The notes beneath the pieces were generated by a model. That model was not told the origin of the DNA and did not search any database. It worked only from the letters and a program-made list of their open reading frames with translations. 49,717 bases of DNA from an uncultured Bacteriovoracaceae bacterium (GTDB lineage: Bacteria > Bdellovibrionota > Bacteriovoracia > Bacteriovoracales > Bacteriovoracaceae). Positions 1-49,717 of this stretch are shown here, one piece after another. Location of the stretch: assembly GCA_950054155.1 (NCBI GenBank), contig CATLOT010000029.1, positions 1-49,717 of the forward strand. The letters are read 5' to 3'. A program made the position numbers and the translations under genes. The first letter of the stretch is position 1, and each line of letters opens with the position of its first letter.

Positions 1-587
1 ATAAAAGGGTCCATGTCTTTCGCTGCAAAAATAGAGTGAATGGTCTTGTGTATGGTTATGGATCAGTCCATTGCTTTCATACTGAACACGTTCGTAACTT
101 TAAAAATCTCGACGTCGTTGACTTCACTCTATCGGTTGCAACTGAGGGATTTTGTATTCAGCCCGCTATCGTTTCCAAAACATGTTTCAATACCTCACCC
201 TATATTAGTTTTAAGTCGGGCTTTCGCGAGGCTTCTAAGCTTTCAAGTGCAACAAACTCCTATGCTGGAACCAAACCTGATTTTAGAACTCATGAGAGAT
301 TAAAGGCCTGGACAAGTCTAGGGCTAGATGAGGAATTTGGGGATTGGGTTGTCCTTGGCGCAAGATTGGGGGCTATCCACGGCTTCAAGTATCGTGATAA
401 TCCAGATGAGCTAGCCCGCATCAGTGATCATCTTTGGTTTCGAAATCTCTTTTCTCAATATGAAGGCAAAGAAACAGAGACCTTGTTAAGAGAGGCTCAG
501 GCAGAACTTGAAAAATTTGATTTTTACACAGAAAACTTTACGGCCCGCCAAAGTCGCTACGTTAAAGGGATGCTCTATAGTGTCTAA
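1..587 (+). CDS. 3' part of an unrecognised protein (runs off the left edge)
   Basis: The reading frame is open from base 3 to a TAA at 585-587, so at least 194 residues are present and the true start lies left of the window. The GTG at 36 is probably internal, because the frame stays open before it. I see no signal peptide or membrane segment. A stretch reading FNTSPYISF followed by GFREASKLSS looks like a conserved core, and the C-terminal third is charged and helical. I do not recognise the family with confidence. The neighbouring sugar aminotransferase and epimerase make a role in surface polysaccharide or glycan synthesis possible, but that is context only. Its last 4 bases overlap the 3' end of the convergent aminotransferase gene. 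Confidence 0.7.
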   Translation, partial: KRVHVFRCKNRVNGLVYGYGSVHCFHTEHVRNFKNLDVVDFTLSVATEGFCIQPAIVSKTCFNTSPYISFKSGFREASKLSSATNSYAGTKPDFRTHERLKAWTSLGLDEEFGDWVVLGARLGAIHGFKYRDNPDELARISDHLWFRNLFSQYEGKETETLLREAQAELEKFDFYTENFTARQSRYVKGMLYSV

Positions 588-1681
588 AATTCGGCAAGTG
601 CGGCACAAACATAGTCCACTTCTTCATCAGTGAGTTCTTGGAAAAGAGGCAAGGTAAGAACCCTCTTTGTTTGCTCATAAGCGATTGGAGTAATGCCGTT
701 CGCTTCTTTAAAGAGTTCTTCTTCTGAAATAGTTTTTGGATAGTGAATTCTCGTTAGAATATCTTTTTCTTTAAGGTGATTCTTGAGAGCATCTCTTGAT
801 TCTTGTGAATTACAGAGAATAACAAATTTATGAAAAGTGGAGTGAACGTCATTTGGAATATGTTGAGTTTTAAGTATTTTCGACTCTTTAAGAGCACTCG
901 TGTATCTCTTTGCGATATCTTGACGCCTTTTGATCCACATTGGGAGGAGCTTTAGTTTCTCATTCATGATGGCACCATCATGACTACTTAAAAGACTCTT
1001 ATCACCAAGACGAATAAAATTACCACGCTCATCTCGACCATGAAGCCTTAAACTTTTAGCAAAGAGGTAGAGCTCTTCATTATCGGTAAGAAGGGCTCCT
1101 CCCGCTCCGGTTCCATGGAGTAATTTTGTAGGATCAAAACTAATGGCCGACGCCTCTCCAAAGCTTGCGGCCATACGACCACTTCTCTTAGCCCCAAATG
1201 ATTGTGCAGCATCTTCAATAAGAGAAATTCCTCTTTCTTTACAAAGTGATTCTATATTTTCACAGTCGGTCAGACTGCCAAATAATGAAACGGATAAAAT
1301 TGCCTTAGTCTTTGGGGTGATGGACTCTTGAAAAATTTGAGAAGTCACCATCATAGTCTCGGGATCAATGTCACAAAATATTGGTTTAAGACCAGCTTTC
1401 AATATGGCCGTTGCTGATGAGAGAAAAGAAAAGTTTGTAACGAGAACTTCTGAACCGGCGGGGAGCTTTAAGGCAAGGAGAGCATAGGTGAGGGCATCTG
1501 TACAAGAGCCCAAGGTAAGTGCAAAGCGACGATTGGTAAACTTCGCCAGGGACTCCTCAAAGTGACTAATATCAGGACCATTGAGGTACTGGCCTGTAAG
1601 CCACACTCTTTTTGAAGTCTCATGAATAATATCTTCTAGATTTTTAAACTGACGATCATTTCCAAAAAAGGGGACCTTCAC
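584..1681 (-). CDS. DegT/DnrJ/EryC1/StrS-family PLP sugar aminotransferase
   Basis: 365 residues, the usual length for this family, which transfers an amino group (normally from glutamate) to a nucleotide-linked keto-sugar. Visible family marks are the N-terminal WLTGQYLNG segment, the EDAAQSFGA motif whose Asp (about 157) contacts the PLP ring nitrogen, and SFDPTKLLHGTGAGG, in which Lys186 is the predicted PLP-binding lysine. The start is GTG and overlaps the stop of the upstream epimerase gene as GTGA, with AAGGA upstream, so the two genes are translationally coupled. The product is probably an amino-sugar for lipopolysaccharide, capsule or protein glycosylation; the exact sugar cannot be read from the sequence. 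Confidence 0.93.
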   Translation of the reverse strand: MKVPFFGNDRQFKNLEDIIHETSKRVWLTGQYLNGPDISHFEESLAKFTNRRFALTLGSCTDALTYALLALKLPAGSEVLVTNFSFLSSATAILKAGLKPIFCDIDPETMMVTSQIFQESITPKTKAILSVSLFGSLTDCENIESLCKERGISLIEDAAQSFGAKRSGRMAASFGEASAISFDPTKLLHGTGAGGALLTDNEELYLFAKSLRLHGRDERGNFIRLGDKSLLSSHDGAIMNEKLKLLPMWIKRRQDIAKRYTSALKESKILKTQHIPNDVHSTFHKFVILCNSQESRDALKNHLKEKDILTRIHYPKTISEEELFKEANGITPIAYEQTKRVLTLPLFQELTDEEVDYVCAALAEF

Positions 1682-2586
1682 TCATTTATCCTTTGCGTGG
1701 TGATAATCTTAGCAATACCTTGCTCTAGGTCGAATTGAGGCTTGAAGCCAAGAAGTGTTCTCGCTTTGGTGATGTCGAGGCAGCCTTTCTTAGTTTGATT
1801 AACATCTGAACTTTCTTTGAGGTGAACTTCAAGATTGGGATAGTGAGTTTTTATAATCTCACAGGCTTCAAGGAGGGTTCGTCCACGACCTCTAGAGAGA
1901 TTGAAGACTTCTCCTTGAAAGGGCCCTTTACTCAGAAGAAGATTCACTCCTTCTAAGAAGTCTTCAATGAAAGTGAAGTCCATAAGGCTTTGATGATCAT
2001 TAATACTAAGAGCAAGGCCTTGTTGGGCCCGATCAATAAATTTGTTGATCACGCGCATTCCAGGATCATGGGGTCCGTAAACTGAGGTCGGTCGGATAAT
2101 TGTGTGGGAAATCTCACTCCCTTTTAATTTTTCAAGGCAGATCTTTTCGGCCTCTAGTTTATACTTTCCATAGTCACTCTTTGGCGCTCCACTCATGTCC
2201 TCACTAACAGAATCAGTGTTCACATCACCGTAGACATGACTTGAGCTAAAGAAAGTAAAATTTTTAACTTTATACTTCAAGCAAAGCTCGATGAGGATCT
2301 CTGTTCCTTCGATAATTGATTCTCGGGCTTTTCTTGGATCGGCCTTGGCGTCTTTTGGTGTTGAGGTCATTCCAAGGTGAAGAACTGTGGAGATGGAATT
2401 GCTTTTGAAAAGGTCCTCAATTTGGTCTTTTTGGGTAACGGAAAGTTGATTGATTTGCACAGACTTTGCCAAAAAGGTTGGGCGGTTGGGAGATGTGTCA
2501 ATCCCTAGGACAGGGTGTCCCTTATCTGTGAGGAATTGGCCTAAGTGAGAGCCAATAAAACCTGTCGCACCAGTAATAAAAATCAT
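1678..2586 (-). CDS. NAD-dependent sugar epimerase/dehydratase (extended SDR)
   Basis: 302 residues with an N-terminal Rossmann motif GATGFIGSHL (residues 6-15), a following acidic residue in GID, and the catalytic YxxxK pair as Tyr139 and Lys143 in SDYGKYK. RPTSVYGP after the catalytic pair is typical of UDP-glucose 4-epimerase or GDP/dTDP-sugar dehydratase relatives. It probably supplies the keto- or epimerised nucleotide sugar used by the aminotransferase that overlaps its 3' end (GTGA overlap). No strong Shine-Dalgarno sequence precedes its ATG. Substrate is unknown. The pair forms a two-gene operon read leftward. Confidence 0.9.
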   Translation of the reverse strand: MIFITGATGFIGSHLGQFLTDKGHPVLGIDTSPNRPTFLAKSVQINQLSVTQKDQIEDLFKSNSISTVLHLGMTSTPKDAKADPRKARESIIEGTEILIELCLKYKVKNFTFFSSSHVYGDVNTDSVSEDMSGAPKSDYGKYKLEAEKICLEKLKGSEISHTIIRPTSVYGPHDPGMRVINKFIDRAQQGLALSINDHQSLMDFTFIEDFLEGVNLLLSKGPFQGEVFNLSRGRGRTLLEACEIIKTHYPNLEVHLKESSDVNQTKKGCLDITKARTLLGFKPQFDLEQGIAKIITTQRINE

Positions 2587-2653
2587 GACTTATCATAGCT
2601 TGGTCGTCATCTCTTAGGAAGACCCTTGCTTAGGAGGTAAGTCATTGTAATTA

Positions 2654-2670
2654 TATCGTTTTAAGCGATA
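2654..2670. repeat. small inverted repeat (TATCG / CGATA)
   Basis: A 5-base-pair inverted repeat with a 7-base spacer lies in the divergent region between the epimerase and the Tat-exported protein, just upstream of a possible micro-ORF. It could be an operator, but it is short enough to be chance. Confidence 0.3.
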
Positions 2671-2680
2671 GGGAGGGGCA

Positions 2681-2731
2681 ATGAAGAATATTTACTTTAT
2701 TGTAATCCATGGTGTTTGGTGTATCATCTAA
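2681..2731 (+). other. possible 16-residue hydrophobic micro-ORF with strong Shine-Dalgarno
   Basis: GGGAGGGG at 2671-2678 is followed by ATG at 2681 and 15 further sense codons to TAA, giving MKNIYFIVIHGVWCII. The peptide is hydrophobic with a Lys at the N-terminus. It lies upstream of the Tat-exported beta-helix gene and could be a leader peptide or small membrane protein. An ORF this short can arise by chance, and the best promoter I see for the downstream gene overlaps it, which argues against co-transcription. Confidence 0.25.
2700..2727 (+). promoter_or_regulatory. candidate sigma70-type promoter for the beta-helix gene
   Basis: TTGTAA (2700-2705), a 16-base spacer, then TATCAT (2722-2727), which matches the -10 consensus at five of six positions. 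The predicted start of transcription would be about 40 bases before the ATG at 2774, and a GAGGA ribosome site lies at 2760-2764. Confidence 0.4.
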
Positions 2732-2773
2732 GCATCCTTAAATATTAGATTAAACTTTCTGAGGACGACTAAA

Positions 2774-3457
2774 ATGGATAGACGACGATTCTTAGCACAA
2801 GGCTTAGCAGCTTCAAGTGCTTGTGCCATGCCCCTAAGTCTTTTTGCAAAAGGGAGTACTGGAGACCATATTTACCTTCGCTCCGGTAATATCTCCACCA
2901 GAGAATTCAAGCTTGCGCTTAAGGAAGCTGAGTCTCAAGGGAGAGGAGTTCTTCTTCACCCTAGCAGTGTGATTAACCTCAGTGAAAATATTCAAGTGGG
3001 TGTCTCGGTAACAGGCTCTGGTGGCAAAATTAGAATTGCCGATGAGGCTCAGCTGACTTTTGTTAACCCTAAAGAGGGTACTCAGGTTATAACAGGTGTT
3101 GTTTTTGAGGGGGCTGTTTCTTTTAAAAACTCAAAGCATCAAATCGTAAGCCGAAATTCGTTTAATCAAGGCCCTAGTGCTCATTCTGTCGTCAATTTTC
3201 AGTTCAATGAAAATAAGGTCGATACCAAAGAGGGTCATGGACTTTATATTTCTCACGATATCGAATCAACGATTTCCCACAACAGCATTAGTCTGTATGG
3301 GGCAGGTCATTTCATTTGCCTAGAAGAGTCGATGAAAGCTTCTCTTGTTGAAAATCAGTTTGGGAATAAGACTTCTGGATTAAAGCCAAGTCTCATTGTT
3401 AAAAACAACTCTGAGATTAATCCACAGATAGAATTAAAAAATAATAATCTCGTATAA
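2774..3457 (+). CDS. Tat-exported right-handed beta-helix-like protein
   Basis: 227 residues. The N-terminus MDRRRFLAQGLAASSA has the twin-arginine pattern R-R-x-F-L followed by a hydrophobic stretch ending near LFAKG, so export in folded form by the Tat route is predicted. The mature part has short repeated segments rich in Ser, Asn, His and Val (for example SKHQIVSRNSF, HDIESTISHNSI, KASLVENQF) spaced like coils of a parallel beta-helix, as in NosD- or pectate-lyase-like folds. No catalytic residues can be assigned. GAGGA precedes the ATG. The protein downstream starts 16 bases after its stop, so the two are likely co-transcribed. Substrate could be a polysaccharide; this is inference. Confidence 0.8.
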   Translation: MDRRRFLAQGLAASSACAMPLSLFAKGSTGDHIYLRSGNISTREFKLALKEAESQGRGVLLHPSSVINLSENIQVGVSVTGSGGKIRIADEAQLTFVNPKEGTQVITGVVFEGAVSFKNSKHQIVSRNSFNQGPSAHSVVNFQFNENKVDTKEGHGLYISHDIESTISHNSISLYGAGHFICLEESMKASLVENQFGNKTSGLKPSLIVKNNSEINPQIELKNNNLV

Positions 3458-3473
3458 AGATTTGGAGTTTAAC

Positions 3474-4274
3474 GTGAAAAATATTGTCATTCTAGGTGTC
3501 TCACAATCAGGTATTTTCGAGTTAGCTTCATTAGTTCAAGAGAATGCTAACCCTCAGGAAGGCTATAAGATGCTTGGTGGGTTCTTTAATGTATTTGGTG
3601 ATCGCTACGAAATCCACTGCGAAGATTCTGATGCTAAGAAAACGCTTTCTTCTCATCAAGAGGGCGCTTTTAAGAAGTCATTTGGACTAAATTCAGAATT
3701 AGAAATTGAAGAATTTCGTGACTATGGACTCAAGGGAATGACAGCTGACTCGAGTAAAGAAGAGTTTGCACAACGCCTTGCTATCCTTAAAGAAGCGAAG
3801 GGAAGTCATATTATTACTTTGACGACCTGGGAGTTGGGCCAAATTAAGAAAGTGGCTCCAGAGTTGCTTGAAGAAATTGAAAGCTTTCTCGAGTCGAGCC
3901 ATACAGTGGCCATTGACCTCAATGATATTAAAACTGCAGCGGCTTCTTATGTCCTGGCGACTGAGACAGGACATTGGGTACGTCCTAAGGCAGAGGCACC
4001 ACTTTCCTTAAATGAAAAATTCACGGCTAAGAGTGACGTTCTTAATCAGTTCTCAAATGAAGTTAAATTACTGAAGTCATTTATTAAAAAGATTCCAGCA
4101 TCAAGAGTTGTGACAAGTCTTGAGGTTGAAAAAGGTTCTCAAGCGACGAGAAAAGTCATTGGTACCAATGCGCAACGAGATGCCGTTTTTGCAAAGCCAA
4201 GATATGAAAGAAGTGCTCAAAGTTACATTTCTAATCCATCAGACCTTGAGAGGATTTCATCTTCTTTAGCCTAG
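3474..4274 (+). CDS. uncharacterised protein, GTG start
   Basis: 266 residues from the GTG at 3474, chosen because GGAG (3464-3467) sits 6 bases before it; the in-frame TTG at 3462 would overlap that site. The N-terminus KNIVILGVSQSG is a beta strand plus glycine-containing turn, like the start of a nucleotide- or sulfate-donor-binding fold, but there is no Lys to make a standard P-loop. The remainder is mixed alpha/beta with a basic C-terminal tail. No signal peptide or membrane segment, so it is probably cytoplasmic. I do not recognise it. It lies between the Tat-exported beta-helix gene and a methyltransferase-like gene in the same reading direction, and an intrinsic terminator begins about 50 bases past its stop. 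Confidence 0.75.
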   Translation: MKNIVILGVSQSGIFELASLVQENANPQEGYKMLGGFFNVFGDRYEIHCEDSDAKKTLSSHQEGAFKKSFGLNSELEIEEFRDYGLKGMTADSSKEEFAQRLAILKEAKGSHIITLTTWELGQIKKVAPELLEEIESFLESSHTVAIDLNDIKTAAASYVLATETGHWVRPKAEAPLSLNEKFTAKSDVLNQFSNEVKLLKSFIKKIPASRVVTSLEVEKGSQATRKVIGTNAQRDAVFAKPRYERSAQSYISNPSDLERISSSLA

Positions 4275-4283
4275 GACTGAACA

Positions 4284-4880
4284 CTGGCTTATTGTAAGAA
4301 AATCGCAGATATTGAAAAAAAAATAGCCCTCGAACTTATTGAGGGCTTTTCTCTTTATGGGGATCATTCATTTCAAGATAGTCCCTTTATTCAAGAATGT
4401 TTAAAAAGAAATAACGATCTCAAAAGACTAACGCCGGTAGAGACTTTTGCTGTCGTTGGGGCCGGTAGTATCCCGAGTACCCTCTTAAAAGCGGGAGAGC
4501 TTGGCTTATTTAAAGAATATGTAGCCTTTGACGTCGACCCTGAAGCTAAGGAGCTGGGCTCACAGGTCCTTGAGAAATGGGGTTACAAGGGCCAATACCA
4601 CTTGGGGGATGGATGCTCCCTCTCCTATGGTGACTATGAAACGATCTATATAGCCAATCTCGTCCAAGGGAAAGAGTCAGTATTAAAGCGTGTCCATGAG
4701 ACATGTCGAGATGATGCTCAAGTGGTCATCCGACTGACAAATAGTGGTGGGGATAATGATGTTGACTGCTATTCTTTGGATGCCATTAACGAGCGTGACT
4801 GGAAAATTTTAGAGAGGGGAGAGCCCTCACAAGAGTTTAAAAGCTTTAACGTTTTTCTTAGAAAAAATACCCAAGATTAA
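4284..4880 (+). CDS. nicotianamine-synthase-like SAM-dependent protein, probable CTG start
   Basis: The frame is open from 4281 to TAA at 4878 and reads as a convincing protein: AVVGAGSIPSTLL (SAM-binding glycine motif), VAFDVDPEA (acidic end of strand 2) and HLGDG. The glycine motif with IP and the DVDPEA segment recall nicotianamine synthase and related methyltransferase-fold enzymes. There is no ATG, GTG or TTG in frame before 4602, which lies past those motifs. CTG at 4284 has AGGA (4273-4276) seven bases ahead and is the best start (198 residues). An alternative is slippage on the A9 run at 4315-4323 from the TTG at 4312. A terminator hairpin lies within the early codons. The gene may be functional and gated, 5'-damaged, or affected by a sequencing error. 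Its 3' end overlaps the convergent outer-membrane gene by 23 bases. Confidence 0.6.
   Translation: MAYCKKIADIEKKIALELIEGFSLYGDHSFQDSPFIQECLKRNNDLKRLTPVETFAVVGAGSIPSTLLKAGELGLFKEYVAFDVDPEAKELGSQVLEKWGYKGQYHLGDGCSLSYGDYETIYIANLVQGKESVLKRVHETCRDDAQVVIRLTNSGGDNDVDCYSLDAINERDWKILERGEPSQEFKSFNVFLRKNTQD
4315..4356 (+). terminator. intrinsic terminator inside the start of the methyltransferase-like ORF
   Basis: A run of nine A, then a perfect 7-base-pair stem AGCCCTC (4325-4331) / GAGGGCT (4341-4347) with a 9-base loop, then TTTT and a T-rich tail. This has the full layout of a Rho-independent terminator, 50 bases after the stop of the preceding gene. It also lies within the open frame of the next gene, so it could end transcription of the upstream unit or act as an attenuator. 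Confidence 0.75.
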
Positions 4881-6246
4881 AATAAAGGGTGTCATTGGTT
4901 CGATAGGCACTCCAATAAGATGAAGTTTCTGGAGATTTGAGAAGCTCTAGACCAACAGTCGTAGTCACCTGCTTCCAAGGAAAGAAAATGACCTGGGCGT
5001 TGAGGAGATTGTCTTTTCTCTTGAAATCATAACGAAGGAGATAAGTGAGATGGGCCCAGTCATTTAGGATATGAGAGCCACCAATACCTGCAGCACTTTT
5101 CCATTTAACAGTTTCGCTATAAAAGTCGTCACTTCCCTTTTCGTGATCAGATAAGTAGTGAAGGAAATTAAAAGCATAGGTAGAGAGTTCTGTTCTTAAA
5201 GTCGTACTGTAGTGAACATACGTTTCTCTATTGTATTTTGGCTCAACCTTAAAAAAGTCAGTCGTTAGGGTGCGGTTATTTTCAATTGAAATAGAAATGG
5301 AGTCAAAGTCTTCTCCGAGTCGGGCATTGGGGTCTATGGTGACTACACCAAGAATTGTCTCTGTGTTTTTATAGCGCTGCCTGATTTCACCACCAGTCAT
5401 AATATGATGGTTTACTACAGGATTGGCGTTGACTCTCACCTGGTCGATCCCACTATCATAAAATGCTTCAGCATTAATTCTTAATCTTCTCTCTGGTTTA
5501 TAGATCGAAAAGGCACTGATTTGACCTTTATAGAATTTACTTCCCCAGTCATAAGTCATTCTAAGACCTAAAGACTTTTGAATGATGATATCTCGATACT
5601 CAGGGAGGTTAAGGTCATAGAAAATATCGACTTCTTGATTGGCAATAATCGTTCTCTCAGGAGGTCTCTTGTACCAGTCCGTATTGCTGACAACTTTTCC
5701 CCCTTCGACTTTCACCGAAGGATTGAGAGCGGGAATATAGAAGTAGCTTAAGAAAACCTCAGTTTTAAGGTGACCATCACGAGTCGAGTAATGAAAACCG
5801 GTGAGGCCTTCACTCTTAGTATCCATAAGGCGAAAGCCTCTCGTATTTTGAAAGTGATCAAGCTGCCAAAAGTTTTCATTGGGGTGCCAATTAAGTTTCT
5901 TTCTGCCTAAGGTGTATCGGGATTGGTTCTCTCCTACATATCTAATATAGGCTTCCCCAAGAGAGGGGCTGAATTCCTTGTTATTGAGATAAAAGCGTAG
6001 GTCACCGTTAAAGCCAGCCTGAATAGAGGACTTCTTGAGGTTATAGGAGTGACTAATATCAAGCCAGTCAGAGTTCTTAGTTTTGTTCTGAGGGTCATTG
6101 AGACGCAGGAACTTCTCGTAGCCAATCTTAGTTACAGAAGAGTCTTCCTCCGCATAAGTGTTTGAAACTAAATAGACGACTGAGCTCAGAAGAAGAGAGG
6201 TTAAGGCAAATCTGTGCAAAGTTTGGGCATGCTGTAAAAGTGCCAT
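4858..6246 (-). CDS. predicted outer-membrane beta-barrel protein
   Basis: 462 residues from the ATG at 6246; an ATG at 6265-6267 would add seven residues but coincides with the AAGGAG that probably serves as ribosome site. The N-terminus has a hydrophobic signal (ALTSLLLSSVVYLVSNTYA) with a likely cut after TYA. The mature protein is rich in alternating hydrophobic/polar strands with Tyr and Trp, and ends in FNLGYFF, an aromatic C-terminus typical of proteins inserted by the Bam complex. The segment YTLGRKKLNWHPNENFWQLDHFQN near the N-terminus resembles porin-like inward loops. No transport substrate can be assigned. It is a single leftward gene, convergent with the methyltransferase-like gene and divergent from the large lipoprotein. 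Confidence 0.82.
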   Translation of the reverse strand: MALLQHAQTLHRFALTSLLLSSVVYLVSNTYAEEDSSVTKIGYEKFLRLNDPQNKTKNSDWLDISHSYNLKKSSIQAGFNGDLRFYLNNKEFSPSLGEAYIRYVGENQSRYTLGRKKLNWHPNENFWQLDHFQNTRGFRLMDTKSEGLTGFHYSTRDGHLKTEVFLSYFYIPALNPSVKVEGGKVVSNTDWYKRPPERTIIANQEVDIFYDLNLPEYRDIIIQKSLGLRMTYDWGSKFYKGQISAFSIYKPERRLRINAEAFYDSGIDQVRVNANPVVNHHIMTGGEIRQRYKNTETILGVVTIDPNARLGEDFDSISISIENNRTLTTDFFKVEPKYNRETYVHYSTTLRTELSTYAFNFLHYLSDHEKGSDDFYSETVKWKSAAGIGGSHILNDWAHLTYLLRYDFKRKDNLLNAQVIFFPWKQVTTTVGLELLKSPETSSYWSAYRTNDTLYFNLGYFF

Positions 6247-6317
6247 GATACGGGGATTCTCCTTCATTGGCCTCTCTAAATCATCTAGAATTAAGTATAA
6301 AGGAAATTTGTAAGTCT

Positions 6318-9200
6318 ATGAAATTATTTAAAAAGTTGATCATTTTTGCCTGTTCGCTCACTCTCGTGAGCTGTGGCTACTTTGGAGACGACCCTGTCGT
6401 GGATGCCGATCTCTATAAATCAGAGCAACTTGGAAATACGTGTGAGATCGATGTTGAAGGGCTTTCGAAGATTTTGCAGGAAGACGTTCAAAAGCAGATA
6501 AGCTGTCTTGAGGAAAATTTGATTACCTTTTCTAAGTACGTAAAAAGGGCTGATCAAAATTTCGTAACCGATTCAGAGCTAAAGAGTTTTGTCAGGCGCT
6601 TCTTCAAGGGACACGCCGATATCATCACTGGCTCAATGACACTTATTTTTGAGATAAATAGTCTTTTTTTAAAAGATTCTAAGAATTCAATTTCAGCTGA
6701 AAATATCACGCCGCTTTTTAACCTTCTTAAAATCACTAATAAAGAAGTTTCACAAATTGTTCAGACCCTTCAAAAACTTGACCGTGATGAGATTACGATT
6801 GAAGAGGGAAGAAGAGTTCTTGAAAAGGGCTTAAATAGTTTTAGTGTTCAAGTTAAGCAGATCATCACTCAGGCTGGCCGAGGTTCGGAAACTTATATTA
6901 ACCTTACTGATTTTTACAACCAGGCCAAAGAACAATTTAGTAATCTAAACGTCGAACCTGTTCTCTTTAATGCGATCCTAAGTTTTAAAAAATTAGTGCT
7001 GGGGGGACGACGCGATGTTTTGACTCGTGATGAGCTTTTCTTAATTCTTGATAGCCTGCCTGAGCTAGCAAGTGCCGCTTATACTATTATTTATACGATT
7101 GAATCAGAAGAAGATCTTCTTTCTGCTCAATATGAAACCTATCTTAGCCAGGTGGACACTCTCATTGAAAATCTCTACCACCATCGTAGAGAAGAAGAGA
7201 TTTTTAAGGTCGGTGAGATTGAAGGACTAGTAGAAAGATTTTTTAATAAGAATACTGAAGCTTATAAAGGGCTTCTTAGAGAGTATAAAGGTCGTATTCT
7301 CCTCAATAAGAATGAAAGCATCGGATTTACTTACAAAGATGTGAGAAACACTCTTTCTCTTGGTCGTATTCTTCTCAAAGGAATGACCTTCTATTCCCAG
7401 ATTAAAGACATTCTTCCTCAAGATAATAGTGTCTCTCGAGAAAATTGGGATATTTTACAGGGAACTGTAAAAGACCTCTTTCTCTCTCTAAGAGAGGGGA
7501 TTAAAGATGAGATTAATGAGAATGTTTATTTTCCTGAGCGCATGGAGTTTGTCGACTTTACCGAGTTTATAAATAGTGAATTCGATGATGTCTCCTTACC
7601 TGAGTTTCTCGTCGATGGTTTGCCTGTTGCTAAGGTCGCTTTAGTAGGGGGAGAAAAAAGAAGCCTCAAAAAGCTTGAGGTTCTCAATATCCTTGATCGA
7701 AGTTCTGACATCGCTGACATCTTCTTTGATTTTAACTACGCCAATGAGGACAACCACAGTAAACAGGAAATGTCGGGTCTCTATTATAAGAATATAAAGA
7801 AGGCAAAGTTCCTTTTAACAGGACAACAGTATCTTCACGTTGCCACTATTGATGAATTGATTAATTTGGCGAGTAAGGTTGTCAATGATGATTACAATGT
7901 CATTAATTATCTTGAACCCATCGAAGCTTTTAAAGAGAAAATTATTGGTGGTTATCCAAGTTCAATGACGGTAGCTGACCTCGCTAAGTTCTTAGATCTG
8001 GCTCAAGGTTATTTCTCACGCAACTATTTCTTTGATATCAGTTTTGAGGCGAATGAGGAGATTCTTAAGCAAAATAGAAGAATAACTAACCTTCGCTATA
8101 AGCATCATCACAAATTTAGTGAGTTTGAAGCTGAAGAAGTAATATCGCTTAAGAAAGAATTTGAAAGTATTATTAAAACCTATCGCCTCTTTAGAAATGA
8201 AAAGGGGAATGTCTATATTGGTGATTTGTACAAGAGAACAAAGAAAGGTGTTCTTGAAATTCATTTAATTCAATATCTTTTTAACCTTGTCGCTAAAGGC
8301 TTTGGCCATATTGATCCCGACAATGGACTTTACGCTCTTAATATTGATCAAATCAATGAACTTCAGTATTTGATAAAGCCTATTTTGCAAGATATTGGCA
8401 TGTGGAGTGTAAAGCCTGAAAGCTTCGCTCGTAACATCATCCTTCTTGCTGACCTCTTCCAAGGCCGCTCAAATGGGAATCTTAGTCTCGACGTTCACGA
8501 AGCAGCGGAGTATGGAGCTCTTGCCCTCTTCGCCATCCAAACATCTGATAAATTTGTTAAGGAAGTTAAGGATAAGACTTGTGAATGGTTTGAGTATGAG
8601 GAAGATGAGAATGGTGAAAAGCGAATGGTTGAAGGCTTTAGATTAGAATGCTATCGAACTGTTTACTTTGATACGCTCTTTAATAAGCTTGGATTAAAAG
8701 CAGAACTCCCCAAACTTGCAAAATACATCGAATCTGCCTCTGAAGATGAAGCCCTTAATTACGTTACTTCAGTTGAGGGATTTGCGAGAGAGTCTCGTGA
8801 CCCCAATCGTCCACAAACGCAAAAAGATCTTGTTCTTCTTATCGGTGCGATGATGAATATTGAATCAACTTACTTAAGATACGACAAAGATAAGAGTAAT
8901 TATATTGAGCCAAGAGAGCTTGATAAGGCCTTTCCTGTTTATGAAGAAGCCATAATGATGCTGGCAAATCTTAGTGAGGGCAGACGAAGTTATGCTGAGA
9001 CGATCTTTAAATACATGATTAAGAATATGTCTCTTCCAACACCGGTTCAAGTTGGTGTTTACCACTTCAATCCCTTTCAAAGTAAGAGTGTAGGGTCAAA
9101 GAGACTTAATATTGGCTCTCTTCTTTATAATCTAATTATTGCAGCAGATGACTCAGCAAAAGATAATGTTGTGGAATCAACGCAAGAGGGTGCCAAATAG
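6318..9200 (+). CDS. large lipoprotein with EF-hand-like repeats
   Basis: 960 residues from the ATG at 6318, preceded by AGGAAA at 6301-6306. An upstream TTG at 6267 would place a polar stretch ahead of the signal, so I reject it. The signal MKLFKKLIIFACSLTLVSCG has the lipobox LVSC, with Cys19 as the lipidated residue. The rest is almost entirely alpha-helical. One good EF-hand loop is visible at Asp856: D-K-D-K-S-N-Y-I-E-P-R-E, with side chains at the usual calcium positions. Several weaker copies of the same helix-loop-helix rhythm occur (DQNFVTDSELKSFV, GRRDVLTRDELFLI, GLYALNIDQINEL, GNLSLDVHEAAEY). It is probably anchored in the outer or inner membrane facing the periplasm and may bind calcium. 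No family known to me. The last 24 bases overlap the convergent glycosyltransferase gene. Confidence 0.85.
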   Translation: MKLFKKLIIFACSLTLVSCGYFGDDPVVDADLYKSEQLGNTCEIDVEGLSKILQEDVQKQISCLEENLITFSKYVKRADQNFVTDSELKSFVRRFFKGHADIITGSMTLIFEINSLFLKDSKNSISAENITPLFNLLKITNKEVSQIVQTLQKLDRDEITIEEGRRVLEKGLNSFSVQVKQIITQAGRGSETYINLTDFYNQAKEQFSNLNVEPVLFNAILSFKKLVLGGRRDVLTRDELFLILDSLPELASAAYTIIYTIESEEDLLSAQYETYLSQVDTLIENLYHHRREEEIFKVGEIEGLVERFFNKNTEAYKGLLREYKGRILLNKNESIGFTYKDVRNTLSLGRILLKGMTFYSQIKDILPQDNSVSRENWDILQGTVKDLFLSLREGIKDEINENVYFPERMEFVDFTEFINSEFDDVSLPEFLVDGLPVAKVALVGGEKRSLKKLEVLNILDRSSDIADIFFDFNYANEDNHSKQEMSGLYYKNIKKAKFLLTGQQYLHVATIDELINLASKVVNDDYNVINYLEPIEAFKEKIIGGYPSSMTVADLAKFLDLAQGYFSRNYFFDISFEANEEILKQNRRITNLRYKHHHKFSEFEAEEVISLKKEFESIIKTYRLFRNEKGNVYIGDLYKRTKKGVLEIHLIQYLFNLVAKGFGHIDPDNGLYALNIDQINELQYLIKPILQDIGMWSVKPESFARNIILLADLFQGRSNGNLSLDVHEAAEYGALALFAIQTSDKFVKEVKDKTCEWFEYEEDENGEKRMVEGFRLECYRTVYFDTLFNKLGLKAELPKLAKYIESASEDEALNYVTSVEGFARESRDPNRPQTQKDLVLLIGAMMNIESTYLRYDKDKSNYIEPRELDKAFPVYEEAIMMLANLSEGRRSYAETIFKYMIKNMSLPTPVQVGVYHFNPFQSKSVGSKRLNIGSLLYNLIIAADDSAKDNVVESTQEGAK

Positions 9201-9911
9201 CGCCTTTGTTCTCAAACGAATAACAGCAAAGAGGGCCTCAAATATAATTCCACCGGCCATCTTTGATTCTCCATCTCTTCGCTCATAGAAAATGATAGGA
9301 ACTTCTTTAACCTTAAGGCCAGAGAGCCAAACTTTATAGTTGAGTTCAAGTTGAAAGATATAGCCTTTAGAAATGATATTATCGAGATTAAGTGTTTCTA
9401 GAGCTTTTCTTGAAAAGCATTTGAAACCACCTGTGGTGTCAAAAACAGGGATACCTGTGACAATTCTTGTGTAAATTGAAGCCATATACGAGAGAAGGAG
9501 CCTTCTAAAGGGCCAATTAATAATACGAATGCCATCAATATAGCGACTTCCAATCACGAGATCATTGACCTGAGCTGCTTCGAGAAGATCTTGCACTTGT
9601 TTGGGGTCATGACTAAAGTCACAATCCATCTCAAAGACAAAGTCATAGCCTTTGTTTAAGGCCCATTTAAAGCCCGTAATATAAGCTGTGCCAAGTCCTA
9701 GCTTTCCTTGGCGCTCAATCATATGAAGACCGTTAAATTCACTCTGAAGGTCTTTTACAACTTGTGCCGTTCCATCGGGAGAACCATCTTCAATGATAAG
9801 AAGACTGACCTCTGGGTAGAGACCAAAGAGGGTTTTAATCATTCTCTCAATATTATCAATTTCATTGAAAGTTGGGATGATGATAAGTGACTTATTCCAT
9901 GGAAGTTGCAA
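9177..9911 (-). CDS. GT2 glycosyltransferase, dolichol/polyprenyl-phosphate mannosyltransferase type
   Basis: 244 residues. The start IIIPTFNEIDNIERMI, IIEDGSPDGTA and the DxD-like EMDCDFSHDP are the nucleotide-sugar and metal-binding motifs of DPM1-type family 2 enzymes, which load a sugar on a polyprenyl phosphate at the cytoplasmic face of the inner membrane. GSRYIDG and TTGGFKCFSRKAL are further family motifs. There is no C-terminal membrane segment, so it resembles the soluble DPM1 form. The start is TTG with AAGGA seven bases ahead. It is the last gene of a leftward operon with the DCC-family protein and the secreted Cys-containing protein. The glycosyl donor made could feed a membrane glycosyltransferase elsewhere. 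Confidence 0.92.
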   Translation of the reverse strand: MQLPWNKSLIIIPTFNEIDNIERMIKTLFGLYPEVSLLIIEDGSPDGTAQVVKDLQSEFNGLHMIERQGKLGLGTAYITGFKWALNKGYDFVFEMDCDFSHDPKQVQDLLEAAQVNDLVIGSRYIDGIRIINWPFRRLLLSYMASIYTRIVTGIPVFDTTGGFKCFSRKALETLNLDNIISKGYIFQLELNYKVWLSGLKVKEVPIIFYERRDGESKMAGGIIFEALFAVIRLRTKALFGTLLR

Positions 9912-9932
9912 GATAGAATCCTTTTTTTGTTA

Positions 9933-10310
9933 CTATCCTTTTTTACATTTTGGGCAATGATTGTGCAACGACCTGCGGATTTTATTAAGGCTTTGATAGA
10001 AGGCTTTCGACGCTTGTTCACCTACTTTCGTATCCAAAAGCCACGCGAGCTTTTTGACTGTGGGATTGTGCTTAGCGAGATATTCGATCACCTCATGCCC
10101 AACGAGAACTCCTTGCGGGGATTTCGAGACTAAGAGATGGACTTCCTTTTCAATGGATGAAGACTCGATAAAGTCGATTTCACTTAAAATTTCCTCATCA
10201 TTTATTGGGTAGAAGTTTAACTCAGTATCAAACTCCATCCGGGAGATAGCTTGTTTGAAGCGCAGGCACATGGGGCAATTGGGATCATAAAGTAAGCATG
10301 GTAGGTTCAT
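9933..10310 (-). CDS. DCC-family (DUF393) thiol-disulfide oxidoreductase-like protein
   Basis: 125 residues from the ATG at 10310, which overlaps the upstream stop as ATGA; the longer in-frame start at 10331 would lie inside the upstream gene. The N-terminal LLYDPNCPMCLRF contains the DxxCxxC pattern (Cys12 and Cys15) that names the DCC family, a thioredoxin-like fold. A second Cys pair, HCPKCKKG, lies at the C-terminus, which is not part of the usual family core and could bind metal. No signal peptide, so cytoplasmic. Substrate unknown for the family. It is the middle gene of a leftward operon downstream of a secreted protein with many cysteines. Confidence 0.85.
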   Translation of the reverse strand: MNLPCLLYDPNCPMCLRFKQAISRMEFDTELNFYPINDEEILSEIDFIESSSIEKEVHLLVSKSPQGVLVGHEVIEYLAKHNPTVKKLAWLLDTKVGEQASKAFYQSLNKIRRSLHNHCPKCKKG

Positions 10311-11947
10311 TCTATTTCCAGTCGCCTCCATCCAGAAACTTGGTAGCGACGAGATATAATCTCAAAGATTGGCTTATCCTTATTCCTTTCAATTTGAGCT
10401 GCTTTTTGTGCTTGATTCGCAAATTTTAAAACTTTCTTATTAGAAGTCGTTTTCTTCTTTTTATATTTACCAAGCATTGAGTTGAAATTTGTTCCACTCT
10501 TCTTCTTTTGAGCACCAACTTTCCCTAAACCATTTGAAAAGCGAAGGACGTTACTTCCTTTAGATCTACGACGAGTTGTTGTTTTTCCACTTGATCCAGA
10601 AGAGCCAGCTCCAAGACTGGCAACCTTTCGCTTTCCAGCACTCGTGGTTGGTGACATCGCCATCATCTTAGCTAGCCCTGCCGGAAGGCCAGCATTGGTA
10701 AGAGCATCACTTATACCTTGTTGAGATTTTGAAAGGCTTGAAGGTGGAGTTGCGTTCTTTGCTATATCTTTAAGGAGTCTTGTCGCAGCAGCACTGTTAC
10801 CATTTTGACTCGCTGAGAGCTTTCCGTTGAGAAGTTGTCCACGCGTGAGGCTCTTGAAGTTCTTGCCTGCTGAAGACGCGGCAAAGGTTCCAATCCCTGG
10901 CAGATTGGAATCAGAGAAGAACTCCGAGTCAAAGCAAGCGTCAGCTGTAACACAATCACATTTTGCATCAGCCTGAAGATCCTTATCAACACAGGGAACT
11001 GCAAAACTATTTTTGGCGAGGGCTTTTGCTTGGAGTTGAGGAACGCAATGAACGGGGTCGTACATCGTTTCTGGTTGTGAGCAGTAACAGTTATTCTGGG
11101 TGTGAGGATTACAGTCTCCTTTACCTGGGAGATTATCAGCAATCTTTTTGACTTCTTTTGCATAGGCTTCTTGCTGCTTAGCCTCGCTAAACCAATAGGT
11201 TGTTAAAAAGCCAGCTGCAGCGGCTTGAAGGATTGTCTTTGTATCAAGAACAACGCCACCAGCGGTCATATAATAGGCATAGCAAGCGGTTGTTGCACCC
11301 CATACTGTGCCCTGGATTTTCGCTGTTTTTGCCCTTGTCTCATGGCTTCGTGCCGCTTTATAAAGAGCATCTTTTTGAGGAGTTTCTGTCGACGCTGTAT
11401 TTTGAATATTTTGCTGGCCCATTTGCTGACTAAGGGTGGCCACTGCTTCTCCAGCCGCCGGAATATAAACACAGTAATTCTTCTTCTTTTCTCCGCCCTC
11501 TTTGTTCTCTGCTGTTTCAGGAGTTTCTGTTTCTGGCTTGGTCTCGCCAGGTTTTACTTCAGCATTTTCAGGTTTTGGAGTCTTGGTTTTGAAGTCCATC
11601 CCGTCTCCGGCCATGGAAATCATTCCTCCAAAGAGAGAGTACATTTTGGCGATGCCTTGAATAAGACTAGAGTCCATGCCAAGGAATTTAGTTTTCCCAT
11701 TTCCATAGCAGGCTTTTGAGTCTTTTAAGCCTTCACACTGTTCTTTGATCTGCCTTTGAAGAAGGCCCTCGTGAACAAATTGTTGGCTCTCATAGCGTTC
11801 CTGATCGGTGAGGTCGTAATCAACAGCTTCTTTTTCATCTTCAGTATTGGGTGCGTTTATGGAGTCGACAATTTGTGCGTGAGTTGGCCCAGACACTAGG
11901 AGCACCAAAAGGAGAAAAGGAATAAGATTTTTAGCTTTGTTTTTCAT
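10307..11947 (-). CDS. secreted or periplasmic Cys-containing protein of unknown function
   Basis: 546 residues. The signal peptide has KNK, then a hydrophobic core (LIPFLLLVLLVSG) and a likely cut after THA. A Pro/Glu/Thr-rich linker follows (around residues 120-150). A segment near residues 205-245 containing ATTACYAYYMTAGGVV is hydrophobic enough for one or two membrane passes. A middle region has a cluster of paired cysteines (GDCNPHTQNNCYCSQP, AKCDCVTADACFD). The C-terminal third is strongly basic, with many Lys, Arg and Ser. I do not recognise it. It is the first gene of an operon with a DCC thiol oxidoreductase (ATGA overlap), which suggests a possible disulfide link. Confidence 0.75.
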   Translation of the reverse strand: MKNKAKNLIPFLLLVLLVSGPTHAQIVDSINAPNTEDEKEAVDYDLTDQERYESQQFVHEGLLQRQIKEQCEGLKDSKACYGNGKTKFLGMDSSLIQGIAKMYSLFGGMISMAGDGMDFKTKTPKPENAEVKPGETKPETETPETAENKEGGEKKKNYCVYIPAAGEAVATLSQQMGQQNIQNTASTETPQKDALYKAARSHETRAKTAKIQGTVWGATTACYAYYMTAGGVVLDTKTILQAAAAGFLTTYWFSEAKQQEAYAKEVKKIADNLPGKGDCNPHTQNNCYCSQPETMYDPVHCVPQLQAKALAKNSFAVPCVDKDLQADAKCDCVTADACFDSEFFSDSNLPGIGTFAASSAGKNFKSLTRGQLLNGKLSASQNGNSAAATRLLKDIAKNATPPSSLSKSQQGISDALTNAGLPAGLAKMMAMSPTTSAGKRKVASLGAGSSGSSGKTTTRRRSKGSNVLRFSNGLGKVGAQKKKSGTNFNSMLGKYKKKKTTSNKKVLKFANQAQKAAQIERNKDKPIFEIISRRYQVSGWRRLEIE

Positions 11948-12097
11948 AACTTACCTACTTGCCTCATTTTATCATCAAACCCTGTTTTTAAGAGAGGAGG
12001 CAAAAGGTAACAAGGTATTAAGAAATGTAAAAACAACTACTTAGCTTATTTTTTGATTTCTGTAGTATGATTAGAGAGCGCAATAAATAATTGTCGA

Positions 12098-12126
12098 TTG
12101 ACCAGTTAGGTCATCGCTTGCTAAAT
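12098..12126 (+). promoter_or_regulatory. candidate promoter of the DtxR-family gene, giving a leaderless transcript
   Basis: TTGACC (12098-12103) matches the -35 consensus at five of six positions; a 17-base spacer leads to CTAAAT (12121-12126). Transcription would begin at or beside the A of the ATG at 12134, consistent with the lack of any Shine-Dalgarno sequence there. Confidence 0.45.
12099..12113. promoter_or_regulatory. palindromic operator candidate over the -35 box
   Basis: A perfect 5-base-pair inverted repeat TGACC / GGTCA with spacer AGTTA overlaps the putative -35 element of the DtxR-family gene. It is well placed for autoregulation by its product. It does not match the classic long DtxR box, so binding is a guess. 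Confidence 0.4.
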
Positions 12127-12133
12127 ACTAAAT

Positions 12134-12688
12134 ATGAAAAAATCTGAGCAAAATCACGTATCTGAAGCAGAACTCTCTCACTCGATGGTTCACTACCTTT
12201 TGACTATTCACAAGCTGAAAGAAGGTAAGGGCTATGCTCGAGTGACTGATATTGCTAAGGATTTGGGCCTTACAAAGGGCTCTGTTTCTACGGCAGTTAA
12301 TAATCTCAAGAAGAAAAACCTTGTTATGGAAGAAGAAGATTCAAAGTTCCTTCTTCTCACTGATGATGGTCATAGCGAAGTTCACCGTATTCTTTCTTCA
12401 AGAACACTCCTTTATTACTTTTTAAAGGATTTTGTTGGGGTTAGCGAAGAAGTCGCTGAAAATGATTCCTGCCAGATGGAGCATCTCATGAGTCCAGAGA
12501 CGAGTGAGAAGTTCTTTGAGTTTATGAAAGATCTTGCCTGTACCTGTGAAAGACTGGAAGGTAAGGGCGTTATTCCAGATTCCTTTAATTTCAAGACAAG
12601 CTTAAATCTTTGTCAGTATAAGTCTGCGGAAGACTTTGTTGAATCTCAGGAGGGAGACAAGCATCTTCCAAGTGAGAGCGAAGCTTAA
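12134..12688 (+). CDS. DtxR/MntR-family metal-dependent transcriptional regulator
   Basis: 184 residues. Residues 37-65 (VTDIAKDLGLTKGSVSTAV...) form the winged helix-turn-helix typical of DtxR-type repressors. The dimerisation and metal-binding domain follows, with DSCQMEHLMSP carrying Cys113, Glu116 and His117, the family's primary metal ligands. A C-terminal acidic tail replaces the SH3-like third domain of DtxR, so it is closer in architecture to MntR/TroR-type proteins. An extra Cys pair (CTC, residues 136-138) is present. Iron or manganese is the likely co-repressor. The gene has no Shine-Dalgarno sequence, and a promoter-like element places transcription start at the ATG. The next gene begins 7 bases after its stop. 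Confidence 0.9.
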   Translation: MKKSEQNHVSEAELSHSMVHYLLTIHKLKEGKGYARVTDIAKDLGLTKGSVSTAVNNLKKKNLVMEEEDSKFLLLTDDGHSEVHRILSSRTLLYYFLKDFVGVSEEVAENDSCQMEHLMSPETSEKFFEFMKDLACTCERLEGKGVIPDSFNFKTSLNLCQYKSAEDFVESQEGDKHLPSESEA

Positions 12689-12694
12689 GCACCA

Positions 12695-13390
12695 ATGAAA
12701 AATCTCTTAGCTCTTATTTGCCTCATCACATCACCTTTTGCGATGGGGCTAGAAGCTTTTTGCTTTTCCTCTCAATATTCACTTTCTCAAATTAAGGACC
12801 ATGTCCAGATCATTGCAAGTCCTAAGGATAAAATTTATCTGAGAGAGAGTCAGAACTGTCTCGAAGTGGCCACCAGCTCAAGTAAAGTCGAGTTAATGAG
12901 AAAATGGATCTCAAAGAAATACCCCATTTTAAAATCTTATACTGTTGGTCAGCAAGTTGCCCCTTCAGCAATTCCTTCAAATTGCAGATTGGCGGTGGAG
13001 AAAGAAGTTTCTGGGAGTAATGAAGTAACGACTGCGGCTATTGGTCAAAGAAATCGATTAAATCAGCAAACTTCAAGGACCTCTGGAAAGAGTGTTTCTA
13101 GTCTTGTTCTAGGAATGGGGAGTTCTGGAGTCGTTTCTGTTAATGGTCAAAGAGTTGAGCTTGAGTGCTTACAAAGTGGCGCAGCGGGATTGAAGATCAA
13201 GGTTTCTCTCGTTGGACCTCGCCAAGAGATTGCAACTCAACTTGTCGTAAATAAAGGTATTCGAACAAATTTAGGCTCAGTCGTTGAAGACTTGAATAGG
13301 CAGTCTCGTTCTGCAGGTTTTCCCAGTGGGGTATCAGTCTCTAAGAGCAGCGGAAGTCTCACTTACGATTACTATCTATTGGCAAAGTAG
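12695..13390 (+). CDS. secreted protein of unknown function
   Basis: 231 residues with a signal peptide (MKNLLALICLITSPFAMG, cut before LEAFC). The mature protein has three or four cysteines in the first half and a second half rich in Ser, Val and Gly with predicted beta strands (SSLVLGMGSSGVVSVNGQRV, AAGLKIKVSLVG). I do not recognise a family; the strand pattern is vaguely like periplasmic adaptor or secretin-associated domains, but that is weak. It follows the DtxR-family gene by 6 bases, so the two are probably co-transcribed, and it may be unrelated in function. Its last 32 bases overlap the convergent Agl23-like gene. Confidence 0.75.
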   Translation: MKNLLALICLITSPFAMGLEAFCFSSQYSLSQIKDHVQIIASPKDKIYLRESQNCLEVATSSSKVELMRKWISKKYPILKSYTVGQQVAPSAIPSNCRLAVEKEVSGSNEVTTAAIGQRNRLNQQTSRTSGKSVSSLVLGMGSSGVVSVNGQRVELECLQSGAAGLKIKVSLVGPRQEIATQLVVNKGIRTNLGSVVEDLNRQSRSAGFPSGVSVSKSSGSLTYDYYLLAK

Positions 13391-15098
13391 GCTCACTCCA
13401 GAGGGCCACATAGTGATGGCCAACCCCACCATAGATTTTTTTAAAGATCATATAGTTAAAGAACTTAAGAGGTGAAAGCTTTTCATAATCGGGTAACCAC
13501 CATGATCGAAAAAGAAGCTTTTCTTTCTTTAAACCAAGGAGAGAGTAATCATTATTTGAGGGGTCATGAGTGGTTGTTAAAAGAAAGTTATGATCCTTTG
13601 TCGCCTTCACCTTATTGCCGTAGTGATAATTTGGAAATCCATGCACATACCAAGTGGTGGGCCATGTTGTTTCATGCTTAGCCAAAAGAGAGGCTCCTTC
13701 AGCTCTCATTTTTCCTTGAATAAAGAATAGCTTTTGCTCAAATTCTGAACTTGTGTGCACCTGAGTGAGAAGGTTCTCAGGCTGATCATCTTTATACCAA
13801 TTCGCCCATAAAAGGAGTGGGATGTTGAGAAGGATCACTAAGAGATAGGAGCCTGAAAGAGCTTTGAAATCGCAATCACGGAAATACAAGGTGTAGTAAT
13901 AGATACCTGCAAGCAGAGGATAAGCGGCAAGCCAAGGTACCTTCTCTCCCACAAACGAATAAGTAAAGAAAGTTGCAGTAAAGATAAAGTGAGCAAACGC
14001 CAGTTGTCTTTTGTCTTCCTTGAGATAGGAAGTCACCCCAATGAGCGAATAGCTGATAAGGGGGAAGAAGAGGAAATGATCAAAGGGGATCTTTAACTTA
14101 AAATAGAGAGATGTAAATTGATTGATACTAGGTGACCAATCAAAAACGCCGTTGGCATAGAAAAGACAAGCTAGGGCTAAGGCAAAGAGGAAGAGTGTGA
14201 ATTCTTTGATTCTCGTTTTGAAGAAAAGAATGGGCTGTAAAAAAAGCAGAGGGAACCACCAGCTTTCAAAAAACGAGTTGATCAAAAAGGGAAAACTAAA
14301 GGGGCCCGTGATGCGCTCCGTTTGGTGCTGATTTGCCCAATAGGAAAAAGCCTCTCCTTTTAACAAACTTGATATTCCCTGTGGGTAGTAAAAGCCGGCA
14401 CTATAATAATAGAAGGTGACAAAGAGAAAGAGAGAGCTTCCCCACAGAGTACAAAGCTTGTGTGACTTGATCCAATGGTAAAGAACTGAGAAAGCAGAAT
14501 TTTCTTTTTTTAGTATTTTTAAGGAAAAGTATTCATAAGTGCCGTAGGCAAGGAGAAAAATAGCATGGATATAGAAGTTCTCCTTAGCACTCAAGTGGAT
14601 CGCTAAAGAGAGACCGATAAGAGTCGTGCGTAAGAAAGCATTTTTCCAGTAAAAGGCTAGAATAAGGAGAAAGAAACTAAAGTGAATGAAGTTATCATGT
14701 CTTAAAAAACGGCTCCAATAGGTTAGGGTGGGACTTGTCCCTAATAAAATGAGTGTTAGGAAAATAAGACTTTTATTTAACTTCTCTTTAAAAAGGATGG
14801 GGATAAAGAGAAGGGCTGATGAGAAAAGGACGGCGGGAAACCTGAGGGCATATTTAGTAAGACCAAAAATCCAATAGAACCATGGAATAGTATGATAGAG
14901 AAAGGGTCCATGAAGGAGAGGGTCGTACTTATAAAAACCTGTAAGAGGATCTTGGAAGAAGTATAAAGAATAGGCACCATGGAGAGACTCATCGTGGTGC
15001 AATGGTCTTAAATCCACCTCGTAAAGGCGAAGAAGGATAAAGAGAAAGCAAATGAGGAAATAGGCAAGAGTATGCTTATAACTCCATGACCTGGTCAT
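13359..15098 (-). CDS. Agl23-like (TIGR03663) polytopic membrane protein, GT39/PMT fold
   Basis: 579 residues with about a dozen hydrophobic segments. The first periplasmic loop has RPLHHDESLHGAYSLYFF, in which His-His-Asp-Glu is the acidic motif of the TIGR03663 family and related polyprenol-phosphate-dependent mannosyltransferases (GT39/GT83); Asp36 is the likely catalytic or metal residue. LLHGPFLYHTIPWFYWIFG is a second strong family motif. Such proteins use polyprenyl-phosphate sugars to glycosylate lipids or proteins on the outer face of the inner membrane; archaeal Agl23 is linked to N-glycosylation. It lies two bases after a GT2 gene that could make its donor. Its 3' end overlaps the secreted-protein gene by 32 bases. 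Confidence 0.88.
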   Translation of the reverse strand: MTRSWSYKHTLAYFLICFLFILLRLYEVDLRPLHHDESLHGAYSLYFFQDPLTGFYKYDPLLHGPFLYHTIPWFYWIFGLTKYALRFPAVLFSSALLFIPILFKEKLNKSLIFLTLILLGTSPTLTYWSRFLRHDNFIHFSFFLLILAFYWKNAFLRTTLIGLSLAIHLSAKENFYIHAIFLLAYGTYEYFSLKILKKENSAFSVLYHWIKSHKLCTLWGSSLFLFVTFYYYSAGFYYPQGISSLLKGEAFSYWANQHQTERITGPFSFPFLINSFFESWWFPLLFLQPILFFKTRIKEFTLFLFALALACLFYANGVFDWSPSINQFTSLYFKLKIPFDHFLFFPLISYSLIGVTSYLKEDKRQLAFAHFIFTATFFTYSFVGEKVPWLAAYPLLAGIYYYTLYFRDCDFKALSGSYLLVILLNIPLLLWANWYKDDQPENLLTQVHTSSEFEQKLFFIQGKMRAEGASLLAKHETTWPTTWYVHGFPNYHYGNKVKATKDHNFLLTTTHDPSNNDYSLLGLKKEKLLFRSWWLPDYEKLSPLKFFNYMIFKKIYGGVGHHYVALWSEPTLPIDSNRK

Positions 15099-15100
15099 AT

Positions 15101-15925
15101 CTATGCAACACGAGCAATGGACTCATGAGTGCTTTGCTCTGACTTTGACTTAAGAGGAGTTACATTTTCATTCGATGAATGATCCTCAAGCGTTTTAAGA
15201 TAGTGAAGTTTCTTTGGTAATTGATAAGCATAAGTCACAACCTGCCACATTGAACTCAGGCATGCTTTTGCCAAGCCCCAACTCATCAGCTTTTGAGTAT
15301 CTCCCTGTCTCGCAAAATGTTGAACTGGTACAACGGGGCAGTTCCCAAGATGGGTAAAGGAGAGGATAGAAAGAAAGATATTGGGCGCAAATAAAGCTGG
15401 CCCCAGGACGGTCAAGCAGTTCTTGAGAAAGTCCCTTTTGAAAAGACGATAGGGAATATTGGCATCTGGAATATCAACTTGAAAAATATCAAGAATAGAC
15501 TTTCTTAAAGAAAATGATATGAGCTTTCGCGTAAGAGGATCGTGTCTATTGACTCGATGGCCGAAGACGGCCTGAGATTCATGTCTTCTTTCCCAAACCT
15601 TAATAAAGTCTTCACTACTAAATTGATCATCACTATCGGTTTGGAAGACATAGTCATAGTTTTTTTGACAGGCACGAATATAACCATTTTTTACAGCAGC
15701 GCCATGTCCAGCATTGGTTTGATGAATAACTGTAAGGTGGCTTAGCCTATTCTTAAGCGATTCAAGAATTTTACCAGTCTTGTCGTTACTTCCATCATTA
15801 ACAATTTGGATTTCAAATGGGATAGCGAGGCTTAGCAGTTGCTCTCTCCAGTCTGAGATAACTTTTTCAATACACTGCTCTTCATTGTAGACGGGAATAA
15901 CTAAAATAACTGAATCTTTGGCCAT
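15101..15925 (-). CDS. GT2 glycosyltransferase, polyprenyl-phosphate type
   Basis: 274 residues. VILVIPVYNEEQCIEKVI, IVNDGSNDKTG and QTDSDDQF (the DxD metal site) define a family 2 enzyme of the DPM/GtrB type, and GAAVKNGYIRA is typical of that branch. Compared with the GT2 at 9177-9911 the C-terminal part is longer, with a moderately hydrophobic region (APNIFLSILSF), but there is no clear pair of membrane helices. It probably transfers a hexose to undecaprenyl phosphate for use by the Agl23-like protein encoded immediately downstream. The ATG has no clear Shine-Dalgarno sequence. Confidence 0.9.
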   Translation of the reverse strand: MAKDSVILVIPVYNEEQCIEKVISDWREQLLSLAIPFEIQIVNDGSNDKTGKILESLKNRLSHLTVIHQTNAGHGAAVKNGYIRACQKNYDYVFQTDSDDQFSSEDFIKVWERRHESQAVFGHRVNRHDPLTRKLISFSLRKSILDIFQVDIPDANIPYRLFKRDFLKNCLTVLGPALFAPNIFLSILSFTHLGNCPVVPVQHFARQGDTQKLMSWGLAKACLSSMWQVVTYAYQLPKKLHYLKTLEDHSSNENVTPLKSKSEQSTHESIARVA

Positions 15926-16033
15926 AATTCGCTAAACTCTAGTAAGTTGTTTGAGGGCTCATCCCCCAACATTCTTTACTCAGTATAGACTATTTTTAGT
16001 TAGGGCGTCTCGAGGGGAAAAATAGGTATTATT

Positions 16034-17281
16034 GTGGGAATCAGTAAAAAAATAAAAGAAGTTCATCACACCATTACTGGACTCAAATGGTCGGAAAAGG
16101 TGAACCTTCTCAGTATCGGCGCCACTCTCTTTCTCCTCTTTTTTAGTTACCCTTTTATGAGAACCACGACAACTTCTTTGCTTTTGACTCATCATGGGGT
16201 CAAGGCCAGCCCTTATGCTTGGATCTATTCTGTTCTATGCCTGAGCATAATAGTCAGTGTCTTTAATCACTTTCAAAAGAAAATCCGTGCTCAAAGACTC
16301 TACTTATTTTCAACATTGGTAACTTGCGCTTCGTTTTTAATTTCTTATTCTTTTTTTAAAACCCTCTCAAGTCTTTGGGCTTATCCTCTCTACGTTCTCA
16401 AGGAAGTCTATATCGTTATGCTTGTCCATAGCGTACTAGGTCACCTGAATGCCTCAGTCCATGAGGAGCAGGCAAAAGTTATCTACGGACCTTTGGGTGC
16501 TGTGGGGAGTATTGGTGGCATACTAGGGGCATTTTCTGTGAGTGCTTTTGTTCAGGATTGGGGCGAACAAAACTTTCTCTATCTAGGCGTTGCAATCATT
16601 ATTCTCACGGGCTTCGTTTTCCTAAAGACTAAGAATAAAGAAGTTCATCTCGTTGAATCAAAGTCACATAGTCCGCTTACCTCTATAAAAGGTATTAAGA
16701 GTTTTGTTTTTTCAGTTGCTGCAATTGTGATACTCAGCCAATTTGTCATTAACATTGGTAATTACCAATTTAATATTTACCTAAATGATGCTTTCAGTGA
16801 CTCCCTTGGAAAAACCCAGTTTCTAGGCCAGGTATATGGATGGATAAACTCTTGTAGCCTTCTTATCCAAGTGCTTCTTCTTCCCCTTCTTTTAAAGTTT
16901 GTTCCTCCCTATTTGACTCACCTCGCAATACCTCTTGTCTATGGTTTAAGCTATTTTGTCGGCATGGCCTTTGGAGATGGCCTTATGCCCATGGCCATTA
17001 CCTTTGTTGTGTTTAAAGGATTAGATTATTCCTTATTTGGGGCCGCTAAAGAGTTGCTCTATTACGCTTTAACAGATATTCAAAAGTATGGTGCAAAATA
17101 CGTCGCCGATATGATCTCATACAGGCTGGCAAAGGGCGTTATTTCACTGGTTTTAATAAAGCTTCCTAGCTCTATGATCGGCGGTTTACTTGGCTTAAGT
17201 GTCATTGCCTGGATCATTTGTTTGGTCCCCTTGTTGAGAAGCTATAAGAAATTACATCTATATAAGAAGGAGAACTCATGA
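16034..17281 (+). CDS. MFS-like multi-spanning transporter
   Basis: 415 residues with about 10-12 hydrophobic segments, starting with SIGATLFLLFFSYPFMR. The segment GPLGAVGSIGGILGAF in the middle, between the two halves, is a glycine-rich helix typical of major facilitator proteins. The general layout recalls the ATP/ADP-translocase-like (NTT/Tlc) branch of the superfamily, but I cannot assign a substrate. The start is GTG with AGG upstream. The last bases overlap the M3 peptidase start as ATGA, so translation of the two is coupled. A peptide, nucleotide or amino-acid substrate would fit with a cytoplasmic peptidase partner. Confidence 0.82.
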   Translation: MGISKKIKEVHHTITGLKWSEKVNLLSIGATLFLLFFSYPFMRTTTTSLLLTHHGVKASPYAWIYSVLCLSIIVSVFNHFQKKIRAQRLYLFSTLVTCASFLISYSFFKTLSSLWAYPLYVLKEVYIVMLVHSVLGHLNASVHEEQAKVIYGPLGAVGSIGGILGAFSVSAFVQDWGEQNFLYLGVAIIILTGFVFLKTKNKEVHLVESKSHSPLTSIKGIKSFVFSVAAIVILSQFVINIGNYQFNIYLNDAFSDSLGKTQFLGQVYGWINSCSLLIQVLLLPLLLKFVPPYLTHLAIPLVYGLSYFVGMAFGDGLMPMAITFVVFKGLDYSLFGAAKELLYYALTDIQKYGAKYVADMISYRLAKGVISLVLIKLPSSMIGGLLGLSVIAWIICLVPLLRSYKKLHLYKKENS

Positions 17282-19317
17282 ACCCATTAATGCACAAATA
17301 CGAAACTCCCTTTGAGACAGTGCCTTTCGATTTGATCAAACCAGAGCATTTTCTTCCTGCTCTTACTGAGTCAATTAAAATTGCGAAAGAAAATATTGAA
17401 GCTATTAAGAAGAGCGATGAAAAGCCAACTTTCTCTAATGTCTGCGAGACACTTGAGGTCGCGGGTGAACAGGTCGGAAAAGTTGCGAGTGTTTTTTACA
17501 ATCTTCACTCAGCAGAGTCGAATGATGAAATTCAAAATATCGCCAAAGAATTTTCTCCCCTCATCACTGACTATTCAAATGATGTTCAGCTTGATCTAGA
17601 GCTCTTTGAAAAGGTACGTGCCGTTTATGAAGAGAAGGACTCTCTCAATCTGAATAAAGAAGAGATGATGCTCCTTGAGAAACAATACAAGGGCTTTGTT
17701 AGAAATGGCGCTCAATTGGACGAAGAGAAGAAGAATAAACTTCGTGAAATTGATAAAGAACTCAGTAACATCTCCCTTGTTTTTGGAGACAATGTTCTTA
17801 AAGAAACAAATGATTTTCTTATGATTCTCGACAGTGAAGATGACCTCAAGGGGTTACCGGAGTCGGCAATCGAAGCAGCTGCTCAGCTTGCAAAAGAAAA
17901 AGAGAATGAAGGGAAGTGGGCTGTAAGTCTCGATTACCCAAGCTTTGTTCCTTTTATGACATATGCAGAGAATAGAGAGCTAAGAGAAAAACTCTATAAA
18001 GCTTTCACTTCTAAGGCTTTCAAAGGAAATGAAAACGATAATCAAGACATCGTTAAAAAGATTGCTCTTCTTCGTCATGAGCGTGCGAACTTACTTGGTT
18101 ACAAAACTCATGCTGACTTTGTTCTAGAGGAGAGAATGGCAGAGAGTCCTGCAAAGGTTATGGAATTCCTTAACAACCTTCTTGATAAGGCTAAACCTAT
18201 CGCAGTTAAAGAGATGGATGAGCTTAAGGCTTATGCTGAAAAGAATGGTGGTCCAGCAAGTGATGATTTTCGTCCTTGGGATCAGTCTTTCTGGGCAGAA
18301 AAACTCAAAAAAGAAAAATATGACTTTGATTCAGAGAAACTAAAGCCTTACTTTAAACTTGAAAATGTTGTTGATGGGGTTTTTGAAGTTGCCGAAAAAC
18401 TCTATGGACTTAATTTTAAAGAAAGACGCGACATTCCTGTTTACCACGAAGACGTAAGAGCTTTTGAAGTAACGGATAGTGATCAAAGACATATCGGTGT
18501 TTTCTATGCTGACTTTTTCCCACGTCCAGGAAAGAGAGCTGGTGCATGGATGACTACGTTTAGAGATCAGCACAAGAAAAATGGTGTTGATTATAGACCT
18601 CATGTTTCCATTGTTTGTAGCTTTACTAAGCCAACAGAAACGAAACCAAGTCTTCTTACCTTCAATGAAGTGCTTACTCTCTTTCATGAGTTTGGTCATG
18701 GACTTCATGGGTTACTTTCTAAATGTACTTACGAGAGTGTGTCAGGTACTTCCGTTTACTGGGACTTTGTTGAACTCCCTTCTCAAGTCTTTGAGAACTG
18801 GGCTTATGAAAAAGAGTGTCTTGACCTCTTTGCTCGTCACTATGAGACCAATGAGCCTATTCCTGCCGAGTTTATTGAAAAGATTAAAATAAGCTCTAAT
18901 TTTCATGAAGGCCGCCAAACATTGAGACAACTCTCTTTTGGCTTCCTTGATATGAAGTGGCACGGAGAAGATCCATCACAAGTGAAAGATGTGGGAGAGT
19001 TTGAAAACAACGCCATGAAGCCTTGTGAACTTCTAAAGCCTAATGAAGGCTCTAATATGAGTGTAAGCTTTGGCCACATCTTTAGAGGTGGGTACTCAGC
19101 TGGTTACTACTCTTATAAATGGGCTGAAGTCCTTGATGCAGATGCTTTTGAAGCCTTTAAAGAAAAAGGTATCTTTAATAAGGAAGTTGCAGACTCTTTC
19201 AGAGAGAATATTCTTGAAAGAGGTGGTAGTGATCATCCTATGACTCTTTATAAGAGCTTCAGAGGTGATGAGCCTAAGCCCGATGCACTTTTAAAGAGAG
19301 CAGGTCTTATTTCGTAA
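17278..19317 (+). CDS. M3-family zinc metallopeptidase (peptidyl-dipeptidase Dcp / oligopeptidase A type)
   Basis: 679 residues, the length of E. coli Dcp and PrlC (about 680). The zinc motif HEFGH is at His470-His474 in LTLFHEFGHGLHGLLS, and the C-terminal Glu ligand is expected in SVYWDFVELPSQVFENW. The N-terminal half has the family's long helical lid, and the QYKGFVRNGAQLDEEKKNKL segment looks closer to Dcp than to PrlC. It would cut dipeptides or short oligopeptides in the cytoplasm; there is no signal peptide. Translation is coupled to the upstream transporter gene (ATGA), suggesting uptake and breakdown of peptides. A perfect intrinsic terminator follows the stop by about 30 bases, inside the opposing gene. 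Confidence 0.95.
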   Translation: MNPLMHKYETPFETVPFDLIKPEHFLPALTESIKIAKENIEAIKKSDEKPTFSNVCETLEVAGEQVGKVASVFYNLHSAESNDEIQNIAKEFSPLITDYSNDVQLDLELFEKVRAVYEEKDSLNLNKEEMMLLEKQYKGFVRNGAQLDEEKKNKLREIDKELSNISLVFGDNVLKETNDFLMILDSEDDLKGLPESAIEAAAQLAKEKENEGKWAVSLDYPSFVPFMTYAENRELREKLYKAFTSKAFKGNENDNQDIVKKIALLRHERANLLGYKTHADFVLEERMAESPAKVMEFLNNLLDKAKPIAVKEMDELKAYAEKNGGPASDDFRPWDQSFWAEKLKKEKYDFDSEKLKPYFKLENVVDGVFEVAEKLYGLNFKERRDIPVYHEDVRAFEVTDSDQRHIGVFYADFFPRPGKRAGAWMTTFRDQHKKNGVDYRPHVSIVCSFTKPTETKPSLLTFNEVLTLFHEFGHGLHGLLSKCTYESVSGTSVYWDFVELPSQVFENWAYEKECLDLFARHYETNEPIPAEFIEKIKISSNFHEGRQTLRQLSFGFLDMKWHGEDPSQVKDVGEFENNAMKPCELLKPNEGSNMSVSFGHIFRGGYSAGYYSYKWAEVLDADAFEAFKEKGIFNKEVADSFRENILERGGSDHPMTLYKSFRGDEPKPDALLKRAGLIS

Positions 19318-20377
19318 AATCAGCAAAAACTTTTTTAGCATTTTCAAAGGGAAGCGGTAAGCTTCCCTTTTTTTGTACCAATTCCTCAAGCCAAGGATAG
19401 AGCTGGTCACTAAAGTCGATACTACTCTCAAGAGGGAGTGTTGAGGGAAGATTATCAACACTAAGAACCTCTACGGGGTGAGGGTAATTTAAAGGAAGAA
19501 AGGGCTTTTCCCACGTGGTCGATTCATTATAAATCGGAATGGGGTTGAGATCGCTATTAGGGTCACAACTGACATCAGCAATAATTTTTAAAATACTCTC
19601 TGATTGGCGCAATAATTGATCATCAATAAAGGGAGGGATTTTATTGAGGATTAAAGCGGCATTAATCATGATGTCATGCTCTAATATCTTCTCAAAAGGA
19701 CCACCAATCTTGGTCTCTTGGTAATCCCAGCTCGTTGCTTGAATATCAAAATGGTTGAGAAGCTCCGCAGCTCCTTTGCCACAACGACCAAGAGCGCCAA
19801 TGATCATAACCTTGGGGTTATTAATCGGGGCTTTCTCTTTTTTCTGTGCGATTGTTTTAAGGAGTTCTTCAATAGTGGGGTAACTTCTTAGCTCAGGATA
19901 GTTTTGCAGGTCCTCATATTGGCGGTGATAGAAGCGATCAAGAGCAAAGGCTGCACCAGCAAAGCCAGCCCAGTGGCCAAAGGCTGCTATTCGCCTTTGA
20001 TTTTGGTCAGTTAAATATTCAAGGTCAAAGAGGGTTCCGCCATCTTCTTTATAACGTTTAAGAATCTCTTGAGAACCACTTTGTCCTTTGAAGACATGAG
20101 CAAAGTAAATATGGTTATGTTTAAACTTAACAGTGTCATCAACGATCTCTTTTAAACCTAGAATATAATAGTCAAGAGGCGCCTGTTGCCATGAGTGCGC
20201 GGGAGCAATCTCACAGCCTGCCTCTTCGTAATCATTAATCGGAAAAATACGATGGGGATCATTTTCAACAACAATGTGGGCACCCTGTTGGACAAGCTTG
20301 TGTGCATTTTCTGGTGTGAGAGAGGTTCGCCTTTCTTTTTCTTTTGTTTCAGCTCGCAACCAAATTTTAGCGCTCAT
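19307..20377 (-). CDS. saccharopine dehydrogenase, NAD+, L-lysine-forming (fungal LYS1 type)
   Basis: 356 residues, close to the roughly 370 of yeast Lys1. The N-terminal LRAETKEKERRTSLTPENA, the VENDPHRIFPINDYEEAGC segment, ILGLKEI, IYFAHVFKGQ, GTLFDLEYL and RRIAAFGHWAGFAGAA all follow the fungal enzyme closely. The second half has a Rossmann-type MIIGALGRCGKGA and a DVSCDPNSD segment. The enzyme interconverts saccharopine and lysine plus 2-oxoglutarate. In fungi it is the last step of the aminoadipate lysine pathway; in bacteria the direction and role are less certain. It is the last gene of a leftward operon with an MFS transporter and a nitronate monooxygenase. A terminator for the opposing gene is embedded near its 3' end. 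Confidence 0.88.
   Translation of the reverse strand: MSAKIWLRAETKEKERRTSLTPENAHKLVQQGAHIVVENDPHRIFPINDYEEAGCEIAPAHSWQQAPLDYYILGLKEIVDDTVKFKHNHIYFAHVFKGQSGSQEILKRYKEDGGTLFDLEYLTDQNQRRIAAFGHWAGFAGAAFALDRFYHRQYEDLQNYPELRSYPTIEELLKTIAQKKEKAPINNPKVMIIGALGRCGKGAAELLNHFDIQATSWDYQETKIGGPFEKILEHDIMINAALILNKIPPFIDDQLLRQSESILKIIADVSCDPNSDLNPIPIYNESTTWEKPFLPLNYPHPVEVLSVDNLPSTLPLESSIDFSDQLYPWLEELVQKKGSLPLPFENAKKVFADFTK
19346..19374 (+). terminator. intrinsic terminator for the M3 peptidase, inside the opposing gene
   Basis: A perfect 10-base-pair stem AAAGGGAAGC (19346-19355) / GCTTCCCTTT (19361-19370), loop GGTAA, and a run of seven T through 19374. It lies 29 bases after the plus-strand stop and within codons of the saccharopine dehydrogenase gene on the other strand. 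Confidence 0.9.
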
Positions 20378-20394
20378 GGATTATTCCTTAGGGT

Positions 20395-21633
20395 TTAGAC
20401 TTGAACGACGCGTTCAACTTTACCTGGCTCCGTTTTCCAAAGAAGCCTCATATGCTTTAAGGGAAGTCTAAGATTGATCGAGAGGAAAAACAAGACGGCA
20501 GCAGCAAGTAACAGTTCCATTGTCTGATATTTTTCACCTAGAATCGCAATTAAAAGGCCTCCCGATATATTGGGAATGATAAAAGACATCTCTAAGAGAG
20601 AGTGGACTCTTGTAAGAAAGTGAGTTTCGACAGAGTCACTAATAAAATTCATTTGCGTCGTAATACGAATAAAAACCAGATAGCCCCAAATGAAGAGGAT
20701 CAAACAGGAGAGCGGGAAGTTACGATTAAGGACAAAGGCAATGAAGATAAGTGTTTCAATAATAATGGTCAGAAGGGGGACTTTTCCATGAGGAAGGTAG
20801 TGGCTTACCTTTTCAGCGCTCCAGCTCCCAACAATACCGCCTAGTCCAAAAAAGGCCATAATGATTCCGTAGTGTCTCTCTGACTTTTCTAGGATCTCAA
20901 TAGTAAAGGGAACAAGAAGGGGGATAAGAATTCCAATCGCAAGGCCTGCACAAAAAGCATTCAAGTTGATTGCAAGAAGGTCTTTTCTCTTTCCAAGATA
21001 TTTGAAGCCTTCTTTAATCTCGAGAAAAAGACCTTCCTGTTGAGTATGAACTTCTCTTTCATCACTGTAGATCATTTGACTGAGTAGCCATAGGCCAAGC
21101 GCATAGGTCAGAAGATCACCAAGAAGGATGAGATTGATTCCATTGAGTAGTCCAAAGAGTGTTGCACCAAGAAGAGGACCAACCAAATGAAGGATCGCGA
21201 CGGTGCTTCCAAAGAGCCCATTCGCTTTCTTGATATTCTCTTGAGGTACAATTTCGTTAATCATCGCCTGCCGCGAGGGCCTAAAGATACCCGTAAAAAA
21301 AGCAATGACTGCATTACAGGCAATGACCATTGGAATATTTTGAAAGAAGAAAAGAAGGATCAGGAGAGGGATTCTTGCGATTTCACAAAAGATGAGAATT
21401 TTCTTTCTATTGTATTTATTTCCAATAGGGCCACCGAGAATTCCTCCTAGTGTTAGAAATACCAAGAAGACTGCTCTTAAGATTCCTAGGTAGGCCTTAT
21501 TTTGACCCGAGAGCTTAAAGACAAAAAGCATGAGAACAGTCTCGGTAACAAAACTTCCAAGTTCACTTGTGATCCCAGCAATATATAACTTTCTGAAGTT
21601 TGGGAGTTTAAGTATTTTTGGAGTCCGAATCAA
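20395..21633 (-). CDS. MFS transporter (EntS/MFS_3-like exporter family)
   Basis: 412 residues with about 12 hydrophobic segments. FRKLYIAGITSELGSFVTET at the N-terminus, then GGPIGNKYNRKKILI (the loop 2-3 G-x-x-x-[DN]-[RK]-x-G-R-[RK] position of MFS proteins) and FRPSRQAMINEIVPQENIKKANGL are typical of the enterobactin-exporter-like group. The start is a TTG, 11 bases after the nitronate monooxygenase stop; no better start is visible. Substrate unknown. Position between nitronate monooxygenase and saccharopine dehydrogenase suggests export of a small metabolite, but this is only context. Confidence 0.87.
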   Translation of the reverse strand: MIRTPKILKLPNFRKLYIAGITSELGSFVTETVLMLFVFKLSGQNKAYLGILRAVFLVFLTLGGILGGPIGNKYNRKKILIFCEIARIPLLILLFFFQNIPMVIACNAVIAFFTGIFRPSRQAMINEIVPQENIKKANGLFGSTVAILHLVGPLLGATLFGLLNGINLILLGDLLTYALGLWLLSQMIYSDEREVHTQQEGLFLEIKEGFKYLGKRKDLLAINLNAFCAGLAIGILIPLLVPFTIEILEKSERHYGIIMAFFGLGGIVGSWSAEKVSHYLPHGKVPLLTIIIETLIFIAFVLNRNFPLSCLILFIWGYLVFIRITTQMNFISDSVETHFLTRVHSLLEMSFIIPNISGGLLIAILGEKYQTMELLLAAAVLFFLSINLRLPLKHMRLLWKTEPGKVERVVQV

Positions 21634-21644
21634 GAAAGGTATTC

Positions 21645-22628
21645 CTATAAATGGCGCTCGTTAAGGCTCTTAAGAGCTTCCTCGTATTGTGAGATGAGTG
21701 TGTCTACGATCTCTTTGACACTTTCTCTCTTTGTTACGAATTCGATCGAAGGACCAGCACACCAAATAGTTTTGTAAGTTGCACTGAAGGCCGCTTTTTC
21801 CAGCAGTTTGGTGCCTTTATAGTAGGTGAGCATTTTAGCGTATTTCTTAAGCTTCTTATTTTGGTTGAGAAAACCTTCTACGAAATTTTGTTCTGTACCA
21901 ATCTTTTGAACATAGGGGGTGTTTATAACAGTACAAGGAGTACCAGAGAGTTTGCTGGTCATGACAATATCGTCGGCACCATATTTTACGATGGCGTCTT
22001 TATACTCTTCACTCACACCTGATTCATGACAAGCGATAAAAGGTGAGCCCACAGAAACTCCTTCTGAGCCCAAGGCAAGAGTACTGAGAAGGCCTGCACC
22101 TGTTCCAACTCCACCGGCACTAATGACAGGAATGCTACATTCTTTTAAAAGCATAGGAACAAGAAGTGAGGCGGGAATAGGACCAGCGTGTCCTCCAGCA
22201 CCACTATTCACGGCAATAACGGCATCCGCACCAAGCTTTTCAACCTTCTTTGCATATTCAGTATCGACGACATCACAAATGACTTTTACGCCATGAGGTT
22301 TGAGCATTTTGATCGTTTTCTCAGGACTACCGAGTGAAGTGATCACATAATCGGGGTTGTACTTTTGACAGATCTCAAGTTGACGCTCTAGGTGAATATT
22401 ACTTTTATTGACAATAAGATTTATTCCAAAGGCACCGTCACAATTCTCTTTAAGGTCTTTCATCGCGACCTCAAACTCTTCCGGAGCTCTCCAGTTAAGA
22501 GCAGGGGCGCAACCGGTGATACCAGCTTGTGCAGCGGCTTTGAGCATTTCAATATTAGAGACAAGAAACATGGGGGCCATGATGATGGGATATTTAGTTT
22601 TAAAGGTTTCTGTTATCCAAGTTTTCAT
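21645..22628 (-). CDS. nitronate monooxygenase (2-nitropropane dioxygenase family)
   Basis: 327 residues forming an FMN-binding TIM barrel. Family marks are PIIMAPMFLVSN near the N-terminus, NSGAGGHAG (the HAG motif whose His is the catalytic base in this family), VISAGGVGTGAGLLSTLALG and GVSVGSPFIA, which form the phosphate-binding loop for FMN. It would oxidise propionate-3-nitronate or alkyl nitronates, though some members are enoyl-reductase-like (FabK), which share the same fold; the spacing here favours nitronate monooxygenase. First gene of a leftward operon with the MFS transporter and saccharopine dehydrogenase. Confidence 0.9.
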   Translation of the reverse strand: MKTWITETFKTKYPIIMAPMFLVSNIEMLKAAAQAGITGCAPALNWRAPEEFEVAMKDLKENCDGAFGINLIVNKSNIHLERQLEICQKYNPDYVITSLGSPEKTIKMLKPHGVKVICDVVDTEYAKKVEKLGADAVIAVNSGAGGHAGPIPASLLVPMLLKECSIPVISAGGVGTGAGLLSTLALGSEGVSVGSPFIACHESGVSEEYKDAIVKYGADDIVMTSKLSGTPCTVINTPYVQKIGTEQNFVEGFLNQNKKLKKYAKMLTYYKGTKLLEKAAFSATYKTIWCAGPSIEFVTKRESVKEIVDTLISQYEEALKSLNERHL

Positions 22629-22667
22629 CTTAAATCCTTTTAAAAAGCGACACTCATTCTATGTAAG

Positions 22668-22687
22668 AAGTTATCAGAGAATAACTT
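22668..22687. promoter_or_regulatory. 20-base palindrome in a divergent promoter region
   Basis: AAGTTAT (22668-22674) and ATAACTT (22681-22687) form a perfect 7-base-pair inverted repeat with a 6-base spacer. It sits between the nitronate monooxygenase operon and the M28 peptidase gene, so it could be an operator for either direction. Confidence 0.4.
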
Positions 22688-22782
22688 TCGAATCACCTAC
22701 TTTAATGGATTACCATAGATATGTTCACAAATAAGTTTCAAGGAAGAAGCTACCATAAAGAACAAATGCCAAGGAGGGCGTT

Positions 22783-23985
22783 GTGTTTAAATCTATCTTG
22801 AGAACCCTAGTCGGGTGCTACTTAGTTGCCTCTTTAACTCAGACAGTTTCTGCTGCTCCGGCACCAGCGCAAAAAATATTTGTCACAATGGGAAAAGACC
22901 TTTCTCATCATGTCTTTACTGAGAAGAGTAATAAGATTGTTTCGACTCATGATGATCTTACTGTTGTTGAGATCACACCTGAAGACTTTGAAAAAATCTC
23001 CCATTCTGCCCATGAAGAGTTTAACCGCTGTGGTGGTTTCATGGCCCATAATTCGCTAGAAGAGGCTATGGCCGAACTCGATGGTAATGCGACAAGAGAA
23101 TTTGCAAAGAATGTTTCCCTTGCTGATTATTCTTTAAATCAGGCCAATACGGTAAAAGCCCATATCGGTGAAGCCAAAGAAATAAACATCAGAAATACCA
23201 TTATCAAGCTCTCAAGTTTTAGAAATCGTTATTACAAGAGTCAGACAGGGCTTGAGTCACAAGAGTGGCTTCTTGAGCAGTGGAAGCGAATTACGGCAAA
23301 GAGAAATGATATTAAAGTGTATAAATTTAAGCACACCGATTGGCCGCAAGATACGATCGTCGCTGAGATTGAGGGCGCAAGCTCAGAAAAAATTATCGTC
23401 GGTGGACACGCCGATAGTGTTGCTGGATGGTGGGGGAGAGAGAGAGCTCATGCACCGGGTGCAGATGATAATGCTTCAGGTATTGCGACGATGACAGAGG
23501 TTCTTCGCGTTCTTGTTGATAGCGGATACAAGCCTCAAAAAACGATTGTCTTTGCAGCCTACGCCGCAGAAGAAGTTGGCCTTCTTGGATCAAAAGACAT
23601 GGCCAAAACTTATAAAGCCCAAAATGAAACTATTCTTGGTGTTCTTCAGCTTGATATGACCAATTTTCAAGGAAGTGAGCAAGATATTGTGATGATGACA
23701 GACTATACAAATGAGGGACAAAACAAATTCATTGCGACTCTCATAGATACTTATCTTCCTGGTGTGAGTTGGGGTTATGGGAAGTGTGGATACGCGTGCT
23801 CGGATCATGCAAGTTGGACTTCTCAAGGTTTCCCTGCCTCAATGCCTTTTGAAGCTAAGAAGAATGATATGAACCCCCATATCCATACAAGCCGTGACAC
23901 TTTAGCCCAGTCTGATAACCATGCTAAACATGCCTTAAAGTTTGCCAAAATGGCCTTGGCCTATGTGATTGAACTAGATAATTAA
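22783..23985 (+). CDS. secreted M28-family zinc aminopeptidase
   Basis: 400 residues, GTG start with AAGGAGGG upstream. The signal peptide (SILRTLVGCYLVASLTQTVSAA) ends at an AxA-type site. The catalytic domain has the co-catalytic zinc ligands in order: His209 (VGGHADS), Asp229 (GADDNASG), Glu264 with Glu263 as general base (YAAEEVGLLGS), Asp291 (QLDMTNF) and His368 (HIHTSRDTL). Cys residues in YGKCGYACSDH match the disulfide of the Vibrio proteolyticus leucine aminopeptidase. About 170 residues precede the catalytic domain and could be a propeptide. It would release N-terminal hydrophobic residues from peptides outside the cytoplasm. Confidence 0.95.
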   Translation: MFKSILRTLVGCYLVASLTQTVSAAPAPAQKIFVTMGKDLSHHVFTEKSNKIVSTHDDLTVVEITPEDFEKISHSAHEEFNRCGGFMAHNSLEEAMAELDGNATREFAKNVSLADYSLNQANTVKAHIGEAKEINIRNTIIKLSSFRNRYYKSQTGLESQEWLLEQWKRITAKRNDIKVYKFKHTDWPQDTIVAEIEGASSEKIIVGGHADSVAGWWGRERAHAPGADDNASGIATMTEVLRVLVDSGYKPQKTIVFAAYAAEEVGLLGSKDMAKTYKAQNETILGVLQLDMTNFQGSEQDIVMMTDYTNEGQNKFIATLIDTYLPGVSWGYGKCGYACSDHASWTSQGFPASMPFEAKKNDMNPHIHTSRDTLAQSDNHAKHALKFAKMALAYVIELDN

Positions 23986-24033
23986 CCCTCCGAGGGTATA
24001 GAATGGGGTATACGTTTAAACCTTGGAGACTAA

Positions 24034-26694
24034 GTGTCACAAACGGATATCCCAGACTTACCTGACTTTGAAGTTATCTCAAAATTTATCGATGCAGAAC
24101 GAAAGACTATTATAAGAGTCAACGAACTGCGAAATGATGACGAGGACTATGTTCGCGATTTACCTGAAGCTAAGAAGATACTTGCCTTTCTAGAAGAGCT
24201 ACAAGGAAATCTCCATAACTTCTTTAAAAAATACCCTTCTCTAATTTCTCTTTTCAATAGTGATTATATCAATCTCTCTGAGTTCTTTCAGCGAGATAAT
24301 GTTCTTGATTTGATCTTTCTCGACGATTGTATTTTTCCTGAAAAAGAAATGTTCTTCTTTGGCCAAGATGGTGGTCTCAACGAAAAGATCCTTCAAATTC
24401 ATCTTGATACTTTTGACAACTGGATGAAGGAGAAAGAAGCCAAGCATAATACGACCCAAGAACTTATTAAGAATAATTTCTCCTTTGATCTTAAAATCGC
24501 AAGTCTAGATTGCCAGTGTCATGGCTGTAATGCTGATTACAAGAATAAACTGCGTGAATACATTATTGATTATTGTCAGGAGAGGATTAATGAAGCCGCT
24601 ACTGAGATTGAGGAGAAACTAGAGAGTGGATCAATCGATGAAGTCAGTCATCTCTACTTAGATATGCAAAAGAGTATTGAAAAGACAATGCATAAGGTTC
24701 GTTACCGCCTAAAGAGATCCACACTAAATAGAGTTGATACTGTCATAAAAAATAAGGTTAAAGATCATTTTACCTATCCTGCCGAAATGGCACTTCGAAG
24801 AGAGAAGTCTTTAAAACCCTTTTTGAACCACCTTCTCTATGAAGCGGATATAAAAGATGAACTCGTTGGAGAAGACGAATTCAAGCGCTTTTTTAGCCAA
24901 CTCGGAACAAATATTTGGCGGGGCGAACGTGTTATCACCCGCGAGTTTAAGAAACTTATCAAGTCGGTAATGATTCTTAAGCGTAAAGATATCTCCGGTA
25001 AGATTCTTCAAGAATATATTGGTGAATTTTGGATTCACTCTCAAGCGCGAACCATTAAGAGAAAAATCATCTATCATATGGGACCCACTAACTCCGGGAA
25101 AACCTACCATGCTATTCAGGCTTTGATGAAAGCGGATAAAGGCTGTTACCTAGCACCTCTGCGACTTCTCGCTGCCGAGCTTTACGATACGATGAACTCG
25201 AATAGCGTCGTCACGACCTTACTTACTGGTGAAGAAGTTATTGAAAATGAGGGGGCAACTCACTACAGCTCCACTATCGAAATGGCCCGGCTTACGGAAT
25301 ATTTCAATTGCTGTGTTATCGATGAAATTCAAATGATCACTGATCCTCAAAGAGGGTGGGCATGGACAAGAGCCTTAGTGAATATCTTTGCAGAAGAGAT
25401 TCATCTCTGTGGAGACCCTTCAGTTTTAGAGCTTGTTAAAAAGATTGTTGAACTCTGTGGTGATGAACTTGAGGTCAAAGAATATAACCGGATGACTGAA
25501 CTCAACGTGGAAAAGAAGCCCGTTGTGTTAGGGGACCTGCAAAAAAATGATGCTCTCATCGTCTTTTCAAGAAGAAACGCTCTTCGCTACAAGAGGGATT
25601 TAGAAAAGGTTGGATTTAAGGTTTCCATTGTTTATGGACGTCTTTCTCCAGAGGTTAGGCGTGAGCAGGCAAGAAAGTTTGATAAGGGTGAAACCGATAT
25701 CATTGTAGCGACAGATGCAATCTCCATGGGAATGAATTTACCTATACGTAGGATTATATTTACTACTTTAAGTAAATTTATAAATTCTCAAGAGTTTCAA
25801 ATCTCGGATAGTGAAATTAAACAAATTGCAGGGCGAGCAGGACGTTTTCAACGTTTTCCCACTGGCTTTGTGAATTGCCTCACGAAAGTAGAAGACGGGC
25901 TTGATATCGTTGATAGTGCGTTGACGACAGATCTCGAGCAGAGAAAAAAGTGTATGGTCGGTCCTGACCTCGATATCTTTAGTCAGGTGAATGGAGCACT
26001 TGAAGAAAATGGTTTACCTCAATTAAGTCTCTCAGAGTTTTTAAGACTTTTTAATACGATGACCTTTCAAAAGCCATTCTATTGCGTTGAGCTTAAAGAG
26101 ATGATTGAGCTCGCTGAAATGGTTGAAGATGCTGATGTTGACAAGAACTTAACTCAATCTGAAATTTTTGGTTTTGCTTGTGCCCCAGTGAATCTGGGAC
26201 TTATTGATCATGTTCAATACTACGTGTGGATTTTAAATCACTATGTGCAAAATAGTCCGATTAAAAGTGATCGCGTCGACTCAAATTCTAATGACATTGA
26301 CTATCTTGAAACATCAATTAAGTGCGTTGAACTCTATCAGTGGCTTTCCCGCCATTTTAATAATAAGAACTTTGATTTTGATGAGCAGGAACTCCTTGAA
26401 AATAAAGGTCTTGCCATTGATAAGTTGAATACTCTTTTAAGTAATAAAATTGTACCGACGTGCTCAAGTTGTGGTGTTAGACTTGCTGAACAGTCAAAGT
26501 TTGCCATTTGCGAAAAGTGCTTTAAAGAAAGACGCTTTGGTCGCCGTGGTGGAAATAATCGCCGCAATGATAGAGATAATAAGGGCGGAGCAAGGCGAGG
26601 TAAGACAGGCAAGAAGCCTTTCAAGGGAAAAAGTGGTGGTCAAGGAAAAGGCCGGCCGTTTAAAAACCGTAAAAAGAAAAGAGGAAAGAGTTAG
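24034..26694 (+). CDS. SUV3-like DExH RNA helicase with Zn-finger and Gly/Arg/Lys-rich tail
   Basis: 886 residues, GTG start with TTGGAGA upstream. The core resembles the mitochondrial helicase SUV3: GPTNSGKT (Walker A, residues 350-357), YLAPLRLLAAE, a DEIQM box (430-434), STIEMA, VVFSRR-like IVFSRRNALRY, VATDAISMGMN and QIAGRAGRF (motif VI from residue 597). A 340-residue N-terminal extension contains a Cys cluster at 160, 162 and 165. After the core, a Zn ribbon is predicted from Cys810, 813, 826 and 829, then a tail rich in Gly, Arg, Lys and Asn that should bind RNA. Likely role: ATP-driven unwinding in RNA decay or ribosome assembly. The stop overlaps the next start by one base (TAGTG). 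Confidence 0.9.
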   Translation: MSQTDIPDLPDFEVISKFIDAERKTIIRVNELRNDDEDYVRDLPEAKKILAFLEELQGNLHNFFKKYPSLISLFNSDYINLSEFFQRDNVLDLIFLDDCIFPEKEMFFFGQDGGLNEKILQIHLDTFDNWMKEKEAKHNTTQELIKNNFSFDLKIASLDCQCHGCNADYKNKLREYIIDYCQERINEAATEIEEKLESGSIDEVSHLYLDMQKSIEKTMHKVRYRLKRSTLNRVDTVIKNKVKDHFTYPAEMALRREKSLKPFLNHLLYEADIKDELVGEDEFKRFFSQLGTNIWRGERVITREFKKLIKSVMILKRKDISGKILQEYIGEFWIHSQARTIKRKIIYHMGPTNSGKTYHAIQALMKADKGCYLAPLRLLAAELYDTMNSNSVVTTLLTGEEVIENEGATHYSSTIEMARLTEYFNCCVIDEIQMITDPQRGWAWTRALVNIFAEEIHLCGDPSVLELVKKIVELCGDELEVKEYNRMTELNVEKKPVVLGDLQKNDALIVFSRRNALRYKRDLEKVGFKVSIVYGRLSPEVRREQARKFDKGETDIIVATDAISMGMNLPIRRIIFTTLSKFINSQEFQISDSEIKQIAGRAGRFQRFPTGFVNCLTKVEDGLDIVDSALTTDLEQRKKCMVGPDLDIFSQVNGALEENGLPQLSLSEFLRLFNTMTFQKPFYCVELKEMIELAEMVEDADVDKNLTQSEIFGFACAPVNLGLIDHVQYYVWILNHYVQNSPIKSDRVDSNSNDIDYLETSIKCVELYQWLSRHFNNKNFDFDEQELLENKGLAIDKLNTLLSNKIVPTCSSCGVRLAEQSKFAICEKCFKERRFGRRGGNNRRNDRDNKGGARRGKTGKKPFKGKSGGQGKGRPFKNRKKKRGKS

Positions 26695-27515
26695 TGAATC
26701 TAGAGGCATTTGCAAAAGCAGTACTCCTAGGTAAAACGATTGAAGAGAAGCTCACTGACCCTCGTTTAATAAACTGGGATGAAAGTCTTGAGTATCAACC
26801 TCAACGCTTCTTTGAACCTGCACGCCATGAAACGATTGGCTTTAGTGATGAACAAGTGAAGTTCCCAGGCAAGGGAGCTCTCGCCCATAAGAAAGAAAGG
26901 GCTAAGGCCCTCCATTTCTTTGCTAATCATGAACTCTTAGCAATCGAAATGATGGCGCAAGCACTTTTGCTATTTCCACAAATGTCACTTTCTCAGAAAA
27001 AGACACTTGTTAGTACAATCGCCGATGAACAAAAGCACTTTTCTCTCTATGTTCAAAAAATGAACGAGTATGGACTTACTTTTGGTGAATTACCTCTTAA
27101 TCGTTTCTTTTGGAGTTTCATGGAGAAGATTCATACCGAAGATGAGTTCTTTGCTGTCATTTCTCTCACTTTTGAACAGGCCAACTTAGACTTTGCCAAT
27201 TATTATCGTGGCATCTTTGAAGAGATTGGTGATCTTGAAATAAGTGAAATTCTTACGATTGTTTATGAAGATGAGATTAGGCATGTCGCTCGTGGAAAGC
27301 ATGAGTTGACTCAGAAAATAAAGAATACTGAAAAAGACTTATGGGAGTATTACTGTGAACTCCTTCCTGAGCCTTTAACTCCTACTCGTGCTAAAGGAAT
27401 GGTTTTTGATCAAAAGGGTCGACAAAAATCAGGTCTATCCTCAAGCTATATTAAGTCCTTAAAAGACTATAGGAATGATTTTTCCATTACGAAAAGAAAG
27501 CAATGGAAAAAATGA
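26694..27515 (+). CDS. DUF455 ferritin-like protein
   Basis: 273 residues, GTG start overlapping the helicase stop by one base. The length and the motifs FANHELLAIEMMAQALL, IADEQKHF, EQANLDFANYY and YEDEIRHVARG follow DUF455, a ferritin-like four-helix protein. The Glu and E-x-x-H residues in these helices could hold two metal ions, as in diiron carboxylate proteins. Some related proteins act in tRNA or other hydroxylation reactions, but DUF455 has no established function that I know. Tight coupling to a SUV3-like helicase and to an ATP-grasp protein suggests the three work on a common substrate. Confidence 0.9.
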   Translation: MNLEAFAKAVLLGKTIEEKLTDPRLINWDESLEYQPQRFFEPARHETIGFSDEQVKFPGKGALAHKKERAKALHFFANHELLAIEMMAQALLLFPQMSLSQKKTLVSTIADEQKHFSLYVQKMNEYGLTFGELPLNRFFWSFMEKIHTEDEFFAVISLTFEQANLDFANYYRGIFEEIGDLEISEILTIVYEDEIRHVARGKHELTQKIKNTEKDLWEYYCELLPEPLTPTRAKGMVFDQKGRQKSGLSSSYIKSLKDYRNDFSITKRKQWKK

Positions 27516-28588
27516 AAACATGGATAACGAATTTTGATTTTGAAGAAAGTCTAAAATTCGATCGATTTGTTGCGCCTCAGTTTAATGCTATCAATGATAC
27601 CTTAGAATTTGTTTTTTTCTGGTTATGTGAAAAGAACGATCAGCTCTTCACGCGTCAGTCCTATGATTCTTTTTATATTAACTATATCGAAAACTTAAGA
27701 AGGACAAAGTTACACTCTACAAATGATATCAAAGATACGCCACTTCCTTGGTGGGGGAATACTCTCAATGAAGGGGCGTGGAAGAGTGAAAGGTTGATTA
27801 ATTCTAACTTAACGGCTCATAAAGCCCGTGAAGATTTAGGGCTAAACATTCTTGAAAGTAAAATCTGTCGTAACTTCAAGGAGGTGGAATTCGCCGATGC
27901 TGAGCTCAAAGGACCAATTCTCTTTAAAGAGGAGTTTGGTTTTTCCGGACGTGGCCTTCACAGACAATGGCAAGAAGAGGGACCCTATCCAGTCATTGTA
28001 GAACGACTGGTTCAGCGTGTGAGGGACTTTGGAATTAGGGTTAATGAAAGCGAATTAAAAATCATTCAAAATCTCGTTGATGGCAAAGGCTCCTATAAAG
28101 GCTCCTTTATGAAAAACTTCTACGAAGAAGAGGAGGAGTTAAAAGAACCTGCTAGAAGAGTTTATTCCTACTACAAAGAAAAATTCGGAGTATCTGAAAT
28201 TCAGATTGACTGCTTTCAGTATCTTGAGGAAGGAGTGCTAAAATTAAATCCCTTTTGCGAGGTTAATCATAGGCGCTCTATGGGGAATCTTGCGGATAGT
28301 CTTCAAGTCAACTTTGGTAATGAAGCTTCGTTGCTAGCTCTTGTTAATAAGAAGTCTATGAAGAAAAGAAGAACATTCTCTCATTCAATAGAAGAATTAG
28401 GGGCGCTCAACTATAATCCCATTACTAAAAAAGGAATTATAAAGTTAAGTCCTGAGGGGAGTCTTTTTAGTGCCTATTTTCTAACAGAGGACTCGGAGAG
28501 AACACTTCAGCATCTCATAAAGGAGTGGTGGGTCTGTGAAGCCAAACCGACAGAGAAGTTACCCTCCGAATTTATCATATACTTCTAA
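27512..28588 (+). CDS. ATP-grasp-like protein
   Basis: 358 residues from the ATG at 27512, which overlaps the DUF455 stop as ATGA; an in-frame ATG at 27503 is also possible and neither has a strong ribosome site. ILFKEEFGFSGRGLHR (lysine and glycine-rich loop), IVERLVQRVRDFGI and IQIDCFQYL...LNPFCEVNHRRSMG, with a metal-ligand pattern E-x-N-x-R, fit the central and C-terminal part of an ATP-grasp fold. Such enzymes form an amide or ester bond via an acyl phosphate. The substrates are unknown. The N-terminal 110 residues are not recognisable. Its last 30 bases overlap the convergent aldolase gene. Confidence 0.75.
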   Translation: MKTWITNFDFEESLKFDRFVAPQFNAINDTLEFVFFWLCEKNDQLFTRQSYDSFYINYIENLRRTKLHSTNDIKDTPLPWWGNTLNEGAWKSERLINSNLTAHKAREDLGLNILESKICRNFKEVEFADAELKGPILFKEEFGFSGRGLHRQWQEEGPYPVIVERLVQRVRDFGIRVNESELKIIQNLVDGKGSYKGSFMKNFYEEEEELKEPARRVYSYYKEKFGVSEIQIDCFQYLEEGVLKLNPFCEVNHRRSMGNLADSLQVNFGNEASLLALVNKKSMKKRRTFSHSIEELGALNYNPITKKGIIKLSPEGSLFSAYFLTEDSERTLQHLIKEWWVCEAKPTEKLPSEFIIYF

Positions 28589-29194
28589 TATTTTTTTTCC
28601 AGCATCACTTAGACTTTCACCAAATGCAATGACGCCGTCTTCATGACCTTTCATCACAAGAAGGCCATTGCTTTGACCCGCAATAATATCTTTTACTGTC
28701 AGCGCCATTTCTTTAGTACCGTAAGGGACTTCTTTTGGGGTTGCCGGGTAATTCTCTTCTATCATTCCCTTCCAAATGGAATTGCTATGAATGTGGAATA
28801 CAGCTTGAATAGAGGGGGAGCTATCATAAATAGCTGCATGAGTAAGGGCCTCACTTGAAGCTTCAAGTGGGCCTTGTGCTTTTATGAGAAGAGTATCGAA
28901 ATTAAAATCAAGGACGCGAACGTAGGAGTTGCCATCAAGATTTGCTAGTCCACCAGTTTGAGTACCTGAAATGATGAATTGTGAAAGAGGAGTTTCATAG
29001 AGGTGAGAGTAGTCTTTTTTTTCGCTAAGGTTACCATAACCAATCTTTTCAGGGAGGTATTCACCGATAAGGCGGAGTTGAAAAAGAGTGCTTCTCCACT
29101 TTTCGAGTTCTTGAAATTCTTCACTGGGAAGGGCCTTGGTTTTTTCAAAATGAGAGCGGTCATATTTAATAACACCATCATCAATTGGGCACAT
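28559..29194 (-). CDS. class II aldolase/adducin-family protein
   Basis: 211 residues. GYGNLSEKK followed by FIISGTQTGGL, Glu115 in SSEALTHAAIY, the His134-x-His136 pair in VFHIHSNSIW and His184 in MKGHEDGVIAFG make the metal site and catalytic Glu of zinc-dependent aldolases such as fuculose-phosphate aldolase and of MtnB, the methylthioribulose-phosphate dehydratase. AGAGGAATTTT precedes the ATG. The substrate cannot be assigned; the gene stands alone on this strand and overlaps the ATP-grasp gene at the 3' end. Confidence 0.87.
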   Translation of the reverse strand: MCPIDDGVIKYDRSHFEKTKALPSEEFQELEKWRSTLFQLRLIGEYLPEKIGYGNLSEKKDYSHLYETPLSQFIISGTQTGGLANLDGNSYVRVLDFNFDTLLIKAQGPLEASSEALTHAAIYDSSPSIQAVFHIHSNSIWKGMIEENYPATPKEVPYGTKEMALTVKDIIAGQSNGLLVMKGHEDGVIAFGESLSDAGKKILEVYDKFGG

Positions 29195-29214
29195 AAAATT
29201 CCTCTTGAGTGTAA

Positions 29215-29247
29215 TTGTCGGGCATTTTGGATGAGCCTATAATAGGC
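29215..29247 (+). promoter_or_regulatory. sigma70-type promoter with palindrome over the -10 box
   Basis: TTGTCG (29215-29220), a 17-base spacer, then a perfect TATAAT (29238-29243). The -10 box lies inside a perfect palindrome GCCTAT-A-ATAGGC (29235-29247), a natural operator position. It would drive the operon starting at 29358 with a leader of about 108 bases. Confidence 0.6.
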
Positions 29248-29357
29248 AATTTCAGAGATACCTCAAACTAATTTCAATAAGGTATAAACTTTTTTCACAA
29301 GTTTTCGATAAGTTACTACATCAAATTTTTATTAAAAGGATCTTTTGAGAACAGGCT

Positions 29358-30524
29358 ATGAGTAAAGTCGACGAATTGAAAGAAAAATTACAAGGCATCG
29401 TGGAGGGTTTTAAAGAAAAAATCCCCGCCCTTAATAAGAAAAAGGGAGACGATGAAGAGGACTTCGAAGACGAAGAATTCGACGAGGAATTTGATGAAGA
29501 TACTGGCAAAGTTGAAGTCGACCCAAGTGATATGGGTGAAGAGATTGACGAAGAAGATGGTACCGAAACCGAAATCGGCCCTCCTGGTGATCTTGATGAT
29601 GATGACGAAGAAGACGAAGATGATGACGACGAAGATGATGACGAAGATGATGATGACGAGAAAAAGAAGAAGCAAAAGAAAATGCTTGTCCAAGGACTAT
29701 TGGTTCTCGTCATTGCCTATCTCGGATATGACATTCTGATGGGGGAACAAGCTAGTAATGAAGTTCCACCACCTCCGGCAAATGCAGTAAAGAAGCGTAA
29801 ACCAAAAAAGAGAAGGGAAAGAAAGAAACCAGTTGTAAAGAAGGAAGCGCCACAGGTTCAAGACAAAATAGTCGCAGCACCTGAGCCTACTCCAATCGCT
29901 ACACCTGAACCAACTCCCATTGCGACACCTGAACCAACTCCTATCCCAACACCTGAGCCGACACCTATAGCAACGCCGGAGCCAACTCCAGTGCCTCAAG
30001 CAGAGCCCATTGCGATAGAGGAGCCGCAGGTCATTGAAAATAATAATGCTGCAGGAATTCCCCCTGAAACACCGAGTGAGCCCCTTAATAGTCGTGTGGG
30101 GGAAGAGGTTGTAGAGAAGTCTCTCACCATGGATGACAAGGTTGATAAAATTCTTGAAAAGTCTAAAGAAGCAGAAATGAATAAAGAGAAATCGCAGGAC
30201 GACAATAAGTCGAACACTGAGGAGCCTAGTGAATATGTTGAGCCTCCTAATTATAAAAGGCTTGGACGTGGTCTTGTTTATAACTGTGTGGGAAGACATT
30301 GGGCATGCGTGGATAAATTTAGTTATTTTCAGTGCCGAGAAAACTCAAAATGGAGTAGTGCTAATAAGAAGACACCAGAGTGCGTGACCAAGAACGTGTA
30401 CGCATCTGAGAAAGATTGTAGCGTAGTTCAGTTGCACTTTATAAATACTCGAGAGGCAACTGATTTCTGTAATAATCAATCTGAAAAAAGCACGTCTGAA
30501 GAGACAAAAGTCATTGTTCAGTAG
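29358..30524 (+). CDS. single-pass membrane protein: acidic cytoplasmic domain, Pro-rich periplasmic linker, Cys-containing C-terminus
   Basis: 388 residues. Residues 1-110 are extremely rich in Asp and Glu and end with a Lys cluster (KKKKQKK). One hydrophobic segment follows (MLVQGLLVLVIAYLGYDILM), so the acidic part should face the cytoplasm. After it come a basic stretch, then five copies of an eight-residue unit close to PEPTPIAT, a 100-residue charged linker, and a C-terminal domain with six cysteines (from YNCVGRHWACV). The layout resembles periplasm-spanning proteins such as TonB, but with no TonB signature. Unknown function. First gene of a three-gene operon with a dead-phosphatase-like protein and a secreted Cys-rich protein. 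Confidence 0.85.
   Translation: MSKVDELKEKLQGIVEGFKEKIPALNKKKGDDEEDFEDEEFDEEFDEDTGKVEVDPSDMGEEIDEEDGTETEIGPPGDLDDDDEEDEDDDDEDDDEDDDDEKKKKQKKMLVQGLLVLVIAYLGYDILMGEQASNEVPPPPANAVKKRKPKKRRERKKPVVKKEAPQVQDKIVAAPEPTPIATPEPTPIATPEPTPIPTPEPTPIATPEPTPVPQAEPIAIEEPQVIENNNAAGIPPETPSEPLNSRVGEEVVEKSLTMDDKVDKILEKSKEAEMNKEKSQDDNKSNTEEPSEYVEPPNYKRLGRGLVYNCVGRHWACVDKFSYFQCRENSKWSSANKKTPECVTKNVYASEKDCSVVQLHFINTREATDFCNNQSEKSTSEETKVIVQ
29880..29999 (+). repeat. five tandem 24-base repeats encoding Pro-Glu-Pro-Thr units
   Basis: Five direct copies of 24 bases begin at 29880, 29904, 29928, 29952 and 29976. Copies differ mostly at third codon positions, so the encoded P-E-P-T-P pattern is kept while the DNA has diverged, except for the degenerate last copy ending VPQ. 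Confidence 0.95.
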
Positions 30525-30544
30525 GAATAGGTATACTTAGAAAT

Positions 30545-31699
30545 ATGAATAAAACCGGTTTAAATTTTGTTTATACAGAAAAAAGCTTACATGAGGCGGA
30601 CAGTGATTATTGGCAACAAGTAGAGAGCGAGCTTAAACCTGACTTTCCGAATGTTCATTTTAAAGAATTTTCCATCGATAGTGATGAAAGATTTGATTCC
30701 ATTATCATCTGCTCTTTAGAAGAGGCCCTTGGCGATGAGTCCTTATCAAGTCCACGTGGTGTTATTATAACGTTCAAAGATAGTATTGAGCCCACGGAAA
30801 TTGAAAAGGTTAGAGCAATATACGGTAAGGGTCTTTTAGGCTTTATTGATAGTGGTAAACCTGCCCTTCTTCATAATCCATGGTTTAAACGTATTGTTCT
30901 CGAAAGTAAGGTCCTTGGAACTGGCGCTCAGCAAGGTTTAGGGCAAGTTCATCTCGGTAAGGTTCTCGAACAGAGCCTTATGGAGTTACAGAGAGTTAAA
31001 AAACTGCACGAAAAAGTAGTTCCTCTTCGTCAAGAAAAGGTAAAAAGCGTCAACCTGTTCTCCAAGTTTGCTGCTGGTTATAGTAGTGGTGGAGAGTTCT
31101 TCGATATTAAGAAAACTGATACACAGATGCTTATTATCGTGACACACGCTCAGTCCTATGTGGCCTCTTCTATCGTTTTGAGCCATTTTGAGAAGCTACA
31201 GCAGTCTAAGTTTTATAATAGAGAAATTCTGGAGGACTTCCTCGAAGATCTTGTCAATGAGTGTCGAGAATTGGACCTCATTGATCGGGATGAACCTGAA
31301 TCCCTCCAGCTTGATATGATCCTCCTCGATTTGAAAACTTACCACTATGAAGGGTATCATTTCGGAAAGGGCGCTTATTTTTCAAATGGTCATAAATTGT
31401 CCAATGAAAATGAAAGGGCGCTTAATGAGAACTTCTTTGAGGAAGCCCACTATGAAGGCTCTCTTGAAAGGGGACAAAAGCTAATCTTTGTTAGCCCAGG
31501 TGTCCTTCAGAACTTTGAAATCAAAGGGGAGAAGGGTTTACTCACTAAGATCATCAAAGAGCAGTTTGACAATGGACCTCGTGAAGTTCTTAATGAAATA
31601 TTCTTTCAGTTGAAAAAGAATACGGAAGAAGACTTTCTTAAGTATGATGCTTCCGTCATTTATCTCGAGGTGGACCCTAATGCGTTTATGCAAGTTTAG
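30545..31699 (+). CDS. PP2C/SpoIIE-like protein lacking metal ligands (probable pseudophosphatase)
   Basis: 384 residues. Residues 1-125 form an alpha/beta domain somewhat like a response-regulator receiver (FDSIIICSLEEAL, GVIITF). From residue 167 the sequence follows the SpoIIE/RsbU phosphatase fold: LFSKFAAGYSSGGEFFDI, then LIIVTHAQSYVASSIVLSHF, later GQKLIFVSPGVL and YDASVIYLEVD. In active enzymes these are GGDFYD, DVSGHG, YTDG and DD; here Glu replaces the first Asp, His-Ala-Gln replaces the Asp-Ser-Gly core, and the TDG Asp is Pro. Metal binding and catalysis are therefore unlikely. It may act as a binding or scaffold protein in a signalling pathway. It follows the membrane protein gene by 20 bases. 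Confidence 0.8.
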   Translation: MNKTGLNFVYTEKSLHEADSDYWQQVESELKPDFPNVHFKEFSIDSDERFDSIIICSLEEALGDESLSSPRGVIITFKDSIEPTEIEKVRAIYGKGLLGFIDSGKPALLHNPWFKRIVLESKVLGTGAQQGLGQVHLGKVLEQSLMELQRVKKLHEKVVPLRQEKVKSVNLFSKFAAGYSSGGEFFDIKKTDTQMLIIVTHAQSYVASSIVLSHFEKLQQSKFYNREILEDFLEDLVNECRELDLIDRDEPESLQLDMILLDLKTYHYEGYHFGKGAYFSNGHKLSNENERALNENFFEEAHYEGSLERGQKLIFVSPGVLQNFEIKGEKGLLTKIIKEQFDNGPREVLNEIFFQLKKNTEEDFLKYDASVIYLEVDPNAFMQV

Positions 31700-32348
31700 T
31701 ATTTTCCTACTGTGCTCACTCTTTGCAACTAGTGCTCTTTCTTTTGATGACAACGAATGTCTAAAACAGCAGTTTGAAGTCGATATTATTCACAAAGGTC
31801 AGCCCTTTGGTCTCTTACCTGTGATTTTAAATATAAAAAAGCAAGGCTGTCTTATCGACGTCAATCATGAAAAGTTCAAATACATCAAGAAGTCCTGGAG
31901 TGTTGATATCTGTCGCGAGCCTGTTCATATTAAGAAGGGGACTGGGGCAGTTGATGTGATTAAGAAAAACCGTGACTGCCAAGGAAAAGTGGGGGGACCG
32001 TTTTGCCAAGAGTATTCTGAACTACAAAAAGTCCTTCAAGATGATGGTTTGATTTTTGCTCCCGGAGAAAAAGAAACTCTCACAAGTGATCATGGCAAAA
32101 CCTATTGCACTTATCTCTTATTGAAAAATTACCTTGAGAACTCTCTCGTTTTTAACCGAGGCCAAGATTATAAAGGTGTTCTGAGTGGTCAAAGAAAGGC
32201 TTACATGGAAAAAGCGCCAACACCACAACCGCCACCTTCTGCTCCCGTTCCTGTTATGGAAGAAGGAGAAACTCCACTCACGTCACCAGAAGTTGAAGAA
32301 CAAACAGAGGTAAAAGACGCCAGTCCAAAAGGTCAAGGCTTCTTCTAA
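31680..32348 (+). CDS. secreted Cys-containing protein, unknown function
   Basis: 222 residues from the ATG at 31680, chosen because it places a clean signal peptide (MRLCKFSIFLLCSLFATSALS) at the N-terminus; GAGG lies upstream, inside the preceding gene, which it overlaps by 20 bases. The mature protein has about seven cysteines spread through the first 140 residues, so disulfides are likely, then a Pro-rich tail (TPQPPPSAPVPV). I do not recognise it. As the third gene of the operon it may partner with the C-terminal Cys domain of the membrane protein encoded first. Its stop directly abuts the stop of the convergent cystathionine gamma-synthase/lyase gene. Confidence 0.75.
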   Translation: MRLCKFSIFLLCSLFATSALSFDDNECLKQQFEVDIIHKGQPFGLLPVILNIKKQGCLIDVNHEKFKYIKKSWSVDICREPVHIKKGTGAVDVIKKNRDCQGKVGGPFCQEYSELQKVLQDDGLIFAPGEKETLTSDHGKTYCTYLLLKNYLENSLVFNRGQDYKGVLSGQRKAYMEKAPTPQPPPSAPVPVMEEGETPLTSPEVEEQTEVKDASPKGQGFF

Positions 32349-33506
32349 TCAAATGACCTTGAGTGCATTGTCGAGGTCATCAATAAGGTCATCACAGTCC
32401 TCAACTCCCACGGAGAGTCTGACCAGATTATCCAAGATTCCAATTTCTTCACGAACTACTTTTGGAATAGAGTGATGGGTCATAATGGCAGGATGTTCGA
32501 TAAGACTTTCTACCCCGCCTAAACTTTCAGCAAGAGCAAAGAGCTTAACTTTCTCAAGGAATTTTTTCGATTTCTTGAGGTCTCCTTTAAGAAGAATGGT
32601 GATCATCCCTCCAAAGCCACTCATTTGCTTTTTTGCTAAGCGGTAGTCAGGGTGGGACTTGAGCCCCGGGTAAATGACTTTTTCAACCTTGGGATGGGAC
32701 TCAAGAAATCGAGCAACCCTAAGGGCATTTTTTTGATGGGCTTCCATACGAAGGGCGAGAGTTTTTAATCCTCTTAATACGAGCCACGAATCAAAGGGGG
32801 ATTGGCTTGGACCCATCGAGTTTTGCAGGGTCCAGCACTTTTGATGAATCGTCTTGTTATTTGTCATCATACACCCACCAACCACATCACTATGACCATT
32901 GAGGTATTTGGTCATGGAGTGCATGACAATATCTGCACCAAGAGTCAGGGGCTTTTGAAAGTAGGAACTCATAAAAGTGTTGTCGACAACTGAGAGCGCC
33001 TTATATTTCTTAGCTAAGGCCGTCACTTTTTTGATGTCTGTAATCTTGAGCATGGGGTTTGTTGGAGTTTCAAGCCAAAGAAGTTTAGGTTTTAAACTTT
33101 TAAGAGCTTGCTCAACTTCTTTCGGATCAGTCGTATTAATGAAGTGAATATCATGAATATCATTAAAAACTGTGGTGAGAATGCGATAGGTGCCACCATA
33201 GACATCGTCGCCACAGAGAATCGTTGAGCCCTTAGGAAGAGAGTGAAGGATCAAACTTATGATTCCAAGTCCACTGGCAGCCACTAGGGCGTACTTGGCC
33301 TCTTCGAGGCTAGCAAGACATTCTTCAAGACGTGTGCGGGTAGGATTATGGGAGCGAGAATACTCATAACCTTTATGCTTACCAGGGCTCTCCTGGACAA
33401 AAGTCGTCGTTTGATAAATAGGGGGCATGATTGCCCCCGTCTCTTTATCAGGATGACCACCGACATGGATGACCTTGGTTGCAAAGTTCATTTTCTTCTT
33501 TGCCAC
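32349..33506 (-). CDS. cystathionine gamma-synthase/lyase family PLP enzyme
   Basis: 385 residues, GTG start with AGGAAC upstream. YEYSRSHNPTRTRLEECLASLE and the PLP lysine Lys200 in HSMTKYLNGHSDVVGG define the Cys/Met metabolism PLP family; SVVDNTFMS holds the Asp that contacts the cofactor. Synthases and lyases of this family are hard to separate by sequence. The gene lies 9 bases after a cystathionine beta-synthase, so a lyase that splits cystathionine into cysteine, 2-oxobutyrate and ammonia (reverse transsulfuration) is the better reading. Last gene of the long leftward run. Confidence 0.93.
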   Translation of the reverse strand: MAKKKMNFATKVIHVGGHPDKETGAIMPPIYQTTTFVQESPGKHKGYEYSRSHNPTRTRLEECLASLEEAKYALVAASGLGIISLILHSLPKGSTILCGDDVYGGTYRILTTVFNDIHDIHFINTTDPKEVEQALKSLKPKLLWLETPTNPMLKITDIKKVTALAKKYKALSVVDNTFMSSYFQKPLTLGADIVMHSMTKYLNGHSDVVGGCMMTNNKTIHQKCWTLQNSMGPSQSPFDSWLVLRGLKTLALRMEAHQKNALRVARFLESHPKVEKVIYPGLKSHPDYRLAKKQMSGFGGMITILLKGDLKKSKKFLEKVKLFALAESLGGVESLIEHPAIMTHHSIPKVVREEIGILDNLVRLSVGVEDCDDLIDDLDNALKVI

Positions 33507-33515
33507 GCTTTGTTC

Positions 33516-34907
33516 CTAGTAGGCTCTGGTCTTACTGAGGTATTGAAGAACATCAATATCAGTAAGAATATCGACAAGCTGATCGCCTTTCATAACAAGG
33601 GCAACATCTTTTTGAAGAAGAGCATCGGCAACAGTTGAAAGGAGCTCATTCTGATTTACAATTTTGTAATTCATGTTGAAGGCAAGGGAGATATTATCTT
33701 CTTGGTTAAATTCACCCATCATGACAGGTTTAAGAAGGGCTTTCTCTGAAACAAGCCCTTTAATCGCACCGGACTCATCGGTACAGGGAAGTTGCGAGAT
33801 ACCAGCTTCATCCATCAGCGTAATGGCCTCACCAATGGAAGCCTTATCTGAGATTGTTTTAATATTACCCGTCTTATTGAGATGAGTAAGAACATCCTTA
33901 ATTTGAACGTCAAAAGAGCTATCAAGGTAACCATTATCACTCATCCAATCGTCATTGTAGATCTTAGAGGCATAACGATTTCCTGAATCGTGAAGAAGGA
34001 CAAGAATTTTCTTAGGAGTCTTTTGCTTTTGGGCATATTTGATAGCACCGCAAATCGCAGCGCCAGCAGAACCACCAGCATAGACGCCTTCTTCTTTAAG
34101 AAGTCTTCTCGTCATAAGAAAAGACTCTTTATCGCCAACCATTTCCCATTCATCGATATTATCGAAGTCATAGTTTTCGGGAATGAAGTCTTCTCCAACT
34201 CCTTCGAGAACATAGGTCTTGGCTTCAATCATTTCACCAGTCTTTGCATAGTGAGCAACGATTGATCCCTCACAATCGATTCCAACAATTTCAACATTAG
34301 GCATCTTCTCTTTGAAGAAGCGACCGCAACCTGAAATTGTTCCCCCTGTTCCAACTGTCGCCATGAAGACATCAAAGTCGCCCTGGGTTTGCTCATACAT
34401 TTCTGGAGCGGTCCAAGTGTAGTGGGTCATTCGGTTATGGAGGTTGTCATATTGATTTACATAGAAAGAGTTAGGAATCGTTTCACTCAGTCTCTTTGAA
34501 ACAGAGTAGTAACTTCTCGGATCTTCCGGAGCAACATTAGTAGGGCAAACAACAACCTTGGCCCCAAATGCTCTGAGGTTATCGATTTTTTCTTTGGACT
34601 GCTTATCGGCAAGAACAAAGATACACTTGTAACCGTGAACAGCTGCCCACATCGCTAGGCCTACGCCTGTGTTACCACTTGTTCCTTCAATAATAGTTCC
34701 CCCTGGTTTTAGGGTTCCTTCTTTGACGGCCTGGTCGAGCATATAAGCACCGATACGGTCTTTTGTTGAACCCCCTGGGTTCATGTACTCAAGCTTAACG
34801 TAAATCTCAGAATCAAGATCTTTAGTGATGTGGTTGAGCTTAATAATGGGAGTGCCACCGATCGCATCAACTACGTTTGCTCTGGCCCCTTTCATGAGAT
34901 TTGTCAT
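33516..34907 (-). CDS. cystathionine beta-synthase with two C-terminal CBS domains
   Basis: 463 residues. The PLP lysine is Lys49 in NPGGSTKDR, and EGTSGNTG (from residue 74) is the substrate loop. The catalytic domain ends near residue 330; the C-terminal 120 residues hold two CBS repeats (EAITLMDEAGISQLPC, VADALLQKDVALV), so the architecture is that of eukaryotic-like CBS, where these bind SAM or adenylates. There is no N-terminal haem domain. It condenses serine and homocysteine to cystathionine in the cytoplasm. AAGGA precedes the ATG. It begins 4 bases after the glutamate-cysteine ligase gene and precedes the cystathionine gamma-lyase-type gene. Confidence 0.94.
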   Translation of the reverse strand: MTNLMKGARANVVDAIGGTPIIKLNHITKDLDSEIYVKLEYMNPGGSTKDRIGAYMLDQAVKEGTLKPGGTIIEGTSGNTGVGLAMWAAVHGYKCIFVLADKQSKEKIDNLRAFGAKVVVCPTNVAPEDPRSYYSVSKRLSETIPNSFYVNQYDNLHNRMTHYTWTAPEMYEQTQGDFDVFMATVGTGGTISGCGRFFKEKMPNVEIVGIDCEGSIVAHYAKTGEMIEAKTYVLEGVGEDFIPENYDFDNIDEWEMVGDKESFLMTRRLLKEEGVYAGGSAGAAICGAIKYAQKQKTPKKILVLLHDSGNRYASKIYNDDWMSDNGYLDSSFDVQIKDVLTHLNKTGNIKTISDKASIGEAITLMDEAGISQLPCTDESGAIKGLVSEKALLKPVMMGEFNQEDNISLAFNMNYKIVNQNELLSTVADALLQKDVALVMKGDQLVDILTDIDVLQYLSKTRAY

Positions 34908-34911
34908 TTTC

Positions 34912-36150
34912 TTATCCTTGGTTATTCTCTTCTTGAACTTTCTTTATTTCGAGTGCACCGGCCATGGTTGAGAGGCGAGATATAATGGCATACACAGCTT
35001 CTTTGGCCTGAAAGTCATTATTCTCTTTAATCTCACTGATGCAGTATTTTCTAAAAACCATGCCACGGCTATTAAGATTACTTTGGCTGTCCTTTTCTGA
35101 ATTCGCACGGACAAATCCTCCCACAGGTTTTCCACCTACGAGATAGATCGCAATTTCAGCGGCCATACCATCATACTTCATTGTCGAATCGACACCTTCT
35201 TGAAGAACAACTGAAGTAAACTTAATCTTATTTTTTCCAATATTCATTTTGTCGCGGTTCTTGCGGTTCATCTCGGAAATCTCTTTTCCAGAAGAGACAA
35301 CCGATATTCCCATTCCATAAGTCCCCTGACTCGCTTTCACAAATATTTTACTTTTTTCAGGCATTGTTGAGAGCATTTGATCGACTTCATTTCCAACGAG
35401 ATCAAGACCCTCTTTTGTTGAGAAATCGACACCTGTAAAACTTTTAAAGTTGGCCATGATGAGATCAGGGTTTATATCGTACTTCGAAGAGAAGTCACCT
35501 ACGACCTTGGCATAGAATTCGAAGTGCTCGCTTTTTTGGCGGCGAAACCACCCAATGAGTGGCGTTGGTACAATGGGGGTCTTGCAATCTTGCCAAGCAA
35601 AGTCGAGCGGATCAGATTGGTCATTATTAAGAAGACCAATATCAAAAGTGATTCCTTCGGCGCTTAGTTGCCCCTCTTCATTGAGATGTCCTCTAAGAAT
35701 ATTGAGTTCAAACTTAGAATGGCTAACAAGGGTGAGGTTTTTCTTTTCCTCTCCAAAGAGCATAGGGTCAAGGCTCACAATTTGTGGCTCAAAACCCGCA
35801 TCTCTAATGGCCATTTGCAGATGAGCGAGGTGATCAAGATAGAATAGATTCTTTGTGTGGGACTCGGGAATGATGGCCACAGTCTGTGCTTCAGAAGCAA
35901 CAGCGAGAAAAGTTTCTTTAAAGGCCTTACTTGAGGCATTGAGGTCAAGCTGGCAAAGATTGTTAAAGCCTGCCGGATACATATTCATATCAACGGGGGC
36001 AAACTTAGTATTGCTCTCTCTAATGTCGACACTTGAATAAACAGGAGTTGGCAGTTCATTCATAACAGCGTCGAGGTCTTCATTTATTTGGTTCCAGTTT
36101 GAAGTAATGAACTCTTCAAGCTGCTCTTTTGTTTGAACTTTATATGTCAT
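34912..36150 (-). CDS. gshA: glutamate-cysteine ligase, proteobacterial GshA type (TIGR02049-like)
   Basis: 412 residues. The sequence follows the glutamate-cysteine ligase family first noted in Acidithiobacillus, which is unrelated in sequence to the E. coli enzyme: SSVDIRESNTKFAPVDMNMYPAGFNN at the N-terminus and KIFVKASQGTYGMGISVV in the middle (nucleotide-binding, ATP-grasp-like) are the clearest marks. It joins glutamate and cysteine to gamma-glutamylcysteine, the first step to glutathione. AAGG lies 8 bases before the ATG. It sits between an ArsA-like ATPase and cystathionine beta-synthase. I see no gshB in the window. Confidence 0.87.
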   Translation of the reverse strand: MTYKVQTKEQLEEFITSNWNQINEDLDAVMNELPTPVYSSVDIRESNTKFAPVDMNMYPAGFNNLCQLDLNASSKAFKETFLAVASEAQTVAIIPESHTKNLFYLDHLAHLQMAIRDAGFEPQIVSLDPMLFGEEKKNLTLVSHSKFELNILRGHLNEEGQLSAEGITFDIGLLNNDQSDPLDFAWQDCKTPIVPTPLIGWFRRQKSEHFEFYAKVVGDFSSKYDINPDLIMANFKSFTGVDFSTKEGLDLVGNEVDQMLSTMPEKSKIFVKASQGTYGMGISVVSSGKEISEMNRKNRDKMNIGKNKIKFTSVVLQEGVDSTMKYDGMAAEIAIYLVGGKPVGGFVRANSEKDSQSNLNSRGMVFRKYCISEIKENNDFQAKEAVYAIISRLSTMAGALEIKKVQEENNQG

Positions 36151-36171
36151 GGTGGGAACCTTCGCTTTAGT

Positions 36172-37224
36172 TTACTTCCAAGAGCTAGCGAGGTTTTTCA
36201 CATGGGTCATGGGCTCGATGTCCAAAACCTCTGGAAAATAGAGAACTTCTTTGTATTGATTCAATCGCTTTGCTCCCATATCTTTTATCGTATTTTCCCT
36301 AGCTTTCATAGAGCTGTGCAGGTGGACAAGGCCCTTGTGAGATGCGTCAGGTTGCCAGTTTTCAAGGTAGGGGGTGAGGGAGCGATTGACGACCAAGAAA
36401 GAATCTTTATGCATGAAGTTTTCAGCGTTTTGTTGCAGGTCCGTGGCTTCATGGGCCTTGCGCTGATCAACGCTGGTTACGAGGAACCAATTGGAATAAT
36501 CTGCTTTTTTGAGGTCTTCTTGAAAGACAAGGGCTTCAGTAAAAGAGGAGCGATTAAGGTAGAGCCCACTTATAGCGTCAATAAACTCGTCAACAAAGCT
36601 TTCTCCCGTAACTTTCTCAAGATAGCTGAGAAGTTTCTTTATACCAGACTTAACAATGAGCGAGAGAAAGCCAGACTTTTGCTCCTCTTTTGATTTACTA
36701 AAGCGCTTTCCAAAGTACTTAAAAATATCCACAAAGCTCTTATCAAAGAATTGGTTAATTTTCTGACTCGATTGAAGAAAATCGATAAAGTGCTTTCCAG
36801 GGGGCGTGTCCAAGATAATGGTGTCGTAGCCCCCAGTTTTGAGGTGGTGTTGAACTTCAATAATCGCCATGATCTCATTCATCCCCCCGTAGGGCTTAGT
36901 GAGAATATTGACGATCGGATTATCAAGACTTGAACCCTCCTGAGAGAGCTTCGCCATTCTCTTTAGGGTTGTCTTAGGATTCATCAGCAGAGCATCAAGC
37001 TGACCATTTTCAAATTGAAAGTCTTCACCAGTAAGGGTGCTGACTTCTCCAGCATTATCATCCTTTATTCCAAGAATTTGTTTAAGCCTTCGAGCAGGGT
37101 CGATGGTAATGAGTAAAACTTTTTTGCCACTCTTTGCTAGGCTATAAGCTCTTGATGTTGCAAGTGTCGTCTTACCAACTCCGCCCGTTCCACAGAAGAG
37201 CTCAATTTTCTTTGAGGGAATCAT
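36172..37224 (-). CDS. ArsA/Get3-like ATPase, second of a tandem pair
   Basis: 350 residues from the ATG at 37224, which overlaps the upstream stop as ATGA. The N-terminal GTGGVGKTT (Walker A with the signature second Lys replaced by Thr at residue 13) and LITIDPARRLKQ are typical of the ArsA anion-transporting / Get3 tail-anchored-protein ATPase family. ILDTPPGKHFIDF is the switch II segment. Standard ArsA-type intradimer Lys (GKGGVGK) is absent at that position here. The partner ATPase upstream keeps GKGGVGK. The pair may form an asymmetric heterodimer. Substrate unknown; such pairs occur in several predatory and myxobacterial genomes as far as I recall. Confidence 0.85.
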   Translation of the reverse strand: MIPSKKIELFCGTGGVGKTTLATSRAYSLAKSGKKVLLITIDPARRLKQILGIKDDNAGEVSTLTGEDFQFENGQLDALLMNPKTTLKRMAKLSQEGSSLDNPIVNILTKPYGGMNEIMAIIEVQHHLKTGGYDTIILDTPPGKHFIDFLQSSQKINQFFDKSFVDIFKYFGKRFSKSKEEQKSGFLSLIVKSGIKKLLSYLEKVTGESFVDEFIDAISGLYLNRSSFTEALVFQEDLKKADYSNWFLVTSVDQRKAHEATDLQQNAENFMHKDSFLVVNRSLTPYLENWQPDASHKGLVHLHSSMKARENTIKDMGAKRLNQYKEVLYFPEVLDIEPMTHVKNLASSWK

Positions 37225-38102
37225 AGAGGCGCTCCCTTTGTGAGGAGATGCTGGCACTCTTTGATGATGGCGGGGGAGCGTTCATGGGCAAAGTGAGGAA
37301 TATGTTTCCATTCCTCGTCACTTAGTTCGCTTAAGAGGCGCTCCTCATGAAGGCACTTTGTTTTGATAAACTCCGGAAGGTCCCCAGGTGAAGCCTCTTT
37401 TAAAGAGGGGCTCAAACTGAGCAGGTCATTTAAGACTAAGCTAAAGTGGGGAACGCCACGACTTGCCAACTGCTCCTTAAGTTCATGGGCTTCTTGAGTG
37501 GCCATGGCCGTAGGAAGTGAGGTGACAACAATATTCATGCGTTCATCTTCAAATATAAAGCGCTCCATTCGGTTGATATCGTCAACGATAAGACCGGTGC
37601 GAAACATTTCTTTAAAGTTGCGAGGGCTCTCCATCATGGTGATGGCGTGGCCTGAGCTTGGAGAGTCGAGAACAATCGTGAGTTCAGAGTCCTCCTCAAG
37701 TTTGTTAATAATATGACCTAGGAGAATCATGTGACCTAGCCCTGGTAGCATATTAAAGAGGGAGCTAAAGAAAGGCGTCTTTAGGATCCACTTCGCAATG
37801 GTCTCACTTCCTAATTTCTTTGCAATATAGGAGCGAGCTGAGCTGTCCATCTCCAGATTAAAGTGGGGGAGGTCTATCTTACTAGCAAGTGTCTGATTGA
37901 GAGGTTGATCAAAGGAATTATAAAGAACCTTCTTGCCTTCTTCTTGAAGAGCTTTGGTAATGGCCATCGCTAGCGTTGTTTTACCAACACCACCCTTACC
38001 TGTGACCATAATAAGTCGTGTTTTCTTAGAAAGAATAAAAGGCAGTGATAAGAAGTTTGTAGTAGCGTCCTTCGACTTCAGGGGCACCCTCTTGTTTGAC
38101 AT
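37221..38102 (-). CDS. ArsA/Get3-like ATPase, first of a tandem pair (start uncertain)
   Basis: Up to 293 residues. LIMVTGKGGVGKTTLAMAI is a full deviant Walker A with signature Lys, and VLDSPSSGHAITM is the switch II segment. Instead of the IDPA motif it has NSFDQPLNQTLAS. The first ATG (38102) gives 30 residues before the P-loop strand and overlaps the barrel gene by 77 bases; the only other ATG falls within the P-loop strand itself and would cut it. A non-ATG start within the overlap is possible. The 3' end overlaps the second ATPase gene as ATGA, so they are translated together. Confidence 0.8.
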   Translation of the reverse strand: MSNKRVPLKSKDATTNFLSLPFILSKKTRLIMVTGKGGVGKTTLAMAITKALQEEGKKVLYNSFDQPLNQTLASKIDLPHFNLEMDSSARSYIAKKLGSETIAKWILKTPFFSSLFNMLPGLGHMILLGHIINKLEEDSELTIVLDSPSSGHAITMMESPRNFKEMFRTGLIVDDINRMERFIFEDERMNIVVTSLPTAMATQEAHELKEQLASRGVPHFSLVLNDLLSLSPSLKEASPGDLPEFIKTKCLHEERLLSELSDEEWKHIPHFAHERSPAIIKECQHLLTKGAPL

Positions 38103-38691
38103 CAAATGGATTGTAGTAAGCGCCCATCAGACCAACTGATACTCTGTCATTAAGTCTTAGGTCACCACCGGCACCAAAATGGTAGCCGAATACTACTTTA
38201 GTCTTTGATTCAACCAATTGGCCATTAAGATCCCTTTGAACCTTCGGTGCATAAAAACCTAGACCACCAACGGCAAAGGGTGAAAAGTTGTCGATTTGGT
38301 AAAGTTTCGCCTTAATACCAATATTAAGAGAGGTCAGCTGAGTGTAGCGACCAGCGAATTCATGCTTTGAGTGGTGAAAATTGGCAAGGAGATCAAAAGA
38401 GTAACTAGCAGCGTAGTTATAGAGAAGATCCCAGGTGATTTTGTCTTCACCTGTGTCATCAAAGTCACCAGCAGTGAAGGTTTGACCGATCCCAATCCCA
38501 AGAGAATGTTTACGATCATTGTTTGGGATCCGTGTCTCCTTAGAGATCTTCCTCACATCGTCCTTGACCTTTTCGGCCTTGTCTTTCGAGGTAAGGTTTT
38601 GGATTGCACTTTTCCCAAAAACAGAAGTGCCAGTGGCAAGAACCACTGGCACAACGTATTTCATAATTTTATTTAGGCTTTTGAGCTTCAT
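38026..38691 (-). CDS. small outer-membrane beta-barrel protein
   Basis: 221 residues with a signal peptide (KYVVPVVLATGTSVFGKSA). The mature part has alternating strand patterns (SLGIGIGQTFTAG, YSFDLLANFHH, FSPFAVGGLGFYAP, VVFGYHFGAGGDL, VSVGLMGAYYNPF) and ends with an aromatic residue (ITAFYSF), as in 8-stranded OmpA/OmpW-like barrels. Its 3' end overlaps the ArsA-like ATPase gene by up to 77 bases. It lies 37 bases after the PhaR-like gene, so it may be the second gene of the run. No ligand can be assigned. Confidence 0.82.
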   Translation of the reverse strand: MKLKSLNKIMKYVVPVVLATGTSVFGKSAIQNLTSKDKAEKVKDDVRKISKETRIPNNDRKHSLGIGIGQTFTAGDFDDTGEDKITWDLLYNYAASYSFDLLANFHHSKHEFAGRYTQLTSLNIGIKAKLYQIDNFSPFAVGGLGFYAPKVQRDLNGQLVESKTKVVFGYHFGAGGDLRLNDRVSVGLMGAYYNPFDVKQEGAPEVEGRYYKLLITAFYSF

Positions 38692-38728
38692 TGACTCTCT
38701 TTCTGTTGAAAGTTTCTACCTTTAAATT

Positions 38729-39124
38729 TTAGTTTAAAGTAGAAGGTGTTTCAACTGAAGGAGTTGTGTTGAACTCAGAAGAACCCATGAAAGGCTTGAA
38801 TTCTTCAGCAGGCTTTTCTTCAACTACTGGAGCTTCGATACCTTCTAGGCCACGGATGTAACCAGTGAATGTACCTTCAGTCGCACGGATAACTCTCTTA
38901 AGAAGTTCAGTGTCACCAGCTTTTGTTGACTTTTTCTCTTGATCAAAAAGAAGTTGGATCTGAGTAGTGTAAGTGATGTCATTCTTAGTTTTGTTATCGA
39001 TAACTTGGATTTCGTGCCCCTCACGGATGATTTGAGCAATTTCTTCCAATGTTACGTAACAGCTTTGATGAGTGTCATAAAGTTTACGGTTTTGGTAGCG
39101 CTTGATGATTCTTACGTCATTCAT
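38729..39124 (-). CDS. phaR: PhaR-type polyhydroxyalkanoate synthesis regulator (PHB_acc_N domain)
   Basis: 131 residues. RIIKRYQNRKLYDTHQSCYVTLEEIAQIIREG is the conserved DNA-binding N-terminal domain of PhaR/PhbF, the repressor of phasin and PHA genes. In PhaR proteins a PHB accumulation domain follows; here the second half is short and acidic or neutral, with little of it recognisable. GGGGA precedes the ATG. There are no phaC, phaA or phasin genes in the window, so the target may be elsewhere or different. It may be the first gene of the leftward run including the barrel and the ATPases. Confidence 0.85.
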   Translation of the reverse strand: MNDVRIIKRYQNRKLYDTHQSCYVTLEEIAQIIREGHEIQVIDNKTKNDITYTTQIQLLFDQEKKSTKAGDTELLKRVIRATEGTFTGYIRGLEGIEAPVVEEKPAEEFKPFMGSSEFNTTPSVETPSTLN

Positions 39125-39212
39125 CTTAATTTCCCCTATTTGTGTGTAAGGCTAATAGTTACCTTTTAGTTTTTAAGTGTGTGTGTAGTCATTGGCGTTA
39201 TAGCAACCTTTG

Positions 39213-39235
39213 ACTAAGCGTTTAACACTTAGTGT
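39213..39235. promoter_or_regulatory. overlapping inverted repeats upstream of phaR-like gene
   Basis: ACTAAG (39213-39218) and CTTAGT (39228-39233) form a 6-base-pair inverted repeat with a 9-base spacer, overlapping the near-perfect palindrome ACACT-T-AGTGT (39225-39235). About 90-110 bases before the PhaR-like start; candidate autoregulatory operator. Confidence 0.35.
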
Positions 39236-39367
39236 AAAAATTTCTTTAACACCATCTGATTTCAATAGTTTTGATTTAAAGCCTTGTGTCATTTCAGAAA
39301 CTTAGACTCTCTTCAAACGAGTGAAATCGTCATAATGCTTTGCTTAACTTTCGAGGACTATGAGTAG

Positions 39368-39386
39368 CAGCATTAAAATGATGCTG
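39368..39386. repeat. inverted repeat CAGCAT / ATGCTG
   Basis: Perfect 6-base-pair stem with a 7-base loop (TAAAATG) in the middle of the long intergenic region. Neither strand has a T-tract after it, so it is not an intrinsic terminator; it could be a protein-binding site or RNA hairpin. Confidence 0.3.
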
Positions 39387-39606
39387 TCAATATAATTGCC
39401 CTGAAAAAATCCTTACAGTGCACAATATGGCCACCTAGAGCCGATTTTCGCCAACTTAGTTGATTGAAACACTGGGTTATAATAGGAACTGAGGGTAAAT
39501 ATTGCTTTGCAGTGCTGTTGCTGAGGTTATTAATCAAAGTGCTCTAACTACTGACGATAAGAATCAAGATGGGTGAGGACCCCCCCTCTTTTCTGAAGGT
39601 TAGTGA

Positions 39607-41517
39607 ATGATAAAAGCGACAAAAAACATTTTGACTCTTGTCTCCCTTTCAACGCTTATGCTCTGGGGTTGTAGCGGCATTAAAAAGAATGAGGGAAAAG
39701 ACGCAGCTCAGGAGATCATTGACTCAAAGAGTGATCAACAAAGTGTTGAGGCGCAAAGTGCTGAGCAAAGTGAAGCAGATAAGGCCAAGCTCTTAGAAGC
39801 TTTTCGTGTTCTTGATGAAAGAATGAAGAGCATGGTCGCCACGGCAAAGAAAGAAGGGCCCGCAGCAATCGAATATCTTTCAAGTGATCTTTTTATTAAA
39901 GCCAATGACAGTTCAATGCGTGGGGATAGCCACACAGCAGCTTATTTATATAAGCAGCTTCTTGAGCTCAAGCCTGACGATATTTTTGTTAAAAAGAAGT
40001 ATGGTGTTGAGCTCATTAGAATGGGAAATCTTGGAGAAGCAAAAGTTGTTCTTGAAGATCTTCTTAAAGAAACCAAGTATAAAGAAGAGGCTTTAGGCTT
40101 AATTCTTGGCGGTGTTTATACAGCCTTGAATGACACTCAAAACGCGAAATCAACTTATCAAAATGTTCTTAAAAATCATCCCGCAAGTGAAGAGGCCTGT
40201 GTCTTTTTGGCAAAGGCTTATTCTCTTGAAGCTCAATATAAGAATGCTCATGGGCTCCTTGCAAAATGTAGTAAGAAGGCGAATGCAGCAATTTTTCATT
40301 ACTATAGAGCAAAGGTTTATCTCAAACAGAATAAAGAAAAATCAGCTATCTCCTTCCTTAGAAAAGCTCTTAAGGCAGACTCTTCATTTCACCAAGCGGC
40401 AATGGCGATGGGCTTAATGAGTGAAGAGAAAGGGAAGATGGACAAGGCCGTTGGGATCTATGAAAAATTTCTCAAGAAGAACCCTCGCAATTTTCAAGTT
40501 CTTTCGCGCTTAGTACAGGTGCTCTTCGCTCAGGAGAATTTTGAGAAAGTTCTTCCTTACGCCGAAACTTTGAGCTCTCTCGATCAAACGGATCTCAATC
40601 TCAGAGTTCGTCTTGGTATCCTTTATACTGACTCTGAAAAATACAAGAAAGCTATCGGTGTTTTTAAAGAGATCCTGGCAGCAGTTCCTGATTCAGATAA
40701 GGTGCTTTACTACCTTGGCTCACTCTACCAAAAAGTTGAAAACCCTGAGCTTGCGATAGAGTCTTTTGGAAAGATTGAAGAGGAGAGTTCTCTTTATGTC
40801 GATAGTTCCATGCAGATCGCGCGTTTGCTTCAGCTACTTGTAGAGAATAATGAAGAGAAATGGGCCGGTGATTATAAGGACTTTCTTTCTTCTCGTGGGG
40901 ATAAAGTGAAGTCCTTACAAGTTGAATTTCATATGATGCTTGCGACTTACTTTGAAGGAAAGAAGAACTATAATGAAGCGATTTCTTCGATTGAAAAGGT
41001 CCGACATACTGGAGACTACACGGAAGGACATGAGTACTACCTTGCGAGTCTTTATGAGAAGGTTGAGGATTTCGATAAAGCCCGAGGCATTGTTCAAGAG
41101 ATTTTAGATAAGAATCCCGAAAACGCTCACGCTCTTAATTTTCTTGGTTATTCGTTACTTGAAAAGGGCGACGATATGGAGCGAGCTTACAGTCTCATTC
41201 AAAAGGCAGTTAATTTGGAGCCAGAGGATGGCTATATTCGTGATAGCCTCGGTTGGTACTACTATAAGACAGGTCAGCTCGATAAAGCGTTAGTTGAAGT
41301 TAAGAAAGCTTTTGAACTTGAGGGATCTGACGTCGTTATTGCGAAGCATCTGGCCATCATCTACAAAGAAATGAAAAAGTACGAGAAGGCAAAAAGATAC
41401 TTTGTGGAGGCGCTTAAAAATTGCAAGCTCGAATCAGAACGCCAAGATGTTATGGAAGCACTTCAAGGATTAAAAGATCTGCGCTTGCCTGCGTCTTCAT
41501 CTGCGCCAGCTCCTTAA
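39607..41517 (+). CDS. TPR-repeat lipoprotein
   Basis: 636 residues, AAGG ahead of the ATG. The signal peptide ends in the lipobox LWGC with Cys22 as lipidated residue. A Gln/Ser/Ala/Glu-rich linker leads into an array of at least ten tetratricopeptide-like units from about residue 95 to 625, for example AAYLYKQLLELKPDD, GIYEKFLKKNPRNF, AIGVFKEILAAVPDS, DKALVEVKKAFEL. It likely acts as a protein-interaction scaffold at the outer membrane. The order TPR protein then LolB-like lipoprotein matches the PA4667-lolB order in Pseudomonas, which supports a link with envelope assembly. The two genes overlap by about 97 bases if the downstream TTG start is right. Confidence 0.9.
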   Translation: MIKATKNILTLVSLSTLMLWGCSGIKKNEGKDAAQEIIDSKSDQQSVEAQSAEQSEADKAKLLEAFRVLDERMKSMVATAKKEGPAAIEYLSSDLFIKANDSSMRGDSHTAAYLYKQLLELKPDDIFVKKKYGVELIRMGNLGEAKVVLEDLLKETKYKEEALGLILGGVYTALNDTQNAKSTYQNVLKNHPASEEACVFLAKAYSLEAQYKNAHGLLAKCSKKANAAIFHYYRAKVYLKQNKEKSAISFLRKALKADSSFHQAAMAMGLMSEEKGKMDKAVGIYEKFLKKNPRNFQVLSRLVQVLFAQENFEKVLPYAETLSSLDQTDLNLRVRLGILYTDSEKYKKAIGVFKEILAAVPDSDKVLYYLGSLYQKVENPELAIESFGKIEEESSLYVDSSMQIARLLQLLVENNEEKWAGDYKDFLSSRGDKVKSLQVEFHMMLATYFEGKKNYNEAISSIEKVRHTGDYTEGHEYYLASLYEKVEDFDKARGIVQEILDKNPENAHALNFLGYSLLEKGDDMERAYSLIQKAVNLEPEDGYIRDSLGWYYYKTGQLDKALVEVKKAFELEGSDVVIAKHLAIIYKEMKKYEKAKRYFVEALKNCKLESERQDVMEALQGLKDLRLPASSSAPAP

Positions 41518-42071
41518 CGAGCTGCAGTCTCTTTACTCAAAATAAAACTCTTGAAATGGAAAAGGCCTTAAATGGCCTTTGTCTGACCTCAATGGGCAAA
41601 GGGCGTCTTGAGCATTCCAAAGGACGCCACCTCTTTAATTATGAAGCCCTCTGGGAAGAGTCTCAAACGAAGTGGTCGATGGCCTTTGAGCTTCCCATTA
41701 TCGGGCAGGAGCTTCTCGCTATTTCCGTTCGCCAAAAGGAGCCGTTACGCTTGAAAGTTTCAGGGACCTTTTCGAGGCGACTCAAGAATGACATCAAGGG
41801 CATAAATCAAAAGAAGTTACTCAAAGAGTTTTATGGAGCTCTTGGGCAATTTCTCCTTCTCATGAAGAGTCCACAGGATTACCGCGACAGTAAAGGCTGG
41901 GAACTTGAGTCCCGCGAAGGCGAACTTCTGGCTTCGTATGATCTCAAGAAGGGAGGCGAGTTCTCCCTTCGTGCCTATGATTTCAGTGAATACTACCGGC
42001 GCATGCAATTTGTGCTTAACGGCAAAGAAAGAATCAGCCTCGACTTCTTCGTTTCTCAATGTTCTTTATAG
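41421..42071 (+). CDS. LolB-like outer-membrane lipoprotein
   Basis: 216 residues from the TTG at 41421 (GGAGG ten bases ahead). The N-terminal region is long (RIRTPRCYGSTSRIKR), then a hydrophobic core with the lipobox SLTSC, Cys35. After this come GKGRLEHSKGRHLFNYEALWEES and WSMAFELPIIGQELLAISV, which resemble the first strands of the LolA/LolB fold, where an opening beta sheet faces lipoprotein acyl chains. Similarity is weak and the call rests in part on position after a TPR lipoprotein gene, as in Pseudomonas. LolB inserts lipoproteins in the outer membrane. A different envelope lipoprotein remains possible. The next gene lies 101 bases on. Confidence 0.55.
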   Translation: MQARIRTPRCYGSTSRIKRSALACVFICASSLTSCSLFTQNKTLEMEKALNGLCLTSMGKGRLEHSKGRHLFNYEALWEESQTKWSMAFELPIIGQELLAISVRQKEPLRLKVSGTFSRRLKNDIKGINQKKLLKEFYGALGQFLLLMKSPQDYRDSKGWELESREGELLASYDLKKGGEFSLRAYDFSEYYRRMQFVLNGKERISLDFFVSQCSL

Positions 42072-42122
42072 CGCCAAGTCATTGAAGTTCTTTAAAAACA
42101 ATGAATTTTCTTATATAACCAT

Positions 42123-42143
42123 GGTCTTAATCGTCATAAGACC
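42123..42143. promoter_or_regulatory. perfect palindrome before the peptide-binding protein gene
   Basis: GGTCTTA (42123-42129) / TAAGACC (42137-42143), a 7-base-pair inverted repeat with a 7-base spacer, just after a weak promoter-like TTTAAA-N17-TATAAC. No T-tract follows, so an operator is more likely than a terminator. Confidence 0.4.
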
Positions 42144-42172
42144 TAATTGAGCAAAGACCTAAGGACAAATTA

Positions 42173-43957
42173 ATGAGATTTCCTTCCCTTCTTTTATTTC
42201 TATTAGCATCATCTCTCCTCTTCACTTCTTGTACAAAGAAGACAGATGAAAAAGGTAAGACCCTTTATCTTGCAGTGAGTTCACAAGTAAAGGGAATGGA
42301 TCCAATTTATGCGAATGATCGTTACTCAGGTAACGAAGTGGCAAGAGTCTATGAAGGCCTTCTTCAGTACGACTACTTTAGACGTCCTTATACACTGGCC
42401 CCCAACCTTGCTGAAGCGATGCCTACTGTTAGTGAAGACGGGCTTACCTATACTTTTAAAGTTCTCAAGGGTGTTGTCTTTCAAGATGATGCTGCTTTTC
42501 CAGAAGGTAAGGGAAGAGAGCTAACAGCTGAAGACTTTGTTTACTCTATTAAGAGACTAGCTGACCCCAAGCTTCAAGGCCTTGGCTGGTGGCTTCTTGA
42601 TGGAAAGATTAAAGGGCTCAATGAGTGGCGCAATAAATATGCTGAACTTCCAAAGACTGATTATGAAGAAGAGGTTGAAGGGCTTAAGGCGCTTGACCGC
42701 TATACTCTTCAGTTTAAGCTTTCAAAGCCCTTTCCTCAATTCCTCTACTCACTAGCGATGCCCTTTACTTATGCTGTTGCAAGAGAGGTTGTGGAGAAGT
42801 ACGGAGACGAATTTCTCAATCATCCTGTGGGAACAGGTCCCTTCGCCATTAGAGATGGTGTGTTTAAGCAAACTAAGAAGATCTATTATGTAAAAAACCC
42901 AACCTTTCGTGAAAAGCTCTATCCCTGTGAAGGAAGTGAAGAGTTTAAAGAGAAGGGATTTCTAAAAGACTGTGGAAAGAAGCTTCCACTCGTTGATCGT
43001 CTTGAAGTTAATATCATTGAAGAAAATCAGCCACGTTGGTTAAACTTTGAAAAGGGTCGTGTTGATTTTGTTGCTGTTCCTAAAGATAACTTTGATTCCG
43101 TGATTCCGGATGCGAAGAACTTAGGAAATGACTACAAAGAAAAGAAGATTGAACTTCTGATCTCTCCAGCTCTCGATATTACTTACATTGCTTTTAACCA
43201 TGACCTTGCTCTCTTTAAAAACAATAAGAAGCTAAGAAGAGCAATGTCACTTGCTTATGACATTGATGAAGCCAATAAGAAGTTTAATAACAATCAGGCT
43301 ATTCGTGCTCAATCAATCGTTCCTCCGGGGATTGCAGGTTATATGGAGTCATATAAGAGTCCTTACCGTGGCCGTGGCAGAAAAGAAGATATTGAAAAGG
43401 CCAAGAAGCTTCTTGCTGAAGCTGGTTTCCCTGAAGGCAAGGGGCTTCCTGTAATTACCTATGACTGTCCTAATAATACGGTTTCTCGCCACCAAGGTGA
43501 GTATTTCCAGCTCCAGATGGCCAAAATTGGCATTAACGTAAAAGTTATTCAAAACCCATGGCCTGAACTTCAAAAGAAAATTACAACAAGAAATGTCATG
43601 ACTTACGGAATTGCTTGGAGTGCGGATTATCCAGATGCTGAGAATTTTCTTCAGTTAATCTATGGTCCAAATCGTGCCCCAGGGGCCAATGGTTCTGGCT
43701 ATGACAACCCTGAGTTTAATAAACTCTTTAAGGTTGCCAGTGTGATGCAAGACGGACCAGAGAGAACAGCGCTCTACGAAAAAATGAATCGTATGGCCGC
43801 GGAAGAAGTTCCTTGGATTTTCCTTGTTCACCGTCAAAGCTTTGTTGTTAAGCACGGCTGGTTAAAGAATTATATTAGTACTGATTTTGAAGCAGGAATT
43901 TCACAGTACTTTGATGTTGATAAGAAACTTAAAAAAGAAACTCTAAAGAAACTTTAG
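42173..43957 (+). CDS. peptide ABC transporter substrate-binding lipoprotein (SBP family 5)
   Basis: 594 residues, AAGGA ahead of the ATG. The signal peptide ends with the lipobox FTSC (Cys20), so it is anchored to the membrane. TLYLAVSSQVKGMDPIYANDRYSGNEVARVYEGLLQYD, PNLAEAMPTVSEDGLTYTFKVLKGVVFQDD and KKLRRAMSLAYDIDEANKKF are strong marks of the OppA/DppA family. It is a little longer than DppA (about 535) because of inserts around residues 250-280. It binds oligo- or dipeptides in the periplasm and hands them to the permeases encoded next. Confidence 0.95.
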   Translation: MRFPSLLLFLLASSLLFTSCTKKTDEKGKTLYLAVSSQVKGMDPIYANDRYSGNEVARVYEGLLQYDYFRRPYTLAPNLAEAMPTVSEDGLTYTFKVLKGVVFQDDAAFPEGKGRELTAEDFVYSIKRLADPKLQGLGWWLLDGKIKGLNEWRNKYAELPKTDYEEEVEGLKALDRYTLQFKLSKPFPQFLYSLAMPFTYAVAREVVEKYGDEFLNHPVGTGPFAIRDGVFKQTKKIYYVKNPTFREKLYPCEGSEEFKEKGFLKDCGKKLPLVDRLEVNIIEENQPRWLNFEKGRVDFVAVPKDNFDSVIPDAKNLGNDYKEKKIELLISPALDITYIAFNHDLALFKNNKKLRRAMSLAYDIDEANKKFNNNQAIRAQSIVPPGIAGYMESYKSPYRGRGRKEDIEKAKKLLAEAGFPEGKGLPVITYDCPNNTVSRHQGEYFQLQMAKIGINVKVIQNPWPELQKKITTRNVMTYGIAWSADYPDAENFLQLIYGPNRAPGANGSGYDNPEFNKLFKVASVMQDGPERTALYEKMNRMAAEEVPWIFLVHRQSFVVKHGWLKNYISTDFEAGISQYFDVDKKLKKETLKKL

Positions 43958-43971
43958 GGTAAAGGAATAAC

Positions 43972-44913
43972 GTGAGTTTAACCTCTTATATCATTAGAAG
44001 ACTTCTCTATGTGATCCCCGTCCTTCTCGGGGTTTGCTTCTTAGTCTTCCTTCTTTTTAACGTGGTCTCTCCAGACCCAACCATTAGTATGTTAGGAAAG
44101 CATGCGACTCAAGCTCAGGTTCTTGAGCTTAGAGAGGTGCTCGGCTTAAATGAGCCTCTTCACATCCAGTACTTTAATACCGTGAAGTCAGCTTTTACTT
44201 TCGACTTTGGAAGAAGCTGGTCAACTAAGCAAGAGATCTCTGAAATGATCAAAAGTGGTGCGATCCCTTCTGCGACCGTAACTTTTCCCGCTTTTATTAT
44301 TTCTTTCTTGCTTTCAGTTTCGATAAGCCTCTTTGTTGCTTTTTACAGAGGGACCTTCTTTGACCGCGCAGCCGTTGTCGTTTGTGTGACTTTGATGAGT
44401 ATTTCTTCGCTCGTTTATATCCTCGTTGGTCAATGGTTCTTTGCCTTTCACTTAGGCTGGTTTGAGATTTCAGGTTATGAAGAAGGATTTCCAGATGTGG
44501 TGCCTTATGTCCTATTGCCCATTCTTATTATTGTCGTTTTAAGTGTAGGGCCCGATGTTCGTTTTTATAGAACAATTATGCTGGATGAAATCTATCAGGA
44601 CTACGTCAGGACAGCTCGTGCTAAGGGCTTGAGTGAAAAGGTCATTATGTTTAAGCATGTTCTTAAAAACGCAATGGTTTCTATTATTACTTATGTTGTT
44701 CTTAAGATTCCATTTCTGATCTTAGGCTCTCTCTTGATTGAGAGTTTCTTTGGAATTCCGGGGCTTGGTGGGATTACTCTAAAGGCCGTTAACTCTTCAG
44801 ACTATCCGGTCATTAAGGCCATGACTGTATTGAGTGCGATTGCCCTGATTATTTTTAACCTCTTGACCGATGTTCTGTACAAGGTCGTTGATCCTCGTGT
44901 TCAACTTAAATAA
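43972..44913 (+). CDS. peptide ABC transporter permease, DppB/OppB type
   Basis: 313 residues, GTG start with AAGGA ahead. Six hydrophobic segments are visible. It begins SYIIRRLLYVIPVLLGVCFLVFLLFNVVSPDP, the usual DppB start, and carries the coupling-loop motif YVRTARAKGLSEKVIMFKHVLKNA, which binds the ATPase subunit. ESFFGIPGLGG near the C-terminus is a further family motif. It forms half of the inner-membrane channel with the protein encoded 14 bases later. Confidence 0.95.
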   Translation: MSLTSYIIRRLLYVIPVLLGVCFLVFLLFNVVSPDPTISMLGKHATQAQVLELREVLGLNEPLHIQYFNTVKSAFTFDFGRSWSTKQEISEMIKSGAIPSATVTFPAFIISFLLSVSISLFVAFYRGTFFDRAAVVVCVTLMSISSLVYILVGQWFFAFHLGWFEISGYEEGFPDVVPYVLLPILIIVVLSVGPDVRFYRTIMLDEIYQDYVRTARAKGLSEKVIMFKHVLKNAMVSIITYVVLKIPFLILGSLLIESFFGIPGLGGITLKAVNSSDYPVIKAMTVLSAIALIIFNLLTDVLYKVVDPRVQLK

Positions 44914-44927
44914 AGGATTGTGACTTC

Positions 44928-45791
44928 ATGATGAATGAACAGAAATCGAAATCGCTTTGGAGTCATGCTTGGGATTCACTTATCTCTGATAAGTTGACCG
45001 TCCTTTCTATGATTATCGTAGTAGCATATAGCTTAATTGCAGTGACCTCTGCTCTTGGACTGATCGCAGGAGACTGGTCTCAGGAAGTGGGGCCAAGCTA
45101 CGCTGCCCCGTCATCTGATTATATTTTCGGGCTCGATATTTTTGGCCGCTCAGTTTTTGCTAAAACAATTAAAGGAACAGAAGTTGCGATGTCCGTTGGG
45201 CTTGTGACGGGTATCCTTACCGTTATTATTGGTGTTTTTCTAGGAGCCCTTGCGGGATACTTTGGAGGCAAGGTTGATGAGGTTATCGTTTGGTTTTACA
45301 CCACGTTCAGCTCCATTCCTTCTATTATGCTTCTTGTTGGGATCTGTTTTATAGTTGGAAAAGGAATACTTGCCGTTTATCTTTCATTAGGATTAACGAG
45401 TTGGGTTAGCCTTTGCCGTCTCATAAGAGGAGAGTTCATCCGCCACAAAGATAGAGAGTACGTTCAGGCTGCTACTGCTATTGGTGGAGGGGATTATAGA
45501 AAAATCTTTAAGCATATTCTTCCCAACGTTCTCCATATTGTGATCATTAACTTTTCACTTCAATTTCAAGTGGCCATTAAGTCTGAAGTCATTCTGAGTT
45601 ATCTCGGTCTTGGTGTGCAGGGAGTTCCAAGTTGGGGGACCATGATTAACGATGCAAAGCTCGAACTCGCTCGTGGAAACTGGTGGCAACTTGCTGCTGC
45701 TACGGCTGCAATGATGATCGTTGTACTTGCCTTTAACATTCTAGGGGACTCTTTAAGGGATGCTCTAGACCCGAAGCTTAAGGGAAAATAA
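44928..45791 (+). CDS. peptide ABC transporter permease, DppC/OppC type
   Basis: 287 residues; two adjacent ATG codons, AAGGA about 10 bases ahead. It begins with a short cytoplasmic N-terminus and SDKLTVLSMIIVVAYSLI. GLDIFGRSVFAKTIKGTEVAMSVG is a DppC hallmark and the coupling loop is EYVQAATAIGGGDYRKIFKHILPN; SYLGLGVQGVPSWGTMINDAK is also typical. Second half of the channel. No OppD/OppF ATPase follows; a strong terminator ends the unit. Confidence 0.95.
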   Translation: MMNEQKSKSLWSHAWDSLISDKLTVLSMIIVVAYSLIAVTSALGLIAGDWSQEVGPSYAAPSSDYIFGLDIFGRSVFAKTIKGTEVAMSVGLVTGILTVIIGVFLGALAGYFGGKVDEVIVWFYTTFSSIPSIMLLVGICFIVGKGILAVYLSLGLTSWVSLCRLIRGEFIRHKDREYVQAATAIGGGDYRKIFKHILPNVLHIVIINFSLQFQVAIKSEVILSYLGLGVQGVPSWGTMINDAKLELARGNWWQLAAATAAMMIVVLAFNILGDSLRDALDPKLKGK

Positions 45792-45813
45792 GTAACCGAC
45801 TAAATTGAACCGG

Positions 45814-45844
45814 AAAAAAAGGCGGCTTAAAGGCCGCCTTTTTT
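45814..45844 (+). terminator. intrinsic terminator after the peptide transporter operon
   Basis: Seven A, then GGCGGC (45821-45826), loop TTAAAG, GCCGCC (45833-45838) and TTTTTT (45839-45844). Perfect GC-rich stem, extended by A-T pairing. Confidence 0.95.
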
Positions 45845-45913
45845 AGTCTTTTTATATTTCTCAATAAAATCCGAAAAGATTAGTGGATAAACTTGTTTTT
45901 GGAGTTTGAGTAA

Positions 45914-46933
45914 TTGAATGAAGACAATCATTTAGAAGAAAGATTCTGTGACGAATGGCCCACAGGAACTTCGCCTGTTCTTATGATCCCTTTTGATTGT
46001 ATCTGGGAGAAGAGAAATGGTAAGCGCGTTCTCTATAAGAAGGCGGGCTCTGTCGTTCTTTTTAGTGAACTCAATTCACTTCTTAAAAAGGGCATGAACC
46101 TTTCCTTTGAAAAGAAAGTTCACACTCCATGGTTTTATCAGGGCCAGACTCTCTTAAGCCAACTTAAGGTTTATCATGAACAAGATACTCCCTCGCCTAA
46201 GGAGCTTCAAAAGTGGCGAATTGATACTCTTAATTGGATGAATAACTTTGTTTTCCGATTAAAAGAAGATATCTCCTTTATTGATTTTTGTTTCCTATGT
46301 GAACAGATGTTTGGTTTTTCTGATGAAGTTCTAAAAGCAAGATTTATCCAATTTCCCTTAGAGATTCAAACGAAGAACTTCGTCGCCGCATGCTCAGGTA
46401 CCCTACTTGCCCTCTCTCTTGGGTATGCCGACCTTGGCTTCTTAAGGGAGCTCTTCAAGGTTTACATGTTTTTTGATCTTCCGATTTCTTCTCAAATTTG
46501 GAGTAATGAAGAAAAGGAACTCCTTGTACGTCACTGGAGGGGGGAGGTGAAAGCCGATGAACTTCATGACCACGAAGCTTTTATGCAAAGGTATAAAGGT
46601 GAAGATGATTTCTATCTGAATCTCAAGAGTAAGGCATTAACTAAATATCTGAGCTGGTCATTTGAGGACATTAGGGGCGAAGGGTATTTTAAAGGTGTTA
46701 AAGCGTGTGAAATGTCTGATCTTGATTGCTTAAGTTTGCTCATTTATCACTACACCCCCTCGATAAATGAACTTACTGATGATCTTGAGCTATCCGTTTT
46801 AGAAGTTATTAATAATCAGAATGAAGAATTTAAAAATAGGTTCTTTGCTAAGCGCTTAGAGAGAATGCTCTTTCTCTCTTTTCAAAAAGCGAAAGCAAAG
46901 GATGATGATTATATTGAGCTAGCAGGACTATAG
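45914..46933 (+). CDS. uncharacterised protein paired with a coiled-coil protein
   Basis: 339 residues, TTG start with GGAG nine bases ahead. No signal peptide; one moderately hydrophobic helix (FVAACSGTLLALSLGYADLGFL). The middle part is helical, with an arrangement faintly like a degenerate HD-type domain, but the HD residues are absent and I would not call it. N-terminal 60 residues (VLMIPFDCIWEKRNGKRVLYKK) may be a small beta domain. I do not recognise the family. It begins after a strong terminator and lies one base before the next gene, so the two make an operon. Confidence 0.75.
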   Translation: MNEDNHLEERFCDEWPTGTSPVLMIPFDCIWEKRNGKRVLYKKAGSVVLFSELNSLLKKGMNLSFEKKVHTPWFYQGQTLLSQLKVYHEQDTPSPKELQKWRIDTLNWMNNFVFRLKEDISFIDFCFLCEQMFGFSDEVLKARFIQFPLEIQTKNFVAACSGTLLALSLGYADLGFLRELFKVYMFFDLPISSQIWSNEEKELLVRHWRGEVKADELHDHEAFMQRYKGEDDFYLNLKSKALTKYLSWSFEDIRGEGYFKGVKACEMSDLDCLSLLIYHYTPSINELTDDLELSVLEVINNQNEEFKNRFFAKRLERMLFLSFQKAKAKDDDYIELAGL

Positions 46934-46934
46934 G

Positions 46935-49439
46935 TTGGAAGAGAATAAGTTTCTCAAATTCTTTGAAGAGATTGGAGTCGATATTGATTCCAATGTCTCG
47001 GTGTATTTGAAGGAGCGCTCAGTTGATCTAATAAGTACTGATTGGGATAAAGTTAAGAACTGTCCTGTTGCTCATTTAAGCGAAGAAAATCTTGATATCG
47101 ATATTACAAAATTAATTTTAAAGAGATACTTTGCGGGAGAAGGCTCACTTTCCAGTGATCAAAACTATCAAGAGATCTTAGAGAGCACGGGAAGTATCAA
47201 GGTCATGAGTGGTAAGTCACTTGGGGCCTATAGTGATGTCATCGCCTCCTTGGCCGAAGTAGAAGGGTTAAATCTTAATCTCATTCGAACCTTTTCTCTT
47301 CAGCTCTTTACTTACCTTGACTACCTTAATCGATCAGAGCTTGTGGAGTTTCCTATCGAAATAGATTATGGAAAGTCGAAAGATGGCTTCTTCTTGCAAG
47401 TCCACTGCGCCCAAACGGGCCTTTTCTTAGAGAACTTAATGGAGTCTGTTCAAGATAATGATATGGGAAGCCCCTATTCGTCTCTTCTCAAAGAACTCTC
47501 TTTTAAAACAAACTTTCTCGAAGTTTATACTTTGAAGAGTACTTCACGCCTTGTCTTCACTGGCGTTTGGAAACTCCAGCAAGAAACCATGCCCCAGTCT
47601 TCGCTCTTAATCCATCAAGTTGAGCGCTTTAATAATAAGAGTGGGCAGGAGATTGATTTTGATGCCGAGACTTTCTTTGAAAGTGATTCAGATAAAATTC
47701 ATAAAATAAGGGCGATTGAAAAGTTACCTGAAAAAAGAGTGCGTGAGGAGCAAAATCAGGAGATCTCTAACCCTGTTCTTGTGAAGCGTATTGTAAGCTT
47801 TTTGAATAAGAAGAAAAATGTAGTCGACGGCGTGCTTTCGGGGGGAATCGATAAGATTACTGTTAAAGGCTATATTGAAGAATTTCCCGATAAGGAAGCT
47901 ATCGCAGGCCTTAATGATCATGATGTAGAGCAAGTCTTGCGCTTCTTAGGTGATAATATAGAGGAAGTCGAAAAACAGGCTCATGCGATTAGAGATCAGA
48001 TTCCCGAGGATGACTACGTCGAGGGAATCGTTAAATCTCTGGAGAAGATGTCTAGTGAAGAGGCCCAATCTGCTCTTGGCTATGATGAAGATAATATCCA
48101 AAAGATACTAGGACAGAAGGAGGATCTTGGAGAAGAGACTCAGACCGTTTCTGGTGGAGAAGAGGCGCCGGAGGAACAAACTCGTATTAAAGGGGTCACT
48201 GAAAACCTTCAAAGTGAACCATGGAAAGTAAAGCGGCTTGAAGTGGCTAAAAAGGTTGAGTCGAGATTGCGAGACCTTCGCAGCCAAGGGGCTTCAAAGA
48301 CTGAGATTAATAATGAAGTTCAATCCATTCTTAGGAAAGAACTCAACCTTAAAGAAGATGAAGGAGAGAAGTTTTCTTCAGCACTAACTGATGATGCCAC
48401 AGACGACTGGGTCCGCGGAGGATTAGATCCGCTTAACGAATCAATCAAACAAAGAATTCAGCTTGAAAAGTCTCGGGGACAACTTCAGGTTAGAGATAAC
48501 CAGTTAAAGAAAATGAAGAAGCTCATTGATAATATGAAAAATGAGCTTATCGCCAAGCAGAAGGAGCTTAACTTTACCCAGGGAGAGGGCCATGCTAGTG
48601 GTGAGAGAGCCGCGCAATTAAGTGATGAACGTGAAAGCGAAAAGTTGAATAATGAAATTATAAAGCTCAAAGAAGAGAATGAGCTGCTTCATAAAAAGTG
48701 GCGAGAGAATCAGGAAAGCCTTGGTGAAATTCGTGGTAGTGATGAAGATGTTGGCTCTCTTCAAAAAGAGAATAATAATCTTAAATCACAAATTGATGCT
48801 CTAAAGAAGCGAATAAGCTTCATGTATGAAAATTCTAAATCTAATAGTGAAACCTCTCTTGATGCTTCAGATATTGAAAAAATGGTGGCCGAGAATGATC
48901 TTCTCAAGTCTCAAAAACAAGGCTTCAATCAAGAACTTGAAGGACTAAAAACTGAGAAGAGAGAACTTGATCACAAATTGCGTACCTTGAGTGCAGAGAA
49001 TGACCGCCTGAAAATTAAGGCTGATAATACGAAAATGAGCCAAGAAGATCGCCAACAGATGATTGAAAAAGATCGGGATATTGAACGGCTCAAAGGAGAG
49101 CTCAAGCGCTCTCAAGATGAAATTAAAGCCTATCAATTGAAAGGAAAGAGCTACGAGCAAAAAATAAAGTTTATGAGCGCGCAACTTGATAAGGCAAGTG
49201 GCTCAAAAAGCTCTAAGAGCTCTGGACCCACTGCCGTGGAGTCCAAGCTTGCTAATAAGCTCAAGCATGCAGAGACCACCAGTATTCGTCTCAAAGAGGC
49301 CGCAGACAAGCTGAATAAGGAGTTAGGGGAGAAGAAGACCGAGCTTCATAAGGCTAAACTCGAGGCCAGGACGATGGAGAATAAGGTTAAGGAGCTTGAG
49401 AAAAAACTTGCCCAAAATGAGAAAAAAAGAGCTGCTTAG
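46935..49439 (+). CDS. long coiled-coil protein, unknown function
   Basis: 834 residues, TTG start with AGGA seven bases ahead (the site lies inside the upstream gene). Residues 1-250 look globular. Residues 260-500 are charged helices with several short repeated motifs (DHDVEQVLRFLGDN, SSEEAQSALGYDEDN). Residues about 510-830 are an almost unbroken coiled coil rich in Lys, Glu, Leu and Gln (for example LKEENELLHKKW), broken near 755 by a Ser/Lys/Gly stretch. No signal peptide or membrane segment: cytoplasmic. Possible roles are a scaffold or a cytoskeletal or chromosome-organising filament. First gene pair partner lies upstream by one base. Confidence 0.82.
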   Translation: MEENKFLKFFEEIGVDIDSNVSVYLKERSVDLISTDWDKVKNCPVAHLSEENLDIDITKLILKRYFAGEGSLSSDQNYQEILESTGSIKVMSGKSLGAYSDVIASLAEVEGLNLNLIRTFSLQLFTYLDYLNRSELVEFPIEIDYGKSKDGFFLQVHCAQTGLFLENLMESVQDNDMGSPYSSLLKELSFKTNFLEVYTLKSTSRLVFTGVWKLQQETMPQSSLLIHQVERFNNKSGQEIDFDAETFFESDSDKIHKIRAIEKLPEKRVREEQNQEISNPVLVKRIVSFLNKKKNVVDGVLSGGIDKITVKGYIEEFPDKEAIAGLNDHDVEQVLRFLGDNIEEVEKQAHAIRDQIPEDDYVEGIVKSLEKMSSEEAQSALGYDEDNIQKILGQKEDLGEETQTVSGGEEAPEEQTRIKGVTENLQSEPWKVKRLEVAKKVESRLRDLRSQGASKTEINNEVQSILRKELNLKEDEGEKFSSALTDDATDDWVRGGLDPLNESIKQRIQLEKSRGQLQVRDNQLKKMKKLIDNMKNELIAKQKELNFTQGEGHASGERAAQLSDERESEKLNNEIIKLKEENELLHKKWRENQESLGEIRGSDEDVGSLQKENNNLKSQIDALKKRISFMYENSKSNSETSLDASDIEKMVAENDLLKSQKQGFNQELEGLKTEKRELDHKLRTLSAENDRLKIKADNTKMSQEDRQQMIEKDRDIERLKGELKRSQDEIKAYQLKGKSYEQKIKFMSAQLDKASGSKSSKSSGPTAVESKLANKLKHAETTSIRLKEAADKLNKELGEKKTELHKAKLEARTMENKVKELEKKLAQNEKKRAA

Positions 49440-49451
49440 GCCACTCCAATC

Positions 49452-49480
49452 TTGATTTTACGCCTTAAATTTAGTACAAA
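49452..49480 (+). promoter_or_regulatory. candidate promoter of tRNA-Leu
   Basis: TTGATT (49452-49457), a 17-base spacer, then TACAAA (49475-49480); both boxes match consensus at four of six positions. It lies about 38 bases before the tRNA. Confidence 0.4.
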
Positions 49481-49518
49481 CTATTCCTGTCTTTACAGAC
49501 ACGATCTTTTAAATTGAT

Positions 49519-49602
49519 GCCGCAGTGGTGAAATTGGTAGACACGCTAGACTTAGGATCTAGTGCCTTTGGCGTGGGGGTTCAAGTCCCTCCTGCGGCAC
49601 CA
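49519..49602 (+). tRNA. tRNA-Leu, anticodon UAG
   Basis: 84 bases with CCA encoded. Acceptor stem GCCGCAG (49519-49525) pairs with CTGCGGC (49592-49598); A73 and CCA follow. The anticodon stem CTAGA/TCTAG flanks the loop CTTAGGA, with anticodon TAG, which reads CUN leucine codons. The D arm (GGTAGAC region), a long variable arm as expected for leucine tRNA, and the T loop GTTCAAGTC are all present. Confidence 0.97.
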
Positions 49603-49717
49603 ACAATTCTTTTACAATATATCTCTTTTTATTTAATTTTGACTCTTATCCCTTCATGGTGGAACACACCGCACTCAAGCCCTAGCCAAACCCGTTTAGA
49701 ACCTTCAACCTATAATT

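Follow-up and report, generated by a model that had tools for sequence, protein, structure and literature searches.

The window analysed here is the whole stretch of 49,717 nucleotides, contig CATLOT010000029.1 of an uncultured Bacteriovoracaceae bacterium (assembly GCA_950054155.1). Two genes follow one another on its forward strand between positions 3474 and 4880, and the second has no standard start codon near its 5′ end. The features of the locus are listed below, where G005 and G003 are two genomes of the same genus as the window genome.

3474-4274, plus strand: upstream gene of 266 aa, with a GTG start, a TAG stop at 4272-4274 and a sulfotransferase-like predicted fold
4273-4276, plus strand: AGGA, Shine-Dalgarno-like, 7 nt 5′ of the CTG and overlapping the upstream stop
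4284-4286, plus strand: CTG, the proposed start codon; the aligned codon is CTG in G005 and ATG in G003
4284-4880, plus strand: gene of 198 aa for a probable nicotianamine-synthase/CntL-core-like enzyme, with its stop codon at 4878-4880
4314-4316, plus strand: codon of E11, which aligns with the catalytic Glu (MtNAS E81, CntL E84)
4315-4323, plus strand: A9 run in the codons for Glu-Lys-Lys; relatives do not share it
4325-4347, plus strand: terminator-like hairpin of 9 pairs, kept in G005 and absent in G003
4348-4356, plus strand: T-rich tail (TTTCTCTTT) 3′ of the stem

The locus was described earlier in a sequence-only reading, the details of which are correct on re-check. The frame 4281-4880 is open and holds no ATG, GTG or TTG before 4602, and the stops TAG 4272-4274 and TGA 4278-4280 stand in frame on its 5′ side. 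Likewise present are the CTG with AGGA at a spacing of 7 nt, the A9 run, and the stem of seven Watson-Crick pairs followed by the T-rich tail; the stem grows to nine pairs via a G-U pair and one further pair, around a loop of 5 nt. The first standard in-frame start is TTG 4602, at residue 107. A second TTG, at 4312, is out of frame and reaches a TAG after three AAA codons. The 3′ ends of the CTG gene and of the outer-membrane-type gene at 4858-6267, which converges on it, share 23 nt (4858-4880), so that the two are not separated by a terminator.

Among the 129 genomes of the family that were searched, three homologs with nearly full coverage are found, all in Bacteriovoracaceae/Bacteriovoracales MAGs: G005 (JASBRV010000134.1, 49% identity to the window protein), G003 (JAFMBV010000003.1, 41%) and G033 (DIUE01000072.1, 28%). 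A scan of the genome contigs yielded no orthologs besides these three, and a second copy of the CTG gene was not found in the window genome. In G033 the neighbours differ and the start is an ATG eight codons further upstream. The two relatives in the genus are more informative. The junction sequence of G005 is GCG TAG CTT CTG AAT TAT TCT, with no in-frame ATG, GTG or TTG near the start, whereas that of G003 is TAT ATG TCC CAT AGC. Comparison of the 5′ region in relatives, which the sequence-only reading had proposed, therefore puts CTG in the second species and ATG in the third at the aligned codon. The three codons share one column of the protein alignment, which is free of gaps over its first 25 residues, and the start is thus best placed at CTG 4284. 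The same reading had named an ATG start in a relative as evidence against its account; this occurs once, in G003, exactly at the position of the CTG, and so speaks for the start site. Both the frame and the position of the start are conserved. From this comparison we infer that translation of an intact gene starts at CTG 4284, the best explanation of the locus, with a probability of roughly three in four. The CTG itself is known from two copies in one genus.

A decayed gene, or an indel in the data that took away the start, had also been suggested. The missing standard start and the long A run would fit such an account, but the same CTG is present in G005, a separate assembly, which argues against an error in the data. 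The frame is intact, shares 49% identity with G005 and has a confident predicted fold, and its conservation extends to the aligned catalytic residue, all of which speaks against decay. Nor does any standard start with a Shine-Dalgarno match lie within 60 nt, whether in frame or frame-shifted. Decay or an indel is accordingly very unlikely.

The sequence-only reading described the product as methyltransferase-like with SAM-binding motifs. The motifs hold up; the enzyme itself is unlikely to be an ordinary methyltransferase, as its nearest solved relatives are aminobutanoyl transferases, namely CntL and nicotianamine synthase. A profile built from the four proteins matches CntL (7.7e-11) and MtNAS (2e-9) in the PDB far above all other chains. 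The AlphaFold model (pLDDT 86) likewise has CntL (Z 19.0) and MtNAS (Z 18.6) as its best structural matches, while other SAM-dependent enzymes reach Z 16 at most. Pfam gave nothing above threshold and no clear family for the window protein; for PF03059 (NAS), scores stayed below the gathering score, and only one of the four members matches, with E 0.028. The protein is probably a short enzyme with the nicotianamine-synthase/CntL core, and its predicted reaction, transfer of the aminobutanoyl part of SAM, follows by analogy with these relatives.

The likeness to CntL, of staphylopine biosynthesis, and to the archaeal MtNAS lies in the SAM-binding core fold and the aligned catalytic Glu. E11 of the window protein falls on that residue (MtNAS E81, CntL E84) and is invariant among the aligned homologs; in AtNAS1 the corresponding E77 is essential (PMC10248798). 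CntL and MtNAS have about 270 aa, however, against 198 aa here. In the structural alignment residue 1 of the model corresponds to MtNAS 71 and CntL 74, which means that the N-terminal domain, the first 70 residues or so, is absent. The catalytic Tyr of MtNAS is not seen in the alignment with the window protein, and, unlike in CntL systems, neither an opine dehydrogenase nor a racemase was recognised as a partner next to the CTG gene. These comparisons also bear on the start codon, since E11 lies far upstream of TTG 4602. Judged from the model, a start at TTG 4602 would remove E11 and most of the SAM-binding site, and the E11 stretch is part of the protein only if translation starts early, as at CTG 4284.

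The upstream gene (3474-4274) is found only in three members of the genus, the window genome, G005 and G003, and in both relatives it is followed by the ortholog of the CTG gene. No Pfam family was found for its protein. The predicted fold is sulfotransferase-like (Stf0, Z 11.4), with P-loop kinases scoring nearly as high and moderate model confidence. From its stop to the proposed start there are 9 nt in the window, 3 nt in G005 and roughly 30 nt in G003. Reinitiation becomes much less efficient as such a gap widens, and by about 20-40 nt hardly any is left (PMC10666635). That both CTG copies follow closely behind the upstream stop suggests termination-reinitiation, by which ribosomes that end the upstream gene at TAG 4272 may initiate at CTG 4284. 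Alternatively, 30S subunits may be brought in by the AGGA beside the TAG and then initiate at the CTG. The AGGA stands 7 nt before the CTG, and in G005 an AAGG stands 8 nt before its CTG; no Shine-Dalgarno-like match precedes the ATG of G003. About half of the long ATG genes in a sample of the same genome have a match of at least 4 nt, mostly at 5-8 nt. A 4-nt match, however, also precedes 85 of the 530 CTGs in the window, which makes this evidence weak when taken alone. With the initiator tRNA at the CTG, the protein would begin Met-Ala-Tyr-Cys, and because CTG is a poor start, its output is probably low relative to that of the upstream gene.

The upstream gene shares the frame of the CTG gene, and TTG 4312 directly precedes the A9 run, so that the protein could in principle be made by stop readthrough or by slippage on the A9 run from that TTG. 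Readthrough would have to pass two stops in the window and one in G005, and the ortholog in G003 is in a different frame from its upstream gene. Slippage fares no better: TTG 4312 has no Shine-Dalgarno match, and neither G005 nor G003 has an A9 run or needs a shift. Since the frame differs in G003 and the run is missing in both relatives, readthrough and slippage do not provide a shared mechanism; they would be unneeded in the relatives, and this is the least probable of the accounts considered.

Coding signal upstream of standard starts was scanned by a hexamer coding score in 762 non-shadowed coding ORFs, from 850 kb of the window genome (G000) taken as stretches. The CTG gene ranks first of the 762 for coding signal 5′ of the first ATG, GTG or TTG, with 102 codons. 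As a positive control, the same scan recovered infC. This gene, which encodes IF3 (G000:C10 22029-22619, plus strand; L054, from about 1981), has an apparent ATT start behind GGAGG; the ATT of infC is a classical, autoregulated case of initiation at a codon other than AUG. A higher frequency of non-standard starts in the genus than in the control genome G008 was considered and dropped, as the counts of candidates gave it no support: 7 of 762 ORFs in G000, infC included and not all of them plausible, versus 2 of 344 in G008.

The scan also flagged a gene whose product is a membrane protein with weak matches to TPR (G000:C5 2862-1132, minus strand; L021 1132-2862; homologs L038, L039, L040, L126 and L042). 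In five of six genomes of the genus it has no ATG, GTG or TTG at its conserved N-terminus, and its apparent start is ATA (G000, G005, G001), ATT (G003) or ATC (G002); the sixth, G006, has ATG. In G005, G001, G003 and G002 the apparent start lies a few nucleotides behind a Shine-Dalgarno-like match, and most of the five follow good matches, as with AAGGGAGGTAAGAA-ATA in G001. The homologs inspected from other genera start with ATG, GTG or TTG. A CarD-like gene, in G000 (G000:C5 5668-6219, plus strand) and in G006 (G006:C17 15694-16284, minus strand), has coding signal well 5′ of its first standard start, and a KDCPI stretch is common to the two copies. In G008, of another genus of the family, coding signal extends over 78 codons 5′ of the first standard start of a SIS-domain, GmhA-like gene (L069 12342-12929, minus strand).

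Starts of the ATT, ATC or ATA type thus occur in the genus, in infC (ATT) and in the TPR membrane gene (ATA, ATT or ATC), and two such codons, ATC 4302 and ATT 4311, lie in frame in the CTG gene. Either could be the start in place of the CTG, but neither is preceded by a Shine-Dalgarno match, and the invariant residue I7 lies 5′ of ATT 4311. At these two positions the three species have ATC/ATT/ATA and ATT/ATA/ATC, as expected for plain isoleucine, and G003 has its ATG further up, at the position of the CTG. We therefore consider a start at ATC 4302 or ATT 4311 unlikely.

The hairpin that follows the proposed CTG start has a predicted stability of -13.9 kcal/mol (z -4.1). It is present in both CTG orthologs: in G005 a 9-bp stem with two one-sided changes occupies the corresponding position, and the segment has a z of -3.6. 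In G003, the ATG ortholog, the hairpin is absent. Of the 11,486 coding 55-nt units in the sampled genome, 6 hold a hairpin this terminator-like with a T-rich tail, as do 6 of 626 gene starts, whereas 44 of 626 stops are followed by one. Terminator scores, computed with the d'Aubenton-Carafa formula, are borderline (+3.0 for the window, -2.9 for G005), and termination at the hairpin is plausible. A role as a bidirectional terminator that also serves the convergent gene 4858-6267 was rejected. The minus strand has a T9 run but scores -8.9, and that of G005 is far worse (-61.7), which means that such a terminator is not conserved.

The sequence-only reading had proposed a CTG start gated by attenuation. 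The start is well supported by the comparison above; the gating is a possibility, to which the tests for selection on the hairpin lend weak support. When the sequence is recoded synonymously, only 99 of 5000 trials for the window and 27 of 5000 for G005 attain the observed stability. A conditional test for G005 gives 194 of 5000. Synonymous codons are kept at 6 of 8 sites in the stem versus 47 of 94 gene-wide, which is not significant (p 0.13).

On the attenuator account, the CTG start and the in-gene terminator form a translation-gated attenuator, which evolved so that expression of the operon's last gene stays low or conditional. RNA without a closely trailing ribosome would fold at 4325-4347 and, less certainly, may halt transcription, as a brake gated by translation. 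The hairpin would be blocked only by a ribosome that had begun at the CTG and advanced some codons, since a ribosome with the usual footprint would not reach 4325 from the start codon. The co-occurrence of hairpin and T-rich tail with the CTG, their absence from the ATG ortholog, their rarity in coding DNA relative to the regions after stops, and the few recodings that attain the stability in either species all favour this account. Against it stand the synonymous sites of the stem, which are not unusually conserved, the conditional test and the borderline scores. Furthermore, three species are compared and the pair with the hairpin are the closer two, so that descent may explain the co-occurrence. 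The attenuator is therefore a tentative reading and somewhat improbable as it stands. If true, the last gene of the operon would be made only from transcripts with prompt reinitiation, and a poor, coupled CTG would gate the passage of polymerase.

Initiation at CTG 4284 fits a kind of event that is already known, the non-canonical start codon, of which this gene would be a new case. Very few annotated bacterial genes have a CTG start, in part because gene finders commonly ignore this codon, and annotation will therefore probably truncate or omit genes of this type. CUG accounts for 0.024% of bacterial starts, and its output in E. coli is about 0.86% of that of AUG (PMC11497404). The present CTG is cleanly checkable because a relative has ATG at the same codon. 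The recurrence of non-standard starts in the genus, CTG here and ATA, ATT or ATC in the TPR membrane gene, makes it convenient for studying the upkeep and regulation of weak starts.

Non-canonical starts have been described for infC (AUU) in E. coli and for infC and ccpN (AUA) and cvfC1 (AUU) in S. aureus (PMC13009471). The likeness to infC, ccpN and cvfC1 is that of a conserved weak start, expected to lower output, with no AUG, GUG or UUG available. Those genes, however, have ATA or ATT with an extended Shine-Dalgarno sequence, whereas here a CTG stands behind a short match, is probably coupled to the upstream gene, and is a predicted start. The hairpin, in turn, resembles cases of premature termination inside ORFs, which share a GC-rich stem and a U-rich tail within the coding sequence (PMC7815308). 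Here the putative terminator lies in the first codons of the gene and coincides with a CTG start.
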